Program-made: the position numbers and the translations under genes
In this document: positions 1 to 64,000 of the stretch, in pieces
How positions within the stretch are numbered: the stretch's first letter is position 1
Layout: each line of letters starts with the position of its first letter
Notes under the pieces: model-generated
The model's input: only the letters and a program-made list of their open reading frames with translations
Databases searched by the model: none
Told to the model about the DNA's origin: nothing
Virus record (IMG/VR): IMGVR_UViG_3300025011_000030
Coordinates: 1-64,000 of that record
Direction: 5' to 3' (one strand)
Source: a virus
Length of the DNA stretch: 64,000 nucleotides

Positions 1-219
1 GAAATAGTTACTCCAGGGTGCAAAATTGACCGACTTCAGGAATTGTGGGATTTAGGTGGTACAGGCATACGTTACGGTAACAATGACCTTCCAGTTAAAA
101 CCCACAAAAGGCCCTTTAAAAAAAAAGCAATCCAAATACAAAGGAGGAGTATTAAAAATGAGAAAACTTATTACAATTGTAGGTGCTCCGAATGTAGACC
201 CGTCTATATTAGATATTGA
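1..219 (+). CDS. C-terminal end of a truncated phage protein of unknown function
   Basis: An open frame enters from the left edge and reads to a TGA at 217-219, so its last part overlaps the next gene by about 60 bases. The stretch V-T-P-G-x-x-I-D-R-L-Q-E-L-W resembles L-S-P-G-Q-T-K-K-L-R-E-L-W in the frameshifted gene at 42804, so the two may be paralogues. An A9 run lies at 118-126 and a frame error there cannot be excluded. No function can be given. Confidence 0.35.
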   Translation, partial: EIVTPGCKIDRLQELWDLGGTGIRYGNNDLPVKTHKRPFKKKAIQIQRRSIKNEKTYYNCRCSECRPVYIRY

Positions 220-460
220 CGATAATATTTGTTTGGTGGCGGAGCCGGAAAACGCACATGATTTGGAAGCCGTTAAAGTCGTTTTTCACGGTAAGCATGT
301 GGGTTATGTAGCAAACAGTATTCAAACAGTTGTACGAGGTTCTTGTAGTGCCGGTAACATTGTTGACGAGTTAGCACAAAGTGACGGTGATTTTAGAGCT
401 GCGGTGATCCTTAAAATCACAGAGGGTTCTTGTAAACGGTTAATAGCTGCGCTTGAATAA
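158..460 (+). CDS. HIRAN-like domain protein
   Basis: 100 aa. The start is the ATG at 158, placed by GGAGG at 142-146; an earlier in-frame ATG at 56 lacks a site. The pattern ends in A-E-P-E-N-A-H-D-x-x-A-V-K-V then G-K-H-V-G-Y-V-A-N, which is the signature of HIRAN domains, small modules that bind DNA 3' ends or damaged DNA and are found alone in phages or fused to helicases. It leads the replication block (primase and sigma-like factor follow), which fits a DNA-binding role. The N-terminal Cys seen in some phage forms is absent. The family call rests on motif only. Confidence 0.6.
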   Translation: MRKLITIVGAPNVDPSILDIDDNICLVAEPENAHDLEAVKVVFHGKHVGYVANSIQTVVRGSCSAGNIVDELAQSDGDFRAAVILKITEGSCKRLIAALE

Positions 461-488
461 ATCGAAGCTGTTTGGAGGGTTTTGAACT

Positions 489-1490
489 ATGCAGGTCTGG
501 GGAACTCCTGTCTTGGCGAGTGTAGAGGAAATTATATACGATTTACGTGCAGTACTTCAGCTTAACGGTATTGATTTACTAAAAGATATAGTACGGCGTA
601 ACGATACTGGGCTGATGGTTACTTGCATTGCACATAAAGACGGACAGGAGAATAAACCCAGCTGCGGCATAAGTTTGGTTGATGTAGAACGACCTGATAA
701 GACAATACCTGCCGGCACTGTACATTGTTTTACATGCGACTACAGTGCCGATTTAGCGAAATTTGTTTCAGACTGTTTTGGGTATAAAGACGGTGGTTTA
801 TACGGTTACAAGTGGATCACTCAAAACTATGTGAATTTAGCTATAGAGTACAGGGAACCTTTGTTACTGAACATGGATAGGAAAGTTAACTCAGTACAAG
901 AGGACGTTAACCCGTTAGTTACAGAGGATGAGCTAATGAAATATAGGTTTTTTCACCCGTATATGTATGAAAGGCGGTTGACGTACAAGGTTATTCAGTA
1001 TTTTGATATCGGTTATGACCGGGAAACTGACTGCATAACTTTCCCGGTGGCAGATAAAGACGGTCGGGTACTTTTCGTGCAGCGAAGAAGTGTTAGGTCA
1101 AAATTCTACAGTTTCCCTCCAGATGATCTATCTGGAAGAACTTTATTTGGTTTAGACAAAATTTATAAAAATTTGAGTTGGATAAAGGAAGTAATCGTAA
1201 CTGAAAGTATTATTGACGCTTTAACTTGTTGGGTGTTTAGAAGGCCAGCAGTAGCTCAGTTTAGGGCCTTACCCACTGACAATCAAATAAAGCTGTTAAA
1301 AGAGCTACCTGTGCGACAAATAGTCGAGGCTTTAGACAGCGATGAAGCTGGTAGAAAAGGTGCTAATAAACTACGTCGCGGGTTAGGTTCTAATAAGCTA
1401 TTGACCCGCTTAGTATTGCCGCCGGGAATTAAGGATTTGAACGAAGCTCCTGACGAGTTTATTCAAACGGCCCAACCCATGTTATTTTAA
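489..1490 (+). CDS. DnaG-type DNA primase
   Basis: 333 aa, short for a bacterial DnaG (about 600 aa). An N-terminal zinc-finger region (residues 47-85) has C-I-A-H, P-S-C-G and H-C-F-T-C, as in CHC2 primases. A TOPRIM core follows: V-T-E-S-I-I-D-A-L near residue 238 (metal-binding Glu) and A-L-D-S-D-E-A-G near 282 (DxD). It lacks a helicase-binding C-terminal domain. Instead it ends A-Q-P-M-L-F at the very C terminus, matching the beta-clamp binding pattern QxxLF shared with other proteins here. It synthesises RNA primers for phage replication. The start ATG has GGAGG 12 bases upstream. Confidence 0.85.
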   Translation: MQVWGTPVLASVEEIIYDLRAVLQLNGIDLLKDIVRRNDTGLMVTCIAHKDGQENKPSCGISLVDVERPDKTIPAGTVHCFTCDYSADLAKFVSDCFGYKDGGLYGYKWITQNYVNLAIEYREPLLLNMDRKVNSVQEDVNPLVTEDELMKYRFFHPYMYERRLTYKVIQYFDIGYDRETDCITFPVADKDGRVLFVQRRSVRSKFYSFPPDDLSGRTLFGLDKIYKNLSWIKEVIVTESIIDALTCWVFRRPAVAQFRALPTDNQIKLLKELPVRQIVEALDSDEAGRKGANKLRRGLGSNKLLTRLVLPPGIKDLNEAPDEFIQTAQPMLF

Positions 1491-1515
1491 CTTAACAGTA
1501 TATTATTTTAGTTGA

Positions 1516-1545
1516 CTTTTGATGTCTGATATATTATCATATAAT
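1516..1545 (+). promoter_or_regulatory. Candidate promoter upstream of the sigma-like gene
   Basis: CTTTTGA at 1516 and TCATATAAT at 1537-1545 approximate the bipartite element found at thirteen other sites. It is followed by ATATGTA, as at 18429 and 34603. The left half is a weak match, so this is a tentative site. Confidence 0.4.
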
Positions 1546-1580
1546 ATGTAGAAATTTAAAAATATATTGGAGGTTTCGAA

Positions 1581-2198
1581 ATGCTTCAAACTTATAAAAA
1601 CTTTGTTGAACTTAGTAAACTTTATCCCCTTCAACCTTTAAACCTTGTTGAACTTAAAAACGTAGCAGTTGAATTTCAACTGTCAAAAGACCCTGTATTA
1701 ATTGCTGTCTGCTTTGTAAAACAGTTTAAGTTAATTATTCAGTTAACTAATAAATATCCGTTATTGGACGAGTCCGATAAGGTATCAGTTGCCCTTGAGG
1801 AACTTGAATTAGCCTTAATTGATTTTGATATAAGCCGAGGCGTAAAATTTGAAACCTTTTTTTATACATATTTACGTCGCAGGTTATACGCAGAATGCGG
1901 TAGTGCTAAGTGTAAGTGCAGAAAACCGAAGGAAGCTAATGTCAACTATGATGATATTCAGCTTAATACAACCGAGCCGGGTTACGGTGAGCTTGAGCTT
2001 TTACAAATGATTAGGACAAGTCCCGAGCTAACTACATTAGAAATAAGTTATTGTGAAATTATTATTGAAGATCCTAGTAGCTTGCAACGTGGTTCCTCTA
2101 CAGACATTGCTAAAAGGTTGGGAGTGACTTCGGCTGCCATAACTTACCTCAAAAACAAATTATCGGTCAAACTACCGAGAATATTAATGACTTCCTAG
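1581..2198 (+). CDS. Sigma-70-like RNA polymerase factor
   Basis: 205 aa. Residues about 90-108 (F-D-I-S-R-G-V-K-F-E-T-F-F-Y-T-Y-L-R-R-R-L) look like sigma region 2, where other factors have D-x-x-x-G-x-x-F-x-T-Y-A. The last 35 residues (S-S-T-D-I-A-K-R-L-G-V-T-S-A-A-I) form a helix-turn-helix like region 4. A Cys-rich insert (C-x-K-C-K-C) follows region 2. It probably redirects host RNA polymerase to phage promoters; the repeated CTTAAAA/TTATATAWT element is a candidate target. A second sigma-like gene sits at 25346. RBS GGAGG with ATG 8 bases on. The assignment is by pattern, not alignment. Confidence 0.55.
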   Translation: MLQTYKNFVELSKLYPLQPLNLVELKNVAVEFQLSKDPVLIAVCFVKQFKLIIQLTNKYPLLDESDKVSVALEELELALIDFDISRGVKFETFFYTYLRRRLYAECGSAKCKCRKPKEANVNYDDIQLNTTEPGYGELELLQMIRTSPELTTLEISYCEIIIEDPSSLQRGSSTDIAKRLGVTSAAITYLKNKLSVKLPRILMTS

Positions 2199-2229
2199 TT
2201 AAAATGCACGACCTTTTATTTTATATAAC
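2198..2229 (+). promoter_or_regulatory. Bipartite phage promoter motif
   Basis: GTTAAAA at 2198 and TTATATAAC at 2221, starts 23 bp apart. It lies between the sigma-like gene and the 64-aa gene, with a short leader to AAAGGAGG at 2247. Confidence 0.55.
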
Positions 2230-2260
2230 AGTATAGACAAGCTAAAAGGAGGTTACGTTT

Positions 2261-2455
2261 GTGGGGAACTTACTGGTGGCTATTAAAAAATTAGCGGTTA
2301 CTTTTAAGAAGTTGGTTACCGTTTTAAAAGGCGATTGCCTTTTGGTGCAGAGGGAAGGTAACGGATTGATAGTATATTCCGGGAAATACTCTCAAGCCGA
2401 AGTGCAGTGCATAGCTACCAATTTATTTAAGCACGTTTACTCGTTATCGAGGTGA
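2261..2455 (+). CDS. Small hypothetical protein
   Basis: 64 aa from a GTG, with AGGAGG 7 bases upstream. The N-terminal half is basic and amphipathic (repeated K-K-L, V-T-F-K-K-L-V); the C-terminal half contains Y-S-G-K-Y-S-Q-A-E-V-Q-C-I-A. No family recognised. Its place between a sigma-like factor and the ssDNA-binding protein suggests early expression. Confidence 0.65.
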   Translation: MGNLLVAIKKLAVTFKKLVTVLKGDCLLVQREGNGLIVYSGKYSQAEVQCIATNLFKHVYSLSR

Positions 2456-2522
2456 ACTGGGTCGTTATTGTTTATGACTTGTTCTAATATAAAACTTATA
2501 CGCTTTTAAAGGAGGAAACTTT

Positions 2523-3149
2523 GTGGCTAGAATTACAAGTGTTCAAGAAGCTCAGGAAAAGTTCAAAAGTAATGATTTTTTCGCTCTAAAAAATGACGGC
2601 GATTCTGCAGTAGTTAGGTTCTTGTACGAAACTGAGGACCAACTTGATTTATACTCTGTACATGAGGTCAAAATTGGAGGTAAAAAACGTTGGGTTGATT
2701 GTTTGGGTGACAGCTGCCCGTTATGCTTGTCAGGTTCCAAAGTTCAGCTTAAATTATTTCTACAGCTTGAGAGTTACTCAACTGACGGTAAAATGTCGGT
2801 ACTTACTTGGGAACGTGGGCAAAAGTTTTTACCTAGAATACAAAAAATATTGGCAGCTTACGGTACTTTATGTGACCGGAAATACGAGATTATACGTAAA
2901 GGTGAGCCCAATGACCCTGATACTGATTATAAGATCTATCCTTTAGCAAAAGACGGTAAACGTTTGGCAGAGTTATCCCAGAAGCAGGAGCTTTTAGGGC
3001 CCACAGGATTTGTGCTTGAAAAATCGGTAACTGAAATACAAGCTATTATGGACGGTACTTACAGGCTGCCGGCAGCTACAAACGATCGATCAACTGTTGA
3101 GACACCTCCAAGACAGCAAGCACCTCGTGACGACGAAGAGGTATTTTAA
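2523..3149 (+). CDS. Phage single-stranded DNA-binding protein
   Basis: 208 aa from GTG, preceded by AAAGGAGGAA. The central part has D-C-L-G-D-S-C-P-L-C, an L-T-W-E-R-G-Q-K-F-L-P-R-I segment and a D-Y-K-I-Y-P-L motif, the layout of phage gp32-like or OB-fold ssDNA-binding proteins. The tail is disordered and ends in acidic D-D-E-E-V-F, as SSB tails do when they recruit partners. It is placed just before the DNA polymerase. It would coat ssDNA at the fork and support the RecA encoded downstream. The family call is by motif and context. Confidence 0.7.
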   Translation: MARITSVQEAQEKFKSNDFFALKNDGDSAVVRFLYETEDQLDLYSVHEVKIGGKKRWVDCLGDSCPLCLSGSKVQLKLFLQLESYSTDGKMSVLTWERGQKFLPRIQKILAAYGTLCDRKYEIIRKGEPNDPDTDYKIYPLAKDGKRLAELSQKQELLGPTGFVLEKSVTEIQAIMDGTYRLPAATNDRSTVETPPRQQAPRDDEEVF

Positions 3150-3157
3150 ATTAGTTT

Positions 3158-3237
3158 AATATAGCCAGCACGGTGCAACTGGGCAGAGGTGCAGGGTGAG
3201 TCTCATAAGTGAGCGCCTGTGACACAACGGCTATATT
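3158..3237 (+). ncRNA. Candidate structured RNA between ssb and polA
   Basis: An 80-nt stretch closed by a perfect 9-bp pairing (AATATAGCC at 3158 with GGCTATATT at 3229). Inside are a CTCA/TGAG hairpin at 3202-3213 and a possible CAGG/CCTG stem around it. It matches no RNA family I can name: no tRNA T-arm, no preQ1 riboswitch core, no hammerhead core. It may be a leader or processing element for the polymerase mRNA. Confidence 0.35.
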
Positions 3238-3245
3238 ATATACAG

Positions 3246-3283
3246 TAGGTCGCACTCATTTAGTTAGTTAGTGAGGCGACCTA
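3246..3283 (+). repeat. Inverted repeat upstream of polA
   Basis: TAGGTCGC-A-CTCA pairs with TGAG-GCGACCTA across a 13-nt loop rich in TTAG repeats, giving a 12-bp stem with one bulge. There is no T-run after it, so it is not a typical terminator. It sits 28 bases before the polymerase GTG. Confidence 0.45.
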
Positions 3284-3310
3284 TTAATTTATAGTGAAAG
3301 AAGGGATACA

Positions 3311-5602
3311 GTGGCAGAACAAAAAGGTCTTTTTGCGAATTTACCGCAATTCAATAACGACATTCGTGAAAAGAATAAGGTATTAGTCGGAAAAAGTGGT
3401 AAGCCGGCTTCTTCTAAGACTCGTTCAGTGATTGCCGGAGCAGGTAAGAATAAACTTGCCGAGCGCATATCAATTCTACGACAAAATGTGAAGGATATTT
3501 TAGTTGAAGAAGGTAAATACCAATTAATTACTACAGAGGTTGAGTATTGTAACTACATGCAACAGGCTCGGGCTAATGGGTTGCTGGTGATTGATACTGA
3601 AGGAACAAGCTTAGAACCTTTGGACGATGTTTTTGTCGGACTTTGTATCGTCACTCCCGGTTTAAAACCTGCTTACGTGCCGGTACGTCATACAGATCTT
3701 AGAGGAGTTAGGTTACCTAATCAGCTCAGTGAAGAAATAGTTGGCCGGGAATTAACTTTATGTGCTGAGGCTGATACAAAGTTAGTTTTCCATTATGCTA
3801 AGTATGATATTAGAGTGATACGAAAGAGCTTGGGCGTTTACCTAGAACCGTATTGGGATACACAGATCGCTGCTTGTTTACTCAACGAAAATGAGCCTCA
3901 CGAATTAAAAAAACTGTGGTCAAAATACATAGCTAAGAATACCGATAAAAAGGATGTTCCTTTAACATTTGAAAAGCTGTTTTCCGGTATTCCGTTTAAC
4001 TATGTACCTGTTGACATTGGTTATCTGTACGCAGCCAAAGATCCGGAAATGACTTATGACTTATATGAGTATCAACGTGAATTTTTGATTGGTAGTAAGG
4101 CCGAAGCTAAAGGGTTAACTGAAGTCGGTAAAGTTATGATGAATATTGAAATGCCTCTTGTTACTGTATTGTGCGATATGGAAGATACTGGAGTTTGTAT
4201 TGATAACGACTTTGCTTCTAAATTGTCTAAAGAGTATACTGAAAAGTTACAAGTTGTAGAGAAAAAGATACTGGTAGCCTTGAAAGGATTGAATTATCAG
4301 TCGTTACCTAACGAACTTCGTGCTAAGCTGTCTAACCCAATTAATGTAGGCAGTCCAACACAGTTAGCTATTATTTTCTATGACCTTATGGGCCTTAAAA
4401 GTCCGAACAAAAAGAAGCCTCGTAATACAGATAAAGAGGCTCTTAAACACTTCAAGCAGCAAGACGGTGATTTGTTTGACTTGTTACTTGAGTATAGAAC
4501 CGTTTCTAAGTTACTTAGTACCTATATTGATAAGATGCCGAAGGTAGTTAGGACGGATACAAGTCGGCTACACGGTAACTTTAACCAGTACGGTGCTAAG
4601 ACAGGTAGGTTATCGAGCTCAGCGCCGAACTTGCAAAATATTCCATCAAAAAATAAAGAGATTCGTAAAATGTTTGTTCCCGCACCGGGTAACGTTTATG
4701 TGGGCGGTGACTTTTCGCAGGTAGAGCCTCGGTGCTTAGCAGAAGCTTCAGGCGATAAGGCTATGCAACAGGCGTATCGTGACGGGCTAGACATTTATGC
4801 TTGGATGGCGAGCGAGACTTACGGCGTGCCTTATGATCATTGCAAAGAAAATTGGCCTGACGGTACACCTCATCCCGAAGGTAAGAAGCGCCGCGATAGT
4901 TTAAAGAGTGTGTTATTAGGTATCATGTATGATCGTCAGGTTCCTAGTATTGCAATAGTTTTAGGTATTTCGACAGCCGATGCGCAACGTATTTTTGACA
5001 TGTTTTTTGAACGTTTTCCTGACATTAAACGTTTCGTAGAAGATATGAAGGAAATGGGTCATACCAAAGGATTCGTTCAAACGCTATACGGTAGAAAACG
5101 TCGGTTAACGGATCTTCAGCTACCTAAGTACGAAATCACAATGTTAAACGGTGATCCTGTAGACGACACTTCTTACCAGTATTATTACAGGGCACTAGAT
5201 AACAGTCGTTTCAATGAACGTGCCGGTATCGTGCGCGAGGCTAGAGCTCAGGGAGTTAAAATCCGAGATAACGGAGGATTTATTGCCAAGGCAGAACGTC
5301 AAGTAGTCAACAGTATCATCCAAGGAACAAGTGCCGACATAACTAAGAAGGCTATGGTCGCTATAAACCGGGATAAGAAACTTCGTGAACTTGGTGCTCG
5401 AATGTTATTAACAGTTCACGACGAAATAATTTTAGAATGCCCAATCAGCACGGCCCAACAGTGCGCATCTATTATGGAAAAACACATGTTGGCTGCTGCA
5501 GATAGAATCAACTTACCTATGTCAGTAGACGCCGAAATAAAAGACAAGTGGTATGGAAAAACAGTTGAATTTGAAACCGAGGATGAAGACGACGTTGCAT
5601 AA
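3311..5602 (+). CDS. polA: Family A DNA polymerase with 3'-5' exonuclease
   Basis: 763 aa from GTG. The proofreading domain has I-D-T-E-G (residues 94-98), F-H-Y-A-K-Y-D (about 160) and Y-A-A-K-D-P-E-x-T-Y-D (about 240). The polymerase domain has motif A G-D-F-S-Q-V-E-P-R (about 468), motif B R-D-S-L-K-S-V-L-L-G-I-M-Y-D (528-541) and motif C V-H-D-E (about 703). The residue at the E. coli F762 position is Leu536, and Y-G of motif B is Y-D. Residues 4-8 read Q-K-G-L-F, a beta-clamp binding motif in an N-terminal extension, fitting the phage clamp gene at 13825. There is no 5' nuclease domain. This is the likely replicase. Confidence 0.93.
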   Translation: MAEQKGLFANLPQFNNDIREKNKVLVGKSGKPASSKTRSVIAGAGKNKLAERISILRQNVKDILVEEGKYQLITTEVEYCNYMQQARANGLLVIDTEGTSLEPLDDVFVGLCIVTPGLKPAYVPVRHTDLRGVRLPNQLSEEIVGRELTLCAEADTKLVFHYAKYDIRVIRKSLGVYLEPYWDTQIAACLLNENEPHELKKLWSKYIAKNTDKKDVPLTFEKLFSGIPFNYVPVDIGYLYAAKDPEMTYDLYEYQREFLIGSKAEAKGLTEVGKVMMNIEMPLVTVLCDMEDTGVCIDNDFASKLSKEYTEKLQVVEKKILVALKGLNYQSLPNELRAKLSNPINVGSPTQLAIIFYDLMGLKSPNKKKPRNTDKEALKHFKQQDGDLFDLLLEYRTVSKLLSTYIDKMPKVVRTDTSRLHGNFNQYGAKTGRLSSSAPNLQNIPSKNKEIRKMFVPAPGNVYVGGDFSQVEPRCLAEASGDKAMQQAYRDGLDIYAWMASETYGVPYDHCKENWPDGTPHPEGKKRRDSLKSVLLGIMYDRQVPSIAIVLGISTADAQRIFDMFFERFPDIKRFVEDMKEMGHTKGFVQTLYGRKRRLTDLQLPKYEITMLNGDPVDDTSYQYYYRALDNSRFNERAGIVREARAQGVKIRDNGGFIAKAERQVVNSIIQGTSADITKKAMVAINRDKKLRELGARMLLTVHDEIILECPISTAQQCASIMEKHMLAAADRINLPMSVDAEIKDKWYGKTVEFETEDEDDVA

Positions 5603-5619
5603 CATTTTGTTCATTTTAC

Positions 5620-5653
5620 AGCCTGTTAGCTTAAAAAGCTTGCAGGCTTTTTT
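5620..5653 (+). terminator. Rho-independent terminator after polA
   Basis: AGCCTG pairs with CAGGCT, with an inner AGCTT/AAGCT stem, followed by six T. The loop sequence is also the left half of a bipartite promoter motif. Confidence 0.75.
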
Positions 5654-5660
5654 ATATAAT
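5630..5660 (+). promoter_or_regulatory. Bipartite phage promoter motif before queD
   Basis: CTTAAAA at 5630 and TTATATAAT at 5652, starts 22 bp apart. It overlaps the polA terminator hairpin. Transcripts starting here would begin at or just before the queD ribosome-binding site. Confidence 0.65.
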
Positions 5661-5685
5661 AGGTTGAAGGAGGTTGATGTATTTA

Positions 5686-6132
5686 ATGACTGAAATTAAA
5701 CAAACTGGGCTCTTTACAGTTGAAGCTGGATTTGAATTTGATTCTGCTCACTTTTTACTCGACCATGCCGGAAAATGCCGGAACATTCACGGTCACAGGT
5801 GGAAAATCATTGTGGCTATTACATCAAACAAAGTTCAAACATCTGGTCCCGAGAATGGAATGGTGATCGACTTTAAACGGTTAAAGGGAGTTTTCAACGT
5901 ACTGATAGAAGAGCTCGATCATGTACTGATTATTCGAAAAGGTTCCATTTCTAACGAGTTATACAGAATGCTAGTCAGTCACGGGTTTATAATTCGTAAG
6001 TTTGATTTTAGCCCTACAGCTGAAAACATGGCTCAGTACATATTTACTTATATGCAGGCTGCAGGTTATGCGATTGCTCGAGTAGATGTTTACGAAACTC
6101 CTAATAATAAAGCTAGTTATAGTGAAAGGTAG
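5686..6132 (+). CDS. queD: 6-carboxy-tetrahydropterin synthase (QueD)
   Basis: 148 aa from ATG 5686; an ATG at 5677 and a TTG at 5674 are too close to AGGAGG (5668-5673), though 5686 is rather far, so the start is uncertain. Converts 7,8-dihydroneopterin triphosphate to 6-carboxy-tetrahydropterin, step two of preQ0 synthesis. Zinc ligands and active site: F-D-S-A-H-F, C-R-N-I-H-G-H, then E-L-D-H, P-T-A-E-N and Y-E-T-P-N. Length is normal for the family (120-150). The N terminus reads K-Q-T-G-L-F, reminiscent of the clamp motif but possibly chance. First gene of the queD-queE-folE-queC run. Confidence 0.92.
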   Translation: MTEIKQTGLFTVEAGFEFDSAHFLLDHAGKCRNIHGHRWKIIVAITSNKVQTSGPENGMVIDFKRLKGVFNVLIEELDHVLIIRKGSISNELYRMLVSHGFIIRKFDFSPTAENMAQYIFTYMQAAGYAIARVDVYETPNNKASYSER

Positions 6133-6143
6133 GTTGAGCCGAA

Positions 6144-6809
6144 ATGTATGTGAGCGAGAAATTTGTAAGTATTGAAGGTGAAGGTATTAACCAGGGATAT
6201 CCGAGTTTATTCGTTCGTTTCGCTGGGTGCAACTTAAACTGTAGTTTCTGCGATACCTCGTATGCACAAAGTAAGAACGGTGCAGAAGAACTTTCGCCTG
6301 AAAATGTCTTAGAGTGGGCGCTAGAGGCGAGGCTTAAAACAGGTATAAGTCGTATTACACTGACCGGCGGCGAGCCGTTACATCAGAGCTATATTGATAA
6401 ACTTATGTCGTCGTTACTGTTTTACGGGTTTGACATAAATTTAGAAACAAACGGAAGTTACAAATTAACTGAATACCGTACTATCATCCAAAACCCAATG
6501 GTTACGGTAGTGATGGATTATAAACTACCTTCCAGTGGTGAGGAAAACCGTATGGTCAAAACAAACTTGCGAATGCTTGCAGAAAAGGATGTTCTTAAAT
6601 TCGTTTGTCAAACTGAATGCGACTTGTTGGTAGCTAAGAGGATACTGAATATGTATCAGCCGGAAAGTCACGTATATTTCAGTCCTGTGTACGGTAAATT
6701 AGACCCTAAACTGATAGTCGAGTTTCTTTTGGAAAATAAGTTGCATTATTGCCGAGTACAGCTTCAGCTCCATAAACAGATTTGGGGTGCAGATAAGAGG
6801 TGTGTTTAA
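6144..6809 (+). CDS. queE: 7-carboxy-7-deazaguanine synthase (QueE)
   Basis: 221 aa. Radical SAM enzyme that contracts 6-carboxy-tetrahydropterin to 7-carboxy-7-deazaguanine. The N terminus has F-V-S-I-E-G-E-G, then A-G-C-N-L-N-C-S-F-C-D-T, giving the CxxxCxxC [4Fe-4S] ligands at about residues 30-37, followed by T-L-T-G-G-E-P-L. Length fits the family. The ATG is 11 bases after queD, and the stop (6807-6809) touches the folE ATG, so translation is coupled. Confidence 0.93.
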   Translation: MYVSEKFVSIEGEGINQGYPSLFVRFAGCNLNCSFCDTSYAQSKNGAEELSPENVLEWALEARLKTGISRITLTGGEPLHQSYIDKLMSSLLFYGFDINLETNGSYKLTEYRTIIQNPMVTVVMDYKLPSSGEENRMVKTNLRMLAEKDVLKFVCQTECDLLVAKRILNMYQPESHVYFSPVYGKLDPKLIVEFLLENKLHYCRVQLQLHKQIWGADKRCV

Positions 6810-7409
6810 ATGGCTACAGTGCATGAACTGAAGCAAGCTGAAATAGCTGCGCACATACGAAAGATCTTAGTACTTTTAGGAGAAGATCCCGAACGCGAAG
6901 GTTTAAAGGAAACTCCGGTCAGGGTGGCTAAAATGTTTGACGAAGTTTTTGTAGGGATTCGGTACGATAACGAACAAATTGCTTGCATGTTTAATAAAAC
7001 TTTTGACGATAACTTGGATGTTGCAGGTAACTACAACGACATGGTATTGGTAAAGGACATTTCGTTCTTCAGCTTCTGCGAGCATCATATGGCCCTTATG
7101 TATAACATGAAAGCTCATGTGGCTTATATACCTAACGGCAAAGTCATTGGGCTGAGTAAAATAGCTCGTATCGTAGATATGGTGGGCCGTCGGTTACAGA
7201 TCCAAGAACGTATTGGTACTGACATAGTCGTCATAATGGCCGCTATAACGGATTCACCTGATGTAGCTGTCATTATTGAGGGTGAGCATTCTTGCATGAC
7301 TACTCGCGGTATTAAAAAGCCGGGTACAGTCACTAGAACCAGTACCCTGCGAGGCCGGTTTATGGAGAACTCCGACCTGCGTAACGAACTTTTGTTACTA
7401 TTAAAATAA
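6810..7409 (+). CDS. folE: GTP cyclohydrolase I (FolE)
   Basis: 199 aa. Opens GTP to dihydroneopterin triphosphate, the entry step to preQ0. Diagnostic motifs: E-G-L-K-E-T-P-x-R-V-A-K-M, F-C-E-H-H-M (zinc Cys and His near residue 92), P[12 protein letters not shown], and E-H-S-C-M-T-T-R-G. The start follows the queE stop directly. A phage copy suggests that the host pool is not enough for bulk DNA modification. Confidence 0.95.
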
Positions 7410-7423
7410 GGAGGTAACTGATC

Positions 7424-8077
7424 TTGAATCGTAAAGGTGCGGTATGTGTTTTGTCTGGAGGTCAAGATAGTTCTACTTGTTTGTTTTGGGCTATGAAACA
7501 ATTTAAAGAAGTTCATGCAATAACTTTTGACTATGGCCAACGACATTCTTCCGAAATTGATGCAGCCATTAAGCTTGCTAAGTTAGCGAATGTGGCTAGT
7601 CACGAGGTTATTGAAATTCCTGTACTTAATAACTTAACTGTTAATGCACTAACTCGGGATATTCCAATTGATCCCGGGAAAGACGGCGAGTTACCTAATA
7701 CGTTCGTAGACGGGAGAAACCTCTTGTTTCTAACGTTTGCAGCGATACATGCTAAACAGTTAAACTGTCCTAATGTTGTAATTGGTGTATGCATGACTGA
7801 TTTCAGCGGTTATTCGGATTGTAGAAATGTATTTGTTCAAAGTGCAAACGTCACATTAAACCTTGCTATGGGTTATGATTTCGTTATTCATACTCCATTG
7901 ATGTGGTTAAATAAGGAAGAAACTTGGGAGTTAGCCGATCAGTTAGATGTTTTAGATACAATCCTTAATAATACAGTCACGTGCTATAACGGTATACCGG
8001 GTAAAGGCTGCGGCGAATGCCCTGCTTGCTTGTTAAGATCTAGAGGGTTAGTTTCGTATTTACAAAATAAAAAATAA
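7424..8077 (+). CDS. queC: 7-cyano-7-deazaguanine synthase (QueC)
   Basis: 217 aa from TTG, with AAGGAGG 8 bases upstream. ATP-dependent ligase that makes preQ0 from 7-carboxy-7-deazaguanine and ammonia. The PP-loop is L-S-G-G-Q-D-S-S-T near residue 9; V-P-N-T-F-V-D-G-R-N is present as P-N-T-F-V-D-G-R-N near 88; a zinc site C-x7-C-G-E-C-P-A-C lies near the C terminus. It completes the pathway from GTP to preQ0. No QueF, Gat-QueC or ArcS-type gene that would process preQ0 further is seen in the window. Confidence 0.95.
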   Translation: MNRKGAVCVLSGGQDSSTCLFWAMKQFKEVHAITFDYGQRHSSEIDAAIKLAKLANVASHEVIEIPVLNNLTVNALTRDIPIDPGKDGELPNTFVDGRNLLFLTFAAIHAKQLNCPNVVIGVCMTDFSGYSDCRNVFVQSANVTLNLAMGYDFVIHTPLMWLNKEETWELADQLDVLDTILNNTVTCYNGIPGKGCGECPACLLRSRGLVSYLQNKK

Positions 8078-8100
8078 CTACGTATCCAGTTAATTCCGTA

Positions 8101-8129
8101 TTGACATAGTATCCTGTTATTAGTATACT
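8101..8129 (+). promoter_or_regulatory. Sigma-70 promoter for the homing endonuclease
   Basis: TTGACA at 8101 and TATACT at 8124 with a 17-bp spacer. It drives only the GIY-YIG gene 20 bases downstream, consistent with a self-contained mobile gene. Confidence 0.8.
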
Positions 8130-8149
8130 TGTACTAAAGGAGGGATACT

Positions 8150-8905
8150 ATGCCCGCAGTTGTTTATAAAATTAAAAACATTGTTAACGGAAGGTGCTAT
8201 GTAGGTAGTAGTGAGCATATAGCTAAACGGATATCAACCCATAAGTATTATTTAAGACACGGTATTCACGATAATGTAATTCTTCAGTGTGATTGGGATA
8301 AGTATGGCGAAGATAATTTTAAATTTTCACATGTTAAACAAGTTTTTGACATGACGCTATTGTTAACTCGCGAACAGTATTGGATGAACGAGCTTAAAGC
8401 TGTTGAGTTGGGTTATAACTTATCGCCTACTGCCGGTAACCAGTTGGGTTTTCGACATAGCGAAGAAACTAAACAAGTTATTTCTCAAAAATCTAAAGAA
8501 CGTGCACTAACTTTATTCACTGCAGAGGTTAGGGATAAAATACGTCAGTCTAAATTAGGTCACGAAGTTTCATTGGAAACCAGGCAGAAAATACGTGAAA
8601 AGTTACTCGGTAAAAGTTACATTACAGAGGAAGGTCGTCAACGTATATCAGAGAGTCACCGAGGTAAACAACGTGCGCTAGGGTATAAACATACTACTGA
8701 GGCGAAGCAGCGAATTGGTAGTCATTTTCAAGGTTCTAAGAATAGCCGTGCAAAGCTTACTGAAGCTGACGTTATAGAAATTAAAAAATGTTTGAAAAAT
8801 TATCGTCACGGTATGCTGAGTGAACTTGCTCGAAAATACGGAACAAGTACGCACAACATAGCACACATTCGCGACGGGAAGTCTTGGAAACAAATACAAG
8901 TATAG
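8150..8905 (+). CDS. GIY-YIG homing endonuclease with NUMOD-like DNA-binding repeats
   Basis: 251 aa. The N terminus has V-V-Y-K-I-K-N-I-V-N-G-R-C-Y-V-G-S-S, the GIY-YIG core in the variant form VYK..CYVGS, with W-x-K-Y-G-E-D-N-F and E-Q-Y-W further on (catalytic Glu). Residues 100-190 carry repeated segments with S-E-E-T-K-Q, S-L-E-T-R-Q-K-I and T-T-E-A-K-Q-R-I typical of NUMOD3, and the C terminus ends in a helix-turn-helix with I-R-D-G-K-S-W-K. Its own sigma-70 promoter sits upstream. A selfish element inserted in the modification cluster; no intron or intein is apparent nearby. Confidence 0.85.
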   Translation: MPAVVYKIKNIVNGRCYVGSSEHIAKRISTHKYYLRHGIHDNVILQCDWDKYGEDNFKFSHVKQVFDMTLLLTREQYWMNELKAVELGYNLSPTAGNQLGFRHSEETKQVISQKSKERALTLFTAEVRDKIRQSKLGHEVSLETRQKIREKLLGKSYITEEGRQRISESHRGKQRALGYKHTTEAKQRIGSHFQGSKNSRAKLTEADVIEIKKCLKNYRHGMLSELARKYGTSTHNIAHIRDGKSWKQIQV

Positions 8906-8921
8906 GAGGCGAAGTACCCTC

Positions 8922-9575
8922 ATGTGTAGTACGCACGTAACGCCGAGGCCGCCTGAATCTAGCTTTTCTTTACCTAACAACAGTACATGGAAAGAGCATC
9001 TAGCACCTAACTACGGTATCCAGCTTATTGAGGTTGTTGAAGACATACCTGACCAGTTAAAAGGTGACAACGTACTTTGGAGTTCGCGATGTTCACGTAC
9101 AAAGACTGGGTTAGACCAGGCGCTACCGAAAGACTTTTATGTCAGTGCAATTAACTTGAAATTTTACGAAATGATGCACCGGAATAATTTAAGGTATGGT
9201 ATCTTATCCGATAAGTACGGCATTCACATGGACGACGAGTTCTTGGACTACTATGATATACATCCAAGTGAACTCACAGGCGAACGTAAAAGGGAATTAG
9301 GGCTGATGATTGGCGAAAAGGTTCGTAATTACGGTTATGAAGAACTTATATTTTACAATACCAGCCCGCTGCAATCCCGGCCCTATTTTGAAATGTTGTG
9401 GTGGTCAGAGTTAAAGGTACATTTTATTTCGTTGATTTCGTTAGTAGAAGAGAAATACAAACTCGGTTCCGGTACTGTAAAAAAAACATTTATGTTTCCG
9501 TTATTTAACATACATGGAGCTACTACAGGTAGGATAAAAGGAGGCGAACAAAGTGCAAGACCCAGAAGTGAGTGA
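8922..9575 (+). CDS. Unknown protein of the modification cluster (YaaA/DUF6884-like pattern)
   Basis: 217 aa. A central core reads L-W-S-S-R-C-S-R-T-K-T-G, then Y-V-S-A-I-N-L-K-F-Y, G-I-L-S-D-K-Y-G-I and Y-Y-D-I-H-P-S, the order seen in DUF6884/YaaA-like phage proteins. Something similar (C-S-A-R-K-P-Y) occurs in domains next to archaeal transglycosylase/ArcS enzymes, but that link is only my inference. It lies between the preQ0 genes and the DpdA-like genes and overlaps the next methyltransferase by 23 bases, so a role in modification is plausible. RBS AGGAGG with ATG 13 bases on. Confidence 0.5.
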   Translation: MCSTHVTPRPPESSFSLPNNSTWKEHLAPNYGIQLIEVVEDIPDQLKGDNVLWSSRCSRTKTGLDQALPKDFYVSAINLKFYEMMHRNNLRYGILSDKYGIHMDDEFLDYYDIHPSELTGERKRELGLMIGEKVRNYGYEELIFYNTSPLQSRPYFEMLWWSELKVHFISLISLVEEKYKLGSGTVKKTFMFPLFNIHGATTGRIKGGEQSARPRSE

Positions 9576-10467
9576 GGAAAGTTTACCTCAGGACGTTGAA
9601 CTCGACAAGGACGGTAAGAAAATCGTCTTTAAGGTAGAACCGGGAATGAACCCACAGGATATTCTTTGTACAACTTATCAAATGAGGAATTTTTTCAGGC
9701 AATTCGCAGACGGCTTTTTTAGTAACTTGGACGTGATGAACTATATTCAGCATCATAAGGCTGCTCTACTAGCGAAGAAGGACATGGTGCTTGTAGATGT
9801 GTGTTGTGGCCGGTCGTTGATGCTTCCGTTACTTAGATATCATGCCAAAACCATTAAAAGTTATACCGGCGTAGACATATGCGAAAAGAACATTCGCGAG
9901 GCTAAAAGTCGCTCAGGTATTCGTAAATTAGAGGAAGACGAATATCAAACCTACTACCCGTTCAACGTTAACTGGATACAGTCAAACGTGGCTGAAATGG
10001 CTCAGCATATTGAGCATAGGTCAGTTGACTTTATAATTTACACGTCGGCTATTGAGCACATGCATAAGGATCACGGTTATCAGTCCTTAATCGAGTGCTA
10101 TAAAATTATGTCTGATACTGGGTTTATGTTTCTAAGCTGCCCAAATACGCCTGGAAACGGTTATAATACTCAGTACGCTGCTCACGTTTACGAGTGGGGT
10201 TACGATGAGTTGAAGCAGTCTCTCGACGAAATTGGGTTTCAAATCGATAGCGAGGTTGGCCTTGTAGCAGGTGCTCGGGAGCTTGAGGACATGTACAAGC
10301 GAATGGGCGGGGAGTTGCACTCCTTCTACCTTAAAATGAAACAGTACATGCCCACAGCTTGGTTGACTGCTTTTATGGCCGTACCTTTCCCGGAAATGGC
10401 TAAAGAAGTACTGTTCATTGTCACTAAAAAGACAAATAAAGGGCCGAAACAGAAGAGCCTATTTTAA
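9553..10467 (+). CDS. Class I SAM-dependent methyltransferase with clamp-binding tail
   Basis: 304 aa from GTG (AAAGGAGG 9 bases upstream). A Rossmann SAM site is visible: L-V-D-V-C-C-G-R-S (motif I, about residue 77), Y-T-G-V-D-I-C (acidic end of strand 2), then a Y-T-S-A-I-E-H-M-H segment as in small-molecule methyltransferases. It lacks the DPPY or PC motifs of ordinary DNA methylases, so the target may be a modified base or another group. The protein ends K-Q-K-S-L-F, an exact QxxLF clamp motif. It sits directly before the DpdA-like genes. Confidence 0.75.
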   Translation: MQDPEVSEESLPQDVELDKDGKKIVFKVEPGMNPQDILCTTYQMRNFFRQFADGFFSNLDVMNYIQHHKAALLAKKDMVLVDVCCGRSLMLPLLRYHAKTIKSYTGVDICEKNIREAKSRSGIRKLEEDEYQTYYPFNVNWIQSNVAEMAQHIEHRSVDFIIYTSAIEHMHKDHGYQSLIECYKIMSDTGFMFLSCPNTPGNGYNTQYAAHVYEWGYDELKQSLDEIGFQIDSEVGLVAGARELEDMYKRMGGELHSFYLKMKQYMPTAWLTAFMAVPFPEMAKEVLFIVTKKTNKGPKQKSLF

Positions 10468-10482
10468 GGAGGTAGTTTATAA

Positions 10483-10716
10483 ATGCAAATTTTAGGTTTG
10501 GGAGGTCGTTCAGGAATACCTGTTGAGTTGGCTGCTCGTATAAAGTTAAGGCCTGAGCCGGAAAAGCCTCAATACAGTAAAATGTCAGAAGAAGATGCTC
10601 AGAAAATTATGCAGCGATTACGAGGTACAAAAAAGAAAAGGAGTAAGGTGCTTCGACGTATTCGTAACAAAATAGCTCGTCACAGCCGTAAAATGAACCG
10701 TCGCCGTGCCGGTTAA
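10483..10716 (+). CDS. Small highly basic protein
   Basis: 77 aa. The last third is almost all Lys and Arg (K-K-K-R-S-K-V-L-R-R-I-R-N-K), so it should bind nucleic acid. No family is recognised. RBS AAGGAGG with ATG 9 bases on; last gene before a strong terminator. Confidence 0.65.
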   Translation: MQILGLGGRSGIPVELAARIKLRPEPEKPQYSKMSEEDAQKIMQRLRGTKKKRSKVLRRIRNKIARHSRKMNRRRAG

Positions 10717-10726
10717 ACCGATAATT

Positions 10727-10757
10727 AAAAAGCCCAATTAAGGGCTTTTTATTTTTC
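10727..10757 (+). terminator. Rho-independent terminator
   Basis: AAAAAGCCC pairs with GGGCTTTTT around an AATTAA loop, closing the 8.1-10.7 kb transcript. Confidence 0.85.
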
Positions 10758-10766
10758 AAAAACATG

Positions 10767-10795
10767 TTGACATTCCTGAGGAAATAGTTTATAAT
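10767..10795 (+). promoter_or_regulatory. Consensus sigma-70 promoter with palindromic operator
   Basis: TTGACA at 10767 and TATAAT at 10790, 17-bp spacer. The spacer contains the palindrome TTCCTGAGGAA (10773-10783). The downstream leader AGAAAGAGGAAAACAAAT is shared with the promoters at 33779 (+) and 49266 (-). Confidence 0.9.
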
Positions 10796-10833
10796 AGTAG
10801 AAAGAGGAAAACAAATAAAGGGAGGCCAAACAA

Positions 10834-10992
10834 ATGAAATCAGTCGTAAACGTAATATGCAAAAGCACTGGTGAACAAGGTCGCGCAGTAATCACAGAAG
10901 ATTCAGTATTCGTTAAAGTATACATGGGAGGAGCAGTTAAGCCCGTCACCGTTCCAGTAACTACATTCGAGAAAAACTATACAGTAAAATAG
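10834..10992 (+). CDS. Small protein of a two-member family (paralogue of the 33861 N-terminal domain)
   Basis: 52 aa; RBS GGGAGG with ATG 9 bases on. V-N-V-I-C-K-S-T-G-E-Q-G-x-A-V, G-A-V-K-P and T-T-F-E-K-N-Y align with V-N-V-T-C-K-R-T-G-L-E-G-x-A-V, G-S-V-K-T and S-T-F-K-R-W-Y at the N terminus of the 33861 protein. Both genes have the same type of promoter and leader. Function unknown; a strong host-type promoter and small size suggest early expression. Confidence 0.75.
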   Translation: MKSVVNVICKSTGEQGRAVITEDSVFVKVYMGGAVKPVTVPVTTFEKNYTVK

Positions 10993-11003
10993 GTCAGTTC
11001 AGA

Positions 11004-11037
11004 AGCCTGTCAGCTTAAAAAGCTCGCAGGCTTTTTT
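11004..11037 (+). terminator. Rho-independent terminator
   Basis: AGCCTG/CAGGCT stem with inner AGCTT/AAGCT and a T-run, nearly identical to the one after polA (5620). Confidence 0.75.
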
Positions 11038-11044
11038 ATATAAC
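11014..11044 (+). promoter_or_regulatory. Bipartite phage promoter motif before the DpdA-like genes
   Basis: CTTAAAA at 11014 and TTATATAAC at 11036, starts 22 bp apart, embedded in the terminator hairpin. The ribosome-binding site GAGGTGA begins 6 bases after the right element. Confidence 0.65.
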
Positions 11045-11063
11045 GTATTGAGGTGACGTATTG

Positions 11064-11954
11064 ATGTTTAAATTGTATTACGCCGGTACTCAGGAAGCTT
11101 GTGAATATAAGCTGGTTGAAAACGGTAACTTGCGGCTCGTTAGTTATGCAGATTCTAAGAAAACAATTAACCAATGGATTGAAAGGGAAACTCCTGTTTT
11201 TATGGATTCAGGTGCATATTCGGCATTCACTCGTAACGCCTATATTGACATTGATTTTTACATAGACTATGTTAATTTCCTTGACGAATATTTGATTTGT
11301 TTTGCCCAACTTGACGTTATACCAGGCGAACCGGGGAAACCTAAAACTCAGGCTCAACTGCTAAAATCGGCCGAAGATACTTGGCAGAATTATTTGTATA
11401 TGCGAGAAAGAGTTAAAAACGTAGATAAGTGCTTACCTGTATTTCATCGAGGTTCGGACTTTATGTTTTTAAACAGGTTACTAGCTTTCGAGCCTAAAAT
11501 TGATTATATGGCCCTTGGAGCTTTAGTGGGTGCTTCGTCTGTTGAGCGAGATATTTGGCTAACTAAGGTGTTTAAAGTTATTGCAGCGAGCCCTAACCCG
11601 AATGTTAAAGTTCATGCCTTCGGTATGACGAGTTTAAAGCTGTTAGAGCGCTTTCCGTTTTACAGTGCAGACTCGACGTCATGGATAATGACTGGAAGTA
11701 ACGGGTTGATAATGACTCAGTTCGGTAATCTGTTAGTTTCAGGCAAGGCTACAAAAGATTCGCGCCATATCAACAATTTATCAAAGGAGCATTTTCAGGC
11801 AGTTAAAACATATGTTGAGGAAAAGGGTTTTACTTTGGAAGGACTAGCTGAAAAATACATTGACCGCATTCTACTGAATGTCGCTTACCTGACAGACTGG
11901 TCTAGAAGTTATCAGTATAAACCGAAACAGGTAGCTCAAAATCGTTTATTTTAA
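11064..11954 (+). CDS. DpdA-like DNA guanine transglycosylase, copy 1
   Basis: 296 aa from ATG 11064 (a TTG at 11061 is nearer the site GAGGTGA). TGT-superfamily features: F-M-D-S-G-A-Y-S-A-F (general-acid Asp region of TGT), C-F-A-Q-L-D-V-I-P-G, and V-H-A-F-G-M-T-S then F-Y-S-A-D-S-T-S-W-I, which parallels H-x-F-G and D-S in archaeal and phage enzymes. Expected to swap guanine in DNA for preQ0 or a derivative made by the que genes at 5.7-8.1 kb. Shorter than bacterial tRNA enzymes (about 375). It ends A-Q-N-R-L-F, a clamp motif. First of three tandem paralogues. Confidence 0.75.
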   Translation: MFKLYYAGTQEACEYKLVENGNLRLVSYADSKKTINQWIERETPVFMDSGAYSAFTRNAYIDIDFYIDYVNFLDEYLICFAQLDVIPGEPGKPKTQAQLLKSAEDTWQNYLYMRERVKNVDKCLPVFHRGSDFMFLNRLLAFEPKIDYMALGALVGASSVERDIWLTKVFKVIAASPNPNVKVHAFGMTSLKLLERFPFYSADSTSWIMTGSNGLIMTQFGNLLVSGKATKDSRHINNLSKEHFQAVKTYVEEKGFTLEGLAEKYIDRILLNVAYLTDWSRSYQYKPKQVAQNRLF

Positions 11955-11970
11955 AAGGAATGATTTACTA

Positions 11971-12828
11971 ATGTTTAACTTTTACTTTACCGGAGGTGTA
12001 CCGGCCGAGGCCGACGACCTTGTAGGCGATAACGTTCTTTTAAGTTATGCTACAGACAGGAGAGGAATCATAAAGCGATACGACCGAGGCCGGTCAACTT
12101 TTGTTGACTCAGGAGCTTTTACTGCCTACACGAAAGGTATAAATGTTGATATTGACGAATACGTCAATTTCGTTAATGCATATGACGAATATATTTCGTA
12201 TTTTGCTCAACTTGATGTGATACCCGGCAGTTACGGGCTATCTGCCGAACAAACGACTGATATCACTTTGAAGAATTATTTGTATATGTTAAGTCGTACT
12301 AAAAGCCCTTGTAAGTTAATCCCAGTATTTCATCGTGGTTCTAATTTAAACTATTTAAAGCAGTTGATTCATACAGGTACAGAGTATATAGGTCTTGGGG
12401 CAATGGCTAAAGTTCCTGAAAAAGAACGTGCGATTTGGCTGACAGAAGTTTTTAAACTAATACCGTCACAAGTTAAAGTTCATGCATTTGGTCTTACTAG
12501 CTTTGACCTACTGGAGCGGTTTCCGTTTTACAGCGCAGACTCGACGTCGTGGTTGATTTATGCGGTGAATGGTCGTTTAATAACTGATTTTGGAAATTAT
12601 ATTGTTATTTCACAAGGTAGAAAAAAGCTTCGGTGCCATGTTGAGCACAAAGGTGAGCTCATAAAAGATACTTTGTATGATTTTATACGAGAGCGCGGCT
12701 TTGAACCTGAACAGCTAATAAACGACCCAAAATCTCGGTTGTTATGGAATATAAAATACATGCTTGAGTGGGTCAACAAATATCAGTATAAACCTGCTAA
12801 ACAAGTCAGTCAAACTAAGTTGTTTTGA
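11971..12828 (+). CDS. DpdA-like DNA guanine transglycosylase, copy 2
   Basis: 285 aa, paralogue of the gene before it and 16 bases downstream. The same blocks occur: F-V-D-S-G-A-F-T-A-Y-T-K-G, Y-F-A-Q-L-D-V-I-P-G, V-H-A-F-G-L-T-S and F-Y-S-A-D-S-T-S-W-L. The C terminus is K-Q-V-S-Q-T-K-L-F, again a clamp motif. Having two intact copies that differ outside the active-site blocks suggests different DNA contexts or a heteromer; the sequence does not say which. Confidence 0.75.
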   Translation: MFNFYFTGGVPAEADDLVGDNVLLSYATDRRGIIKRYDRGRSTFVDSGAFTAYTKGINVDIDEYVNFVNAYDEYISYFAQLDVIPGSYGLSAEQTTDITLKNYLYMLSRTKSPCKLIPVFHRGSNLNYLKQLIHTGTEYIGLGAMAKVPEKERAIWLTEVFKLIPSQVKVHAFGLTSFDLLERFPFYSADSTSWLIYAVNGRLITDFGNYIVISQGRKKLRCHVEHKGELIKDTLYDFIRERGFEPEQLINDPKSRLLWNIKYMLEWVNKYQYKPAKQVSQTKLF

Positions 12829-12840
12829 GGAGGTGCTCTT

Positions 12841-13722
12841 ATAGGTTTCAACTTATATTTAGCTTCAAGTATGCCAAAATATATAGACGAGTATATTCAA
12901 CAGCACGGAGATAACGTGTTGTTAAGTTATGCAATAAATAAAGCCGACATACGAAAAAGGTTCAATCAAGGTCGGCCTACATTTGTTGACTGTGGTGCTT
13001 ACTTCGCCTATACAAAAGGTATTTACCTTGACATTGACGAGTACATAGATTTCGTTAATGCTTACAATGAATATGTAAGTATGTTCGCTCAACTTGACGT
13101 AATACCCGAAAAAACGGGTCAAGACGTTACTGCAGCAGAAACCACATGGTTAAATTTCCTGTATATGTATTCGCGGGTTAAAAGTCCACACAAATTATTA
13201 CCCGTATTTCATGCCGGTTCTTCTTTAACAGTTTTAGTTAAAATTCTTAAGTTTAAGCCTAAAATTGATTACATGGCCCTTGGAGCTTTAGTGGGTATGG
13301 GAACTAACGACCGTAAAAACTATATTGAAAAGGTGTTTAAGATAATTCAAAATAGCTCTAATCCTACTATCAAAGTACATGCATTTGGAATGACTGATCT
13401 TAGGATTTTAGAAATGTTTCCATTTGAAAGTGCAGATTCGGCTTCTTGGAAAATTAACGCGGGTAACGGTGAAATGTTGACTGACTTTGGCTATACAGCA
13501 GTTAGTTCCGGTAAAATAGGTCAACCTAATCACATTTTTAAACGGTCTAAGGTTGACCAAGAAAAGTTTATACGTTACGTCGAAGCACAGAGTGATGAAC
13601 CGTTTGACATACTACGTGAAAGCTATAAACTTCGACTTCTGTAGAATGTTAAATATTTCATAAATTGGGCTAAAAACTACAAACGAGTCAGTAAAAACGT
13701 GACGCAGACCGAGCTGTTTTGA
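12841..13722 (+). pseudogene. DpdA-like copy 3, interrupted by an amber codon, ATA start
   Basis: The frame runs from an ATA at 12841 (GAGGAGG just upstream; I-G-F-N-L-Y-L aligns with M-F-N-F-Y-F of copy 2) through F-V-D-C-G-A-Y-F-A-Y, F-A-Q-L-D-V-I-P and F-E-S-A-D-S-A-S-W-K. At 13642-13644 a TAG stands where copy 2 has TGG (L-L-W-N-I-K-Y against L-L-stop-N-V-K-Y). The frame then continues in register for 26 residues to N-V-T-Q-T-E-L-F and TGA at 13720. D-S-G in the first block is D-C-G. Translation from the ATG at 12871 would lack the first strand. Probably decaying; the truncated product would lose the clamp motif. Confidence 0.8.
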
Positions 13723-13748
13723 GGTGTCTTATAATCGTTTAAAGGTTG

Positions 13749-13780
13749 CTTTACAAAGGGCCGACGATTATTTATATATT
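13749..13780 (+). promoter_or_regulatory. Bipartite phage promoter motif before the clamp gene
   Basis: CTTTACA at 13749 and TTATATATT at 13772, starts 23 bp apart, 45 bases before the clamp start. Confidence 0.6.
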
Positions 13781-13824
13781 AGTAAGTAACAAAGGCAATT
13801 AAATTATTTTGAGGAGGTTTTTCC

Positions 13825-14910
13825 GTGACGTTGAAGTTTGAAATTCAGACAGCGAAATTAAACACAATGCTGTCTAAGGTAGCTAAGGGGGTTGGGAACA
13901 GTAAGATATTACCCAGCACCGAGTATTTAAAAATCAACCTAGATAAGGGCGAGCTTAAAATCACTTCTACTAACTGCGTGAACTTTATTACTTGTATCAG
14001 CCGAGGTGTTGCCGGTACTGCGGGTGAGATTATTGTTAAGGCCGATGCCTTAATCAAACTGGTAGCTAAAACCACGAAAGAAATTATGACGTTTGTTGCT
14101 ACCGAAACTCATGTAGAGGTAAAAGGTAACGGTAAGTATAAGATCCCTTTACTCGAAACCAACGATTTTCCTGTTTACGAGTTCGACGTTGCAGTGCCGG
14201 GTGTGCAAATTGATGTCAAGGCTTTGAAGGCTGCGTTCGCTATTAATAAGTCGGCTATTGCCACCGAAATGTTGATGCCGTGCTTAACTGGTTATAACGT
14301 TGGTGATAACTGCATCACCACTGACGGTGTTAAGATGTGTATTAACAATAACAAGTTCCCTTTGACCGACAGGCTGTTGATCACTCAGGACTTGGCTACG
14401 CTACTGAATGTACTGTCCGTAGACAAAATGACGGTTCAGAAGCAAGATAATAAACTGCTGTTCACTTCTACTGAGGCTATTATTTTCGGTACTGAGTTAG
14501 ACGGTTTAAGTGAGTATCCGAATATTTCAGGTATAACTGCAGTCGAATTCGCCGGCAGGTCTGTAGTATTTAAGGACCAGTTAACCAGTGCTGTTGACCG
14601 TTTGGCTATCTTTGTTGATCCGTTCGATAACAACGGCATTCGCATGACGTTCAAGCCTGAGAACCTTGAGATTGAAGACCTTAAACAAAACAGCTTAGAG
14701 GTTCTTAAGTACGTCGGCGAAGAAAAACCCACTGAGCCGGTTACTGTACTAATTAACATTGAGTATTTTAAAGACATTATCGGTGTATTATCTATGCCTA
14801 CAGTAGACATCCGTTATGGGCCTGAACTGCCCATGGTTAAGATTGTTGAGAAAGACGTTATTCAAATACTTAGTACAATGGATCAGGAGGATACCACTGG
14901 TGCCGCTTAA
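13825..14910 (+). CDS. dnaN: DNA polymerase III beta-type sliding clamp
   Basis: 361 aa from GTG, with GAGGAGG 9 bases upstream; size and three-domain layout match bacterial DnaN. Recognisable blocks: K-G-V-G-N-S-K-I-L-P-S-T-E-Y-L-K-I near the start, K-A-D-A-L-I-K-L-V, L-L-E-T-N-D-F-P, then a middle domain with A-I-A-T-E-M-L-M-P-C-L-T-G. Forms a ring on DNA that binds proteins with QxxLF-type peptides. The partners in this window are the polymerase, primase, two methyltransferases and the DpdA-like enzymes. The clamp loader genes are at 22541-25330. It overlaps the next gene by 11 bases. Confidence 0.88.
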   Translation: MTLKFEIQTAKLNTMLSKVAKGVGNSKILPSTEYLKINLDKGELKITSTNCVNFITCISRGVAGTAGEIIVKADALIKLVAKTTKEIMTFVATETHVEVKGNGKYKIPLLETNDFPVYEFDVAVPGVQIDVKALKAAFAINKSAIATEMLMPCLTGYNVGDNCITTDGVKMCINNNKFPLTDRLLITQDLATLLNVLSVDKMTVQKQDNKLLFTSTEAIIFGTELDGLSEYPNISGITAVEFAGRSVVFKDQLTSAVDRLAIFVDPFDNNGIRMTFKPENLEIEDLKQNSLEVLKYVGEEKPTEPVTVLINIEYFKDIIGVLSMPTVDIRYGPELPMVKIVEKDVIQILSTMDQEDTTGAA

Positions 14911-15679
14911 ACAGTTAGCTAAAAACATTGCTCAGGCCAAACAGGTTAAAACACTTGAACAAGAGTTTTTATACATGTTAACTGAAACTATTTCCTTAAT
15001 GGTAGAGAAAGAGAAGCGAAAGCCTTCTCTTTCTTATAAGCCCAGTTCGTTGGCCGGTTGTCCTAGAAACATTTATTTTCAAGTTACAGGCATTACTCCA
15101 GATGAGGTCAGAGAAACTGCCACAGGTATTGGTATTCAGGAAAGTGGTACAGACAGGCACCTTCGGTTACAAAAAGCAGTTTCGTTAATTAGGCAGCATG
15201 GATTTGATTGTGATTGGATACCTGTGAAAGAGTACCTAAAAGTACACCCTCAGCCTGGGACTGTAATAGTTAAAGAAGACGGATTTGAGACCAAGTGCAA
15301 GAATACTGTCTTGAACCTTAGCTTCATGTGTGACGGCATTATTCGGTTGAAAAGTATTTACTGCGTACTTGAAATTAAAACTGAAGCTAGTTTTAAATGG
15401 ATGCCTCGGTATGAAATAGAAATTGATCATAAAATTCAAGCCGCTTGTTACTCTATTGCGTTTGGTATTGACCGAGTTATATTCTTATATGAGGATAGGG
15501 ACTTATGCCGTAAAAAGCCGTATTTGTACAATGTCACTAATCGGGATAAAGAAGAACTTGTTATTGCTAAAATAGAGTCTTGCGAGAACCATATTCGGCA
15601 AAATACTGTACCGCCTAAAAGTGACAGGGTTAAGGATTGTACGTATTGCCGGTATAAAAAAGAGTGCCGAAAGTATTGA
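14900..15679 (+). CDS. Cas4/RecB-like PD-(D/E)XK nuclease with iron-sulfur Cys
   Basis: 259 aa from GTG 14900 (AGGAGG 9 bases upstream, inside the clamp gene). An early Cys lies in L-A-G-C-P-R-N-I-Y-F-Q; the catalytic core reads C-D-G-I-I-R then V-L-E-I-K-T (D and ExK); the C terminus has C-T-Y-C-x4-E-C. The four-Cys arrangement around the nuclease core is that of Cas4/AddB-type [4Fe-4S] exonucleases. Likely 5'-3' resection for recombination with the RecA encoded four genes on. Confidence 0.8.
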   Translation: MPLKQLAKNIAQAKQVKTLEQEFLYMLTETISLMVEKEKRKPSLSYKPSSLAGCPRNIYFQVTGITPDEVRETATGIGIQESGTDRHLRLQKAVSLIRQHGFDCDWIPVKEYLKVHPQPGTVIVKEDGFETKCKNTVLNLSFMCDGIIRLKSIYCVLEIKTEASFKWMPRYEIEIDHKIQAACYSIAFGIDRVIFLYEDRDLCRKKPYLYNVTNRDKEELVIAKIESCENHIRQNTVPPKSDRVKDCTYCRYKKECRKY

Positions 15680-15689
15680 GGTGACCTCC

Positions 15690-16169
15690 GTGGCATCTAA
15701 AGGAAAACCGTTTGAAGAAGCTTTCAAGGAAGCTTGCGTAAAGTTACAGCCGTCGGTATCAGTAGATCGGTTGTACGACCCTCAAGGTCGTTTGAAGAAT
15801 GTTCGTAACATTTGTGACTTTATAGTGTTCAAATACCCAAATCAGTATTATTTTGAGTTGAAAGATTACGCATTAAGTCGCATAAATTTTAAGGTTATTT
15901 CGGAAGATCAACTTACAGGTCTATTAAAGAAAAGTCAACTGGAACATGTAGTAGCCGGAGTCATATTTAATTTTCGCCTACATGAGTCGGCTTATTTCGT
16001 AAATATACAGCGAATATACGAGTTAATGCTTGACGGGCATAAGTCTATTTCAGTGCAAGAGGCGGCCGAAATAGGTTTCTTGCTACCCGGGGGAAAGAAA
16101 ATAACTCGTTTCCGTTACGACGTGCATTCGTTGTTGAGTGCATTGGAAAAGGAGGATTTTAAATGTTAG
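15690..16169 (+). CDS. RecU-like Holliday junction resolvase
   Basis: 159 aa from GTG 15690 (GAGGTGA 8 bases upstream). C-D-F-I-V-F, Y-F-E-L-K-D-Y (ExK metal site), then I-S-E-D-Q-L-T-G-L-L and A-G-V-I-F-N-F follow the order of the RecU family of Gram-positive bacteria and their phages. Resolves four-way junctions made during recombination and replication. It overlaps the next gene by 7 bases. Confidence 0.8.
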   Translation: MASKGKPFEEAFKEACVKLQPSVSVDRLYDPQGRLKNVRNICDFIVFKYPNQYYFELKDYALSRINFKVISEDQLTGLLKKSQLEHVVAGVIFNFRLHESAYFVNIQRIYELMLDGHKSISVQEAAEIGFLLPGGKKITRFRYDVHSLLSALEKEDFKC

Positions 16170-16744
16170 ATATAAACGAGTCAATTGAAACTCGTATTTT
16201 AACATTGTGGCAACAAGTAGAAGAAAACAGTATGATTATTGAAAATATTGTTGACTCGTTGGTCGGTAAGTATAATACAGAACTTGAAGAGTTTATTGCG
16301 CAAACAAGTGATCTGTTGGCCGATGGTGAGCATACGTTAACTGACGATGAGCTCGAAGCAGTTACTTTGAAAATACCTATTTTCATGTATTTCACAAGTA
16401 GCGGTTTAGAGGATTTGGGAGTTGGAGTAGACAGTGCTAAGGCCGTGCGGCTAGATGCTTTTGACTCGTTCTATGTGGCTGCTGAAGGTACTATACAGGA
16501 TAAGACAAAAGTAGCCCAGTTAAATACATTTCCAGAGTATTTAGTTGAAATTGCTTTTCAACGAGCTTATAAGAAATTGAAGGTTCAATTAGACATGGCT
16601 GAACATATATTCAGCGGGGTTAAAAAGATCATAACTAAGCGCATCGCCGAACTGGAGTTATCCGGTCGCGAGTTAAACTACCATCAGTCGCCTGATACGG
16701 CGAGTCGACCAGCACCTGTCAAAGAGGAGCGGGAGAGTTTCTAA
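16163..16744 (+). CDS. Hypothetical protein of the recombination operon
   Basis: 193 aa, largely helical and acidic in the first 90 residues (E-E-N-S, E-E-F-I-A, D-D-E-L-E), with K-K-L-K-V-Q and a disordered charged tail. No family recognised. Its start lies inside the RecU-like stop and its stop overlaps the next start, so it is translated with the recombination genes and may act with them. Confidence 0.6.
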   Translation: MLDINESIETRILTLWQQVEENSMIIENIVDSLVGKYNTELEEFIAQTSDLLADGEHTLTDDELEAVTLKIPIFMYFTSSGLEDLGVGVDSAKAVRLDAFDSFYVAAEGTIQDKTKVAQLNTFPEYLVEIAFQRAYKKLKVQLDMAEHIFSGVKKIITKRIAELELSGRELNYHQSPDTASRPAPVKEERESF

Positions 16745-17202
16745 TGTGTGCAGCAAAAGTAAAACCCTTTCAAAATACATTATGGAATACGGCTGCAGCT
16801 CCTTCATTCAAACCACCGAAAACGAGGGAAGTGCCGTATTCCCTTGCATTTAAAAAATATTGGGACGATGCTACTCACCCAATACAAAGTAAAATATTCA
16901 AACGGAGGCGACAATGCCTTGTTCATAAATATTTATACTATGTATTAGACGTTAATGTTATTCCGGACAGTCTGTACGACGTATGGGAAAAACAGTTGAG
17001 GGAACTGGTTAATAGTCACCCAGCTGAGGCTGCTGAAGTAGTGTATCACAACATATGCCCGGCACTTGTACCGGGATCTAGTAATAGTTATGATTACCCA
17101 GTTCGAATTGTAGTAGAGGCCGAAATGTTACGTTCCTATAAACAGGAGGTTACTAATGAATCCGGTACAAAAGGTAGTACACGAAATCAACAAGAAGTAT
17201 AA
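16744..17202 (+). CDS. Hypothetical protein resembling the NAD-ligase Ia domain
   Basis: 152 aa. Y-L-Y-Y-V-L-D-V-N-V-I-P-D-S-L-Y-D-x-W-E-K-Q-L-R-E-L resembles the Ia domain of NAD-dependent DNA ligases (Y-Y-x-x-D-x-P-x-x-x-D-x-x-Y-D). No adenylation domain follows, so it cannot be a ligase by itself. The N terminus has F-Q-N-T-L-W, which could be a variant clamp peptide. The last 47 bases overlap the recA gene. Confidence 0.5.
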   Translation: MCAAKVKPFQNTLWNTAAAPSFKPPKTREVPYSLAFKKYWDDATHPIQSKIFKRRRQCLVHKYLYYVLDVNVIPDSLYDVWEKQLRELVNSHPAEAAEVVYHNICPALVPGSSNSYDYPVRIVVEAEMLRSYKQEVTNESGTKGSTRNQQEV

Positions 17203-18334
17203 GCAAGAAATTATAACGTTGGGCCCTAAGCATTTGTATGTAGAGCGTATACCTTTCAGCAGCCCGCGGGCTAACTATATGACTTATGGAGGTATTCCTG
17301 TAGGTAAAGCTACCGAAATATTAGGGCCGGAGAATGGAGGTAAAACAACAACTGCCTTAGACATTGTAGCTAATGCCCAGCGAGTAGCTAGTCGAAATTG
17401 GAATACCTCAATGCAGTTAGCTATGCAGGCTCACCAACAGTTGAAGGAAAAGAACAATAAAGTAGATCAAAAGGAGATACTAAAGCTTGAGGAACAAATT
17501 GATTTACTTAATACTAATGGAGCACGTGAAGTAGCTTATTTCGATAGTGAAAATACTTTGGACGAAGATTGGGCAGAAATTAACGGCGTCGACCTCGACC
17601 TCCTTTATATTGCACGACCGCAAGACCATACAGCCGAACAGGTACTTCAAATGATGCTTGACTTGATTGACAGTGATCATTTATTGTGTTTAGTGCTTGA
17701 CAGTATCCCAATGTTAGTACCGCAACAAATTTATGAAGCCGATTTGGAGAAGAAATCTTACGCAGGTGCATCCGGGCCTCTCAGTGAGTTCAGCAAAAAA
17801 GTTTCAGGTAAGATAAGCCAAAATCATACTGCATTAGTATTGATCAACCAGGTAAGGGAAGACCTGGTCAATACTTATAATATGTATAAAACACCTGGAG
17901 GTAGAGCACTTAAACATTTGTATTCACTTCGGTTATTTTGCCGTAAAGGTTCACTTATAGACATAGACAACAGTGAATTGAAGCAAAGTGCAGCCGAGCC
18001 TGCGGGTAATTTAGTAGATATAACTCTTGTTAAGACTAAAATATTTAAACCCAATCGCCGTTTAGGTTTCTATACGTTAAATTATAATTCAGGGATAGAC
18101 GTTTTGGCCGATACTGTTGACATGGCTATCAAATACGATTTACTTAGACAGGCGGGTGCTTGGTTTTATATCATAGAGCACGAAACTGGTGACGTACTGA
18201 GTATTGAAGGTGAACCGTTGAAGTTTCAGGGAAAGGCTAAATTATTGGAATTTTTACGTGATGATACTATTGTATTTAATGAAATTTACCAGAAGGTTCA
18301 TGCATTGGTTACAAGCAGCGAAAATAATACATAA
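17156..18334 (+). CDS. recA: RecA-type recombinase
   Basis: 392 aa; ATG with CAGGAGG 8 bases upstream. The Walker A is G-P-E-N-G-G-K-T-T (residues 56-64), followed after a long insertion by A-Y-F-D-S-E-N-T-L-D and Walker B C-L-V-L-D-S-I-P. L-I-N-Q-V-R is the RecA motif after strand 5; P-G-G-R-A-L-K follows. The insertion at about 75-120 is rich in Gln, Lys and Glu and predicted helical, unlike host RecA. It closes the recombination operon before a terminator. Confidence 0.88.
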   Translation: MNPVQKVVHEINKKYKQEIITLGPKHLYVERIPFSSPRANYMTYGGIPVGKATEILGPENGGKTTTALDIVANAQRVASRNWNTSMQLAMQAHQQLKEKNNKVDQKEILKLEEQIDLLNTNGAREVAYFDSENTLDEDWAEINGVDLDLLYIARPQDHTAEQVLQMMLDLIDSDHLLCLVLDSIPMLVPQQIYEADLEKKSYAGASGPLSEFSKKVSGKISQNHTALVLINQVREDLVNTYNMYKTPGGRALKHLYSLRLFCRKGSLIDIDNSELKQSAAEPAGNLVDITLVKTKIFKPNRRLGFYTLNYNSGIDVLADTVDMAIKYDLLRQAGAWFYIIEHETGDVLSIEGEPLKFQGKAKLLEFLRDDTIVFNEIYQKVHALVTSSENNT

Positions 18335-18370
18335 AATAAGCCCGGGTAAATGTTAACCCGGGCTTATTTT
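18335..18370 (+). terminator. Rho-independent terminator after recA
   Basis: AATAAGCCCGGGT pairs with ACCCGGGCTTATT, followed by TTAT; a long perfect stem. Confidence 0.85.
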
Positions 18371-18408
18371 ATACCTACATAACAGTAAAATTTCAAGTGA
18401 TTTTACGT

Positions 18409-18437
18409 CATAAAAGTATTGCATATTACTATATAAT
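18409..18437 (+). promoter_or_regulatory. Candidate phage promoter before the GHKL gene
   Basis: CATAAAA at 18409 and CTATATAAT at 18429, start spacing 20. The 20-bp core around the right element is nearly identical to that at 34592. A GGGTA/TACCC hairpin follows in the leader. Confidence 0.5.
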
Positions 18438-18494
18438 ATGTTATTATATTTGTGGGTAGGAAAGTTACCCGTAAAACGGAGGGAGGCCAAATAA

Positions 18495-20180
18495 ATGCCA
18501 AGTATTAAGGTAAACATTTTCAACGAATTAACTAAAATTAGAAACGGTGTAGTATACTCAAGCGTTACTGCAATAGTAGACGAAATTATTCAAAACAGCC
18601 AGCGAGCCAAAGCCACCGAAATTCACATTGTGGCTGACGAGGATACGATAATTATAGCCGATAACGGTATAGGCTGTAAGAACTTAGCCCAAGTATTTGA
18701 AAAGTCGAGTTCAGGTTGGGGATTAGACGAAGCATTTGGCGAAGGTTTTTTCAGTACATTTGCAATCGCCGACAGAATAACCGTAGAGAGCTTGAATAAA
18801 AAAGCGTCGGTTGACGTATTAAATATAATGGAAACAGGTGACTTGAGTTACAGCATAACAGACGGTGACAGGCAGCTTAAAGGTTTCGCAGTAACCCTTC
18901 AAGGTACGTTGATAAAGGAAAACTTAGACAGCTTATACACTCATTTAGCTAAAATCGCGAGTTACTTACCGGCTCAAGTTACCTTAAACGGTGGGACAAT
19001 AGCTAAAAAAGAAATCACCGAGTTACCTTGGGCCGTATTTAGTTACCCGGTCAACAATAAGCTGTATCAAGGTCAACTAGCTCCGGATAAACAGAATAAC
19101 GACATAGAAGTATTTTACGAATACAGAGATGTATGCGAAGTATACGTGGGCAGTGTGACAGGTAAATTGCACTTGAAACAAGGTGCAGTCACTTTAAAAG
19201 CTCCAGATAGGAAAGCGATTGTTCGGGATAACAAATATAGTGACTTTAGGTCACAATTGATGGAAGATACCACTAAAATGTATAAAAAGATTATTAAGGA
19301 TCAACCTGAGCTGATTGACGTATATGCCGAACAGATTGGCCAGTTCCTAACAGTTGCAGATTACATTAATCAACTTGAGCTTGAAGGTATACAGGATGTT
19401 ACTAAGTACATTGGCGAAGTGAGTATGGTTACGGCCCAACTGCAACAAGTATTCGCAGCGGCATTAGCACAGGATACAGCAGTACGTGACCAACAAGACA
19501 GAGAAGATTCAACTGAATTGTTCGAAGTTAGTAACAAAAAGAAAACTCGCCGAAAGAAAATCACTACCCTCAAAAACGACAAGAAAACTATTTGGGTGGG
19601 TGCGAGTGAAGTTGACGGGTATAAGGAAGCCATTGCAGAACTAGAATACTATGGGTTCAAGGTAGTTATTGCGAAACACATATTATACGAAGAAGCTTTC
19701 AAGTCGATGGGATTGATGCATATTGGCGATGTTAAGCAGAACATTATAAAACAGCACAGTATTAAAAATGTGACAGTAAAGACCAGTAAAGAAAAGCGGG
19801 CCCTGTGGCTGTTTGAAAAAATTGAAACTAAATATAACATCCCGGGAACATTTTTAATCGCCGATCTAGGGTTGAACATAGTGACAAAGATTGGCGATAA
19901 GGTGATAAGTAAGGAATCCAAAGTAGTGGCTGGAGTTACACAAGGTGAACATATTTACATGAACCGTAAAAGCCTTCAGTTAGCTAAAATGGATAACAGC
20001 TCTGCATACTACAATTGGGATAGAGTAAACATTGAGGATCTTAGGTTCTTACTTAGGAACTTAGATACGTTGGCACATGAATTGGCCCATAGGATTGAGA
20101 GTACTGAGGACAATACGCTGGGACATTTTCAGGCCCAAACAAGAATTGCCAGTGAGTTAGCTGAATGTTTCGTAAAGTAA
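18495..20180 (+). CDS. GHKL ATPase with C-terminal HELAH zincin-like motif
   Basis: 561 aa. The N-terminal third is a GHKL (Hsp90/MutL/histidine kinase) ATP site: D-E-I-I-Q-N-S-Q-R-A-K-A (N box), I-I-I-A-D-N-G-I-G (G1), G-E-G-F-F-S-T-F (G2). The middle is Lys-rich (K-K-K-T-R-R-K-K near 350). The C terminus has T-L-A-H-E-L-A-H-R-I-E, an HExxH metal-binding motif, with further residues G-H-F-Q-A-Q. The combination suggests an ATP-gated metalloprotease; no family is known to me by name. Alone between a terminator and its own promoter. A second GHKL gene at 35591 is frameshifted. Confidence 0.7.
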   Translation: MPSIKVNIFNELTKIRNGVVYSSVTAIVDEIIQNSQRAKATEIHIVADEDTIIIADNGIGCKNLAQVFEKSSSGWGLDEAFGEGFFSTFAIADRITVESLNKKASVDVLNIMETGDLSYSITDGDRQLKGFAVTLQGTLIKENLDSLYTHLAKIASYLPAQVTLNGGTIAKKEITELPWAVFSYPVNNKLYQGQLAPDKQNNDIEVFYEYRDVCEVYVGSVTGKLHLKQGAVTLKAPDRKAIVRDNKYSDFRSQLMEDTTKMYKKIIKDQPELIDVYAEQIGQFLTVADYINQLELEGIQDVTKYIGEVSMVTAQLQQVFAAALAQDTAVRDQQDREDSTELFEVSNKKKTRRKKITTLKNDKKTIWVGASEVDGYKEAIAELEYYGFKVVIAKHILYEEAFKSMGLMHIGDVKQNIIKQHSIKNVTVKTSKEKRALWLFEKIETKYNIPGTFLIADLGLNIVTKIGDKVISKESKVVAGVTQGEHIYMNRKSLQLAKMDNSSAYYNWDRVNIEDLRFLLRNLDTLAHELAHRIESTEDNTLGHFQAQTRIASELAECFVK

Positions 20181-20184
20181 TAAC

Positions 20185-20210
20185 GGCCCTTCACAGGGCC
20201 TTTTTTACGT
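20185..20210 (+). terminator. Rho-independent terminator
   Basis: GGCCCT/AGGGCC stem with a TTCAC-like loop, then TTTTTT. Confidence 0.85.
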
Positions 20211-20230
20211 TTATTTACCTGTTTCAAAAG

Positions 20231-20273
20231 CTTGTATTATATGTTAGTATACAAACGTCAGTATTATAATACA
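20231..20273 (+). promoter_or_regulatory. Possible operator-promoter region for the HTH gene
   Basis: TTGTAT and ATACAA form an interrupted dyad (20233-20255). Just downstream, GTATTATAATAC (20261-20272) is a perfect 12-bp palindrome containing a TATAAT. Two dyads directly before an HTH gene suggest autoregulation; no clear -35 is seen. Confidence 0.4.
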
Positions 20274-20298
20274 ATACAGTTTAAGGGAGGTTTCATTA

Positions 20299-20769
20299 AT
20301 GTCTGTACCAGAAGCTAAATTTAACGATCCTAGAGAACAGTTTGCGCACCTACTAAGAGCGCTTATCAACGAAAACGGGTATAAACCTGGTAAGCTGGCT
20401 AAGTTACTAAACGTATCCGACGCATCAATTTACGGCTGGAAAGGTGCCGATCCTGACCGTTGGGTAAGTGTTAGTAGTTTAGAGAAATATACTAAACTAC
20501 TAGACGAACTGATTAATGAAATGCCTGTTACTACTTGTATCAACAATCCTGTCGACAGCATGGAATGGAAGGTAAATAAAACTGGGTTGGTAGTTGAATT
20601 TAATACTAACGACAGTAGTATTCAGCAGGCTCTTGTGATGGTTACTCGTCAACGTCAAGAGGTTTTAGACGAAATTGAAGTAACTACCAAACGTTTAGAG
20701 TTACTGCAACTCCAAGATACTAAGCTCGATACAGCTATTCAAGTTCTAAGAAATTTAAACGAAAATTGA
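20299..20769 (+). CDS. HTH regulator with coiled-coil tail
   Basis: 156 aa. A lambda-repressor-like helix-turn-helix is visible at about 33-52 (K-L-A-K-L-L-N-V-S-D-A-S-I-Y-G-W-K). Residues 105-155 are heptad-like (V-T-R-Q-R-Q-E-V-L-D-E-I-E), suggesting dimerisation. There is no peptidase or ligand domain. The upstream palindromes are candidate operators. It may control the switch between expression programmes, but the target is unknown. Confidence 0.7.
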   Translation: MSVPEAKFNDPREQFAHLLRALINENGYKPGKLAKLLNVSDASIYGWKGADPDRWVSVSSLEKYTKLLDELINEMPVTTCINNPVDSMEWKVNKTGLVVEFNTNDSSIQQALVMVTRQRQEVLDEIEVTTKRLELLQLQDTKLDTAIQVLRNLNEN

Positions 20770-20809
20770 CTTGCATTTCAACGTGAAACGATGTTAAACT
20801 GTATTTGAG

Positions 20810-20840
20810 CTTTAAAAAACCTTTGACAGTTTTATATAAC
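20810..20840 (+). promoter_or_regulatory. Bipartite phage promoter motif
   Basis: CTTTAAA at 20810 and TTATATAAC at 20832, starts 22 bp apart (21 for TTTAAAA). It lies upstream of the ATG at 20883 and argues against the earlier in-frame start at 20805. Confidence 0.55.
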
Positions 20841-20882
20841 CCAACAATGGTAACTCAAATACAAAGGAGGTCAAATAAACAC

Positions 20883-21494
20883 ATGTTGAACCTTATTAAC
20901 ATCGATAAACCTATTACAGTTAACGGTCAGCTTTACCCTAACAGTATGACAGCCTATGCAGCCTTAAAAGACTTTACAGGTGACATTAAAATTGAGTTCG
21001 GTGCCAATACTACTCCCCAACAACCGTCAGCAGAAAAGAAGGTAGTAACTACGACAGTAGCGCCGGTCGCCAATGTTGGTACAGAGTACAGAGTTAATGT
21101 ACGACAGTATATGATAAAACCCGCTACTCCTCAGTTTGACTTTCATACGAAATGGAATAACGATAAACCGATGCCAATGAGGGTTATGGTTGGGGTTATA
21201 CTGGAAGAAACAAAGGGCATGTACAAAATGAAGTTACACGGTCGGCCTGAACCTTCGTCAACTTGTTTGCACTGTGGTCGCGGGTTAACAAACAAAATTT
21301 CAATGATATACGGTTTAGGGCCTATTTGTGGGCAGCATTTCTATGTGTCGCCGTATGAAACAGCCGAAGAAGTAGAAGCTGCGATGGATGCTATTCGTGC
21401 TAGGATGGCCGAAATAACATGGGAAGGGTGGGTAATAAAATCTGCAATACTAAGCATGGATAAAGTAGACAGTACAAGTGCGGTGGCTATTTAG
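20883..21494 (+). CDS. DUF6011-like zinc protein
   Basis: 203 aa from ATG 20883, after AAAGGAGG. The key block is C-L-H-C-G-R-G-L-T-N then G-L-G-P-I-C-G-Q-H-F, the CxxCGRxLT...GxGPxC pattern of DUF6011, likely a zinc site. The same pattern occurs in the 22309 gene. The N-terminal 100 residues are low in motif content. Function unknown. Confidence 0.65.
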   Translation: MLNLINIDKPITVNGQLYPNSMTAYAALKDFTGDIKIEFGANTTPQQPSAEKKVVTTTVAPVANVGTEYRVNVRQYMIKPATPQFDFHTKWNNDKPMPMRVMVGVILEETKGMYKMKLHGRPEPSSTCLHCGRGLTNKISMIYGLGPICGQHFYVSPYETAEEVEAAMDAIRARMAEITWEGWVIKSAILSMDKVDSTSAVAI

Positions 21495-21536
21495 TCACCG
21501 TTTTACTCTATAACGAAGGGAGGTAAACTACGAATA

Positions 21537-21764
21537 ATGAGTACTTACGACATTTTAAAAGACCCTAAAGCCGGTTACTGCACGTCACATAACTGGCAGT
21601 TAAGCCTAAACAATATACGAAAACGGAATTGTTTGGGTAAAGCTTGTATGTTTTTAATTCGGTTAGAGCATTCAGCTTGGAAGGAGCCGGGTATTGAAAC
21701 TACGAATAAGGAGTTTTATAACAAGCGAAATAAGAACTGTAAAACTCTCAAGCGAAACAGATAG
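21537..21764 (+). CDS. Small basic hypothetical protein
   Basis: 75 aa, start after GGGAGG. Three Cys and a Lys/Asn-rich end (N-K-R-N-K-N-C-K-T-L-K-R). No family recognised. It is followed by a terminator. Confidence 0.55.
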   Translation: MSTYDILKDPKAGYCTSHNWQLSLNNIRKRNCLGKACMFLIRLEHSAWKEPGIETTNKEFYNKRNKNCKTLKRNR

Positions 21765-21775
21765 CTGAACAGGTT

Positions 21776-21815
21776 AAAAAGTCGCTCACTTAAAAAAGTG
21801 GGTGACTTTTTTTAT
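21776..21815 (+). terminator. Rho-independent terminator
   Basis: AGTCGCTCACTT pairs with AAGTGGGTGACT (one mismatch) before TTTTTTT. Confidence 0.8.
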
Positions 21816-21820
21816 ATGTT
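21789..21820 (+). promoter_or_regulatory. Bipartite phage promoter motif
   Basis: CTTAAAA at 21789 and TTATATGTT at 21812, starts 23 bp apart, inside the terminator hairpin and before the 40-aa gene. Confidence 0.6.
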
Positions 21821-21856
21821 ATTCAAACGGGTTAATAAGGAGGGAGTATTAAAAAA

Positions 21857-21979
21857 ATGGTAGTTGGTAAGGTTATTAACGGAGTACCTATGCTTCATTT
21901 CACTAAGTCTAAATGTTGGGTGCCATTACACATGTTAAAGGAGATAACTGATGTCAGACAGGTCAACTCGGTATTTTAG
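21857..21979 (+). CDS. Very small hypothetical protein
   Basis: 40 aa; ATG 12 bases after GGAGGGAG. Reads M-V-V-G-K-V-I-N-G-V-P-M-L-H. It overlaps the next start by 29 bases. Supported only by the ribosome-binding site and the promoter motif upstream. Confidence 0.5.
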   Translation: MVVGKVINGVPMLHFTKSKCWVPLHMLKEITDVRQVNSVF

Positions 21980-22307
21980 TAACAAACAGGAAAAGCGAGT
22001 CACTCAGCGACATCAGCCTCACGGTAGCTCTAAAGTAGCTAACAGCGGTGCCCGGCCGTTAGATAAGGGTGACGTACGATTTAAGCATGTTCTTACCGAG
22101 TGTAAAACGTTAATCAAACCACAGAAATCACGTTCAATAAAGAAAGAATGGTTAACACAGGTTCGGGAGGAGGCTTTTGCTGTCGGTAAAGAACTTTCGG
22201 TATTGGTTTTTGATTTCGGTGACGGTGATGATTTTTACGCTGTTCATCCCGACGACTTTATTAGTTTATATGAAGCTTGGGTAGAAGTTAATAAAGGAGT
22301 TGAGTAA
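21951..22307 (+). CDS. Putative phage Holliday junction resolvase/nuclease-like protein
   Basis: 118 aa; ATG with AAAGGAG upstream. S-G-A-R-P-L-D-K-G-D-V-R-F-K-H-V-L-T-E-C-K-T-L then S-I-K-K-E-W-L and V-F-D-F-G-D-G-D are in the order I associate with small phage PD-(D/E)XK resolvase-like proteins (D, then E-x-K). Likely a second junction or flap nuclease next to the clamp loader genes. Moderate confidence only. Confidence 0.5.
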   Translation: MSDRSTRYFSNKQEKRVTQRHQPHGSSKVANSGARPLDKGDVRFKHVLTECKTLIKPQKSRSIKKEWLTQVREEAFAVGKELSVLVFDFGDGDDFYAVHPDDFISLYEAWVEVNKGVE

Positions 22308-22308
22308 T

Positions 22309-22536
22309 ATGAGCGAAGTATGTACAGCATGTCACCGTAAACTCAAAGATCCGGAGAGTATTGCTCGCGGTATGGGCCCTGTTTGTTACCAGAAATTCGT
22401 GGGTAGCCCTATTCGGTTAACTATTAAACAGTTAGATCCCGAACAGGTGCCGGCGGTGTTTACGTCAAAGATTTTGCCTGAAGATTTACCGTTGATTCGC
22501 TTATGCCGGTTATTACAAGATAAATTTGGAGGTTGA
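22309..22536 (+). CDS. DUF6011-like zinc protein, short form
   Basis: 75 aa from ATG 22309 (AAAGGAG 9 bases upstream). C-T-A-C-H-R-K-L-K-D-P-E-S and G-M-G-P-V-C-Y-Q-K-F repeat the zinc pattern of the 20883 protein. It precedes dnaX. Confidence 0.65.
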   Translation: MSEVCTACHRKLKDPESIARGMGPVCYQKFVGSPIRLTIKQLDPEQVPAVFTSKILPEDLPLIRLCRLLQDKFGG

Positions 22537-22540
22537 TATT

Positions 22541-23626
22541 TTGATATCATTAGCTTTGAAATACCGTCCAAAAACTTTTGAGGATGTAGTGGGTCAGGAA
22601 AACACTATTAAAATACTAATGAACCAGCTGCAGAACAAAGATACTCGTCAAGGTTATTTATTCACAGGTTCTGCCGGGACTGGAAAAACCACGGTGGCCA
22701 GAATATTTGCCAACGCTATCAACGAGGGTAAAGGTTCACCTATTGAGCTAGATGCTGCAAGTAATAACGGTGTAAACGAAGTAAGAGAACTCCGTGAAAA
22801 CTGTAAGTTTAAGCCCATTGACAGCCCATATAAAGTTTATATTATTGACGAAGTTCACATGTTATCAACAGGTGCATTTAATGCCTTGTTAAAAACATTG
22901 GAAGAGCCTCCTGCTCATGCCGTGTTTATTTTATGCACTACAGACCCGCAGAAAATACCGGCAACTATCATCAGCAGGACTCAACGATTTGGTTTTAAGA
23001 GAATACCCACCGAACAAGTGACTGCACGACTTCGTTATATTTTGGATGTTGAATCTGTTGGTTGTGTAAAGTGCCCAAAAACTGAAGAGTATCATGCTAC
23101 TTGTTTAGAGTGCGAAGAGCCTGATATTTACTATGTTGAACTTGATGCGATTGAGTTTATTGCTAAGTTAGCTAACGGAGGTATGCGAGATGCTATAAGT
23201 CTTATGGATACCTGCCTTTCCTACAAGAACAGGCTGTTGGTCAACGATGTATCTGAAATTTTAGGTACGGCTAACTATACTGATTGCATAGATCTTTTAT
23301 ACAACTTGAACGATCGGGAAGTTAATACAGTTATTGAAATGATCGAAGACCTGTATCAGGAAGGTAAGGATCTTAAGTTATTTGTTAAGACAATGACTGA
23401 CTTCCTGTTAGACTATCAAAAGTATGTGCTATTTAATGGTTTGCAATATTGTACAATACCGTCAATGTATGTACAGGATCTTGAACGGTTACGGGATGTT
23501 TTGTCCAATGATTTTCTGCAAAATACTTTCAAATCGTTTGTTAAGTTAGTACAAACGGTTAAATACGAAAGTGATCCTAAAATGTTGATTGAATGCGAGC
23601 TGTTACTACTTTGTAACGCCGGCTAG
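22541..23626 (+). CDS. dnaX: DNA polymerase III gamma-type clamp loader subunit
   Basis: 361 aa from TTG 22541 (GGAGG 10 bases upstream). AAA+ features: Y-R-P-K-T-F-x-D-V-V-G-Q-E near the start, Walker A G-S-A-G-T-G-K-T-T, Walker B I-D-E-V-H-M, and sensor/SRC S-R-T-Q-R-F. A zinc-like insert C-V-K-C-P-K-T-x6-C-L-E-C falls at about 175-192, later than the usual zinc module of DnaX. The protein lacks the tau extension. It is the ATPase motor that opens the phage clamp encoded at 13825. Confidence 0.92.
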   Translation: MISLALKYRPKTFEDVVGQENTIKILMNQLQNKDTRQGYLFTGSAGTGKTTVARIFANAINEGKGSPIELDAASNNGVNEVRELRENCKFKPIDSPYKVYIIDEVHMLSTGAFNALLKTLEEPPAHAVFILCTTDPQKIPATIISRTQRFGFKRIPTEQVTARLRYILDVESVGCVKCPKTEEYHATCLECEEPDIYYVELDAIEFIAKLANGGMRDAISLMDTCLSYKNRLLVNDVSEILGTANYTDCIDLLYNLNDREVNTVIEMIEDLYQEGKDLKLFVKTMTDFLLDYQKYVLFNGLQYCTIPSMYVQDLERLRDVLSNDFLQNTFKSFVKLVQTVKYESDPKMLIECELLLLCNAG

Positions 23627-23643
23627 ACTGCGAGGTGAAATTG

Positions 23644-24435
23644 TTGATAGGACAGAAAAAATTATTAGATCATTTACGTTCGTTAATTGAGCATACAGGT
23701 ATGCCGGCACTATTAATATTAACAGGGCCTAAAGGTCAGGGTAAATACACATTAGCCAAAGAAGTCGCAGCATTATTTGATGCAGATGTATACGAGCCGG
23801 AAGCACTGAAAGTTGACGACATAAGAGCTTTAATTGAAGATACGTTTACGGTTAACCGACGGAAGATTTACATTTTACGCGATGCTCACGAAATGACGGT
23901 TCAGGCTCAAAACGCTCTACTTAAAACAGCTGAAGAGCCGCCGGTCAACTGTACTATAATAATGACGGTGAGTTTAGTCACTAAAATATTACCTACTATT
24001 TATTCCAGGTCGGTTCAGCTGAGTTTGGACTTGTATTCAAAAGAGGAACTGAAACAGTTTACGGATAACGAGGTATTGTTAACCGTATGCAGTAACCCTG
24101 GACAAATAAAGGAATTCCTAGAAATAGATTTCGTTGCGATGTTCGACAATTGCCTGAAGATACTAAAGAGTGTGGGTAAAGTCACTCATGCAAATACTTT
24201 TAACATTTTAAAGTTTGTTGATGTTGAAAAATTGCATTTGTTTATGCTGGTACTTAAACATATCTATGCAGCTCAGTTACCTTTAGTAGACAAAAGTAAA
24301 GCTCCTTTTTTAGCTAAGAGCATTGAAATACTGCACAGGTATTCAGCTTTATTAACTAATAAGTCTATCAATAAGAATCATGCTTTAGAAATGATGTTTA
24401 TTGATCTTAAGGAGGCTGAATACATTGGAATTTAA
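23644..24435 (+). CDS. holB: Clamp loader delta-prime-like subunit
   Basis: 263 aa from TTG 23644 (TTG 23641 and GTG 23635 also possible; GAGGTGA at 23632). G-P-K-G-Q-G-K-Y-T Walker-A-like, I-L-R-D-A-H-E-M (degenerate Walker B), N-A-L-L-K-T-A-E-E-P-P and Y-S-R-S-V-Q-L. Delta prime is the stator that supplies an arginine finger. Follows dnaX by 17 bases and overlaps holA by 11. Confidence 0.82.
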   Translation: MIGQKKLLDHLRSLIEHTGMPALLILTGPKGQGKYTLAKEVAALFDADVYEPEALKVDDIRALIEDTFTVNRRKIYILRDAHEMTVQAQNALLKTAEEPPVNCTIIMTVSLVTKILPTIYSRSVQLSLDLYSKEELKQFTDNEVLLTVCSNPGQIKEFLEIDFVAMFDNCLKILKSVGKVTHANTFNILKFVDVEKLHLFMLVLKHIYAAQLPLVDKSKAPFLAKSIEILHRYSALLTNKSINKNHALEMMFIDLKEAEYIGI

Positions 24436-25330
24436 GCAGCTGAAAAAAGAACTTGATTCTGGTAAGGTTCGACCTTTTTACATTTTCACAGGTGAAGAAA
24501 AGGAAGTACTTAGGAAGTACATTAAGCGCATAAGTCCCGATGTACAGACAGCTCAGTCCTTAGCCAGTATTGCCGGTAAGTTAAGCAGTCGCGGCCTGTT
24601 TGCCCGTAAACAGACTTTCGTTATACATAACGATAAAGAGGCCGTCAAGGTTGAGTTGAGCACGTTATTGAAGCTCATAGGTAACAATACGGTAATACTT
24701 GTGTACGACAGTATTGACGGACGAATTAAGTTTTTCAAAGAAGCTAAGGACTATATCACCGAGTTTAAAAAGTTCACCGAAGCTCAATTAGCTGCAACGG
24801 TTAAACGTCTTTTAGGAACAGATGTAGAACCTAAAATATCTTTGATGTTGAGTTTGTACTGTGGTAACGATGTCGCCCGGTTAGAACTTGAATGTCATAA
24901 ATTAAGAAGCTTAGGGTTACCTATAACCGAACAGTTAGTTGACGAGTTAGTGATACCGCCGGTCGAAGACGAGATTTTTAAAATGACCGAAAGTATTGCT
25001 AAAAAGGACGCCGTTATGGCTTGGTGCTTATACGATAACCTTCGGCAGTTGAAGGAAAGTCCTATTAAAATGATTAGTATACTCTATACCAAGTTTCGCG
25101 AAATATTTTTGGTACAGAGTATGCTTGACAGGGAAAATACAGAGGTATGCTCTAAGACAGGGTTGGTTTTTTGGCAGGTTAATAAAGCCCGTGAGTTAGC
25201 TAACAGGTTCAGCCTGACTGAGCTACTAAGGCACTTAAAATCCATTCAAAAAGCCGAGGTAGATATAAAGACAGGTCGTATTGAGGATATAGTTGCTTGG
25301 GAAAGCTTGTTGCTTAGCATTCTAAAATAA
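24425..25330 (+). CDS. holA: DNA polymerase III delta-type clamp loader subunit
   Basis: 301 aa from TTG 24425 (AAGGAGG 10 bases upstream). V-R-P-F-Y-I-F-T-G-E-E at the N terminus is the strand that opens HolA proteins; S-L-Y-C-G-N-D-V-A-R-L-E-L-E-C-H-K-L and Y-T-K-F-R-E-I match the later helices. Delta is the wrench that binds and opens the clamp. Together with dnaX and holB it gives a complete three-protein loader. Confidence 0.85.
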   Translation: MEFKQLKKELDSGKVRPFYIFTGEEKEVLRKYIKRISPDVQTAQSLASIAGKLSSRGLFARKQTFVIHNDKEAVKVELSTLLKLIGNNTVILVYDSIDGRIKFFKEAKDYITEFKKFTEAQLAATVKRLLGTDVEPKISLMLSLYCGNDVARLELECHKLRSLGLPITEQLVDELVIPPVEDEIFKMTESIAKKDAVMAWCLYDNLRQLKESPIKMISILYTKFREIFLVQSMLDRENTEVCSKTGLVFWQVNKARELANRFSLTELLRHLKSIQKAEVDIKTGRIEDIVAWESLLLSILK

Positions 25331-25345
25331 AAGGAATTGGTTACC

Positions 25346-26035
25346 GTGGTAAATACAGCTGAGTGTAAGAACTCTAATATACATCCATCGTTAAATTTTA
25401 GAATAGACGACTATGATTTGCAGTTAGTTATAAGGGCGAAAACTGACGAACGGTCGTTTGATAATTTGTTTAACCGACCCAAGTCGCAGAAGATACGTCA
25501 GGTTATGGCTCGGAGGTATTGGGCTCCCGGAGCAGACTTTGACGATCTGTTGCAAATAGCTAACATAGGGTTCTGGTTTGCCGTTCGTGACTTTAACCCT
25601 GAAAGGGATACTAAGTTTCTAATTTTTATGAAGATTTGCATAAAAAGACTTCTTATAACATTCTTAAAGTTTTCAACCAGGCAAAAACAAATGCCGTTAA
25701 ATTTTTCACGTTCTTACGATGCTTGTATTTACGACGGTTCAACCGAAACATTGTTAAATAAAGTTCCAGATTACGATGCAGACCCTATTGCATGTATATT
25801 GAAGGTAGCCGACTGTAACGACCTCTTGGTCGTTCTTTCGGAATTCCTTAGTACTTTAGAATACGATATCCTGATAATGCGGTATATTGAGGGTTTAGAT
25901 TACGAACAAATTGCACACATTCGGCGGTGCTCGATTAAGCGAGTCAACAATGCCCTTCAACGAGTCAAGAAAAAGGCATTAAAGCACAAAGCCAAGGTAT
26001 TAAATGATTGCTATTTTATACAAAGAGGAAGGTGA
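25346..26035 (+). CDS. Sigma-70 family factor (SigH/sporulation type)
   Basis: 229 aa from GTG 25346; TTG 25337 overlaps the site AAGGA. Region 2: D-F-D-D-L-L-Q-I-A-N-I-G-F-W-F-A-V-R-D-F-N-P-E-R-D-T-K-F, the core-binding helix and -10 recognition area. Region 4: L-S-T-L-E-Y-D-I-L-I-M-R-Y-I-E-G-L-D-Y-E-Q-I-A with an HTH to follow. It resembles SigH-type factors of Firmicutes. The second sigma-like gene of the window and the better match of the two. Likely directs transcription of phage middle or late promoters. Confidence 0.8.
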   Translation: MVNTAECKNSNIHPSLNFRIDDYDLQLVIRAKTDERSFDNLFNRPKSQKIRQVMARRYWAPGADFDDLLQIANIGFWFAVRDFNPERDTKFLIFMKICIKRLLITFLKFSTRQKQMPLNFSRSYDACIYDGSTETLLNKVPDYDADPIACILKVADCNDLLVVLSEFLSTLEYDILIMRYIEGLDYEQIAHIRRCSIKRVNNALQRVKKKALKHKAKVLNDCYFIQRGR

Positions 26036-26042
26036 CTATTAC

Positions 26043-26465
26043 TTGGGTTGGTTAGCTTTTGTCTGTTCCATATTAGGGTATTATTTCCTCATAAAGAAAA
26101 GTCATTGGGTATTCCCTATATGGACAGTATCCAACATTGGATGGGTAGTGCTTGCGGTTTATAATAAGGATTTACCGCAGTTGGCTTTATTTAGTATTTA
26201 TATTGTTATCAACTTTTATGGTTGGTACAAGTGGGCACAGGGTTCTACAATTATTATCGGTGCGGTTTATCAGAATTCTAAAAATGGCGTATTTTATAGA
26301 GTATTGGGAATCGACGGCGAACAAGTTGTTTATATGTGCGAAGATACTCAACTATATTCAAGACCTGTTAAAGAGTGGTTCGGTAAAAACCGCAAAGGGG
26401 AAGTAAGATTCAAACATGCACCTATTCACAACGATAAAGTTCCAAAAGTTTGTTCCTGGAACTAA
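26043..26465 (+). CDS. PnuC-like small membrane protein with SH3-like tail
   Basis: 140 aa from TTG 26043 (GAGGAAGGTGA 8 bases upstream; ATG 26004 lies inside the sigma gene). Three hydrophobic segments at about 1-15, 23-41 and 46-63, with W-T-V-S-N-I-G-W and N-F-Y-G-W-Y-K-W as in PnuC nicotinamide-riboside transporters, which are longer. The C-terminal 75 residues (G-V-F-Y-R-V-L-G-I, Y-S-R-P-V-K-E-W-F) look like a DUF1653-type beta barrel. May supply an NAD precursor, or be a remnant fused to a soluble domain. Confidence 0.5.
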   Translation: MGWLAFVCSILGYYFLIKKSHWVFPIWTVSNIGWVVLAVYNKDLPQLALFSIYIVINFYGWYKWAQGSTIIIGAVYQNSKNGVFYRVLGIDGEQVVYMCEDTQLYSRPVKEWFGKNRKGEVRFKHAPIHNDKVPKVCSWN

Positions 26466-26493
26466 ATCAGTTCAACAAAGGGAGTGGTAACTC

Positions 26494-27321
26494 ATAAGTA
26501 AGGCAGATACAATTTTTATAAACATGTGTCAGAATATATTAAATAACGGAGTAACTTCAGAAGGACAAAAGGTGAGGCCGAAATGGAATGACGGAACTCC
26601 GGCACATACCGTTAAAATTTTCGGAGTGATAAATCGGTACAACCTTGCAGAGGAATTTCCAATCACTACACTCAGGCCCACTAATTTAAAAGCTGTAATA
26701 GACGAAATACTTTGGATTTGGCAAAAGAAATCGAATAACGTTAATGAACTTAATACTCGAATTTGGGATAGCTGGGCCGACTTTGACGGTTCAGTAGGTA
26801 AGACATACGGTTACCAGCTGGGTATTAAGCATAGATACCTAGAAGGGGTATTTGATCAGGTTGACAGGGTATTATACGATTTAAAGCATAATCCTTATAG
26901 TAGAAGGATAATAACCAACATGTATAATCACCATGACCTACATGAAATGAACTTATATCCATGCTGTTATAGCATGACATTTAATGTTATAGGTGATACA
27001 TTAAGTGCCATTTTAAATCAGCGATCACAAGATGTGCTAGTCGCTAATAATTGGGATGTATGTCACCATGCAATTGTTTTGTTAATGTTTGCACAGGTGA
27101 CCGGCTTTAAAGTGGGTGAGTTAATTCATGTGATTGCTGATACGCACATTTACGACAGGCATGTTGAGGCCGTGAAGGAGCTTATTCAGCGAGAAACATA
27201 TCCTGCACCCAGTTTACTTGTTAACCCTGATGTGAGAAATTTCTACGATTTTTCAGTTGACGATTTTGTACTATTGAATTACAAAAGTGGTCCTCAAATT
27301 AAAATTCCTGTAGCTGTTTAA
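26494..27321 (+). CDS. Thymidylate synthase family enzyme, predicted dCMP-specific
   Basis: 275 aa from an ATA at 26494 (GGGAG about 10 bases upstream); residues S-K-A-D-T-I-F-I-N-M before the ATG 26524 fit the family. The catalytic Cys is in L-Y-P-C-C-Y-S; the phosphate-binding part is N-Q-R-S-Q-D; H and Y lie in A-D-T-H-I-Y-D-R-H. Eleven residues after the Arg, where dUMP enzymes have Asn (E. coli N177), this protein has Asp (N-W-D-V, codon 27055). Asp there is the mark of dCMP hydroxymethylases and of mutant synthases that prefer dCMP. Likely makes 5-methyl- or 5-hydroxymethyl-dCMP. A dCMP-deaminase-like gene follows. Confidence 0.75.
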   Translation: MSKADTIFINMCQNILNNGVTSEGQKVRPKWNDGTPAHTVKIFGVINRYNLAEEFPITTLRPTNLKAVIDEILWIWQKKSNNVNELNTRIWDSWADFDGSVGKTYGYQLGIKHRYLEGVFDQVDRVLYDLKHNPYSRRIITNMYNHHDLHEMNLYPCCYSMTFNVIGDTLSAILNQRSQDVLVANNWDVCHHAIVLLMFAQVTGFKVGELIHVIADTHIYDRHVEAVKELIQRETYPAPSLLVNPDVRNFYDFSVDDFVLLNYKSGPQIKIPVAV

Positions 27322-27334
27322 AGGAGGGTCTGAA

Positions 27335-27823
27335 TTGATATTATTAAGTGGTATTCAACTAACTCACATGCTGTTGGCTATTGAATCTTCGAAATTAAAT
27401 ACCTTTTGTTATAGAGGTCAGACAGGTGCCGTTATTGTAGCCGAAGATGGTGCAGTCGTTTTCGCTTATAATCGTATGCCGGTTAGTATTGATCACCGAA
27501 TGTGTGTACCTGAAAAATGTCCTAGGGAAGGACAGAAACGGGGTGACTGGTCTAGTCAAAAAGTTTGCCCTGTTATTCACGCTGAAAGAGGTGCTATTTA
27601 CAATGCAGCGAAGACAGGTTTAAAAACTGCAGGTGCCGCGATGTATTGCACATATAAACCGTGTATGGAATGTGCAGTAGCTATCAGTGAGGCTGATATC
27701 GAGACTGTATATTTCCTCAAAGATTATAAGCCTGAGGAAGAAAAGGATACCTACGATGAAGTAGAAGTGTTCTGCTCGCGAGCCTTAATACGTTTGTATC
27801 ATGCACAACTACCGAGGTATTAA
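27335..27823 (+). CDS. Deoxycytidylate/cytidine deaminase family protein
   Basis: 162 aa from TTG with AAAGGAGGG upstream. The zinc site is C-P-V-I-H-A-E-R-G-A (HAE) and K-P-C-M-E-C-A (PCxxC), the ComEB/dCMP deaminase signature; extra Cys occur in C-V-P-E-K-C-P-R-E. Deaminates dCMP to dUMP. Together with the ThyA-like enzyme it controls the dCMP/dUMP balance. Confidence 0.85.
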   Translation: MILLSGIQLTHMLLAIESSKLNTFCYRGQTGAVIVAEDGAVVFAYNRMPVSIDHRMCVPEKCPREGQKRGDWSSQKVCPVIHAERGAIYNAAKTGLKTAGAAMYCTYKPCMECAVAISEADIETVYFLKDYKPEEEKDTYDEVEVFCSRALIRLYHAQLPRY

Positions 27824-27852
27824 GTTTCACTTGTATATTATATCATAATATG
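27820..27852 (+). promoter_or_regulatory. Possible promoter plus 12-bp hairpin leader
   Basis: TTAAGTT at 27820 and CATAATATG at 27844 loosely fit the phage motif, with TTGTATATTATA between. A perfect 12-bp inverted repeat follows (see 27859). Confidence 0.35.
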
Positions 27853-27858
27853 TTACAC

Positions 27859-27894
27859 TATCAGGTAACAGGTTGTAAAACTTGTTACCTGATA
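27859..27894 (+). repeat. Perfect 12-bp inverted repeat before the 111-aa gene
   Basis: TATCAGGTAACA pairs with TGTTACCTGATA over a 12-nt loop, between the promoter-like region and AGAGGAGG. No T-run follows, so it is more likely an operator or mRNA hairpin than a terminator. Confidence 0.6.
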
Positions 27895-27915
27895 TTAGTT
27901 AGAGGAGGTCAACCA

Positions 27916-28251
27916 ATGACTCAAACAATTAAAATTAACACTAGCTTTTTAAGTCAGTTAGCACAGGTTAAGTCCGTTGAAACTCCGTCCAGAAGAGCTA
28001 AAACAGAACGCACTGTTACGTCGAACAACGCGAGAAAATCTACAGTTATAACTGAAAATGATTTCTTGTCTACTCTTACGTTCAACCCTAACTGGCGGGA
28101 TAAGCCTGAATTATTAGTACCAACTGCCGGGGTATGTATGCGCCCTCCTCGAAAACGTAACCTTTACTGTGCCGACTGCAAGTATCACGAAGGTTGCACC
28201 AACGACGGTAAATGTGAACCGGCAGGTGCACCACCCAAGAAGAGAAAATAG
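27916..28251 (+). CDS. Small Cys-containing basic protein
   Basis: 111 aa from ATG 27916 (GAGGAGG upstream; the earlier ATG at 27850 is inside the hairpin leader). C-A-D-C-K-Y-H-E-G-C-T-N-D-G-K-C near the end suggests a zinc knuckle, followed by P-P-K-K-R-K. No family recognised. Confidence 0.6.
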   Translation: MTQTIKINTSFLSQLAQVKSVETPSRRAKTERTVTSNNARKSTVITENDFLSTLTFNPNWRDKPELLVPTAGVCMRPPRKRNLYCADCKYHEGCTNDGKCEPAGAPPKKRK

Positions 28252-28267
28252 TATAGAGGTAAAATAA

Positions 28268-28304
28268 GGTCGCCTACTTAAAAATAGGTGACCTTATTTT
28301 ATAT
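28268..28304 (+). terminator. Terminator hairpin
   Basis: AGGTCGCCTA pairs with TAGGTGACCT (one mismatch) before TTATTTTAT. It overlaps the promoter motif at 28277. Confidence 0.6.
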
Positions 28305-28307
28305 ATT
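28277..28307 (+). promoter_or_regulatory. Bipartite phage promoter motif
   Basis: CTTAAAA at 28277 and TTATATATT at 28299, starts 22 bp apart, before the transglycosylase gene. Confidence 0.65.
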
Positions 28308-28350
28308 GAGTGTCGCGAGAAAATTAAAATTTGAAGGGAGTCGTAACTAT

Positions 28351-28926
28351 GTGAGGAAATCTGTATTTCTACTAAGTTTGTTAATTGTTTTAATAGGGTT
28401 TCAAAGTTCTTCAACTCCGGAATTACTATCAACACCTGTAGCTCGTAAAACTGTTTCGGTTAGTCGCGAGCCTACTAACTATCTAAGTATACCGTTAGAA
28501 CCTCGTTATCAAGCACTTGTTAAACAATTAAGCGATACGAATGGGTTAGACTTTTTGTTGGTGGTAGCTATTGCAGGTGCTGAGACAGGTGAAACGTACG
28601 ATGTTAATACGGTGGGCGTCACAGGTGATTTGGGTTTATTTCAGCTGAACCCGAATTATTGTCAATACTTCGCAGAACAAGCTGAAGTAGTCAATGAACC
28701 GTTAGAGGCCGTACCTAATATCAAAATGGCTCTTTGTGAACTGACTCGGTTAAGGGACTTCTGGCAAGACAAAGGTAAACAGGGAGTTGACTTAGAGAAC
28801 TGTATTTTGTCTAGCTATAATAAGGGAATTGCTGGGTTTAATCGGTACGGTTATGCAGTACAGTATATATCCAAAGTAAATCGTGTTCGTACAGCATTAG
28901 TAGAGGAGGTTTCAAATGAATCCTAA
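28351..28926 (+). CDS. Secreted lytic transglycosylase (SLT family)
   Basis: 191 aa from GTG 28351 (GAAGGGAG upstream). A signal peptide or anchor covers residues 1-20 (R-K then L-L-S-L-L-I-V-L-I-G-F). The SLT domain has A-I-A-G-A-E-T-G (catalytic Glu), V-T-G-D-L-G-L-F-Q-L-N-P and S-S-Y-N-K-G-I-A-G. Cleaves peptidoglycan. Its place among nucleotide genes, away from the virion block, suggests a role in host wall remodelling or entry. It overlaps the next gene by 11 bases. Confidence 0.8.
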   Translation: MRKSVFLLSLLIVLIGFQSSSTPELLSTPVARKTVSVSREPTNYLSIPLEPRYQALVKQLSDTNGLDFLLVVAIAGAETGETYDVNTVGVTGDLGLFQLNPNYCQYFAEQAEVVNEPLEAVPNIKMALCELTRLRDFWQDKGKQGVDLENCILSSYNKGIAGFNRYGYAVQYISKVNRVRTALVEEVSNES

Positions 28927-29564
28927 TTGGTTAAATCTTTGCCCGTCTTGTAAAAACGCTTGCAATGAGGTTCCTGTTCAAGAATACACTCAGTACGAGT
29001 TAGACCAGCCTAAAGCTGTACAGTATCATTTCGGTCGTATGTTAGATAATATAAAGACTCCATTAATTCGCCGAGTTACTGCAGGTACTAGAAACATGTC
29101 CGGCATACATATTTAAGGTTCCGGCATCCTCTAGCGGCAAGTATCATCCTCCATTTAGTTTGGGCCGAGAAGGTTTGATTCGGCATATCAAGGCGGCGGT
29201 TAAAATTGCAATAGCTCTTTTGGAGCACCCTTACTATGGGTTCACTCAGTACGAAAAAGACTTAATCGTTGGAGGATTGTTAATTCATGACTGCGTCAAA
29301 TCAGGTTTTGATTATGATGAATCAACTGGTAAGGTGCATACTATTGATGAGCATCCTATGTTAGTTGAACAGTTGATTAACGTTGACGGTTTAGTTGATG
29401 TTGATAAGTTAGTAGTGCAAACACTTGTTCAGGCTGTACGTGGGCATATGGGCCCTTGGCATAAAAACAAAATGCCAGAGCCTAAAACCCGGTTGGAAAG
29501 ATTTGTACATCATTGTGATTATATTTGTAGTCGTAAAATCTTTTTGGACTTTGATTTTTCGTAG
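28916..29564 (+). pseudogene. HD-domain phosphohydrolase, frameshifted
   Basis: Frame 1 from ATG 28916 (GAGGAGG) reads L-C-P-S-C to K-T-P-L-I-R, then drifts to a stop at 29114. The true continuation is in another frame: E-L-L-Q-V-L-E-T-C-P-A-Y-I-F-K-V-P-A-S-S-S-G-K-Y-H-P-P, G-L-I-R-H, then L-I-H-D-C-V-K-S-G (HD pair). Removing one C at CGCCGAG (29069-29075) restores one 216-aa protein. HD proteins of this type in phages hydrolyse nucleotides. Either a real lesion or a one-base error. Confidence 0.75.
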
Positions 29565-29580
29565 AGAGGTGACCGAATTA

Positions 29581-30129
29581 ATGCACGTATGTATAGCAGG
29601 CCCAATGGGCTCTGGAAAGTCTACCACAGCTAAGATTATACAAGATACTCTACTGTTTGACGACGTGATACTGTTAAACCAAACGACAGGTATTAAAACT
29701 CTTATGGACGAGCTTAACTATCAAAAGTTACCTTCTCGTAAAGTTTATCAGGACGTTATGGAATATTTTCGTGAACTATGTGGGCCGGATTGTCATTGTA
29801 GGAGAACAGTTCAACAAGTAGAGAAGGCTGCCGGTAAGATTTGTGTGGTTGACGATGTTCGCCAACATAACGAAATGGCTGTATTCAAGGAGCACGGTTT
29901 CGTTTCAATTGGTATTACCGCGCCGGATAATTTAAGAGCCAACAGGTTATTTAATCGGGACGGGTACGACCAAACCCAGTTTTTTACTCACCCAAAAGAG
30001 TACGAGGCTATGCAAGTGGTTAAATCTTGTGATTTCGAAGTTACTAATAACGGTTCCATAGCCCAATTAAAAGCACACGTTCGACGTATTTTAAACTTAA
30101 TTCCCAAACGTGACCTCAGTACATCATGA
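29581..30129 (+). CDS. P-loop kinase, likely deoxynucleoside monophosphate kinase
   Basis: 182 aa from ATG 29581 (GAGGTGA upstream). Walker A G-P-M-G-S-G-K-S-T at residues 7-15; V-V-D-D-V-R-Q-H-N-E-M and T-A-P-D-N-L-R-A-N-R-L follow as in phage dNMP kinases. Such enzymes phosphorylate modified dNMPs before incorporation (T4 gp1 does this for hydroxymethyl-dCMP). That fits the dCMP-type enzyme at 26494. ATP-dependent role certain, substrate inferred. It overlaps the next gene by 4 bases. Confidence 0.65.
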   Translation: MHVCIAGPMGSGKSTTAKIIQDTLLFDDVILLNQTTGIKTLMDELNYQKLPSRKVYQDVMEYFRELCGPDCHCRRTVQQVEKAAGKICVVDDVRQHNEMAVFKEHGFVSIGITAPDNLRANRLFNRDGYDQTQFFTHPKEYEAMQVVKSCDFEVTNNGSIAQLKAHVRRILNLIPKRDLSTS

Positions 30130-30548
30130 CGGTTTTAGGTTATTTTGACGGCGCTAACAAAGGTCAACCAGGCCCTGCCGGGATAGGTGCTCTTATAATC
30201 AAGGACGGAGTTATGATATGGGAAAAGGCGGAGTATATCGGTCTTAAAACTAATAACGAAGCTGAGTATATGGCTTTGTTAGCTGTACTCAAACAAGCTG
30301 TATATCTTGGTATTAAAGAAATAACTATTCGCGGCGATAGTTTATTAGTAGTTAATCAGGTCAATCGAAAGTGGAAGTGTGAAACGCCACATTTAAAACC
30401 TTTGTTGAAACAAGCTTGGGAATATTTAGCATATATTCCTCGTTATAAGCTAAAATGGATTCCTCGTACCCAAAATACTTATGCCGATGCTCTTAGTAAA
30501 CGAGGCCGCATTGAGTTAGCACCTAAGGAGGTTGGCGAGTTTGCCTGA
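30126..30548 (+). CDS. rnhA: Ribonuclease HI
   Basis: 140 aa. Catalytic D-G in G-Y-F-D-G-A-N, E in N-N-E-A-E-Y-M-A-L, D in R-G-D-S-L-L-V, and D in Y-A-D-A-L-S; P-G-P-A-G-I-G-A follows the first block. Removes RNA primers from DNA, so it completes the replication set with primase and PolA, which lacks a 5' nuclease domain. Overlaps the kinase and NrdD genes. Confidence 0.9.
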   Translation: MTVLGYFDGANKGQPGPAGIGALIIKDGVMIWEKAEYIGLKTNNEAEYMALLAVLKQAVYLGIKEITIRGDSLLVVNQVNRKWKCETPHLKPLLKQAWEYLAYIPRYKLKWIPRTQNTYADALSKRGRIELAPKEVGEFA

Positions 30549-32721
30549 AATTAAAGTATTGAAGAGGGATGGAAAAACATTAGCTCCATGGGAACCGGAG
30601 AAAATAACTAGAGCTGTAGAAAAAGCTTTTAAGGCTGTTAAAGTCCCAATCACTAAAGATAAATTAAACGTTATTACTTTTAGGGTGAATAGTACATTAG
30701 CGAGCGTTAATGCAATTAAGCCCAAGACTCGCCCACTTGTTATTGAAATTGAGTCCATTCAAAATACTGTTGAATATACTTTACGTGATATGGGTTACTG
30801 GGAAGTGGCTCGGGCTTATATTGTATACCGAGAACAAAGGGCTGATATTCGCCGAGGTAAGAATTTATTGCTAGACGTCATACAGGAAATTGATATTGAA
30901 GCCACCAAAGATAATGCTAATGTAGGTAACACCATGGCTGGAAAGGTATTACAAATCTCAGAGGCTGCCTCGTCTTATTTTTATAGTAAGCGGGTTATCC
31001 CTGAAGTATTTAGTACAGCTCACGATTCGGGTGATATTCACATACACGATAAAGCCTGGTACGGTAAAGGAATTAATTGTTGTCAAATACCGTATACCAA
31101 ATTAGCTCGTGAGGGATTTAATACGGGTCACGGTTTTATTCGGCCGGCACATAGTTTAAAGACGGCTGCTATGCACGCTAGTATTATTATTCAAGCTAAC
31201 CAGAACGAGATGTACGGAGGTCAGAGCTACCCTGATTTTGATAATCAGTTTGTCGCTACAGGTGTTCTTGACTATCAGCGAGGTAAAATACGTCGTGACT
31301 TACAATACGGTGCCGGCCTGGCAGGTAAGCAACTTGAAGAATTAAATACTACAGATGTTGACGTACAGGTAGAAAAAATACTTGACCACAAAGGTTTTCA
31401 AGCTATGGAAGCTCTAATTTATAACCTCAATACAATGCATAGCCGAGGAGGAGGACAAATTCCGTTTTCCTCGATAAATATTGGTGACGTACAAAGTGAA
31501 GATGCTGCTAAAGTTTGTGAATGGATTTTGAAAGCTTTTGAGGCAGGTTTAGGGAAGGGTGAGCAACCTATATTCCCTAATATTTGTTTCAAAATTAAAG
31601 CTGGAGTTAACATGTATCCAACAGACCCATATTATCTATTGTTTAAGTTAGCTCAACGGGTATGTGCGAAACGACTTAACCCGAGCTGGGTTTTCTGTGA
31701 TAGTAGTTTCAACAAAGGTGGCGACATTTCGTATATGGGTTGCAGAACTCGTGTAGTAGCCGATCGTCACGGAGAGTCTACTACAATAGAGCGAGGTAAC
31801 ATCTCATTTACTACTGAAAATTTACCTCGTTTAGCGCTAAAAGCTCTAAATAAGTTTCCTACTGACCAGCAGGCGAGGATTGAGTACTTCTTTGAACTGC
31901 ATAATAACATGTTGGAGCTCATTGTGCAGCAACTCCTACACAGGTTTCACTATATTTGTAATACGTTGAAAGCCAAAGATTTTCCATTCTTACTGGGTCA
32001 GCATTTATACCGGGATGCTGAGTTGTTGAAACCTGATGACAGTATTTACATGGCAGCTCGGCACGGTACTCTTACGTTAGGCTTTATTGGTCTAGCCGAA
32101 TGTCTGACAGCCCTTGTGGGTAGTCATCACGGTGAGGACGAGAATGCTTTATTTTTAGGACATAAGATTATATCAAGAATTCGGGGAGTAGCTGATGCTG
32201 CTTGTAACCAGTATGACCTTAATTTTTCAGTTATTGCTACGCCGGCCGAAGGGTTATCCGGTCGGTTCACTAAGCTGGATAAGGCCCACTTTGGACATGT
32301 AGTTGGAGTGACAGATAAGGACTATTATACAAATAGTTATCATTTGCCGGTAAGTTACAATACAAGTTTCCAACACAAAATAGCTACAGAAGGGCCGTTT
32401 CATAAGTACTGTAACGGAGGTCATATAAGCTATGTAGAGCTTCAAAGTATGCCTCCTGAATACAATTTGGAAGTTGTAGAACAAATCGTAATGAGTATGG
32501 CTGCCAGTGATATGGGCTATGCTGCAATTAACTATCCAGTTGATTATTGTAACTCTTGTGGTACATCTAATAACGTTATACCTCACAGTCAGCCGTGCCC
32601 TATTTGTGGGGAAATTGAAAACATTGACAGAGTTAGACGAATCACAGGTTACCTTAGTACATTAAACCGTTTTAATGATGCGAAAGTAACTGAGGAAAGC
32701 GACCGTAAAGTTCACGTATAA
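30541..32721 (+). CDS. nrdD: Anaerobic ribonucleoside-triphosphate reductase (NrdD)
   Basis: 726 aa from TTG 30541 (AAGGAGG 9 bases upstream). N-terminal ATP-cone (K-V-L-K-R-D-G-K, I-T-R-A-V-E-K-A), the catalytic barrel with G-C-R-T-R-V and N-T-M-H-S-R-G-G-G-Q-I-P-F-S-S, then a C-terminal zinc site C-N-S-C-G and C-P-I-C-G and the glycyl-radical loop R-R-I-T-G-Y-L. Makes dNTPs without oxygen and needs an activase. The phage nrdG at 51596 is broken, so it must rely on a host activase. Confidence 0.93.
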   Translation: MPEIKVLKRDGKTLAPWEPEKITRAVEKAFKAVKVPITKDKLNVITFRVNSTLASVNAIKPKTRPLVIEIESIQNTVEYTLRDMGYWEVARAYIVYREQRADIRRGKNLLLDVIQEIDIEATKDNANVGNTMAGKVLQISEAASSYFYSKRVIPEVFSTAHDSGDIHIHDKAWYGKGINCCQIPYTKLAREGFNTGHGFIRPAHSLKTAAMHASIIIQANQNEMYGGQSYPDFDNQFVATGVLDYQRGKIRRDLQYGAGLAGKQLEELNTTDVDVQVEKILDHKGFQAMEALIYNLNTMHSRGGGQIPFSSINIGDVQSEDAAKVCEWILKAFEAGLGKGEQPIFPNICFKIKAGVNMYPTDPYYLLFKLAQRVCAKRLNPSWVFCDSSFNKGGDISYMGCRTRVVADRHGESTTIERGNISFTTENLPRLALKALNKFPTDQQARIEYFFELHNNMLELIVQQLLHRFHYICNTLKAKDFPFLLGQHLYRDAELLKPDDSIYMAARHGTLTLGFIGLAECLTALVGSHHGEDENALFLGHKIISRIRGVADAACNQYDLNFSVIATPAEGLSGRFTKLDKAHFGHVVGVTDKDYYTNSYHLPVSYNTSFQHKIATEGPFHKYCNGGHISYVELQSMPPEYNLEVVEQIVMSMAASDMGYAAINYPVDYCNSCGTSNNVIPHSQPCPICGEIENIDRVRRITGYLSTLNRFNDAKVTEESDRKVHV

Positions 32722-32736
32722 CTTCAGGTTCAACAG

Positions 32737-32767
32737 CTTAAAAAGTGAGTAGGTGATTTTATATATT
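32737..32767 (+). promoter_or_regulatory. Bipartite phage promoter motif after nrdD
   Basis: CTTAAAA at 32737 and TTATATATT at 32759, starts 22 bp apart. The 170 bases downstream hold a GGGCCGGG/CCCGGCC hairpin (32861-32884) and no clear gene until 32933. Confidence 0.6.
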
Positions 32768-32860
32768 AAGTAGCTGACAGCTAACAAACTGACTGAAGGG
32801 AGTCGGTTATCATGTAACCTTATGCTGAAAGTATAGAAAAATGTTGTTTCAGCGAACTGA

Positions 32861-32884
32861 GGGCCGGGACTGTACACCCGGCCT
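32861..32884 (+). repeat. GC-rich hairpin in the leader before 32933
   Basis: GGCCGGG pairs with CCCGGCC around ACTGTACA; no T-run. It could act as an mRNA hairpin or weak terminator. Confidence 0.45.
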
Positions 32885-32932
32885 TCCATATTAACTAAAA
32901 ACTATTAAAATTGAACGAAAAGAGGTGTTATT

Positions 32933-33196
32933 ACGAATATTAATAAAGTTTTGGATGAAGACGGTGACGAAGTAGAACAGCCTGAAGAAATAGTAACTCA
33001 GGAAATGGCCACAGGTGAATCGCCCAGGATGCTTACTTTATACGGTTATAATACATTTGAGTTAGTTAATGAGTTAAAGCGGCGCGAAGAAGTTAGCTCG
33101 GTGAACGTTTTACCGGGTACTGACTACATGTTAACATCCGGTAGTCGTAGTATTAAAAATACCGGGCCGGCAATTATTTTAGTAATAATAGATTAG
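32933..33196 (+). CDS. Small acidic hypothetical protein, probable ACG start
   Basis: 87 aa from an ACG at 32933, placed 7 bases after GAGG. The next usable starts (TTG 32951) are 25 bases from the site. The N terminus is acidic (D-E-D-G-D-E-V-E). No family recognised. Confidence 0.5.
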   Translation, partial: TNINKVLDEDGDEVEQPEEIVTQEMATGESPRMLTLYGYNTFELVNELKRREEVSSVNVLPGTDYMLTSGSRSIKNTGPAIILVIID

Positions 33197-33234
33197 AAAC
33201 TTATTAGTAATAAAAACGGAAGAAGGTTGAATGA

Positions 33235-33702
33235 ATGCGTTACGAAGGAAGAATTGTGAAATTAAGTGACGGTTTAGTAGTTATACCACATACTTATTAC
33301 AGTAGAACAGACGACTACAGTTGCTCAGTATTAAAAAACAGTGATAAACGTGAACTATTTGTTGGTGATACAGTTATACTATCTACAGTTGAGTTACGTC
33401 GTGGCAACATACTGATTTTTTCACAATTGGGTGACATGGACAGCGATATTAAACAGGCTTGTAACAAATACTCAAGAGTACCTTTGTCACAGATTGTAGA
33501 AGAAGGACGTCGAGTATTAAAGCTACTTGAATCGTTAAACCTCGCTTCAGCCGAGTATTATTACGAAATGATTAAAGGCATTATTGAAAACTATTACGAC
33601 GCCGGTCGTGAGGTAAGTGAACGTCAACGAAATGCACTGACTATGGTAGTATGCCGGTATAGCTTACGCTGTACTCTTAAATTAGTAAAGCAAACTCAGT
33701 AA
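33235..33702 (+). CDS. Hypothetical protein
   Basis: 155 aa. The first 55 residues look like a small beta barrel (G-R-I-V-K-L-S, V-G-D-T-V-I-L); the rest is helical (E-E-G-R-R-V-L-K-L-L-E). No family recognised. Followed by a terminator. Confidence 0.6.
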   Translation: MRYEGRIVKLSDGLVVIPHTYYSRTDDYSCSVLKNSDKRELFVGDTVILSTVELRRGNILIFSQLGDMDSDIKQACNKYSRVPLSQIVEEGRRVLKLLESLNLASAEYYYEMIKGIIENYYDAGREVSERQRNALTMVVCRYSLRCTLKLVKQTQ

Positions 33703-33709
33703 TAGCAAC

Positions 33710-33740
33710 GGCCCTGTCGCCTACAGCGAAGGGCCTTTTT
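33710..33740 (+). terminator. Rho-independent terminator
   Basis: GGCCCTGTCGC pairs with GCGAAGGGCC (one bulge), then TTTTT. Confidence 0.8.
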
Positions 33741-33778
33741 AATTTTAAAAATAATTCACAAATTTCATTAAAAAGTTC

Positions 33779-33807
33779 TTGTCTGAGGAACAGTTTAGGA
33801 GTATAAT
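33779..33807 (+). promoter_or_regulatory. Sigma-70 promoter, shared leader
   Basis: TTGTCT at 33779, 17-bp spacer, TATAAT at 33802. CTGAGGAAC in the spacer resembles half of the TTCCTGAGGAA palindrome at 10773. The leader contains AAGAGGAAAACAAA, as at 10801 and on the minus strand near 49220. Confidence 0.85.
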
Positions 33808-33860
33808 AGCTACAAGAGGAAAACAAAAAACTTAAAAAAAAAACAGGGAGGTCAAATAAC

Positions 33861-34547
33861 ATGATGGTAAACGTAACCTGCAAGCGTACAGGATTAGAAG
33901 GTATTGCAGTAGTAAATATAGACGGTTCTGCAACAATATCATTTGAAAACGGTTCAGTTAAAACCGCAACAGCTAGTACATTTAAGCGTTGGTACAAAAA
34001 ATCGGCCGTGATTGACAGTTCCGAATTTGTAGCTGTTGAAGCTACTGACGTTGAAGTTCAACTCGAAATACAGCCAGAAGTTGAAGTAGCCGAAGTTGAA
34101 GTAGCCGAAGTTGAAGTAGCCGAAGTTGAAGTAGCCGAAGTTGAGGTTACCGTTGAGGTTGCAGCGCCGATCGCGGTTGAATCACAAATTCAGGCCCAGT
34201 TAGTGGTTGCACCTGTAGTAGTAACCGAAGTTCCAATAAACTTAACTCAACCGACCGAAGTTATAATCAGCTTAGTTGGAACCGAAACTCACGTCACTAA
34301 AAAAGAAATCGTACATGTTATCCAGCGAGTACAGTTTGGCGAAAACATTATTGAGCTACAGTCACAGCAAGGTTTTATTCATGTAGTAAAATTAGTTGAC
34401 CGGGAAGGTAACTTAATTCACCGCAGTAATAAGGCTAGTTTAAAAGACCTGTTCGCAACTTACTTCGGTTACGACGAAGCCACTTCAAAGGCATACCGCA
34501 AAGAAATAACTAAAGTTCGTAAGCAAGCTGAAAAAACCGTACATTAA
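33861..34547 (+). CDS. Small-domain protein with Val/Glu tandem repeat
   Basis: 228 aa. Residues 1-45 match the 52-aa protein at 10834 (V-N-V-T-C-K-R-T-G-L-E-G). Residues about 70-98 are a tandem repeat of V-E-V-A-E encoded by four perfect 15-bp DNA repeats. The C-terminal 90 residues (A-T-Y-F-G-Y-D-E-A-T-S-K-A) are a separate domain. Function unknown; the strong promoter argues for abundant early expression. Confidence 0.7.
   Translation: MMVNVTCKRTGLEGIAVVNIDGSATISFENGSVKTATASTFKRWYKKSAVIDSSEFVAVEATDVEVQLEIQPEVEVAEVEVAEVEVAEVEVAEVEVTVEVAAPIAVESQIQAQLVVAPVVVTEVPINLTQPTEVIISLVGTETHVTKKEIVHVIQRVQFGENIIELQSQQGFIHVVKLVDREGNLIHRSNKASLKDLFATYFGYDEATSKAYRKEITKVRKQAEKTVH
34078..34152 (+). repeat. 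15-bp tandem repeat coding V-E-V-A-E
   Basis: GAAGTTGAAGTAGCC occurs four times exactly (34078-34137) and a fifth time with changes. Copy number is likely to vary by slippage. Confidence 0.9.
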
Positions 34548-34554
34548 AACTTCT

Positions 34555-34579
34555 ACCAGGTTTCGGCCTGGTTTTTTTT
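34555..34579 (+). terminator. Rho-independent terminator
   Basis: ACCAGG/CCTGGT with a TTTCGG loop and TTTTTTTT. Confidence 0.85.
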
Positions 34580-34580
34580 A

Positions 34581-34611
34581 CTTAAATTTGAGTTGCATAT
34601 TACTATATAAT
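34581..34611 (+). promoter_or_regulatory. Bipartite phage promoter motif
   Basis: CTTAAAT at 34581 and CTATATAAT at 34603, starts 22 bp apart. The core between (TTGCATATTA) is shared with 18420. Confidence 0.6.
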
Positions 34612-34654
34612 ATGTTAGAATGTATTTACTCGGTTAAAAACGAAGAGGGTTAAG

Positions 34655-34861
34655 TTGATTGGCACCGATTTGTACGAAAATCAAGGCGAAAAGTACGTCA
34701 TATATGAACTTGAGTATTTGTGCAAGTACTATGAAATCGATGGATTAACGACAATATCTTTAGCTCTTGGTTGGACTGGAGATTCTGTTAAAAGTAAATT
34801 AAAGAAAATACGTAAGCAAGGTTTATACAAGTATTACAAAAACTTAAATAAATACCAATGA
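34655..34861 (+). CDS. Small HTH-like protein
   Basis: 68 aa from TTG (GAAGAGGG upstream). I-S-L-A-L-G-W-T-G-D-S-V-K-S-K-L-K-K-I could be a helix-turn-helix. No family recognised. Confidence 0.5.
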   Translation: MIGTDLYENQGEKYVIYELEYLCKYYEIDGLTTISLALGWTGDSVKSKLKKIRKQGLYKYYKNLNKYQ

Positions 34862-34873
34862 AGGAGGTTAAAA

Positions 34874-35002
34874 ATGTTCAACGAAATTTCAGGTATTGTA
34901 CCTTTTACATGTATGCTCTTACCGTTGTTACTGGTTGCCAGTATTTTAGCCTTAGACAACTGCTGTGCCGGTCGTAAGATTCGTAGAAGGAGGTTATTTT
35001 AG
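34874..35002 (+). CDS. Small membrane protein
   Basis: 42 aa; ATG with AAGGAGG 6 bases upstream. One hydrophobic segment (residues 9-29) is followed by a Cys pair and a basic end (R-K-I-R-R-R-R). It may be a holin-like or accessory peptide; function unknown. Confidence 0.55.
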   Translation: MFNEISGIVPFTCMLLPLLLVASILALDNCCAGRKIRRRRLF

Positions 35003-35003
35003 T

Positions 35004-35300
35004 TTGTACGAACATGTTATTAAGCGCCCTGACGGAGTTAAAGTTTGTATACGAGTGATGCGTAATAGTAGTGCCACCTTCTATGTTGACAACATAGGAG
35101 TTATTCCTAAAGGTAAGCGTAAGTCCGTCTATGTGTTAGATCAGTTTAGCGATTACCGGTACAGAAGACTACCCTTAAACGAGCGCGAAAATTATAAGTT
35201 ACAAAAGTTTTTAGAGGTAGCTACTTTGGAGGAGTTAAATCAGGCTTTAGAGGCTGCTTGGCTGTCAATCAAACCTCAGCCGTTAGTTTCAAAAGTATAG
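35004..35300 (+). CDS. Hypothetical protein
   Basis: 98 aa from TTG 35004, with AAGGAGG 10 bases upstream; the longer frame from 34965 overlaps the preceding gene. Basic mid-section (K-G-K-R-K-S) and a helical C-terminal third. No family recognised. Confidence 0.55.
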   Translation: MYEHVIKRPDGVKVCIRVMRNSSATFYVDNIGVIPKGKRKSVYVLDQFSDYRYRRLPLNERENYKLQKFLEVATLEELNQALEAAWLSIKPQPLVSKV

Positions 35301-35330
35301 TCAGTGATTTTATACTACTGTGCCGTTTGA

Positions 35331-35370
35331 ACGACCTGTTTGGGCTATTATGAGGCAGCTAACAGGTCGT
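35331..35370 (+). repeat. Perfect 10-bp inverted repeat
   Basis: ACGACCTGTT pairs with AACAGGTCGT across 20 bases, between two small genes. No T-run. Confidence 0.5.
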
Positions 35371-35401
35371 TAATCTAATTAATAAACATGGAGGTAACAA
35401 G

Positions 35402-35569
35402 ATGACTAGGAAAAAAGACCCGATTTCAAGTTTCAGGTCACTTTTGTATACGACTGCTAAGTTACTGGGCGATGTGAATGCGGTGCGTAAGGGTAAAGTT
35501 GGCGAGCGAATATGTCGTAGAGCGGCGGGTAAGGTAACCGGAAAGCTGCTGGGTAAACTTTTTAAATAG
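35402..35569 (+). CDS. Small basic protein
   Basis: 55 aa; ATG with GGAGG 8 bases upstream. R-K-G-K-V-G-E-R-I-C-R-R-A-A-G-K-V-T-G-K resembles small basic proteins common in siphophages of Firmicutes. Function unknown. Confidence 0.6.
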   Translation: MTRKKDPISSFRSLLYTTAKLLGDVNAVRKGKVGERICRRAAGKVTGKLLGKLFK

Positions 35570-35590
35570 AACCTTAAAATCGTTATAGAA

Positions 35591-36687
35591 ATGGGGATTG
35601 ATGTGAGTAAATTTGAATTGTCAATTTCACCTGACTATGTTCCTAATTGGACGGTCGTTGACGGTGTTCGTGAGCTTTTCCAGAATGCATTAGACCAACA
35701 AACACTGTTACCAAATAATGAAATGTTTTTCAGTTACGAAAACGAAATTTTAAGAGTAGGTAACAAAAGTTCTGTATTGGGTATAAACACACTGTTATTA
35801 GGAGCTTCTACCAAGCGCGAGGACGCAATACCATCGGTAAGTTCGGTGAAGGCTACAAGATAGCTACGTTGGTATTACTTAGACACGGTAAGCAAGTCAC
35901 GTTCTATAACTACGGTAATAAGGAAGTTTGGAAACCGCGGTTCGTTAACTCCAAAAGATTTGGGGCTCGGATCTTAACGTTTTTCGTTGATAAAAAATAC
36001 TTTTGGCAGTCTGTACCTGACAATAACTTAATCATTGAGGTCACCGGGATCACTCAAGAAGAATATTGGGACATTGTGAACTCTAACTTACATTTACAGA
36101 CGTTAGATCCGGACCGAGTGATAGAAACCGAGTTTGGCCGTATTATAGAAGACCCAAAGCTCACCGGGAATGTGTATGTCAACGGGCTGTTTGTTTGTGA
36201 CTATGCACCGTACAAGCTGTCATATGACTTTAAGTCGGCACATATCAATATTGACCGTGACCGGAAGTTAGTATCGAACTTTGATTTGGAATGGCTGGCT
36301 TCGCGAATGTGGGCTACTGTGGGCGGCCCTAAGGTTGTAAAAATGGCTCGTGAAGGATATGCCGATGTTAAATATGTGGGTAGTATGCCGGCTGAAGGTA
36401 ACCTTTTTACAAGTGCTTTGTTTGATTTTCGTTGTGAACACGGTGAAAAGGCTGTTCCGGTAACTACTCAGGACGAAATGGAAAAAGTCGCTCAAGGTTA
36501 TAAGCCGGTCATTGTTAGTTCGGCATATATGAAGTTAATAACTTCGTGCTCGTTATACCGTGAGCCTGACGCACCGAAGGTCACCGTTAAAGGGCGTCTT
36601 CATAAATGGTTAGAAGGTGTTGAGACTCGCTTGTATACAGAGGAAATTGCAGAGTTTAGAGCTATTTTAGTAGATATTAGCGAATAA
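35591..36687 (+). pseudogene. GHKL ATPase, frameshifted
   Basis: From ATG 35591 (or GTG 35603) the frame reads V-R-E-L-F-Q-N-A-L-D-Q (N box), L-G-A-S-T-K-R-E-D, then shifts. In the -1 frame N-T-I-G-K-F-G-E-G-Y-K-I-A-T-L-V-L-L-R-H-G-K (the G2 box) continues and runs to 36687. One missing base near 35824-35828 accounts for it. A GHKL protein of about 365 aa would result. Related in fold to the 18495 protein but without the HELAH motif. Confidence 0.75.
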
Positions 36688-36704
36688 CAGAGTAAGTTAA
36701 TATT

Positions 36705-36739
36705 AAGTTAAGTATGGAAAACCATCCTTAACTTTTTTT
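36705..36739 (+). terminator. Rho-independent terminator
   Basis: AAGTTAAG pairs with CTTAACTT, loop of 14, then TTTTT. Confidence 0.75.
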
Positions 36740-36742
36740 ATT

Positions 36743-36773
36743 CTTAAAAATGCAGTCGCTTTTTTTATATATT
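36743..36773 (+). promoter_or_regulatory. Bipartite phage promoter motif before the helicase remnant
   Basis: CTTAAAA at 36743 and TTATATATT at 36765, starts 22 bp apart. Confidence 0.6.
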
Positions 36774-36807
36774 AAATTAAAACTGTACAGAAGTAGGTGG
36801 TTATTTT

Positions 36808-38200
36808 TTGACGAACTATGAGGATTTTTTAGAAAGTAAGAAGTTGTCTGTGGTCAGTTGCGGGTTTTCTGTAAATGAGTACAGTATTAATCCTAGTTTA
36901 AAATTGTTTTAGTCAGACATTGTTAGGTGGGCCCTCTACAAAAAGGAAAAGCTGCTATATTCGCCGGTACAGGGTTAGGTAAGACTTTAATGCAGTTAGA
37001 ATGGGCAAACAAAATACATCAAACTACGAACGGTGATATTCTTATTTTAGCGCCGTTGGCAGTGAGTCGTCAAACGGTGCGAGAAGGGATTAAATTTGGA
37101 ATAGAAGTTACGAGTTGTCGTTCTCAGGCCGATGTAGTACCGGGAGTTAATATTACGAACTACGAAATGTTGCATATGTTTGAATTAGACAAATTTATTG
37201 CAGTAGTTTTAGACGAATCGTCTATTCTTAAATCTTTTACGGGAAAAGTTAGGACTCAAATAATTGAAGCATTTAAACAAACTCCATACAGGTTGGCCTG
37301 TACAGCCACCCCGGCACCTAACGACCTGATGGAGCTTTGCAACCATGCCGAGTTCCTGGGCGTTATGACAAGAGCAGAGATGTTGGCTACATGGTTCGTC
37401 CATGACGGGGTGATACGTCTAAATGGCGACTGAAGGGTCATGTGACAGAGAGTTTTTGGATTTGGGTTGCTTCATGGGCTGTCATGTTACAGAACCCTTC
37501 AGATTTAGGTTACGAGGACAGTGAATACATGTTACCTCCACTTAACATTATACCTATTGTAGTACCTGTAAAAGGACGTAAAGCTACGACAATGACAGCT
37601 CGCAGGGAAGCTCGTAAAGCCAGTCTAGACCAACGGGTAGCTGCTTGTGCCAAAATTGTCAACTCTTCCAATGATTTGTCTTGGATTATATGGTGCGAAT
37701 TAAACGAAGAGAGCAGTAAATTAACGTCGGCTATTACAGGTGCAGTTGAAATTGCAGGAAGTCACGATGCACTGTATAAAGAAAAGAGTATGGAGGATTT
37801 CTCCATTGGTAACATAAGCCGTATTGTCAGAAAGCCTAAAATATGTGGGTACGGTATGAACTTTCAAATCTGTCACAATATGGCATTTGTAGGACTGTCG
37901 GATAGTTTTGAAAAGTATTATCAAGCAATTAGGCGCTGCTGGAGATTTGGACAGTTGAATCCTGTTAACGTGTATGTCATAACATCTTCATTAGAGGGTG
38001 CAGTAGTTAATAACATTAAACGTAAAGAAGCTGAGTTCAACAAAATGTTATCGGGAATGATAGCAGCAACTCAGGAAATAACTAAATCAAATATACAAAA
38101 TACTATTAAGGAAAGTTTACAATATATTCCGGTAGCGCCAATGTTACTACCGAGCTGGATTAAAACAGAACAGGAGTTTTGTAATGACAAACGTTATTGA
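36808..38200 (+). pseudogene. SNF2/DEAD-like helicase with three lesions
   Basis: From TTG 36808 the frame reads I-N-P-S-L-K-L-F then TAG (36910) where Q is expected before S-D-I-V-R-W-A-L. Near 36937 an extra CT (or one lost base) moves to the frame with Q-K-G-K-A-A-I-F-A-G-T-G-L-G-K-T (Walker A), V-V-L-D-E-S-S and L-A-C-T-A-T-P-A-P-N. At 37408-37411 GGGG, where five G fit H-D-G-G-D-T-S-K-W-R-L-K-G-H, shifts again; the last part has S-D-S-F-E-K-Y-Y-Q-A-I-R-R-C-W-R-F-G-Q (motif VI). Three independent changes mean a real pseudogene unless the sequence is poor here. Confidence 0.85.
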
Positions 38201-39161
38201 TCGAGTATTAGAATCACGATATGCATTATACCACGGCGACTGTATTGAAGTACTGAAAGGCATCCCAAGTAACTCAGTACACTATTCAATATTTTCACCT
38301 CCATTTGCGAACCTATATACGTACAGTAATAGTGACCGGGATATGGGTAACTGTGTTAATGATGCTCAGTTTGTGCAGCACATGAACTTTTTAGCTCCAG
38401 AAGTTTATCGGGTAATAATGCCGGGTAGGTTGGTTTCAGTACATTGTATGGACTTACCGTTGATGAAATCAAAAGACGGTATGTTAGGTTTAAAAGATTT
38501 CCCGGCTACTCTTAGAGAAATATTCGAAGCTGCAGGCTTTATTTACCACTCAAAAGTTACAATATGGAAAGACCCTGTCGTAGAGATGCAAAGAACAAAG
38601 TCACTCGGTTTATTACACAAGCAGCTCAAGAAAGATAGCTGCCGTAGTCGTCAAGGTACGCCGGATTATATCATAACTTTGTATAAGCCGGGTGACAATC
38701 CGGAACCTGTTACACATACCAATGAAAGTTTCCCTGTCACCATATGGCAGCAGTATGCTAGCCCTGTCTGGATGGATATTCGGCAAGGCGATACGTTACA
38801 GCGACAAAGTGCCCGGGATGAGCACGATGAAATGCACATTTGTCCTCTTCAACTTGAAGTGATACGTCGCTGTATAGCTTTATGGACGAATGAAACTGAC
38901 ATTGTACTAGACCCTTTCAGTGGTATTGGAAGCACAGGACACGAGGCTGTGAAATACGGTCGTAATTACGTGGGGATTGAGTTAAAGACAAGTTATTTCA
39001 AACAGTCTACAGGAAATCTTAAAATGGCTGTTAATGAGTATAACAAGCTGCAGCAAGACCCGTTGAAGTTACTGACTATTTTAGAAGGTTACGAGCAACA
39101 TGTGAATTCTCAATCAACTAAAATATATAAGGTAACTAGAAATCAGCGAACTTTATTTTAA
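38184..39161 (+). CDS. DNA methyltransferase (N4-cytosine/N6-adenine type) with clamp-binding tail
   Basis: 325 aa; ATG overlaps the helicase remnant. Target-recognition motif IV is S-P-P-F-A-N-L-Y (residues 33-40) and the SAM motif D-P-F-S-G-I-G-S-T-G near 253, in the beta-class order. S-P-P-F is typical of N4-cytosine or some N6-adenine enzymes. The C terminus reads R-N-Q-R-T-L-F, a clamp motif at the last five residues. No matching restriction gene nearby, so it is an orphan methylase that could protect or mark phage DNA. Confidence 0.85.
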   Translation: MTNVIDRVLESRYALYHGDCIEVLKGIPSNSVHYSIFSPPFANLYTYSNSDRDMGNCVNDAQFVQHMNFLAPEVYRVIMPGRLVSVHCMDLPLMKSKDGMLGLKDFPATLREIFEAAGFIYHSKVTIWKDPVVEMQRTKSLGLLHKQLKKDSCRSRQGTPDYIITLYKPGDNPEPVTHTNESFPVTIWQQYASPVWMDIRQGDTLQRQSARDEHDEMHICPLQLEVIRRCIALWTNETDIVLDPFSGIGSTGHEAVKYGRNYVGIELKTSYFKQSTGNLKMAVNEYNKLQQDPLKLLTILEGYEQHVNSQSTKIYKVTRNQRTLF

Positions 39162-39167
39162 CTGTTA

Positions 39168-39198
39168 CTTAAAATAGGCTCTTGTATATTTATATATA
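39168..39198 (+). promoter_or_regulatory. Bipartite phage promoter motif
   Basis: CTTAAAA at 39168 and TTATATATA at 39190, starts 22 bp apart, followed by ATATGCAAG. Confidence 0.6.
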
Positions 39199-39246
39199 AT
39201 ATGCAAGAGCTTTTATTGTTAGCTAAATTATCGGAGGTGACTGTTC

Positions 39247-39420
39247 TTGAACTTCTTCATTGGGATTGGAGTTGGGTTAGTGGCTGGAGTGCTGATAGGT
39301 ATGTTTATTATGGCTGTAACAATAAAGGTTAGAGAGTATGAACTTTGTCCTAGGTGTAAAACACCGTTAGACGACAAAGATGTTTGCACAACTTGCGGTT
39401 ACATTTATTTAGGGAGGTGA
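39247..39420 (+). CDS. Membrane-anchored zinc-ribbon peptide
   Basis: 57 aa from TTG (GGAGGTGA upstream). One transmembrane segment (residues 2-26), then C-P-R-C-K and C-T-T-C-G as a zinc ribbon. First of a run of small Cys-rich genes. Confidence 0.65.
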   Translation: MNFFIGIGVGLVAGVLIGMFIMAVTIKVREYELCPRCKTPLDDKDVCTTCGYIYLGR

Positions 39421-39427
39421 CGTTATA

Positions 39428-39565
39428 ATGGAAGACCGCTGTAAATGTATTAAGTGCGGTGCAATTATGGAGGATACCGATATTGAAGGTGCTTCGCCGG
39501 CCGACGATGTGAACTGGTGCTGTACTTGTCCTGATTGCGAAAATACGTGCGACGATTGTCGTTAA
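39428..39565 (+). CDS. Cys-rich zinc peptide
   Basis: 45 aa; ATG with GGGAGGTGA upstream. Cys pairs C-K-C-I-K-C-G, C-C-T-C-P-D-C and C-D-D-C. Function unknown. Confidence 0.6.
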   Translation: MEDRCKCIKCGAIMEDTDIEGASPADDVNWCCTCPDCENTCDDCR

Positions 39566-39577
39566 GGAGGTTGAACC

Positions 39578-39784
39578 GTGAGTAATTATCGTACTGCAGC
39601 TAGAAAATTTGTTCAAGCCAGTTACGGAGGTTACTGTAACTTGGTCAGGGCCCAATGTCTTGAGCCTATACCGTTTGTTAAGTTTACTGAAGTATTAAAG
39701 TCACTTTCACATTTGTCTAAAAAAGAACGTAACGTCAAATATATTGAGGTTACTAGAACGGAGGGACATAATGTCAGACGCTGA
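39578..39784 (+). CDS. Small hypothetical protein
   Basis: 68 aa from GTG with AAGGAGG upstream. A-A-R-K-F-V-Q-A-S-Y at the start and a basic end. No family recognised; overlaps the next gene by 14 bases. Confidence 0.5.
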   Translation: MSNYRTAARKFVQASYGGYCNLVRAQCLEPIPFVKFTEVLKSLSHLSKKERNVKYIEVTRTEGHNVRR

Positions 39785-40262
39785 TTGGGATATGGAGTAC
39801 AGCTTGGCCGGGAAGTTAGAGCAGGAGATTAAAGACCTGTGCTTAACGAAAGGTATTAACTGTCCTGAAATCAAACCTTTTGCACGTTCAACAGAACTGC
39901 AGTTAATACTAACAGCTTTAAAGGAAACCGCTCGTCCGAAGCACGATTTCAAAACATCTGAGGACTGCAATTGTACTGAGGCGGGCTGTATGATTTGTGA
40001 TGGTGGGTTAGCTTTATGTAAGGTCTGTGGGTTGTTAGAAGGAGCCTTGACTACAGATTGCCCAGGTCATAAAGTACCGTACTGTATGGGAGAAATGATT
40101 TACGGTGGCCTGTTAGATTACCGGGAAGCTGAAGGTGGTTGGGCAGCAGCGAAAAACCCTACCAATCAAACGTGGGAAAAGGCCCATAAAAGGGAACAGC
40201 TTAGAAGAAACCAATTAGCTAAAGCCCGTGCAATACAGCGAGCCGTGCGAAGAGTTTTATAA
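39771..40262 (+). CDS. Cys-rich phage protein
   Basis: 163 aa from ATG 39771 (GGAGGG upstream; 39744 is an internal start of the preceding frame). The middle has C-N-C-T-E-A-G-C-M-I-C-D-G-G-L-A-L-C-K-V-C-G and D-C-P-G-H, a zinc cluster I have seen in phage hypothetical proteins of small Firmicute phages. The C-terminal helix is basic (R-R-N-Q-L-A-K-A-R). Possible nucleic-acid binding. Confidence 0.55.
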   Translation: MSDADWDMEYSLAGKLEQEIKDLCLTKGINCPEIKPFARSTELQLILTALKETARPKHDFKTSEDCNCTEAGCMICDGGLALCKVCGLLEGALTTDCPGHKVPYCMGEMIYGGLLDYREAEGGWAAAKNPTNQTWEKAHKREQLRRNQLAKARAIQRAVRRVL

Positions 40263-40289
40263 TTAAAAAGGTCTTGTATATTATATAAT
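40262..40289 (+). promoter_or_regulatory. Candidate phage promoter
   Basis: ATTAAAA at 40262 and TTATATAAT at 40281 are closer than usual (19 bp); ATATGTTAC follows as at 18437 and 27850. Confidence 0.4.
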
Positions 40290-40331
40290 AATATGTTACT
40301 ATATAGTTGACTTTGAAAGGAGGTCAATTTA

Positions 40332-40706
40332 GTGCGGTTATGGCATGAGACTCTAATCCCTGTATTGCCGAATAATCAGTTGAGCGGTCAGCACCGGGAA
40401 TGTGCAGCTCTACGAGGTAACGGTTGGGGACGGAAACACAGCACGGTAGACTATGTATTTAAACATGACCCGTTATTATTGTTTGAATATCACCGGAAAG
40501 TGATGGCCGAAATGATAAAAAGAGGATTTAAAGTAGATCCTTTATGGCAGAGTTTTCGATACAGAGGTAAATACTGTGCCGGTTACGTAACTCCTTATTA
40601 CGGGCCGTTGATGGATTATCCAATTTATCCCGAGCATAACGACAGTTATTTAACCGAGTGCATTGAGAACTTGAAGAATAAAGGAATTGCTGTTGTTTTG
40701 CAGTAA
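40332..40706 (+). CDS. Pyr_excise/TIGR02328-like protein
   Basis: 124 aa from GTG (GGAGGTC upstream). M-R-L-W-H-E-T-L-I-P-V-L-P-N-N-Q-L-S-G-Q-H-R-E-C-A-A-L-R-G is the opening of the Pyr_excise/TIGR02328 family, related to pyrimidine-dimer glycosylase (T4 endonuclease V). Likely acts on damaged DNA, but catalytic activity is unproven for this branch. Confidence 0.7.
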   Translation: MRLWHETLIPVLPNNQLSGQHRECAALRGNGWGRKHSTVDYVFKHDPLLLFEYHRKVMAEMIKRGFKVDPLWQSFRYRGKYCAGYVTPYYGPLMDYPIYPEHNDSYLTECIENLKNKGIAVVLQ

Positions 40707-40758
40707 ACAGAACCTGTACGACGGGTAAACGTTTAATTGGAGAGGAGGTCAAAGGTAG

Positions 40759-40980
40759 TTGGTAAAGGAAGTAAAAACTTATTCAGCTGTCGCCTTAAAC
40801 GGGCGACAGTTTACCCACAAAAGTAAGCGCTACTATACTCATGTAGTCGTTGTCAGCGATAACGGTGATCAGTGGGCCGAACGTTATTGTACTAAACAGT
40901 ACACAGCTGAACGTGAGGCTGTTAGGTGCCGAAAGGAATACGAGAATGTTGAGGTAATAGAACTGCGAATTATTAGTTAG
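40759..40980 (+). CDS. Small hypothetical protein
   Basis: 73 aa from TTG after GAGGAGG. Basic (T-H-K-S-K-R-Y-Y-T) with a helical end. No family recognised. Confidence 0.45.
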   Translation: MVKEVKTYSAVALNGRQFTHKSKRYYTHVVVVSDNGDQWAERYCTKQYTAEREAVRCRKEYENVEVIELRIIS

Positions 40981-40993
40981 GAGGAACTGGGTT

Positions 40994-41104
40994 ATGTACT
41001 ACGAAAATATTTACTGTCACCTGTGCGGTCAGTTAGTATGTCAAACCTGCGGGTGCTGTGCTAATCCCGGCTGCGAAATTTGTAGTTGTCCGGGAGGTGA
41101 ATGA
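40994..41104 (+). CDS. Tiny Cys-rich peptide
   Basis: 36 aa; ATG 8 bases after GAGG. Nine Cys in 36 residues (C-H-L-C-G, C-Q-T-C-G-C-C, C-E-I-C-S-C) suggest two zinc sites. Confidence 0.55.
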   Translation: MYYENIYCHLCGQLVCQTCGCCANPGCEICSCPGGE

Positions 41105-41106
41105 CG

Positions 41107-41280
41107 TTGAGTAAACAGGTGCAAAGTAGTTTAGAAGCTTTAATTTTATACGTCGGTAGTATAACTGATCGTAAACGCCGCAACAAGCTGGCTGAGGCTC
41201 TGTACGTGTTTGTAGAGAATATGCATCAAACCCATAAAAGTTTTTGTAACGAGGTTGATTTATTATTTAAACGGAGGTGA
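41107..41280 (+). CDS. Small hypothetical protein
   Basis: 57 aa from TTG (GGAGGTGA upstream, overlapping the previous stop by 2-3 bases). Basic, helical; D-R-K-R-R-N-K-L. No family recognised. Confidence 0.5.
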   Translation: MSKQVQSSLEALILYVGSITDRKRRNKLAEALYVFVENMHQTHKSFCNEVDLLFKRR

Positions 41281-41286
41281 TTATTA

Positions 41287-41562
41287 ACGGCAGTTGCATT
41301 GTTCTTTCCGGGTATGTTTGTTGTTCATACAGAGAATACAGGTATAAAAATCCCACCTGACCCCAATAACTACGAAAAGCACGAATACCCTCATTGGGCA
41401 GTGTTTATAACTATTCACTGTGGTCATGCTTTTGATTATACAGTGTTGGAGGAAAATGCTAGAATTATTGCCAGTATACCTGACGATAAAATTAAGGAAA
41501 TAACTTTAGACGATTTAAAGGAGCTGGGTTGTGACGTAGAACCCAACATGACTTGGGACTGA
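41287..41562 (+). CDS. Small hypothetical protein, probable ACG start
   Basis: 91 aa from ACG 41287, nine bases after GGAGG; the alternative TTG 41299 is 21 bases away. Reads A-V-A-L-F-F-P-G-M. No family recognised. Confidence 0.5.
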   Translation, partial: TAVALFFPGMFVVHTENTGIKIPPDPNNYEKHEYPHWAVFITIHCGHAFDYTVLEENARIIASIPDDKIKEITLDDLKELGCDVEPNMTWD

Positions 41563-41595
41563 ACTACTTTTAGACAAATTGGAGGTTGACTATTT

Positions 41596-42144
41596 ATGTG
41601 CGAGTATTGTACTGAGCCATCAGGTACTAGCCGAACAGAGTTTGCCGGTGGCGATGGAATTATGTATAACGAAAACGACGGTAAACATTATCTTGTTATA
41701 GAGCACTTTAGACGTGAAATTAACCAGCTAGAAATTAGCCATTGTCCTCAGTGTGGTCGGAAGTTAGATAGTACAGAAGCGCCGGTAAACGTTGCTTCGG
41801 TTACTGTAAAGGAAAACCTTGAAATTATAAAAGAAATTATGTTGAATCAAATACGTGCACTACAAAAACGCTTTGGGTTACCTTCATTAAATTCTCCCAT
41901 ACAAACATTAACTTCCAGGTATGTGCTTGAAGACGTACCTTCAGTAAGTACCGAAAAAGTGTTCAAGTGTTACGGTTGCGGAGGTATGGAGTTTCACGAG
42001 GATGGATTGCAGGTAAACATATTAAATTCAAAGGTTGAAGTTAGTTTAGCCAGTAACTTTGCAAGTTCAAACCAACTTAAAGTTTTGATTTGTAACGGTT
42101 GTGGGCATGTTAATTTATTTTGTAAGAACGCGACTTTAGGTTAA
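41596..42144 (+). CDS. Zinc-ribbon hypothetical protein
   Basis: 182 aa; ATG with GGAGG upstream. Three Cys pairs: C-E-Y-C at the start, C-P-Q-C-G near 56, C-Y-G-C-G and C-N-G-C-G in the C-terminal half. May bind nucleic acid or proteins. Confidence 0.55.
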   Translation: MCEYCTEPSGTSRTEFAGGDGIMYNENDGKHYLVIEHFRREINQLEISHCPQCGRKLDSTEAPVNVASVTVKENLEIIKEIMLNQIRALQKRFGLPSLNSPIQTLTSRYVLEDVPSVSTEKVFKCYGCGGMEFHEDGLQVNILNSKVEVSLASNFASSNQLKVLICNGCGHVNLFCKNATLG

Positions 42145-42168
42145 TCAACGAACGGAGGTATGGTAGAG

Positions 42169-42801
42169 GTGAGTGAACAAAATACCGTAAAAGTAACCAG
42201 TTTACCGAAATGTGACTTCTGTACTAAATTGGCTAACTATGACGGCGCTACAAAGCAGGGCCCTTGGGCTTATATGTGCGATAAGCATTTTAACCAGTAC
42301 GGTAAGGGGTTAGGAATGGGAGTTGGGCAACGATTAATATTATTAGGTCAACATTATACTGAAGAGGAGTTAGATGCCTTAGAAGTTGAATGTTCGCAAT
42401 GTACTGTCGAAACTAACGTTATTTGTCACGGTTGCGGTGAATGCGAAAGTTATGTTGAGTCGCCGTTTCTAAAATTCAAAAATAAAATCTTAGCTATGAA
42501 ACCTGGGCCGGAGTTAGACGCCTTAGTAGTTGCTAAAGTTATGCCGGATGTGTCTTTTAAACAATACTCAACTATTTCTAGTATACCGTATTCAGTTGAT
42601 ATAACTGCTGCGCATGAAATAGCCCTTAAGTTGAACTATAAACTTATCCTCACTAAAGTAGATAGTGAAATATGGTTAGCCGAATTCGGTGAATACAATA
42701 GGAATTTCAGTACAGGTCAAATTATAGGTAAGACAGGTGCCGAGGCTATATGTAAAGCCGCGTTGATCATGTGCGAAATGAAAAGATTGCAGCTGAATTA
42801 A
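42169..42801 (+). CDS. Zinc finger plus phage ABA-sandwich-like protein
   Basis: 210 aa from GTG 42169 (GGAGG 10 bases upstream; the ATG 42160 touches the site). The N terminus has C-D-F-C, C-D-K-H and later C-S-Q-C and C-H-G-C-G-E-C. The second half (L-D-A-L-V-V-A-K-V-M-P, Y-S-V-D-I-T-A-A-H-E-I-A) matches the small phage ABA-sandwich domain found beside phage nucleases. Function unknown. Confidence 0.6.
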   Translation: MSEQNTVKVTSLPKCDFCTKLANYDGATKQGPWAYMCDKHFNQYGKGLGMGVGQRLILLGQHYTEEELDALEVECSQCTVETNVICHGCGECESYVESPFLKFKNKILAMKPGPELDALVVAKVMPDVSFKQYSTISSIPYSVDITAAHEIALKLNYKLILTKVDSEIWLAEFGEYNRNFSTGQIIGKTGAEAICKAALIMCEMKRLQLN

Positions 42802-42803
42802 GA

Positions 42804-43140
42804 ATGGAAAGGATAACCGTACATCAACTAATAGAACTATCACCAGGGCAAACAAAAAAAACTTCGGGAATTATGGGAACCTAAACTATACGATGTTTAT
42901 ACGTTTGGTTATGGTATGTTCCTCTTCCAATTGTCGAGACCCGAAGGTTTCAACAAAAACGAAGCGTTACCTCTTTTGTCAACAGGTCAGATGTTTAAGT
43001 TACTGGAGTGTAAGTCCGTTGAATTGAACTACAGTACTGAGTCACATCCCGTTATTTGTTTAAACGACGGCACCCAATTTAGTGCGCTCGTTCTTGTAGA
43101 CGCTCTTTGGTTAGCCGTGAAGTATGTAATAGGTAGTTGA
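42804..43140 (+). pseudogene. Frameshifted phage protein (A8 run)
   Basis: From ATG 42804 the frame reads I-E-L-S-P-G-Q-T-K-K then stops soon. In the +1 frame L-R-E-L-W-E-P-K-L-Y-D-V-Y-T-F-G-Y-G continues to the TGA at 43138. An 8-A run (42854-42861) is one base longer than needed. The conserved opening resembles the protein cut by the left window edge. No clear ribosome-binding site precedes it. Confidence 0.7.
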
Positions 43141-43252
43141 CTTTGGAAGGATTAAACGATGGCGATTTTGTTGAACTACCTGTCAACTTTCCATTGAGGA
43201 AATTGATCAAAAGCCACTTACCAGGAAACTAAATAAGTGAGGAAATAAAACA

Positions 43253-43513
43253 ATGCATGAACTTATAAATTTTATAAAAACTAAAGTTGAATATTCAGAA
43301 CATTTTGTTAATGTGAATAAAATTATTGCCATGGCTGCTTACGAGCAGTACGGGATAATGCACATAGCGCATATTAACTGTTTTAGCTTAAAAGTTTTTA
43401 AACAATTTAGAAACAATTATCCTCGATCAGAGATTAGATTAATAGTGTCGTACGAGGATAACGAAGACATAGACATAGACATAGACATATATACTATACC
43501 TACAGCTAGTTAG
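43253..43513 (+). CDS. Small hypothetical protein with D-I repeat
   Basis: 86 aa. E-D-I-D-I-D-I-D-I near the end is encoded by a GACATA tandem repeat (43467-43490). No clear Shine-Dalgarno except GAGG at 43240. Function unknown. Confidence 0.5.
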   Translation: MHELINFIKTKVEYSEHFVNVNKIIAMAAYEQYGIMHIAHINCFSLKVFKQFRNNYPRSEIRLIVSYEDNEDIDIDIDIYTIPTAS

Positions 43514-43534
43514 CCGCCTCAGGGCGGTTTTTTT
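43514..43534 (+). terminator. Rho-independent terminator
   Basis: CCGCC/GGCGG with a TCAG loop, then TTTTTTT. Confidence 0.8.
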
Positions 43535-43568
43535 AACTTTTAACCAGGTAGACAAACAAAAACAACTC

Positions 43569-43597
43569 TTGTCTATTTTCTAAATGTATTATATAAT
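43569..43597 (+). promoter_or_regulatory. Sigma-70 promoter
   Basis: TTGTCT at 43569, 17-bp spacer, TATAAT at 43592. Drives the 43640 gene. Confidence 0.75.
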
Positions 43598-43639
43598 AAT
43601 ACATGCAAGACAAATTAAATTAACAGGAGGTCAAACTTA

Positions 43640-43951
43640 ATGGCACAGTTACATCACGTGAGTTTTGTTGTAAGTACTGGTTGGGTGAAAGAGAACGACG
43701 AGGAAGTTTATTACGTATTACGTGACATGATGAACGATTTTGCAGAAGACGAAGGAAATGCCTGCACTGAGGAAGAACTGGTTGATTTTGAAGCCGGAAA
43801 TTGGTTGGTTGAATACCTGTTTCGCGACGGCGAAGTTATGTACACAGCAGGCCGGGATGGGCAGATGTTAGCTAATCAGCCTCACTGGTCAAGTGATAAA
43901 ATCCAGGATATTGAACCGGAGAAAATTGAGTTGTATAAAAGCCTAATATAG
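43640..43951 (+). CDS. Acidic hypothetical protein
   Basis: 103 aa; ATG with CAGGAGGTC upstream. Rich in Asp and Glu (E-E-E-L-V-D-F-E). A strong host-type promoter and small acidic form are common for early phage proteins that inhibit host functions, but no family is recognised. Confidence 0.6.
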   Translation: MAQLHHVSFVVSTGWVKENDEEVYYVLRDMMNDFAEDEGNACTEEELVDFEAGNWLVEYLFRDGEVMYTAGRDGQMLANQPHWSSDKIQDIEPEKIELYKSLI

Positions 43952-44050
43952 TACAGAACAACAAGGGGCTTAGTCCCCTGCCGAGCGTCCAAGAGGGCGT
44001 TGGGTAGAGGATTAAAAAAAGAATTTTAATGACGAAGGAGGTCAAAACAA

Positions 44051-44177
44051 ATGACATTAGAATTTAAAAAACACATCGCTAAAGAATTAAAAAAAAGTAA
44101 GTGGGATTTACGTGCCGGCTAATAAGGTTGAAGAGTATCATGTTATACTGTTAGAGCAACGTAAAATGGGTAAATAA
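44051..44177 (+). pseudogene. Small frameshifted gene
   Basis: ATG 44051 (AAGGAGG upstream) reads 23 codons to K-S-K-W-D-L-R-A-G and stops. In the next frame A-N-K-V-E-E-Y-H-V-I-L-L-E-Q-R-K-M-G-K follows to TAA 44175. One extra base in GCCGGC (44114-44119) would explain it; the intact peptide would be 41 aa. Confidence 0.55.
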
Positions 44178-44186
44178 ATACATCGA

Positions 44187-44213
44187 AGCACCCACCAAAA
44201 GGGTGCTTTTTTT
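44187..44213 (+). terminator. Rho-independent terminator
   Basis: AGCACCC/GGGTGCT with an ACCAAAA loop, then TTTTTT. It ends the accessory region. Confidence 0.85.
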
Positions 44214-44253
44214 AAATTTGTCGAAAATTGTGCCGGCGAGACTAAAAAATCAC

Positions 44254-44283
44254 TTGTCTAACTCAATCACTAAAGAGTATATT
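44254..44283 (+). promoter_or_regulatory. Sigma-70-like promoter for the packaging genes
   Basis: TTGTCT at 44254, 18-bp spacer, TATATT at 44278. Confidence 0.6.
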
Positions 44284-44335
44284 AACCTCTAAGTAATATA
44301 ACAGTACTCGTTTAAAATAAAGAGGGTAGAGAGCA

Positions 44336-45241
44336 ATGGAAGCAGGAAGCGCGAAAAGAGACCAGGCTTTTGAACTATTCAAAAAACATAACGGCAATAT
44401 AACTAATCAGCAAATAGCCGACATAGTAGGGGTTAAGCGAGCCACAGTATGCGGTTGGCGATATAAATTCCAATGGAACGAAAAACTAAACATAACAACA
44501 AAACAATATAAGGCAAATGAGCCACTAATAAATATAGACCCGGATGACATACCTATAGGTACTAATAACTTGAACGAGAAACAAAGATTATTTTGCCTTT
44601 ATTATGTTAAAAGCTTTAATGCTACCCAAGCAGCTATTAGAGCTGGGTACTCTAGGAACTCAGCTTACACAATAGGACATGACCTCTTAGGAAAACCCAG
44701 AATCATTTCCTGTATTCGTGAAATAAAAAGTAAAATGCGTAAAGAGGTATTCGTAGATAGTACAGATGTGTTAGATAAACATTGTAAAATAGCTTTCGCC
44801 GACATGACTGATTTTGTTGAGTTTGGGCAAAAGGCCGACCCAGTACCACCTGACCAGTCACCCGGCACTAATACGCCGCCTCAGGTCAGTAACTACGTGC
44901 ATTTGAAGTCAAGTGATGAAGTTGACGGTTCGCTGATTCAAAGTATAAAAGTAGGTAAAGACGGTGCTGTGACTGTTAAGCTACAAGACAAGTCTAAGTC
45001 GCTGGATACTTTAACAAGGTATATGGATTTAACACCTGATAGGCATAAGCGGCACATTGAGGAAGAAAAACTCGCACTCTCAAAAGAGCAGTTTGCATTA
45101 ACTAAACTGAAGGTAATGAAAGAGTTACAGCTCGCCAACGAGCCTGCTCGTGATGCGAGTAATATGACTGATGAAGAACGGAGGGCGAGAATAGATGCCC
45201 TTATCGCCAGAAGAAGAGCTGGAGCTGCAGCAACTTCTTGA
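44336..45241 (+). CDS. terS: Terminase small subunit
   Basis: 301 aa; ATG with GAGG upstream. An N-terminal HTH (I-A-D-I-V-G-V-K-R-A-T-V-C-G-W) precedes the Terminase_2-type block (N-E-K-Q-R-L-F-C-L-Y-Y-V, A-T-Q-A-A-I-R-A-G-Y-S). Recognises the packaging site. Overlaps terL by 47 bases in another frame. Confidence 0.88.
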   Translation: MEAGSAKRDQAFELFKKHNGNITNQQIADIVGVKRATVCGWRYKFQWNEKLNITTKQYKANEPLINIDPDDIPIGTNNLNEKQRLFCLYYVKSFNATQAAIRAGYSRNSAYTIGHDLLGKPRIISCIREIKSKMRKEVFVDSTDVLDKHCKIAFADMTDFVEFGQKADPVPPDQSPGTNTPPQVSNYVHLKSSDEVDGSLIQSIKVGKDGAVTVKLQDKSKSLDTLTRYMDLTPDRHKRHIEEEKLALSKEQFALTKLKVMKELQLANEPARDASNMTDEERRARIDALIARRRAGAAATS

Positions 45242-46760
45242 AGAAGAAGCTCAGCATATGGGCCGGCAATGTTTACTTGACTTTACCTTATATACATACC
45301 TGGCCTACGAGGTTAATTGGCATCATGAGGTACTGTGCGATTATTTAGATAAGTTTGTTTCCGGCGAGGTTAAACGCCTTATGATATTCTTACCTCCCAG
45401 GAACGGCAAAAGTGAGCTTGTTTCTCGGCGATTACCGGCATATATACTGGGCAAAGACCCGGATGCAAGTATTATAGCCACTAGCTATACAGCCGATTTG
45501 TCTAGTATGATGAACAGGGATGTGCAACGTATACTGGACAGCAATGATTATTCTAATTTATTCCCGGAAACTCGGTTATTTGGGTCAAACGTTAGGACGG
45601 TTGCTAAGGGTAGTTATTTAAGAAACTCGGACATTTTTGAGGTAGTAGGCCATAAAGGCGTTTATAAAAGCGCAGGTGTAGGTGGGGCTATTACTGGTAT
45701 GGGCTGTAAGTACGGTATTATAGACGACCCTATTAAAAACAGGGCTGAAGCCGAGTCAATCACTTACCGTAACGCACTTTGGGCCTGGTATACGTCAACA
45801 TTCTACACCAGGCTCGAGAAGGATGCTCGAGTACTAATAACCTTAACTCGCTGGCACGAGGATGATTTAGCTGGTAGGCTTTTAAAGTTAGCTCACGAAA
45901 ACCCTGACGCCGACCAGTGGGAAGTGATAACATTCCCGGCGTTAGCTGAAGAAATTAAGCATTCAGCCGACATAAGACAAACAGGTGAGGCATTATGGCC
46001 GGGTAAATACCCACTGAAAGAGCTCAGTACAATGAAGGCGACAATGGGTAGTTACGAGTGGAATGCCTTAATGCAGCAGCGGCCCAGCTCTGTTGGAGGT
46101 AACATCATACAAAGACAGTGGTGGAAGTATTGGCACTTCAGGGGTCAGAACTTACCTCCGGTCACCGTTAAAACACCTGACGGCGAGTACATTTTAATTG
46201 ATTCTGAAGAGCTGCCACTTAGTTTTGACGAGTTAATACAGTCTTGGGATATGGCCTTCAAAGATACTAAAGCCAGTGCCTATGTAGTAGGGCAGGTTTG
46301 GGCTCGCAGTAAAGCCCGTAAGTACTTACTTGACCAACTCCGAGATAAGATGGACTTTGTTAAAACCATACAGGCGGTTAAAACCCTAACAACTAAATGG
46401 CCTAAAGCTGTGGGTAAACTTGTAGAGGATAAAGCCAACGGGCCTGCCGTTATATCGGCCTTAAAGCGCGATGTACAAGGTTTAATTGAGGTACAGCCTG
46501 ACGGTACTAAAGAGGCTAGAGCGTTTGCTGTATCGCCTCAAATCGAGGCCGGCAACGTGTATTTACCGCACCCAATGATATTTAACTGGGTAGGCGATTT
46601 TCTAGAAGAGGTTACAAATTTTCCTAACAGTGTATACAAAGATCAGGTTGATGCAATGACCCAGGCATTAAGTCGCTTGGGTAAAAATACTACTCCGGCA
46701 AAAGATGCACTGGCCGGCGTAAATAACCCGCGTAGTAGGGCTTCACAGATGCATTGGTAA
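45195..46760 (+). CDS. terL: Terminase large subunit
   Basis: 521 aa; ATG inside the terS gene. Walker A is F-L-P-P-R-N-G-K-S-E (residues about 65-74); the Walker B acid is in Y-G-I-I-D-D-P; a nuclease-domain Asp follows in S-W-D-M-A-F-K. The ATPase/nuclease motor that packages DNA. The N-terminal part and the RxxxH blocks (L-T-R-W-H-E-D-D) resemble terminases of Mu-like and Firmicute siphophages. Confidence 0.92.
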   Translation: MPLSPEEELELQQLLEEEAQHMGRQCLLDFTLYTYLAYEVNWHHEVLCDYLDKFVSGEVKRLMIFLPPRNGKSELVSRRLPAYILGKDPDASIIATSYTADLSSMMNRDVQRILDSNDYSNLFPETRLFGSNVRTVAKGSYLRNSDIFEVVGHKGVYKSAGVGGAITGMGCKYGIIDDPIKNRAEAESITYRNALWAWYTSTFYTRLEKDARVLITLTRWHEDDLAGRLLKLAHENPDADQWEVITFPALAEEIKHSADIRQTGEALWPGKYPLKELSTMKATMGSYEWNALMQQRPSSVGGNIIQRQWWKYWHFRGQNLPPVTVKTPDGEYILIDSEELPLSFDELIQSWDMAFKDTKASAYVVGQVWARSKARKYLLDQLRDKMDFVKTIQAVKTLTTKWPKAVGKLVEDKANGPAVISALKRDVQGLIEVQPDGTKEARAFAVSPQIEAGNVYLPHPMIFNWVGDFLEEVTNFPNSVYKDQVDAMTQALSRLGKNTTPAKDALAGVNNPRSRASQMHW

Positions 46761-46777
46761 ACTTACTATAAATGCAA

Positions 46778-46794
46778 AAGTTCCTATTTGTTTA
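46778..46794 (+). repeat. 17-bp direct repeat, left copy
   Basis: AAGTTCCTATTTGTTTA; the right copy at 47028 differs at one position. The two flank the small poly-Gly gene. Confidence 0.75.
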
Positions 46795-46813
46795 AATATT
46801 GGAGTTGGTTGAA

Positions 46814-47002
46814 ATAGCTAAATACGTTATTGATGGTATATTATTTCAACATAAATTTGGAATTATCCCTTACCCTGAACAGCAAAGTAACGATACTGCC
46901 GACAACAAAAACGCCTCAGCTGACATGGAGATCTATAAAACATTTCACCACAGTGCATTAATGGCCTGTGGTGGAGGCGGTGGTGGTGGAGGTGGTAGCT
47001 AG
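46814..47002 (+). CDS. Small protein with poly-Gly tail, probable ATA start
   Basis: 62 aa from an ATA at 46814, nine bases after GGAG; TTG 46805 is closer and also possible. Reads A-K-Y-V-I-D-G-I-L-F-Q-H-K-F-G, ends in A-C then nine Gly and a Ser. The flanking 17-bp direct repeats suggest insertion or duplication. Function unknown. Confidence 0.5.
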   Translation: MAKYVIDGILFQHKFGIIPYPEQQSNDTADNKNASADMEIYKTFHHSALMACGGGGGGGGGS

Positions 47003-47027
47003 CTGTTAACGAGTACTAATAGCTTAT

Positions 47028-47044
47028 AAGTTCCTATTCGTTTA
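47028..47044 (+). repeat. 17-bp direct repeat, right copy
   Basis: AAGTTCCTATTCGTTTA; differs from the left copy at 46778 by one base. Confidence 0.75.
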
Positions 47045-47106
47045 TAGTAGTCTAGTGCTTAAAATGGCTAAGGTGTAGGTTTTACCCCGGGTAAAACATT
47101 GCACAA

Positions 47107-47128
47107 AACAGGTTTTAACCTGTTTTTG
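47107..47128 (+). terminator. Rho-independent terminator
   Basis: AACAGG-TT/AA-CCTGTT stem with T5 after. Confidence 0.6.
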
Positions 47129-47198
47129 CTGTAGGAACGACGAAATCTTGCATTGAAAACGGTCGTTCCATGTAGGAACTACATACGAATTAGACCAT

Positions 47199-47241
47199 TT
47201 CCTTAGGAAATATACCGATAATTATACGAGTTCCTTAGGAA
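47199..47241. repeat. Two TTCCTTAGGAA palindromes 32 bp apart
   Basis: Copies at 47199-47209 and 47231-47241, each followed by ATATA. The 11-bp core differs by one base from TTCCTGAGGAA in the promoter at 10773. Confidence 0.7.
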
Positions 47242-47395
47242 ATATATAGCATAAACAAGTGAGTTTCCTGTGTTCCTGCACAAAAAGTAGCCCTTTTTAT
47301 TAGGTTGGTGTTTTACCCGGGGTAAATACCATACTTTTGCTGGTTTAATATTAAACGTTACTTTAGAATATGAAATGACAAGGGAGGTCACTACA

Positions 47396-47614
47396 ATGTA
47401 CCCTATTATGCAGGTTGTTCACCGTTCAATAAACAGTGATTTGTTAAAAGTATTGAAAGCTAATAAACATACCTGCAAACGAGTTTATGACTCAGCTGGT
47501 ATGTATTGTACTTATACGAACTGTCCTAAAGAAGAACTAAAAAGAATAGCTGTTGAACTTGGTTACAAGATCAGAGAAACTGAGCTTGAAATAAGTGAGA
47601 TTACTCGTACATAA
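47396..47614 (+). CDS. Small hypothetical protein
   Basis: 72 aa from ATG 47396 (GGGAGGTC upstream). Cys pairs in H-T-C-K, M-Y-C-T and N-C-P; helical. No family recognised. Confidence 0.55.
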   Translation: MYPIMQVVHRSINSDLLKVLKANKHTCKRVYDSAGMYCTYTNCPKEELKRIAVELGYKIRETELEISEITRT

Positions 47615-47747
47615 TAAGTTCCATATAAACGTCGTTAAAAACTGTGGGTGCTTAAGGGTATTACCCGCTATAATCGAAACCGTATACGGGCAAGCTACAG
47701 CGCAGGCTGAATGATTAAAATACTATTTAGAGCCACTATTACCTCAG

Positions 47748-47779
47748 CTTAAAAAGAGTCATACTTCTTTTTATATAAT
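47748..47779 (+). promoter_or_regulatory. Bipartite phage promoter motif
   Basis: CTTAAAA at 47748 and TTATATAAT at 47771, starts 23 bp apart, before the HAD gene. Confidence 0.65.
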
Positions 47780-47811
47780 GTAGTGAAACTTATATGAAGG
47801 GAGTAGTTGAA

Positions 47812-48528
47812 TTGACTGTAGACAAACAAAAAAATCCTTCGGTGGGTGCTGTAAGTAAAAGAGTTTACATTATAGCTATTGACTTTGATGGTTGTATATG
47901 TAAGAACGGTTGGCCTGATGCTTCTAAAGGTGAACTTATTTCATCAACGGTGAACCGTATGCATGAGCAACTAAAGAAAGAACCCAATACTGAGTTTGTT
48001 CTTTGGACTTGCCGGGCAGGTAACGACTTGGAAAGTGCCAAGGAATTTATCGTTAAGCATAATTTACCCATTTTTATTTTTAACGAACCTCACCCGTCAG
48101 TATTCCCTTGGATGACAGGTGCAGAGAAGTGCCGTAAGATATTCGCTCACGAGTATTGGGATGATAGGGCTGTAACTGTTAAAGAGGTAGAGGCTACTTC
48201 AAAAACAAAACTCGCTCAACTACTTAGCGTTGCTCGTGGGTTATACGTTCTTCGGGATGAGCCTAACACTATTGACCCTTATATTTGGTTAGCTGCTCAG
48301 CTGTTAGGTATTAACGAAAGGTTAGTTAACTACGATCAACGGCATATGGCTAAAATAAAAGCTCAATACGACACAATAATTGCACTAACTGAAGAGCAAA
48401 TTAAAGCCGTTTTAAATAGTTGCGAACTTGACAAGGAAACAAGCTTAGTTGATGACCTTATCAAAATTAAGGTTTTGCTGATGTACCGTCACGAATTTGA
48501 ACAGTTACCGGAATTTAACGGTTGTTAA
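47812..48528 (+). CDS. HAD-like phosphatase
   Basis: 238 aa from TTG 47812 (GAAGGGAG upstream; ATG 47794 is within the site). I-A-I-D-F-D-G-C-I-C (residues 24-33) carries the nucleophile and DxD form of HAD motif I, L-W-T-C-R-A-G-N the motif II Thr, and E-Y-W-D-D-R-A motif IV. The last 90 residues are helical. Substrate unknown; nucleotide or polynucleotide 5'/3' phosphatase roles are possible. Confidence 0.75.
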   Translation: MTVDKQKNPSVGAVSKRVYIIAIDFDGCICKNGWPDASKGELISSTVNRMHEQLKKEPNTEFVLWTCRAGNDLESAKEFIVKHNLPIFIFNEPHPSVFPWMTGAEKCRKIFAHEYWDDRAVTVKEVEATSKTKLAQLLSVARGLYVLRDEPNTIDPYIWLAAQLLGINERLVNYDQRHMAKIKAQYDTIIALTEEQIKAVLNSCELDKETSLVDDLIKIKVLLMYRHEFEQLPEFNGC

Positions 48529-48546
48529 TTGAGGAGTGAATATTAG

Positions 48547-48759
48547 GTGCTAACCAAACTATTACAGGCTAAAGTGAGCGACCTCGAGAATGAGGTAACC
48601 ACTTTAAAGAACCAGGTGATTGGACTGGAAAAACAGAGTAATCACTATCGTAGCGAGTTAAAGTCTTTCACCGAGCAGGTGTTAGCCAACTTGGCTGTAG
48701 TGATAGCTAACTCTAAAGATACTGTTAAACGAGATTCAGCGATTATACTTAGACAGTAG
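48547..48759 (+). CDS. Coiled-coil protein
   Basis: 70 aa from GTG (GAGGAG upstream). Heptads L-L-Q-A-K-V-S-D-L-E-N-E-V-T-T-L-K-N-Q-V form a coiled coil. Possible scaffold or regulatory peptide. Confidence 0.6.
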   Translation: MLTKLLQAKVSDLENEVTTLKNQVIGLEKQSNHYRSELKSFTEQVLANLAVVIANSKDTVKRDSAIILRQ

Positions 48760-48801
48760 TCTGGTTATTTTGTTGCAAGGTTTTAGTAGGGAGGAAGTAG
48801 C

Positions 48802-48981
48802 TTGAGCGAATTAAAGCCCTGTCCTTTTTGTGGCGGTGAAGCGAAGATTAATAAAATGCCTTATGGAGATACCTATAAAGTTACTTGTTATGGTTGTGGT
48901 ATAACTATTGGGTTTACTTATAGTCATATTCACCCAAAGACGAAGGAAGAAGCTGTGACTGCGTGGAATACGAGAAATTAG
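48802..48981 (+). CDS. Lar-like restriction alleviation protein
   Basis: 59 aa from TTG (GGGAGGAAG upstream). L-K-P-C-P-F-C-G-G-E-A at the start, C-Y-G-C-G in the middle and A-V-T-A-W-N-T-R at the end are the Lar/zinc-ribbon signature. Known Lar family members relieve type I restriction; here that is inferred from the family. Confidence 0.8.
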   Translation: MSELKPCPFCGGEAKINKMPYGDTYKVTCYGCGITIGFTYSHIHPKTKEEAVTAWNTRN

Positions 48982-48984
48982 TAC

Positions 48985-49018
48985 CAAAAAAGCAGTAGGC
49001 TTTTAGTAGCCTACTGCT
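48985..49018 (-). terminator. Terminator of the minus-strand gene
   Basis: AGCAGTAGGC/GCCTACTGCT stem; A6 on the + strand gives a T6 run for the minus transcript. Confidence 0.8.
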
Positions 49019-49027
49019 ATAATTTGC

Positions 49028-49198
49028 TTACATGTATCCTCCACTCTTACGGGTTACTTTTACTTCTTTAGGTATAACTGGAGCGACTGGCTGTGATACA
49101 ATAACTTGCTCTTTAGGTATAACTGGCACTGACGGTTGAGCTACTACAGGAGTGATTTCTGTTCTATTTACAACCGGGATAACTTTTACATTTTTCAT
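49028..49198 (-). CDS. Lone minus-strand Pro/Val repeat peptide
   Basis: 56 aa, ATG at 49198 with GGGAGGTC upstream on that strand. It contains two related repeats V-A-Q-P-S-V-P-V-I-P-K-E and V-S-Q-P-V-A-P-V-I-P-K-E and ends in R-K-S-G-G-Y-M. It has a consensus promoter and leader like those at 10767 and 33779. The only gene on this strand. Likely expressed apart from the virion genes, perhaps in the prophage; function unknown. Confidence 0.75.
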   Translation of the reverse strand: MKNVKVIPVVNRTEITPVVAQPSVPVIPKEQVIVSQPVAPVIPKEVKVTRKSGGYM

Positions 49199-49237
49199 AT
49201 TGTTGACCTCCCTTTAATTTGTTTTCCTCTTTCTACT

Positions 49238-49266
49238 ATTATAATCGTTATTGAGGAAATAGACAA
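49238..49266 (-). promoter_or_regulatory. Sigma-70 promoter on the minus strand
   Basis: TTGTCT (complement of 49261-49266), 17-bp spacer with TTTCCTCAATAA, TATAAT (complement of 49238-49243). Leader AGAAAGAGGAAAACAAAT matches the 10801 leader. Confidence 0.85.
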
Positions 49267-49366
49267 TAGTTTTTTTAAATATTTTTGAATAGTAACAGCG
49301 AGTAAGAGGTTAATTCCTCTTACTCTTTCACTTTGTAACACGTTACCCTAATAAGGAGGTGATATC

Positions 49367-51577
49367 ATAGCAACTCAACAAATTTCACTACAGGAAATAG
49401 GTGCAGCTACCCGATCACTATTTAACCGCATGTCCGATACAGAGTACCTATCCATACTAAAGTGGCCGTATTGTTTTACTATTTATGATAAGATGCGCCG
49501 CTCAGACGCCCAAATACAGGCGTTACTTTATTGTTTGGAGTTACCTTTGAGATCAACCAGGTGGTATGTAGAGCCGTATGATAAGAACGACCCTAAGTCG
49601 GTGCAGATAGCCGAGTACATTGAGGAAAACTTATTCTCCGGCCCACCTAAAGGGCTAAGTACCCATTGGGACGATTTTATCCGGCTTACTTGTTTAATGT
49701 TTCCATTTGGGCATAGCGTATTTGAGAAGGTTTATGAGGTTGATAATAAAGGATACGCTAAATGGAAGAAATTCGCCGAAAGACCTCAGGAAACAATAAA
49801 AGACTTTACCTATGATGAAAAAGGTGGACCGATATTTATTGAGCAGTATGCAGCCGGGACTTCTTTTGTGCAAATACCTGTAGAGAACAGCTTAATTTTT
49901 ACTCACCGTAAAGAAGGTGGGAGGCTACACGGTATCTCGGCTTTACGAGCACCGTATAAACACTGGTTTATCAAAGACTTCCTACTTAAAATCAGTAACA
50001 TTGGTATTGAGAAGAACTATGTAGGAACGCCTGTCGCCAGGCTACCTGAAAATATAGTTGAAGGCGACAAGGAAGAAGCTGAAAAGATAGTAAGTAACTT
50101 GCGGTCAGGTCAGGATGCTGGGGTAGTATTACCTTATGGATTTACCCTTGATATGTTTGAAGGTAAGCGAACCGCAGTAGAAGTTCTACCTTACATTCAG
50201 TATCAGGATGAAATGATTGCAAAGGCTTTTCTAGCACATTTCCTTCAGTTAGGTACTGGGAGCGTCGGTAGTTTCGCGTTAGGTAAAGACCAAAGTGACT
50301 TCTTTTTAATGTCTCTAAACGCCCAAGGTAACTATATTTGTAACACGATTAATAGCTATGCCATACCGCAGTTAGTTGACTATAACTGGGATGTAGAAGG
50401 TTACCCGAAACTTCGCTGTGATAAAGTAGGTGGTCGCGATACTACAGGTTTAATTACAGGTGTATCCTCGCTTGTAGCTCAACAAATTATACTGCCGGAT
50501 CAGGGACTAGAAGAATTTATGCGCGACGTGCTAGCCTTACCCGAGGTTGACGAGGATACTATACGAGGCGGCCCAGCTGAAGCATTTGCACAAACTGTTG
50601 ATGCCGATGGAAACTCTATAAATCCTCAACCTAACAAGCCTGCAGCGAAAAAGCCTGTTACTCCAGAAGACGGACCACCGAAACTTGATCATAAAGTCGT
50701 ACCTGTTGACGAGGATGAATCAATAAAGGCTACTGAATGTGGTTGCGGAGGTAAGCAACTTTCGGATAATGCCGGTATAAAATGGCGCAGGGATTTGACT
50801 GTATACGAAAAGCGAATAAAGTTCGCCGATATTAAAGACGAGTTTGATACCTCGGAGGCCGAGTTTGTTAAACAGGGAACAAGTATATTAGGCGAACAGT
50901 TTGCTCCGTTTTTAAAACAATTAGCCATACTTATTCAAGAAGGTAAGTGGGAAGAAATAAGTAACTTAACTATTAACAATGGGCCGTTACTCACCTATGT
51001 TGAAAGTTACCTTACAGGGTTATTCAACTTCGGTGTCGGTCAGACAGCTGATGAACTAGATACTGAAGCACCTGATACTGTGCCTGACGTCAACAAACAA
51101 CTAATCGCAGTCAGGTCGGCCACAGTAGCAGAGAAGACTATTGTACTCCTTCGTAGCAAAGTGATTTTTGATACTTTAAATAGTGTTGAGTCTGGAACTA
51201 AGCCGAAGGATGCTGTTAAGCAGGCTGAACAAGGGTTGAAAGATGTAATGAAGAAAGAGTTAGACGGTCATGCAACGGTTCAAACTGCATGGGCCATAAA
51301 CTCAGGTCGTCATTTTGTTGCAGGTGATAGTGGCGTAAAGGTTGCACAGTACTCAGCCATTTTGGACGACCGTACTTGTGCACTATGCCGTGAATTGGAC
51401 GGGCAGATATTTGACGTAACTTCAAAAGAGTTTAAGAAGTTTACTCCTCCGGTGCATAATCGGTGCCGGTGCATATTTGCTTATATAATGCCTGACGAAG
51501 CTAACCCACCCGACCCGAATTTCAAACCACCTTCAGACGACATAGTTCAACGTCATGGAAGCTTTGTACCTAAATAA
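49367..51577 (+). CDS. Portal protein (DUF935) fused to a MuF head-morphogenesis domain
   Basis: 736 aa from an ATA at 49367 (AAGGAGGTGAT 7 bases upstream); the ATG at 49430 is 70 bases from the site. The first 480 residues follow the Mu gp29/DUF935 portal pattern (S-I-L-K-W-P-Y, R-S-D-A-Q-I-Q-A-L-L-Y-C-L-E, W-Y-V-E-P). The C-terminal 220 residues are MuF-like: D-D-R-T-C-A-L-C-R-E-L-D-G and P-P-V-H-N-R-C-R-C. In Mu these are separate proteins (gp29 and gp30); here one chain, with an acidic Pro-rich linker near 410-450. Confidence 0.88.
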   Translation: MATQQISLQEIGAATRSLFNRMSDTEYLSILKWPYCFTIYDKMRRSDAQIQALLYCLELPLRSTRWYVEPYDKNDPKSVQIAEYIEENLFSGPPKGLSTHWDDFIRLTCLMFPFGHSVFEKVYEVDNKGYAKWKKFAERPQETIKDFTYDEKGGPIFIEQYAAGTSFVQIPVENSLIFTHRKEGGRLHGISALRAPYKHWFIKDFLLKISNIGIEKNYVGTPVARLPENIVEGDKEEAEKIVSNLRSGQDAGVVLPYGFTLDMFEGKRTAVEVLPYIQYQDEMIAKAFLAHFLQLGTGSVGSFALGKDQSDFFLMSLNAQGNYICNTINSYAIPQLVDYNWDVEGYPKLRCDKVGGRDTTGLITGVSSLVAQQIILPDQGLEEFMRDVLALPEVDEDTIRGGPAEAFAQTVDADGNSINPQPNKPAAKKPVTPEDGPPKLDHKVVPVDEDESIKATECGCGGKQLSDNAGIKWRRDLTVYEKRIKFADIKDEFDTSEAEFVKQGTSILGEQFAPFLKQLAILIQEGKWEEISNLTINNGPLLTYVESYLTGLFNFGVGQTADELDTEAPDTVPDVNKQLIAVRSATVAEKTIVLLRSKVIFDTLNSVESGTKPKDAVKQAEQGLKDVMKKELDGHATVQTAWAINSGRHFVAGDSGVKVAQYSAILDDRTCALCRELDGQIFDVTSKEFKKFTPPVHNRCRCIFAYIMPDEANPPDPNFKPPSDDIVQRHGSFVPK

Positions 51578-51595
51578 AAAGAAGGTTATAACAAA

Positions 51596-52063
51596 ATGAT
51601 TAAGTATGCTGACATTATTAGTGATTCAATCGTCGACGGCCCAGGTATTAGGGTCGTCGCTTTTCTTTAAGGTTGTCCTAGAGTTTGTGAGGGTTGTCAT
51701 AACCTTACCCTCTGTTCAACCGAAGGTGGTATACTAACTACCGAAGAAGAATTCGCCGAACTACTGCTGAGTAAATTAACTCCTCTGCATACTGGAGTAA
51801 CTTTCAGTGGCGGTGATCCGTTAATGCAGGCCGAGGCATTAAATAATGTAATAAAATTTTTACGTTTTCGACAAACAGGACTTGACATATGGGTTTATAC
51901 CGGGTATATTTACGACGAGGTAAAGGATCTACCTGTGATGCAGATGATTGACGTATTGGTTGATGGGCCGTTTATTGCAGAGAAGAAAAGCTTGAACTGT
52001 GCTTTTCGGGGATCGTCTAACCAACGAGTCATTGAAATTAAATCCGGAAAACTGTTATTTTAA
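51596..52063 (+). pseudogene. nrdG: NrdG activase with an internal TAA
   Basis: From ATG 51596 the frame reads S-I-V-D-G-P-G-I-R-V-V-A-F-L, then TAA (51668) where Gln is expected, then G-C-P-R-V-C-E-G-C-H-N with the CxxxCxxC radical-SAM motif and T-F-S-G-G-D-P-L. The rest is intact to 52061. Would activate NrdD (30541). The stop removes the cluster-binding half from the N terminus. It lies between two head genes, far from nrdD. Confidence 0.85.
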
Positions 52064-52079
52064 AGAGGAGGTGAACTTT

Positions 52080-53729
52080 TTGGGTGCAGATGTTGACGGT
52101 AAAAATTCAAACAAACGATATAAAGGGAAGTTACAATATCTTCTTAAATTAGGAGTTGACCCTGTAGTCGCTGCTAGAAAAGCTAGAGGGTATGCCGGAG
52201 GTAAAACATCGCCTAAAGCTGGGAAGACTGAAGGTGAACTTGAAGCCGAAGGTATTACTGCAGGTGAAGATGAGCAGGTTGCCGTGCCGTATAGTACAGC
52301 CAACGACTTACCGAGTACAGTTAAGGATGCACTACCTCCCAAAGCGCAAAAGATATGGATGAAGGCTTATAATTCAGCTACTGAAGACGAAGCTCACGAT
52401 GCCGATAGTTGCACTATTATCGCTTGGGAAGCTATTAACGAGGCGGGTTATACTAAGCAGGCCGAAGGTTGGGTTAAGGCAAGTGACCGTGTAGGTAAAA
52501 TTCACGGAATGATTGCTCTACAGGAGGCTATGCTCACACCGGCCCCTTCAGGGTTGCAGTATTCAGCTTCTTCTATGATTGAAATTATGCGAACAGGTCA
52601 ATGGGATCATCCATTGTACGGTATATTGACAATCACGTCCGAAAGCATGGACGGTTTTATAGCTAACTTCTACAATAACGTTAGAGGAATAGACTTGGCT
52701 GTAGATAAGGAGCACGAACCGGAAGCTGGAGCATTAGGGTGGTTCAAGAAACTTTGGAAAGTACCCAGTGACGACGGTGAAGGTTCTTTCAGCCTTATGG
52801 CAGAGATTCAATGGACTTGGCAAGGTGAGCAACTTATTCGCGATGGAGTTTACCGTTATTTCAGTCCTGAGTTTGACTTTGAATGGACTGACCCGGAAAC
52901 AGCTAATACTTATAGTAACGTGCTATTCGGTGGTGCTTTGACTAACCGCCCGTTTATAAAACGTATGGATCCTATTATATTAAGTGAAGACATGATTAAT
53001 AACCTTGGGTTCGTATTTAATAGGACGAGCGGTAAACAAACAAGTGTTCCCGGTAGTAACCCGCCTGACAAGGGTTCAGGTAAACAAACCAAAGGAGGAG
53101 ATGTAGACGTGAAATTATCTAAAGAGCATTATCAGGCCCTTGGATTAAGCGAAGGTGCTACTGATGAACAAATTCTCGAAGCTATTAAAGCGAAAACTGC
53201 AGTCCCACCGACAGGCTTAAAGTTAAGTACCGAACATTTAACCGTTCTCGGTTTAAGCGAAGGTGCTACTGATGAGCAAGTATTGAATGCCATTAAGGCT
53301 GTGAATACCGAAAAGCAAGAAACAGTTCAACTTTCTGAAACTGTTAGACATCTTAACGAAAAAATGACTGCCCTACAAGGTCAAACCGAACTGTTGAACA
53401 AAGAAAATATCAGGCTGGCTGAAGCTGCGAAAGAAGCTCGTTGGGAAAAAGTATCTCAAGACGCTTTTCGTGACGGTCGTATGACTGTGACATTAGCTGA
53501 AAAGTTTAAGCCGTTATTTGTAGCTAATCCGGATTCTATTGAGCCCATCATTGCTAGTTTACCCAAGGTTATTGCAGGCGAAACAGGTACTTCCGGAGCT
53601 GCCGGCAGTGCTGCAGGTAGTACTACAAAGTTATCCGAAAGTCAGGATAATGTTGCAAAACAACTGGGCCTGAGTGAGGATGCCATGTTGAAAAATGTAC
53701 CGGCTTATATGAAACCTCAAGGGGAGTAA
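52080..53729 (+). CDS. Prohead protease of Mu gpI type with N-terminal ChaB-like domain
   Basis: 549 aa from TTG 52080 (GAGGAGGTGA upstream). Residues about 80-150 have S-T-V-K-D-A-L-P-P-K-A-Q-K-I-W-M-K-A-Y-N and G-W-V-K-A, the ChaB pattern. Then the Mu gpI protease block: G-I-L-T-I-T-S-E-S-M-D-G-F, D-L-A-V-D-K-E-H-E, F-S-P-E-F-D-F, F-G-G-A-L-T-N-R-P. The C-terminal 150 residues are a charged, helical scaffold-like tail with two copies of L-G-L-S-E-G-A-T-D-E-Q. Cuts and shapes the procapsid. Confidence 0.8.
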   Translation: MGADVDGKNSNKRYKGKLQYLLKLGVDPVVAARKARGYAGGKTSPKAGKTEGELEAEGITAGEDEQVAVPYSTANDLPSTVKDALPPKAQKIWMKAYNSATEDEAHDADSCTIIAWEAINEAGYTKQAEGWVKASDRVGKIHGMIALQEAMLTPAPSGLQYSASSMIEIMRTGQWDHPLYGILTITSESMDGFIANFYNNVRGIDLAVDKEHEPEAGALGWFKKLWKVPSDDGEGSFSLMAEIQWTWQGEQLIRDGVYRYFSPEFDFEWTDPETANTYSNVLFGGALTNRPFIKRMDPIILSEDMINNLGFVFNRTSGKQTSVPGSNPPDKGSGKQTKGGDVDVKLSKEHYQALGLSEGATDEQILEAIKAKTAVPPTGLKLSTEHLTVLGLSEGATDEQVLNAIKAVNTEKQETVQLSETVRHLNEKMTALQGQTELLNKENIRLAEAAKEARWEKVSQDAFRDGRMTVTLAEKFKPLFVANPDSIEPIIASLPKVIAGETGTSGAAGSAAGSTTKLSESQDNVAKQLGLSEDAMLKNVPAYMKPQGE

Positions 53730-53789
53730 GCTTTGTTTCTTCTCTTACCGTAATATAAATTTAATTTAGCATCAAGGAGGTTATACCTA

Positions 53790-54821
53790 ATGGCTTTAGC
53801 TACTGGTAAAGATCGTAAAAGTAAAGACGGTAACATGTTAGCTTTGACTGTGAAGGCTAACAGTGCAATTTATAAAGGAGCTGCGGTATGTGTAGGTGCG
53901 GACGGGTATCTTATTCCCGGTGCAGATACTGCCGGGCTGATTTTCGCTGGAATAGCTTATGAGTCATTGACAGGTGATGGTGCATTGAAATGCCGAGTTG
54001 AACGGAGAGGTTTATTCCTGTTTAGTATTGCTGCAGCTACCATCGCCAACATTGGTGACGCTGTATTCTTGGTTGACGATGATACTGTTGGTGTAGCGGC
54101 TACTACAGATAATGACATTTACTGCGGGGTTATTGCTGCTTATGAATCGTCTACTACAGTATGGGTAGATATTTATCCGGCATTGTTGCAGACTGATGTG
54201 GCTGTACACATCGCCGATACTGCTGATGCTCACGATGCTAGTGCAATTTCGTTAGTTGATGTTGGTACATTTACCGCAGAAACTGAAGTTGAAGGTGCTT
54301 TGCAGGAGATTTACCAAGAACTTATTTCAGCTCAAAAGGTTATTCCTATTCCGTTGAATTCATTCACCTTGGAGGACGGGACTGCTATAACAAAGTATTC
54401 TGCAGGCGGAGCAACTCCCGGATTTCAGCAGTTAGCCAATAAAGAGGTTGTACTAACCTGGGACGGTAACGCTACTCAAACCCCAATTGCCGTCACGGTG
54501 CCTTTTGTAGATCCTGGCATCGACGATGCTGCTGCTTGTGTAGTTCACCTATTAGCTAGGATGGCCGGAGCAGCTGATACTCCTGTAATTGTGCATGAGG
54601 CTTATTTTGGCGCTGGTGATACTGATTGTGCTGGTACAGACCCGGAAGTAACTGCTGCAACTTTAGCTGAGTATACCTGCACTATCGCGCACGGAGACGT
54701 ACCTGCTGCACCGTCAAGCTTGACATTGATTTTAACCCCTACTGCCGGGCAGATGGCGACTGATGAACTATATATCTATGCTGCTTGGTTAGAGGTAACA
54801 AGTAAACTGAAAACTAGCTAA
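53790..54821 (+). CDS. Capsid decoration-like protein
   Basis: 343 aa; ATG with AAGGAGG upstream. Residues 1-120 (A-I-Y-K-G-A-A-V-C-V-G-A-D-G-Y-L) follow DUF2190-like decoration proteins. Residues 120-180 are a hinge, and the last 150 form a second beta-rich domain (V-L-T-W-D-G-N-A-T). It precedes the capsid gene as decoration genes often do. Confidence 0.6.
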   Translation: MALATGKDRKSKDGNMLALTVKANSAIYKGAAVCVGADGYLIPGADTAGLIFAGIAYESLTGDGALKCRVERRGLFLFSIAAATIANIGDAVFLVDDDTVGVAATTDNDIYCGVIAAYESSTTVWVDIYPALLQTDVAVHIADTADAHDASAISLVDVGTFTAETEVEGALQEIYQELISAQKVIPIPLNSFTLEDGTAITKYSAGGATPGFQQLANKEVVLTWDGNATQTPIAVTVPFVDPGIDDAAACVVHLLARMAGAADTPVIVHEAYFGAGDTDCAGTDPEVTAATLAEYTCTIAHGDVPAAPSSLTLILTPTAGQMATDELYIYAAWLEVTSKLKTS

Positions 54822-54877
54822 TTAGTATTTAAAGAAATAAGCTTTTATTTTCATAATTTATTAGGGGAGTGATACAA

Positions 54878-55768
54878 ATGGCTGTAGTAACAAGTGATTA
54901 TTTAGTTGCTGCTTATCAAGGTCTTTCAGCTATTTACAATGAGACCTTTGAAGCAACTGTTCCCGAATGGCCTAAAATTGCTATGGAAGCTCCTTCGGAT
55001 ACAGAGTCCGAAGTTTATAACTGGGTCGCTGAAGTACCTGGTATGAAGGAATGGGTTGACGAGAGAACGTTAGAAGGACTCAAGCAGTTTAGCTTCACTA
55101 TTAAGAACAAAGACTGGGAATCCACTATTGCCGTTGACCGTAACACTATGGAAGACGACAAACTGGGTCAAATCAAGCCACGTATTCAGGACTTGGCAAT
55201 GGCAGCTAAAACTCACCCGGACGAGTTAGTATTTAACCTGTTAGCTAACGGGTTCACTACTATTTGTTTTGACGGTCAATACTTCTTCGACGACGATCAT
55301 CCACTAGCCGACGGTACTACCCAAAGTAATAAATTAACTTTGGCCCTTGATGCTACTGGGTTACAAACTGCACTGAGTACAGGCCGTCGCCTTAAGGGTT
55401 ATACCGGCAGACCGTTGAACATTGTTTTTGATACTTTGTGCGTTCCTCCTGAACTTGAAATGGCTGCCCGTAAACTTTTGTTCGCCGATGTTAACGACGC
55501 CGGTGCTACCAACATTATGAAGGGTATCCTTCCGAACCTTGTAGTTAATCCGTGGTTGACTGACCCGTCTGATTGGTATATTCTTTGTACCAAGAGACCA
55601 TTGAAATCTGTTATTTTACAGATGCGCAAACGTCCCGAATTCATTTCTTTGGATAGGCCGGACGACTACACTGCATTTATGAAGAAGCAGTTCCTTTATG
55701 GAGTAGATTCCAGATACAATGTGGGCTTCGGTATGTATCAACTGGCTGTAGGATCACATGCAGCATAA
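54878..55768 (+). CDS. Major capsid protein (Mu gpT-like)
   Basis: 296 aa from ATG 54878 (AGGGGAG upstream). M-E-A-P-S-D-T-E-S-E-V-Y-N-W near 40, F-F-D-D-D-H-P-L near 140 and the C-terminal Y-G-V-D-S-R-Y-N-V-G-F-G are the Mu-T head-protein features. Order portal-protease-decoration-capsid supports it. Confidence 0.88.
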   Translation: MAVVTSDYLVAAYQGLSAIYNETFEATVPEWPKIAMEAPSDTESEVYNWVAEVPGMKEWVDERTLEGLKQFSFTIKNKDWESTIAVDRNTMEDDKLGQIKPRIQDLAMAAKTHPDELVFNLLANGFTTICFDGQYFFDDDHPLADGTTQSNKLTLALDATGLQTALSTGRRLKGYTGRPLNIVFDTLCVPPELEMAARKLLFADVNDAGATNIMKGILPNLVVNPWLTDPSDWYILCTKRPLKSVILQMRKRPEFISLDRPDDYTAFMKKQFLYGVDSRYNVGFGMYQLAVGSHAA

Positions 55769-55861
55769 GCATTTTTATATTTAAACTGTACAAAGGGAAC
55801 CTAACTATAATGAGGTTCCCTTTTAACTAAATTTTAAGTCTACGAAAGGGAGGGTACATAA

Positions 55862-56041
55862 GTGTTATATTTTATTCGTGCCATTTCTCCTAACGGTTTT
55901 TGGAGAGCCGGTATTCATTTTACCCATAAAGGTATTAATGTAGATGCGTCTTTGTTAACCGATGCCCAGTTCACTGCCATTATGGACGAGCCCATGTTAA
56001 TCGTTACCGAAATACCTCAAAAGGTTGCTGACGAGGATTAA
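55862..56041 (+). CDS. HI1506-like Mu-type head/neck peptide
   Basis: 59 aa from GTG (AAAGGGAGGG upstream). G-F-W-R-A-G-I-H-F-T and L-L-T-D-A-Q-F-T-A-I-M-D-E-P-M-L-I-V fit the small HI1506-type proteins that sit after the capsid gene in Mu-like phages. Confidence 0.7.
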   Translation: MLYFIRAISPNGFWRAGIHFTHKGINVDASLLTDAQFTAIMDEPMLIVTEIPQKVADED

Positions 56042-56062
56042 ACTGTATTGAGGTGATTCATT

Positions 56063-56488
56063 TTGGCTTATCATTCTCAGAGTGACGTTGAAGCTTTACT
56101 TAAACAATTAAATTTCACGTTTACTGACGTTTCTAAAATAACTTTAACCCAGCTTCAGCAGTATATTGTAGATACTGATTTGTATGTTGATAACAGGTTG
56201 GCACGTATTTATGCAGTGCCGGTAACAGATGCTGAGGCTATGACGATTCTACGGCCTGTAGCAGCTCAATTAACGGCTTCAAAATGTTGGCGCATACTAT
56301 ATGCGGCTCAACAAGGTGAAAGTAATAAAGCTAAAGAGTGGGAGCGACTGTCTGAGACAGTGTTAAAACAAATAATTTCTGCTGAAATGCTGTTCGGTAA
56401 AGCTGTTAAATCAAGTTCACATGTTACTCCATGGTCGGCTTTATCCGAATCAACTCCTATATGGAAAATGTCTACTGATCAGTGGTGA
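56063..56488 (+). CDS. DUF1320 (Mu gp36-like) head-tail connector
   Basis: 141 aa from TTG (GAGGTGA upstream). I-V-D-T-D-L-Y-V-D-N-R-L-A-R-I-Y-A-V-P and L-R-P-V-A-A-Q-L-T-A are DUF1320 features. Connects head and tail. Confidence 0.85.
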   Translation: MAYHSQSDVEALLKQLNFTFTDVSKITLTQLQQYIVDTDLYVDNRLARIYAVPVTDAEAMTILRPVAAQLTASKCWRILYAAQQGESNKAKEWERLSETVLKQIISAEMLFGKAVKSSSHVTPWSALSESTPIWKMSTDQW

Positions 56489-56494
56489 TAGGTT

Positions 56495-57019
56495 ATGCTA
56501 AATCTTAGATTTGAAGTGGCAGGCGATGTTCAACTCTCCCGAATGCTTGATCGAGTGAGTGGTGATTTGTCTAACATGAGGCCCGCTTGGGACAGGATAC
56601 ACGAAAACTTTCTTCGAGGTGAGCACGGTACTTTCGCCATGGAGGGAGCTTTCGGTGGTAAGGCTAAATGGGCTTCATTGAGTCCTAAGTACAAACTATG
56701 GAAAGAAAGTCGCTATCCTGGGCAGCCTATTTTAGTTTTAACAGGTTCGTTACGAGCGAGTTTAACGCAATCAAGCGACCCTGATCATATATATGAACCT
56801 ACCGATGCAGGAGTTTCTATTGGTACAAAGATACGTACTCCCAATGGCAGATGGAACCTTGGGTTTCTTCATCAAAAGGGAACCAGTAAAATGCCGGAAC
56901 GTCCTCCGGTTGAATTAACAGCCCAACAGAAAAACGATTGGGTGAATATTATGCATGAATGGCTTTGGGACGATGTAATACCGTGGCAGAGACAGAACGA
57001 AATGAGGCCGCCGAGGTGA
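56495..57019 (+). CDS. Phage virion morphogenesis protein (Mu gpG/tail-completion type)
   Basis: 174 aa from ATG 56495. W-A-S-L-S-P-K-Y, P-I-L-V-L-T-G-S-L-R-A-S-L and G-F-L-H-Q-K-G-T are the family markers. Likely joins or completes the tail. No strong RBS; coupled to the preceding gene. Confidence 0.85.
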   Translation: MLNLRFEVAGDVQLSRMLDRVSGDLSNMRPAWDRIHENFLRGEHGTFAMEGAFGGKAKWASLSPKYKLWKESRYPGQPILVLTGSLRASLTQSSDPDHIYEPTDAGVSIGTKIRTPNGRWNLGFLHQKGTSKMPERPPVELTAQQKNDWVNIMHEWLWDDVIPWQRQNEMRPPR

Positions 57020-57025
57020 TAAGCA

Positions 57026-57487
57026 GTGCCAAACGCTGAACAGATAACTGATGTTTGTAAGTCAATCATCGCTAATAATATCGAAGCAAAGCTGGCAGAG
57101 ATAAACGAAAAGAACGGTAAAGGAGTAATCACTCCTGTTCCTGTAGAATACTTCAGCCGTGAAATAGACGAAAACATGCTAGTCAATTATCCGGCCTGCA
57201 AGATTAGCTATTTAAGATTTTCTAAAATTGAGGAATACACCTGGCGACATTATTTGAATATAGAGTTTTACCAGGTCAACCACGATCAAGATGCACTTGA
57301 AATACAAATCAAAAGGCTTGCATCAGCAGGTCAAAAAATACTTGAAAAAGAGCTGAATTGGCATGGATACGGGCATGACCCAAAGGTAACTGATGGGTTC
57401 ATAAGTTCTGTATTGCCCGTAGAGTCAGGATTCCTTCGGGCCTGTCGGTTGCAGTTTAGTGTAGATACTATCGAGGAGGGATATTGA
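57026..57487 (+). CDS. Tail terminator-like protein
   Basis: 153 aa from GTG. E-Y-F-S-R-E-I, Y-P-A-C-K-I-S-Y and W-R-H-Y-L-N-I-E-F fit a small tail-completion protein that precedes the tube gene. Family call by position and fold only. Confidence 0.55.
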   Translation: MPNAEQITDVCKSIIANNIEAKLAEINEKNGKGVITPVPVEYFSREIDENMLVNYPACKISYLRFSKIEEYTWRHYLNIEFYQVNHDQDALEIQIKRLASAGQKILEKELNWHGYGHDPKVTDGFISSVLPVESGFLRACRLQFSVDTIEEGY

Positions 57488-58038
57488 TGGCAGTAAATAC
57501 AAGTTTAATTCATGTTGGGGCCGGTGTTTTGTCCTTAGATGAGGGATTATCTACGGCACTGACGGTTGAGGCTACAGAAGAAGGTGGTACTTTAGCTTTT
57601 TCAGCAGCCTTGGAAGCTATTGAAATAGATGAGGCTATTGGGCCTGTTGAAATGTTTATCACTGGTGAAGAATGTACCTTTGCCGTTACCTGTAAAGAAA
57701 TTGAAGCCGCAAAGGTAAAAATGGCTATGGGTCACGGCACTATCGCGACTACTGCTGCCGGGGTAGGTACAAAAGGTAAGGATGTTTTGGAGTTCGGTAG
57801 TAGCAGTACAGTGACAAAGCGTACATTAAAGTACACTGTGCCGCGCAAACATAACCCGGCCCTTAACATCGTTGTAGAGCTGTATTATGTTGTCGCTGTT
57901 CCTTCGTTGGAAAAGAAATTTACTAAAAAAGGTCAAACCATGATAGCAATGACCTTCAAAGCATTGAATGACATGACTAAGATTGCAGGTAAGCGCCTGG
58001 GCAAGATAACCTATGAAACTGCCGAAGCAACAAGCTAA
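57487..58038 (+). CDS. Probable tail tube protein
   Basis: 183 aa from ATG 57487 (GAGGAGG upstream). Beta-rich, Thr/Val-rich chain with no cysteine motif; position between the tail terminator and chaperone genes. The call is by position. Confidence 0.6.
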   Translation: MAVNTSLIHVGAGVLSLDEGLSTALTVEATEEGGTLAFSAALEAIEIDEAIGPVEMFITGEECTFAVTCKEIEAAKVKMAMGHGTIATTAAGVGTKGKDVLEFGSSSTVTKRTLKYTVPRKHNPALNIVVELYYVVAVPSLEKKFTKKGQTMIAMTFKALNDMTKIAGKRLGKITYETAEATS

Positions 58039-58052
58039 GGAGGGCTAAATAA

Positions 58053-58385
58053 ATGGCAAGAACTGCATTGGCTGTACAATCCTGTGCCATCACAGGATTG
58101 CTCCCTTTATATACCGCTGCTAATGCCCTTGGGCATAGTGTAGCCAATAACGGGGAAACTTTTCTTCATGTTAAAAATGGTGATGCTTCCGACATAACGG
58201 TAACGCTTGTCAGTATACCTGACCCGTGGGGACGGACTGGTGACAAAGTAATTACCGTATCGGCTGCGAGCGAAAAGATGATAGGGCCTATACCGCCGTT
58301 ACTATTTAATCAGGCAGACGGTACTGTTAATGTTGATTTTTCAGCTGTCACCAGTGTAACTTTAACTGCTGTAAAGTTGAGGTAA
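58053..58385 (+). CDS. Small virion-associated protein
   Basis: 110 aa; ATG with AAGGAGGG upstream. G-L-L-P-L-Y-T-A-A-N, N-G-E-T-F-L-H-V-K-N-G. Beta-rich, possibly a decoration or tube-associated protein. No family recognised. Confidence 0.5.
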   Translation: MARTALAVQSCAITGLLPLYTAANALGHSVANNGETFLHVKNGDASDITVTLVSIPDPWGRTGDKVITVSAASEKMIGPIPPLLFNQADGTVNVDFSAVTSVTLTAVKLR

Positions 58386-58389
58386 TGAT

Positions 58390-60267
58390 ATGAGCGATAC
58401 ATTATTAAGAGAGACGCAACCAAAGCCGGGACAGTTACCTGAAATTGTCCCGGGTCAATATTGGGATCATGATACGGAGCAATACGCAGCTATTAAAGGA
58501 GCTCACGGAGCTCCTAGAGTACTTTTATGGGACACGAATGGAGGCCCGTTACTAACTACTGAGCAGCCTGGTATCGTTGACGTTACCGACCGAGCTGCCA
58601 GGGAGTTAGGTAAGATAAGTGCCGATAATCTTGATATTTCTTTGTCTGACTTGCGGGATGCTATTGCCGGAGCAGGTGCAGCGACGAAAACTCTTGCCGA
58701 TTTAGCCACTCTATTAACTTCGGTTAACGCGAAGGATTTCGCAAGTCAAACCACGTTAGCTGCTATTTTAGGTAAGCTTATCTCAGATCCCTCAACATCG
58801 GCGAAACAGGACATATTGATTGCTAAAGATTTCGCAACCGAAACGACGCTTGCGGCAATTGGGTTGCTGATGACTGCCCTTACTGGCAAAGACTTTGCCA
58901 CACAAACAACATTAGCAGAAATTTCAGCAAAGCTTTTAACTGCTCCTTCTACAGAAGCAAAGCAAGATACACTCATCAGCCATGTTGACGGAGTAGAAAC
59001 TGCACTAACTATATTAAACGCTAAGGATTTCGCCACACAAACGACCCTTGCAGCAGTATTAGCAAAGATCATTGCAGCACCGGCGACTGAGGCTAAACAG
59101 GATACTTTAAATGCGAAAGACTTTGCAACACAGGCTACATTAGCGGCAGTCTTAGCGAAAATTATAGCCGCCCCAGCTACAGAAGCAAAACAGGATATTC
59201 TAAACGCTAAAGATTTTGCTACGCAGACAACATTGGTCGCTATTCTAAATAAGATTATAGAGGCACCTGCTACGGAGGCAACGTTAGCATCCGTGCAAGC
59301 CACATTAGCACAAGGCGGTATCCCGGCGACAACGCTGGAAACTACACACCAAAACGCTGCAACGACAAACGGCAATGGTACTGCCGCAACTGTAAGCGGG
59401 TATGGGCCAATCGCTTTCCAAATTACCGGAACCCCTGATGGTGCAACAATAACTTGGGAAGGTTCTGTGGACGGTACAAATTATACGGCTTTTAGTGCCA
59501 CGAAAACTGATACAGGTGCGGCAGCGACCACGGCAACTGCCACAGGAATTTATTCTGCCAACGTATCCGGCTATAAATCCGTGAGGGCGGTAATTTCTAC
59601 AGCAGGGGCAAGTACGAGTCTAACTGTCAAATCTCTTGCCGTGGGTGTTGCTAGACCTCTAACTGCCGATGTGATAACAGTCGGTAAAGCCGCCGATAAT
59701 GCCGCTGTGAGTGGTAATCCTATTCTTTTGGCAGGTAGATATAGCACAACCCCAGCAACGAGGGATAACGGCGATGTTGTGACATTAGAAACTGACGCTA
59801 CTGGTAGTTTACTTACCAAGCTAACTGGTAGTAAAGCTCTGGTAAGAGTTATAATGGCAGACTCAACAGTCACCTTGGGAACGTCACAAAGTGAAATAAT
59901 TAGTATAACTCCAACGGCTGGGTATAAAGCGAAAGTAATTAATATGTTTATATATAGCCCAATCCCTACGGGTGGCACTACCGGTACACATGAATTTAAC
60001 TGTCATTTCGGATCATCAGTAAACCAGAGAGCGTTTAATATTAAAACAGCGTATAATAAAGAGCTACTTATATCAGGTAATGCGCCATCCTCGACGGTAG
60101 ATACTAAAACACCAAACAATGACGCTATTATTAATTCAAATATACAAAAAATAGAATTTACCGTAGCTGAACCGTTAAAAATACAATATAAAAACGACAC
60201 TGGTGCAACACAAACATTTTCCCGGAACATCAGATTAGTTGTAATTGAGGAGGCAATAATAGCATGA
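58390..60267 (+). CDS. Repeat-containing tail or fibre protein
   Basis: 625 aa. Residues about 115-305 hold six to seven repeats of roughly 31 residues (A-K-D-F-A-T-Q-T-T-L-A-A-V-L-A-K-I-I-A-A), interrupted by A-T-E-A-K-Q-D-T-L. The C-terminal 300 residues form beta-rich domains. The repeats are amphipathic helices, typical of trimeric fibres or neck spacers. Host binding is inference. Confidence 0.65.
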   Translation: MSDTLLRETQPKPGQLPEIVPGQYWDHDTEQYAAIKGAHGAPRVLLWDTNGGPLLTTEQPGIVDVTDRAARELGKISADNLDISLSDLRDAIAGAGAATKTLADLATLLTSVNAKDFASQTTLAAILGKLISDPSTSAKQDILIAKDFATETTLAAIGLLMTALTGKDFATQTTLAEISAKLLTAPSTEAKQDTLISHVDGVETALTILNAKDFATQTTLAAVLAKIIAAPATEAKQDTLNAKDFATQATLAAVLAKIIAAPATEAKQDILNAKDFATQTTLVAILNKIIEAPATEATLASVQATLAQGGIPATTLETTHQNAATTNGNGTAATVSGYGPIAFQITGTPDGATITWEGSVDGTNYTAFSATKTDTGAAATTATATGIYSANVSGYKSVRAVISTAGASTSLTVKSLAVGVARPLTADVITVGKAADNAAVSGNPILLAGRYSTTPATRDNGDVVTLETDATGSLLTKLTGSKALVRVIMADSTVTLGTSQSEIISITPTAGYKAKVINMFIYSPIPTGGTTGTHEFNCHFGSSVNQRAFNIKTAYNKELLISGNAPSSTVDTKTPNNDAIINSNIQKIEFTVAEPLKIQYKNDTGATQTFSRNIRLVVIEEAIIA

Positions 60268-60371
60268 ATATAGGAGACCGTTTTGAGGTTGAAAATGAAC
60301 AAATGCAAATAGAAATATATGAAGTAATTGAAATTCGTGATGGAGTTATAATTTCGAGAAAGGTATCGTAA
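60264..60371 (+). CDS. Very small hypothetical protein
   Basis: 35 aa; ATGA overlap with the preceding stop and GAGGAGG upstream in its end. Reads N-I-G-D-R-F-E-V-E-N-E-Q-M-Q. Coupled to the fibre gene. Confidence 0.55.
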   Translation: MNIGDRFEVENEQMQIEIYEVIEIRDGVIISRKVS

Positions 60372-60376
60372 TTTAA

Positions 60377-60405
60377 CCAACTAACGAAGGTGCTGCTGTT
60401 AGTTG
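60377..60405 (+). terminator. Hairpin after the fibre gene
   Basis: CCAACTAAC pairs with GTTAGTTGG over an 11-nt loop. Followed by TTAGTTG rather than a clean T-run. Confidence 0.55.
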
Positions 60406-60425
60406 GTTAGTTGACATTAGGTGAA

Positions 60426-60469
60426 CTTAAAATACCTCCAGCTATTATTTATACATTAGCTGGAGGTGA
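60426..60469 (+). promoter_or_regulatory. Promoter motif inside a hairpin covering the integrase ribosome-binding site
   Basis: CTTAAAA at 60426 and TTATACATT at 60449, starts 23 bp apart. CCTCCAGCTA (60435) pairs perfectly with TAGCTGGAGG (60457), which contains the GGAGG of the integrase. A long transcript would hide the site; a transcript starting at this promoter would not carry the left arm. Confidence 0.6.
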
Positions 60470-60474
60470 TTATT

Positions 60475-61317
60475 TTGTTATTAACCGAATCTTACAAATT
60501 ATACGATGCTGACAAACGGTTACTTGGTTATTCGCCACATACATTAACAGCTTACGGGTTACAAATAAAACTACTTATTCGGGATATAGGGGATGTTGAA
60601 ATTTCAACTGTTACCTACTTACAACTGAAGGAATATTTGATTAAACAAGAGCATCTTAAGCCGGCTTCAGTTGGTCACCGAATAAGGTTCATTAGATCGT
60701 TTTTCAGATATCTGCACGAAGAAGGATTCATGGAACGAAATATTTCGGCCAAACTTAGGGAACCCAAACAAGGTACTAGGGTTCCAAAGTTTTTAAACGA
60801 AGAAGAAGTTGAATTGTTAAGGGATAGCTGTAATACTTTACTTGAAAAGTCTCTCACTGAATTTTTCTATGCCACAGGATGTAGGATTGGTGAAGTAGCA
60901 GGTCTCAACCGAAAGGATATTGATTGGGACTCCCGGTCGGCTATGGTTATTGGTAAAGGTGACAAACAACGGGAAGTGTACTTTACTGTCAAGTGCCGAG
61001 TATGGTTACAGAAGTATTTACAAAGTCGAACCGATGATTGCGAAGCTTTGTTTGTTACCGTGCGAAAACCTATTCGCAGAATGTCTATAGCTAGGATTAG
61101 AGAAGTCATAAAAGCTGTTGCCCAACATTCTGAAGTTGAGACTAATGTTTATCCTCATCGGTGGCGACACACTACAGCCACTGTTATGGTTAACAATGGA
61201 GCTCCTATTGAAGTAATACAGTCTAACTTGGGTCACGCTAGACCAACTACTACAATGATATATGCGCACTTATCTGGCGAACGTCGCCGTCAAGAGTACA
61301 ACAGGTATTTTAGGTAA
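60475..61317 (+). CDS. Tyrosine recombinase (integrase)
   Basis: 280 aa from TTG 60475 (GGAGG 8 bases upstream; GTG 60466 overlaps the site). A core-binding N domain is followed by the catalytic R in F-Y-A-T-G-C-R-I-G-E, K in G-K-G-D-K, H-R-W-R-H in P-H-R-W-R-H-T, and Y in T-M-I-Y-A-H. XerC/D-like size. Its location in the tail module is odd. Mediates integration or plasmid-type resolution. Confidence 0.92.
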   Translation: MLLTESYKLYDADKRLLGYSPHTLTAYGLQIKLLIRDIGDVEISTVTYLQLKEYLIKQEHLKPASVGHRIRFIRSFFRYLHEEGFMERNISAKLREPKQGTRVPKFLNEEEVELLRDSCNTLLEKSLTEFFYATGCRIGEVAGLNRKDIDWDSRSAMVIGKGDKQREVYFTVKCRVWLQKYLQSRTDDCEALFVTVRKPIRRMSIARIREVIKAVAQHSEVETNVYPHRWRHTTATVMVNNGAPIEVIQSNLGHARPTTTMIYAHLSGERRRQEYNRYFR

Positions 61318-61342
61318 ATTAATTTTTTAGGGAGGTAACATA

Positions 61343-61762
61343 ATGATTTGTGAAACGAACAATACCGTTGAAGGTAAAATTGAATCCATAAAAACCCGCA
61401 CATCCGATCAAAAAATGACCCGTGAGGGTGTACCAGTCAGTATCGGTGGTCAGGTATTCGAAATTAAGCCGTTGGTACGCAAGCAGGCTCGGGCTTTTCG
61501 TAGAAAATGGGCTGAAATGACAGGGAATTTTATTGGTCTGCAAGATGTACAGGTAGAATCACCTGCCGAAGCTATCGCTGCCGCGTTCGATAAGCTAGAC
61601 AGTGCTGAACCCTTACAACTAGAAACCATTGCATTGGCTATTCCAGAACTGGTAGGCAAAGAGGACTGGATTGACGATAACGCTACGAATGAGGAATTAG
61701 CTGAGGCAATGGTTTTAGCCTTACATATGAACGGCCTGGGAAACCCTACGAACCCTCGGTAG
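61343..61762 (+). CDS. Tail assembly chaperone, short form (gpG-like)
   Basis: 139 aa; ATG with GGAGGTAAC upstream. Acidic helical protein of the size usual for gpG-type chaperones, directly before the tape measure. Ends N-P-T-N-P-R shortly after the slippery site. Confidence 0.8.
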   Translation: MICETNNTVEGKIESIKTRTSDQKMTREGVPVSIGGQVFEIKPLVRKQARAFRRKWAEMTGNFIGLQDVQVESPAEAIAAAFDKLDSAEPLQLETIALAIPELVGKEDWIDDNATNEELAEAMVLALHMNGLGNPTNPR

Positions 61763-62040
61763 AGGGGGAGCAAGTAACTCTTGCAAATGTATACGAAGGT
61801 TTTATGACAGCCTTCCCATCGTATACGGTGGAAAAGATAGAAACTGAGCTTACCGACGAACAAATGACTTTGCTTGTTGAGAGTAGACTAAACAGGGTAC
61901 AGGGAACCTCCGGTGATACTACGGAAGATCTGGCACTTAATGCTCTTGATAGTAAGGGCAAGGTAACACGAATGAACATAGAGGATATGGAAAATATGCC
62001 GGGATTTGCGGTTGAAAAGGTGGTGGTGCATCGTGGCTAG
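61343..62040 (+). CDS. Tail assembly chaperone, long form by -1 frameshift (gpGT-like)
   Basis: At GGGAAAC (61738-61744, G-GGA-AAC in the zero frame) a -1 slip gives K-P-Y-E-P-S-V-E-G-E-Q-V-T-L-A in the frame that ends at 62040. Both forms are usual in siphophages: the long form recruits tail tube protein to the tape measure. The stop overlaps the tape measure start. Confidence 0.85.
61738..61744 (+). other. Programmed -1 frameshift slippery site
   Basis: GGGAAAC in the correct zero-frame phase (X XXY YYZ). It joins the two chaperone frames. Confidence 0.85.
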
Positions 62041-64000
62041 TGCAGCTGATTTACTTATTAGGATCGTGGGTGATTCAAGAAACGCTGTTGGTGCTTTTTT
62101 AGGTTTACGTCAGGAAAGTACAAATACTATGGCAGCAGTTAGAAACGCTGTGCGAGGTGCTACTAACCAACTTAATACTGATGCTAACGGGGTTAGGCAA
62201 TCACTCAGTCGAATGTTTAACGATGTAAGCGCCGATCAACTTATCTCTCAACTCAGACAAGGTGGTCAGGCTGGTGACGCGGCCGCACAAGAAATTATTC
62301 AGTCACTCAATTCTATTCAAAGTGAGACTGACCGCACTGCTGCCGGTATGGCTATATTTGGTGAATCTTGGAGAGATGTACAGCAACAAGCAGGTCAGGC
62401 AGCCGACAGTATGCGCAATTCGTTGTCAGATTTATCCAGAAGAGCTGAAACCGAGTCGGAACAGATGCGACAGGCCCTGTCGGGCATATTCGATAATGTG
62501 ACTGCTGATAATTTAGTTCGCGAGTTAAGGGCCGGAGGTGCCGCCGGTGAGCGAGCTGCTCGGGAAATATCAGCAGCTCTGGCACAGGTGAATGACGACG
62601 TTGACCGTAATCGCCGAGGACTTGTTATTTTCGGTGCGTCCTGGCGGGATGTTTCGCAGGATGCCCGTCGTTCTCAGGATGATGCTCAAGACGAACTCCG
62701 AGATACTGAAAATCTTTTAGACAGAGCGAAAAGAGCTGCTGTAGGATTGGCAGGTGCCTTTGCAGGGATACAGATCGCTGGTGTTATGGATGATGCGGCT
62801 GCCAGTGCCGGTCATTTGCGAGCAATGCTTGGGTTAGCGAAGGAAGAAGCAGAGGAGTTCACAAAAATATCTCGTGAAGTATACGGAGGTAACTTTAGCG
62901 AGAGTATGCGCGAAGCAAGCGAGGCAACTGTTAGAACCCACCAGTCGCTTGGTTTAGTGGGTGAAAGTCTTAAACAACAGACCCAAAATGTTTTAATGCT
63001 GAATACTGTTTTCGGTGAACTTGGTGCAGACACTCAAACTAATCTTGGAGCAATAAGGTCAATGACTAAGGCTTGGGAAATGGATTCCAGTCAAGCAACT
63101 GACCTTATTTCTAAAGGTTTGCAGGGAGTGGCCGGTAGTGCCGGTGATCTTTTAGATACTTTAACCGAATACCCAGCTCACTTTAAAGCCCTTGGATTAA
63201 ACTCACAGGACGCTTTGAAATGGCTTAATATTGGCATGGAAAACGGTGCGATGAATACGGATATACTAGCCGATGCCGTAAAAGAGTTTGGGATTAGGGT
63301 TAAGACTGAAGGGGAACTTGTAAAAAAAGTAAGTAAAGAAGATGAAGAAGCATTGAAAGGTATGGCTGATGCCGCTAAAGCTTCTTTTGATAGTACCAAT
63401 GAATCGGCTAAAGACTCTTATGAGAAAACAAAAGAAGCTTCTACGGAAGCTTATGAGTCAGCTAAGGATTTAATAGACAAGAGTATTGAACTTACTAAAA
63501 ATGAGCACGACGAAAAGGTACAAGCGGCTAAGGATTATAAGGATAAACAGAAAGAATATTATGACGAAATACTCCAAAAAGCGAAGGACAATTATACCAA
63601 AATAGTTGAGGCCGCCGAACTGGCTAGAGACGGAGACCTTGCAGCCCTACAAGGTCAACTTGACGAAATTGACAAGCAGGAAGAACAACGACAAAGGGAT
63701 GCTGAGCAGAAAAGTTTGCAGCAGGCTATTAATCAGGCTAAGGACGCTGAGGCTAGATCTGCGGCAAAAGCTAGACTCGCTGACTGGGTACGAAAGCAAG
63801 AAGTAAATGCAAGTAAGGAAAGTATACGTGAACAAATGCAAAAGGTCAGGGATTCATACGAGCTGAAGAAAAAACAAGCTGAAGAAAACCTGACTAAGTC
63901 CGAAAAAACTTACCAGTTAGATACAAAAAATCTTGAAGTTGAAACAAATAACAAACTTAGAATAATTGAAAAATCCTATAAAGAACAAGAAATTAAGGCT
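62033..64000 (+). CDS. Tape measure protein (N-terminal part)
   Basis: At least 656 aa from GTG 62033, open at the right edge. The N-terminal 260 residues have an internal duplication (E-I-I-Q-S-L-N, F-G-E-S-W-R-D-V then E-I-S-A-A-L-A, F-G-A-S-W-R-D-V). Helix-rich, Ala/Gln-rich, with a long Lys/Glu coiled stretch from about 440. Sets tail length. Follows the chaperone pair directly. Confidence 0.85.
   Translation, partial: MASAADLLIRIVGDSRNAVGAFLGLRQESTNTMAAVRNAVRGATNQLNTDANGVRQSLSRMFNDVSADQLISQLRQGGQAGDAAAQEIIQSLNSIQSETDRTAAGMAIFGESWRDVQQQAGQAADSMRNSLSDLSRRAETESEQMRQALSGIFDNVTADNLVRELRAGGAAGERAAREISAALAQVNDDVDRNRRGLVIFGASWRDVSQDARRSQDDAQDELRDTENLLDRAKRAAVGLAGAFAGIQIAGVMDDAAASAGHLRAMLGLAKEEAEEFTKISREVYGGNFSESMREASEATVRTHQSLGLVGESLKQQTQNVLMLNTVFGELGADTQTNLGAIRSMTKAWEMDSSQATDLISKGLQGVAGSAGDLLDTLTEYPAHFKALGLNSQDALKWLNIGMENGAMNTDILADAVKEFGIRVKTEGELVKKVSKEDEEALKGMADAAKASFDSTNESAKDSYEKTKEASTEAYESAKDLIDKSIELTKNEHDEKVQAAKDYKDKQKEYYDEILQKAKDNYTKIVEAAELARDGDLAALQGQLDEIDKQEEQRQRDAEQKSLQQAINQAKDAEARSAAKARLADWVRKQEVNASKESIREQMQKVRDSYELKKKQAEENLTKSEKTYQLDTKNLEVETNNKLRIIEKSYKEQEIKA

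Follow-up and report, generated by a model that had tools for sequence, protein, structure and literature searches.

Described GHKL proteins and zincins related to the fusion

RIIA-like phage GHKL proteins have a variable C-terminal part in which no zincin is named, and a counter-defence role has been proposed for them (PMC7824862). The protein described here is encoded in a 64,000-nucleotide stretch of viral DNA, referred to as the window (positions 1-64,000 of the IMG/VR virus record IMGVR_UViG_3300025011_000030, which has 85,650 bases). It shares with T4 RIIA and the RIIA-like proteins the phage origin, an N-terminal GHKL domain and a variable C-terminal part, whereas T4 RIIA has 725 residues and lacks an HExxH motif. 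The hhalign probability between T4 RIIA and the window protein is 3.1, a marginal match covering only the GHKL core, and hhalign detects no similarity beyond this core, so that straight orthology to T4 RIIA was rejected. A RIIB homologue was not matched in the 85.65-kb record, which is possibly incomplete, in a search run without a positive control. An RIIA-like mode of action is possible for the fusion, though membership of the RIIA family is unsupported.

The second related group is phrog_6077, annotated as "histidine kinase-like ATPase" of unknown function, which like the window protein combines a GHKL domain with a transducer. Its members L042, L043, L049 and those of the Moorella and Exiguobacterium phages carry a C-terminal zincin as in the window protein, while among the members examined five annotated ones from Gram-negative hosts do not. 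The window protein has no significant profile match to phrog_6077 and belongs to a separate clade. The nearest GHKL/transducer sequences, with E-values down to 1e-11, are found in a family of plasmid "ATP-binding proteins" (Alteromonas, Hydrogenophaga, Caballeronia, Vibrio, and others), whose C-terminal part differs, HExxH being present in 0 of the 15 proteins examined.

On the zincin side, the WLM/SprT proteins (Wss1, Spartan) and the minigluzincins (proabylysin, MJ1213) share the order of helix, strands and HExxH helix with the fusion. The third-ligand spacing differs, being HExxH-x6-D in the fusion and HELTHNLFGPHD in Wss1, where the His lies one position earlier. We know of no GHKL fusions in the WLM/SprT or minigluzincin families.

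Domain architecture and gene boundaries

The window protein very probably consists of a GHKL ATPase with a C-terminal zincin-like domain. The features of the gene and its flanks are as follows.

18329..18374, no strand assigned: intrinsic terminator separating the GHKL gene from the recA/uvsX-like gene, with a stem of 19 pairs and then a T-rich tail
18480..18486, + strand: strong Shine-Dalgarno sequence AGGGAGG, read directly
18495..20180, + strand: ORF of the putative GHKL-zincin fusion protein, 561 amino acids, ATG start
18579..18608, + strand: N box DEIIQNSQRA, residues 29-38; E30, Q33, N34, Q36, R37 and A38 invariant in four close members
18660..18677, + strand: G1 box DNGIGC, residues 56-61; D56, G58, G60 and C61 invariant
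18735..18755, + strand: G2 box/lid FGEGFFS, residues 81-87; F81, G82, E83, G84, F85 and S87 invariant
19194..19214, + strand: transducer motif LKAPDRK, residues 234-240; invariant in close members
19575..20177, + strand: C-terminal region, residues 361-561, folded as one model (AlphaFold mean pLDDT 82.2, pTM 0.66)
19788..20177, + strand: predicted zincin-like domain of helix, strands, active-site helix and helix; secondary structure from the model, extent from the alignment of C-termini
20076..20090, + strand: HELAH, residues 528-532; H, E and H invariant in 14/14 aligned C-termini
20109..20117, + strand: D539-N-T541, with Asp539 the candidate third metal ligand; D and T invariant in 14/14
20124..20126, + strand: His544, alternative third ligand; His in 10/14 C-termini
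20185..20200, + strand: intrinsic terminator 3' of the fusion gene, GGCCCTTCACAGGGCC followed by TTTTTT

The upstream terminator is nearly symmetric, and the scan placed it on the minus strand. The first-pass annotation regarded the gene as a single-gene unit with its own promoter. The terminators at 18329-18374 and 20185-20200 support the single-gene unit, but a promoter of its own is unsupported, as the 9 promoter-like matches are no clear excess over the 6.2 +/- 2.6 found in shuffles. Downstream, at 20299, lies a short protein whose HTH-type matches are weak; an operon with this gene was rejected because of the terminator in between and because the neighbour is not conserved in the family.

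GHKL ATPase half

The Pfam search of the window protein shows a match to HATPase_c_3 at residues 22-102 (E = 2.4e-5), and in the search of the whole record this domain scores 25.2 bits, above its curated cut-off. Weak matches are to models of a BbrUII-type restriction enzyme, sacsin, HtpG and MutL. The sequence hallmarks of the GHKL superfamily, an N box with Glu and Asn, DxGxG and a GxG lid, are all found in the window protein, and the N box (E30..N34), DNGIG and G2 box picked out in the first-pass annotation are kept in relatives. GHKL enzymes dimerise through their N-domains upon ATP binding, and the transducer moves with the nucleotide state. The LKAPDRK motif is likely the nucleotide-sensing Lys/Arg loop; its PDR is present in most plasmid relatives too. 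The full-length AlphaFold prediction, based on three sequences, models the GHKL half poorly (pLDDT 51), and the Foldseek search with this model was therefore discarded as meaningless.

C-terminal zincin-like domain

The C-terminal HExxH motif with a nearby His and Gln, noticed at first reading, corresponds to HELAH at residues 528-532, followed by D539-N-T-L-G-H544-F-Q546. The window has a single occurrence of the pattern HELxH-x6-DxTxxH, 100 shuffles have none, and HELAH is kept in relatives at 31-37% identity, which argues against a chance occurrence. Across 14 aligned C-termini, which have 12-32% identity to the first row of the alignment, invariance is confined to H, E, H, D and T. Instead of the plain helix without a third ligand that would have refuted the first-pass annotation, the segment following the HELAH helix offers the invariant Asp539 and the mostly conserved His544 as candidates. 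The third ligand is probably not the His noticed in the first-pass annotation: Phe takes the place of residue 544 in the cultured-phage proteins (Moorella, Exiguobacterium) and the plasmid proteins (Alkaliphilus, Aneurinibacillus), which keep the Asp. Asp539 is therefore likelier than His544 to be the third metal ligand, judging from the alignment.

The AlphaFold model of residues 361-561, built from four sequences, places HExxH inside a helix, with the next helix beginning within the DxTxxH segment; ten-residue blocks around the motif have an average pLDDT of 87-92. The structure prediction and fold search proposed in the first-pass annotation thus yield a zincin-like order of elements at a pLDDT of 82, but Foldseek against the PDB gives no significant solved structure for this model. 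Against BFVD, Foldseek matches two viral proteins of 437 and 543 residues with a probability of 1.00, the shorter probably being the Exiguobacterium phage GHKL-zincin protein, to judge by its equal length alone.

The best PDB match of the C-terminal profile is Wss1 (E = 0.0018), and leucurolysin, proabylysin, M48 and Spartan are further zincins matched. The sub-threshold Pfam matches are repeatedly zincins as well, namely SprT-like (best 16.2 bits against a curated cut-off of 25.6), WLM (best 15.2 bits against 26) and M78. Thermonuclease matches to the same profile were rejected, as they are weak and lie away from the motif. All PDB profile matches disappear once the five motif residues are masked. 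Two sets of members chosen without use of the motif give a co-linear alignment (hhalign E = 1.4e-5, compared with 0.097 for the reversed control), and after motif masking the E-value is only 0.03. Since masking removes the PDB matches and most of the alignment between the sets, we consider the zincin assignment likely but motif-driven, with the predicted fold in addition; the masked PDB profile, the Pfam cut-offs and Foldseek against the PDB give no motif-independent match to a solved or curated zincin.

Recurrence and evolution of the fusion

The first-pass annotation knew no named family with this architecture and proposed a domain-architecture search. The family searches agree with this view, as the fusion of GHKL and zincin corresponds to no family in Pfam, NCBIfam, PHROG or PADLOC; the window protein itself has no NCBIfam model above the cut-off, no PADLOC model match and no significant PHROG match. 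An earlier description of the fusion was not found in the open-access literature. The architecture search in turn shows that the fusion recurs in other, unrelated phages and in large plasmids.

Full-length relatives from IMG/VR are L002 (573 aa), L003 (550 aa) and L026 (581 aa), with 31-37% identity. In all three, HELAH-x6-DNT-x2-H-x-Q-A is kept along with the GHKL boxes and the APDRK motif of the transducer. Scanning DNA for HELxH-x6-DxTxxH, in which GHKL was not demanded, gives 12 viral loci, 10 of which are GHKL fusions: L017 (the same as L002), L015 (L003), L050 (L026), L046, L051, L042, L043, L044, L048 and L049. The sole loci without a GHKL fusion are L045 and L047. Seven loci were chosen by the zincin motif itself, which is a selection effect, and conservation was therefore also checked on members found by other means.

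Cultured-phage members are the proteins of Moorella phage MTATph1 (446 aa) and Exiguobacterium phage vB_EalM-132 (437 aa). Members on Bacillota plasmids are an Alkaliphilus pB6464 protein of 1104 aa (L061:2851-6165) and an Aneurinibacillus protein of 958 aa (L062:1411-4287), both composed of tandem GHKL-transducer repeats with one zincin at the C-terminal end; this arrangement would fit a built-in GHKL dimer. The Alkaliphilus protein apparently has three repeats. Whole-protein tblastn found no full-length relatives in phage GenBank records, nor did two scans of genome contigs, whose reach is limited by their seed patterns. ORFs matching in a scan for AFGEGFFS were otherwise unrelated and were set aside.

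In the tree of the GHKL part, the window protein forms a clade with L026, L002, L003, L046 and L051 (bootstrap 99), which groups with the zincin-free plasmid ATP-binding proteins. The phrog_6077 lineage, including zincin-bearing and zincin-free proteins, is set apart by a long branch with a support of 100. The tree would fit either an ancient fusion with repeated loss or the same zincin having been joined more than once. As the closest plasmid GHKL relatives and several phrog_6077 proteins are without the zincin, proteolysis would not be the common function of the GHKL module.

Genomic context

The window belongs to a Dp-1-like phage, and the fusion gene lies beside a recombination block of sliding clamp, Cas4-like exonuclease, Holliday junction resolvase and UvsX-like RecA genes, which is syntenic with Streptococcus phage Dp-1. 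The gene follows uvsX/recA and precedes the clamp-loader genes; at the corresponding place in Dp-1 there is no GHKL gene. Window positions 22526-25330, downstream of the phage's own sliding clamp, hold three consecutive ORFs where Dp-1 has three clamp-loader genes.

In L002 and L003, the fusion gene directly precedes HTH, DnaC-like and DnaB-like genes. Except for these replication genes common to the close pair, no neighbour gene is conserved family-wide, which is consistent with a self-contained function. The plasmid GHKL relatives adjoin antirestriction, DUF932, SSB and UvrD genes, and the L026 phage has GmrSD_N (DUF262-type) and DUF932 genes at 9180-11665, downstream of its GHKL-zincin gene. 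These neighbours are suggestive of biological conflict and DNA entry, and the defence, counter-defence or regulatory role first proposed for the gene is plausible from context. On Agrobacterium plasmids, too, DUF932 is found next to GHKL genes.

Another GHKL protein encoded in the window (35591-36687, + strand) is of the phrog_6077 type (E = 4.4e-47 for the larger piece) and lacks a zincin. The gene is split into two overlapping frames of 90 and 272 aa by an apparent frameshift near 35820-35840; the gene may be broken, or there may be an error in sequencing. Elsewhere in the window are tandem adjacent queuine tRNA-ribosyltransferase-like genes (11971-12828 and 12871-13644), a single ORF for a Mu-type portal protein with a C-terminal MuF-like domain (49430-51577) and a ChaB-like domain fused before a Mu-like prophage I protein domain (51999-53729).

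Possible functions of the fusion protein

We tentatively favour, as possible though short of probable, that the fusion is an RIIA-like, ATP-gated zinc metallopeptidase acting on host or defence proteins. Binding of ATP would bring the N-terminal GHKL domains together as a dimer, the behaviour that defines GHKL ATPases as a class, the transducer would relay this movement via the linker to the zincin, and the peptidase would cleave only a captured substrate. The protein is probably early and non-virion, and it would remove or inactivate host proteins during phage DNA replication, the likeliest targets being defence or DNA-bound factors. Here we infer metal binding, proteolysis and ATP gating as well as target and timing.

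A replication-coupled clearance protease, in which DNA is clamped by the GHKL dimer, as it is in MutL or GyrB, and the SprT/Wss1-like domain aids the fork by cleaving proteins that are bound to the phage DNA or crosslinked with it, seems unlikely. The top PDB profile match, Wss1, is a DNA-protein-crosslink protease, with Spartan listed too, but the Wss1 match is motif-dependent and no DNA-binding segment was identified in the fusion protein. The position between the uvsX/recA and clamp-loader genes in a block syntenic with Dp-1, and that of the L002 and L003 copies just ahead of HTH, DnaC-like and DnaB-like genes, would fit such a role; proximity to replication genes is, however, common among phage early genes, and Dp-1 lacks such a gene there.

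An RIIA-type protector that binds in an ATP-driven manner, its zincin-like domain being a metal-stabilised binding module without cutting, has a comparably small chance. Many relatives are zincin-free yet presumably functional, but Glu529 is invariant alongside the His pair in all members, which would be needless for a purely structural metal site, and the uncontrolled search of the record gave no RIIB homologue.

It is quite improbable that the zincin cleaves a phage regulator or itself to switch expression, like the IrrE/ImmA peptidases: several members have weak M78 (IrrE) similarity and the weakly HTH-like protein at 20299 is next, but this neighbour is not conserved beside other family members and a terminator separates both genes. 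Although HExxH is short and arises by chance in many proteins, a GHKL ATPase with HELAH as a mere chance helix sequence is hardly credible and was rejected, given the conserved H, E, H, D and T despite low overall identity, the presence of the fusion in two GHKL lineages with a deep split between them, the confident zincin-like model and the absence of the extended motif from all 100 shuffles.

Returning to the ATP-gated metallopeptidase, a wider version, which we regard as rather doubtful, posits a hitherto unrecognised class of such proteases common to phages and plasmids, whose GHKL clamp would hand captured host proteins, perhaps defence complexes, to the covalently attached zincin, the plasmid tandem GHKL proteins being built-in dimers or trimers with one protease. 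GHKL ATPases typically drive chaperones, topoisomerases or mismatch repair, and the usual partners of proteases are AAA+ machines. If true, the covalent union of a GHKL ATPase with a peptidase would be a different way to power or gate proteolysis. The isolated Exiguobacterium phage vB_EalM-132 and Moorella phage MTATph1 have the same layout, making the system approachable, and the poorly understood RIIA-type phage proteins would, if this holds, gain a testable activity.
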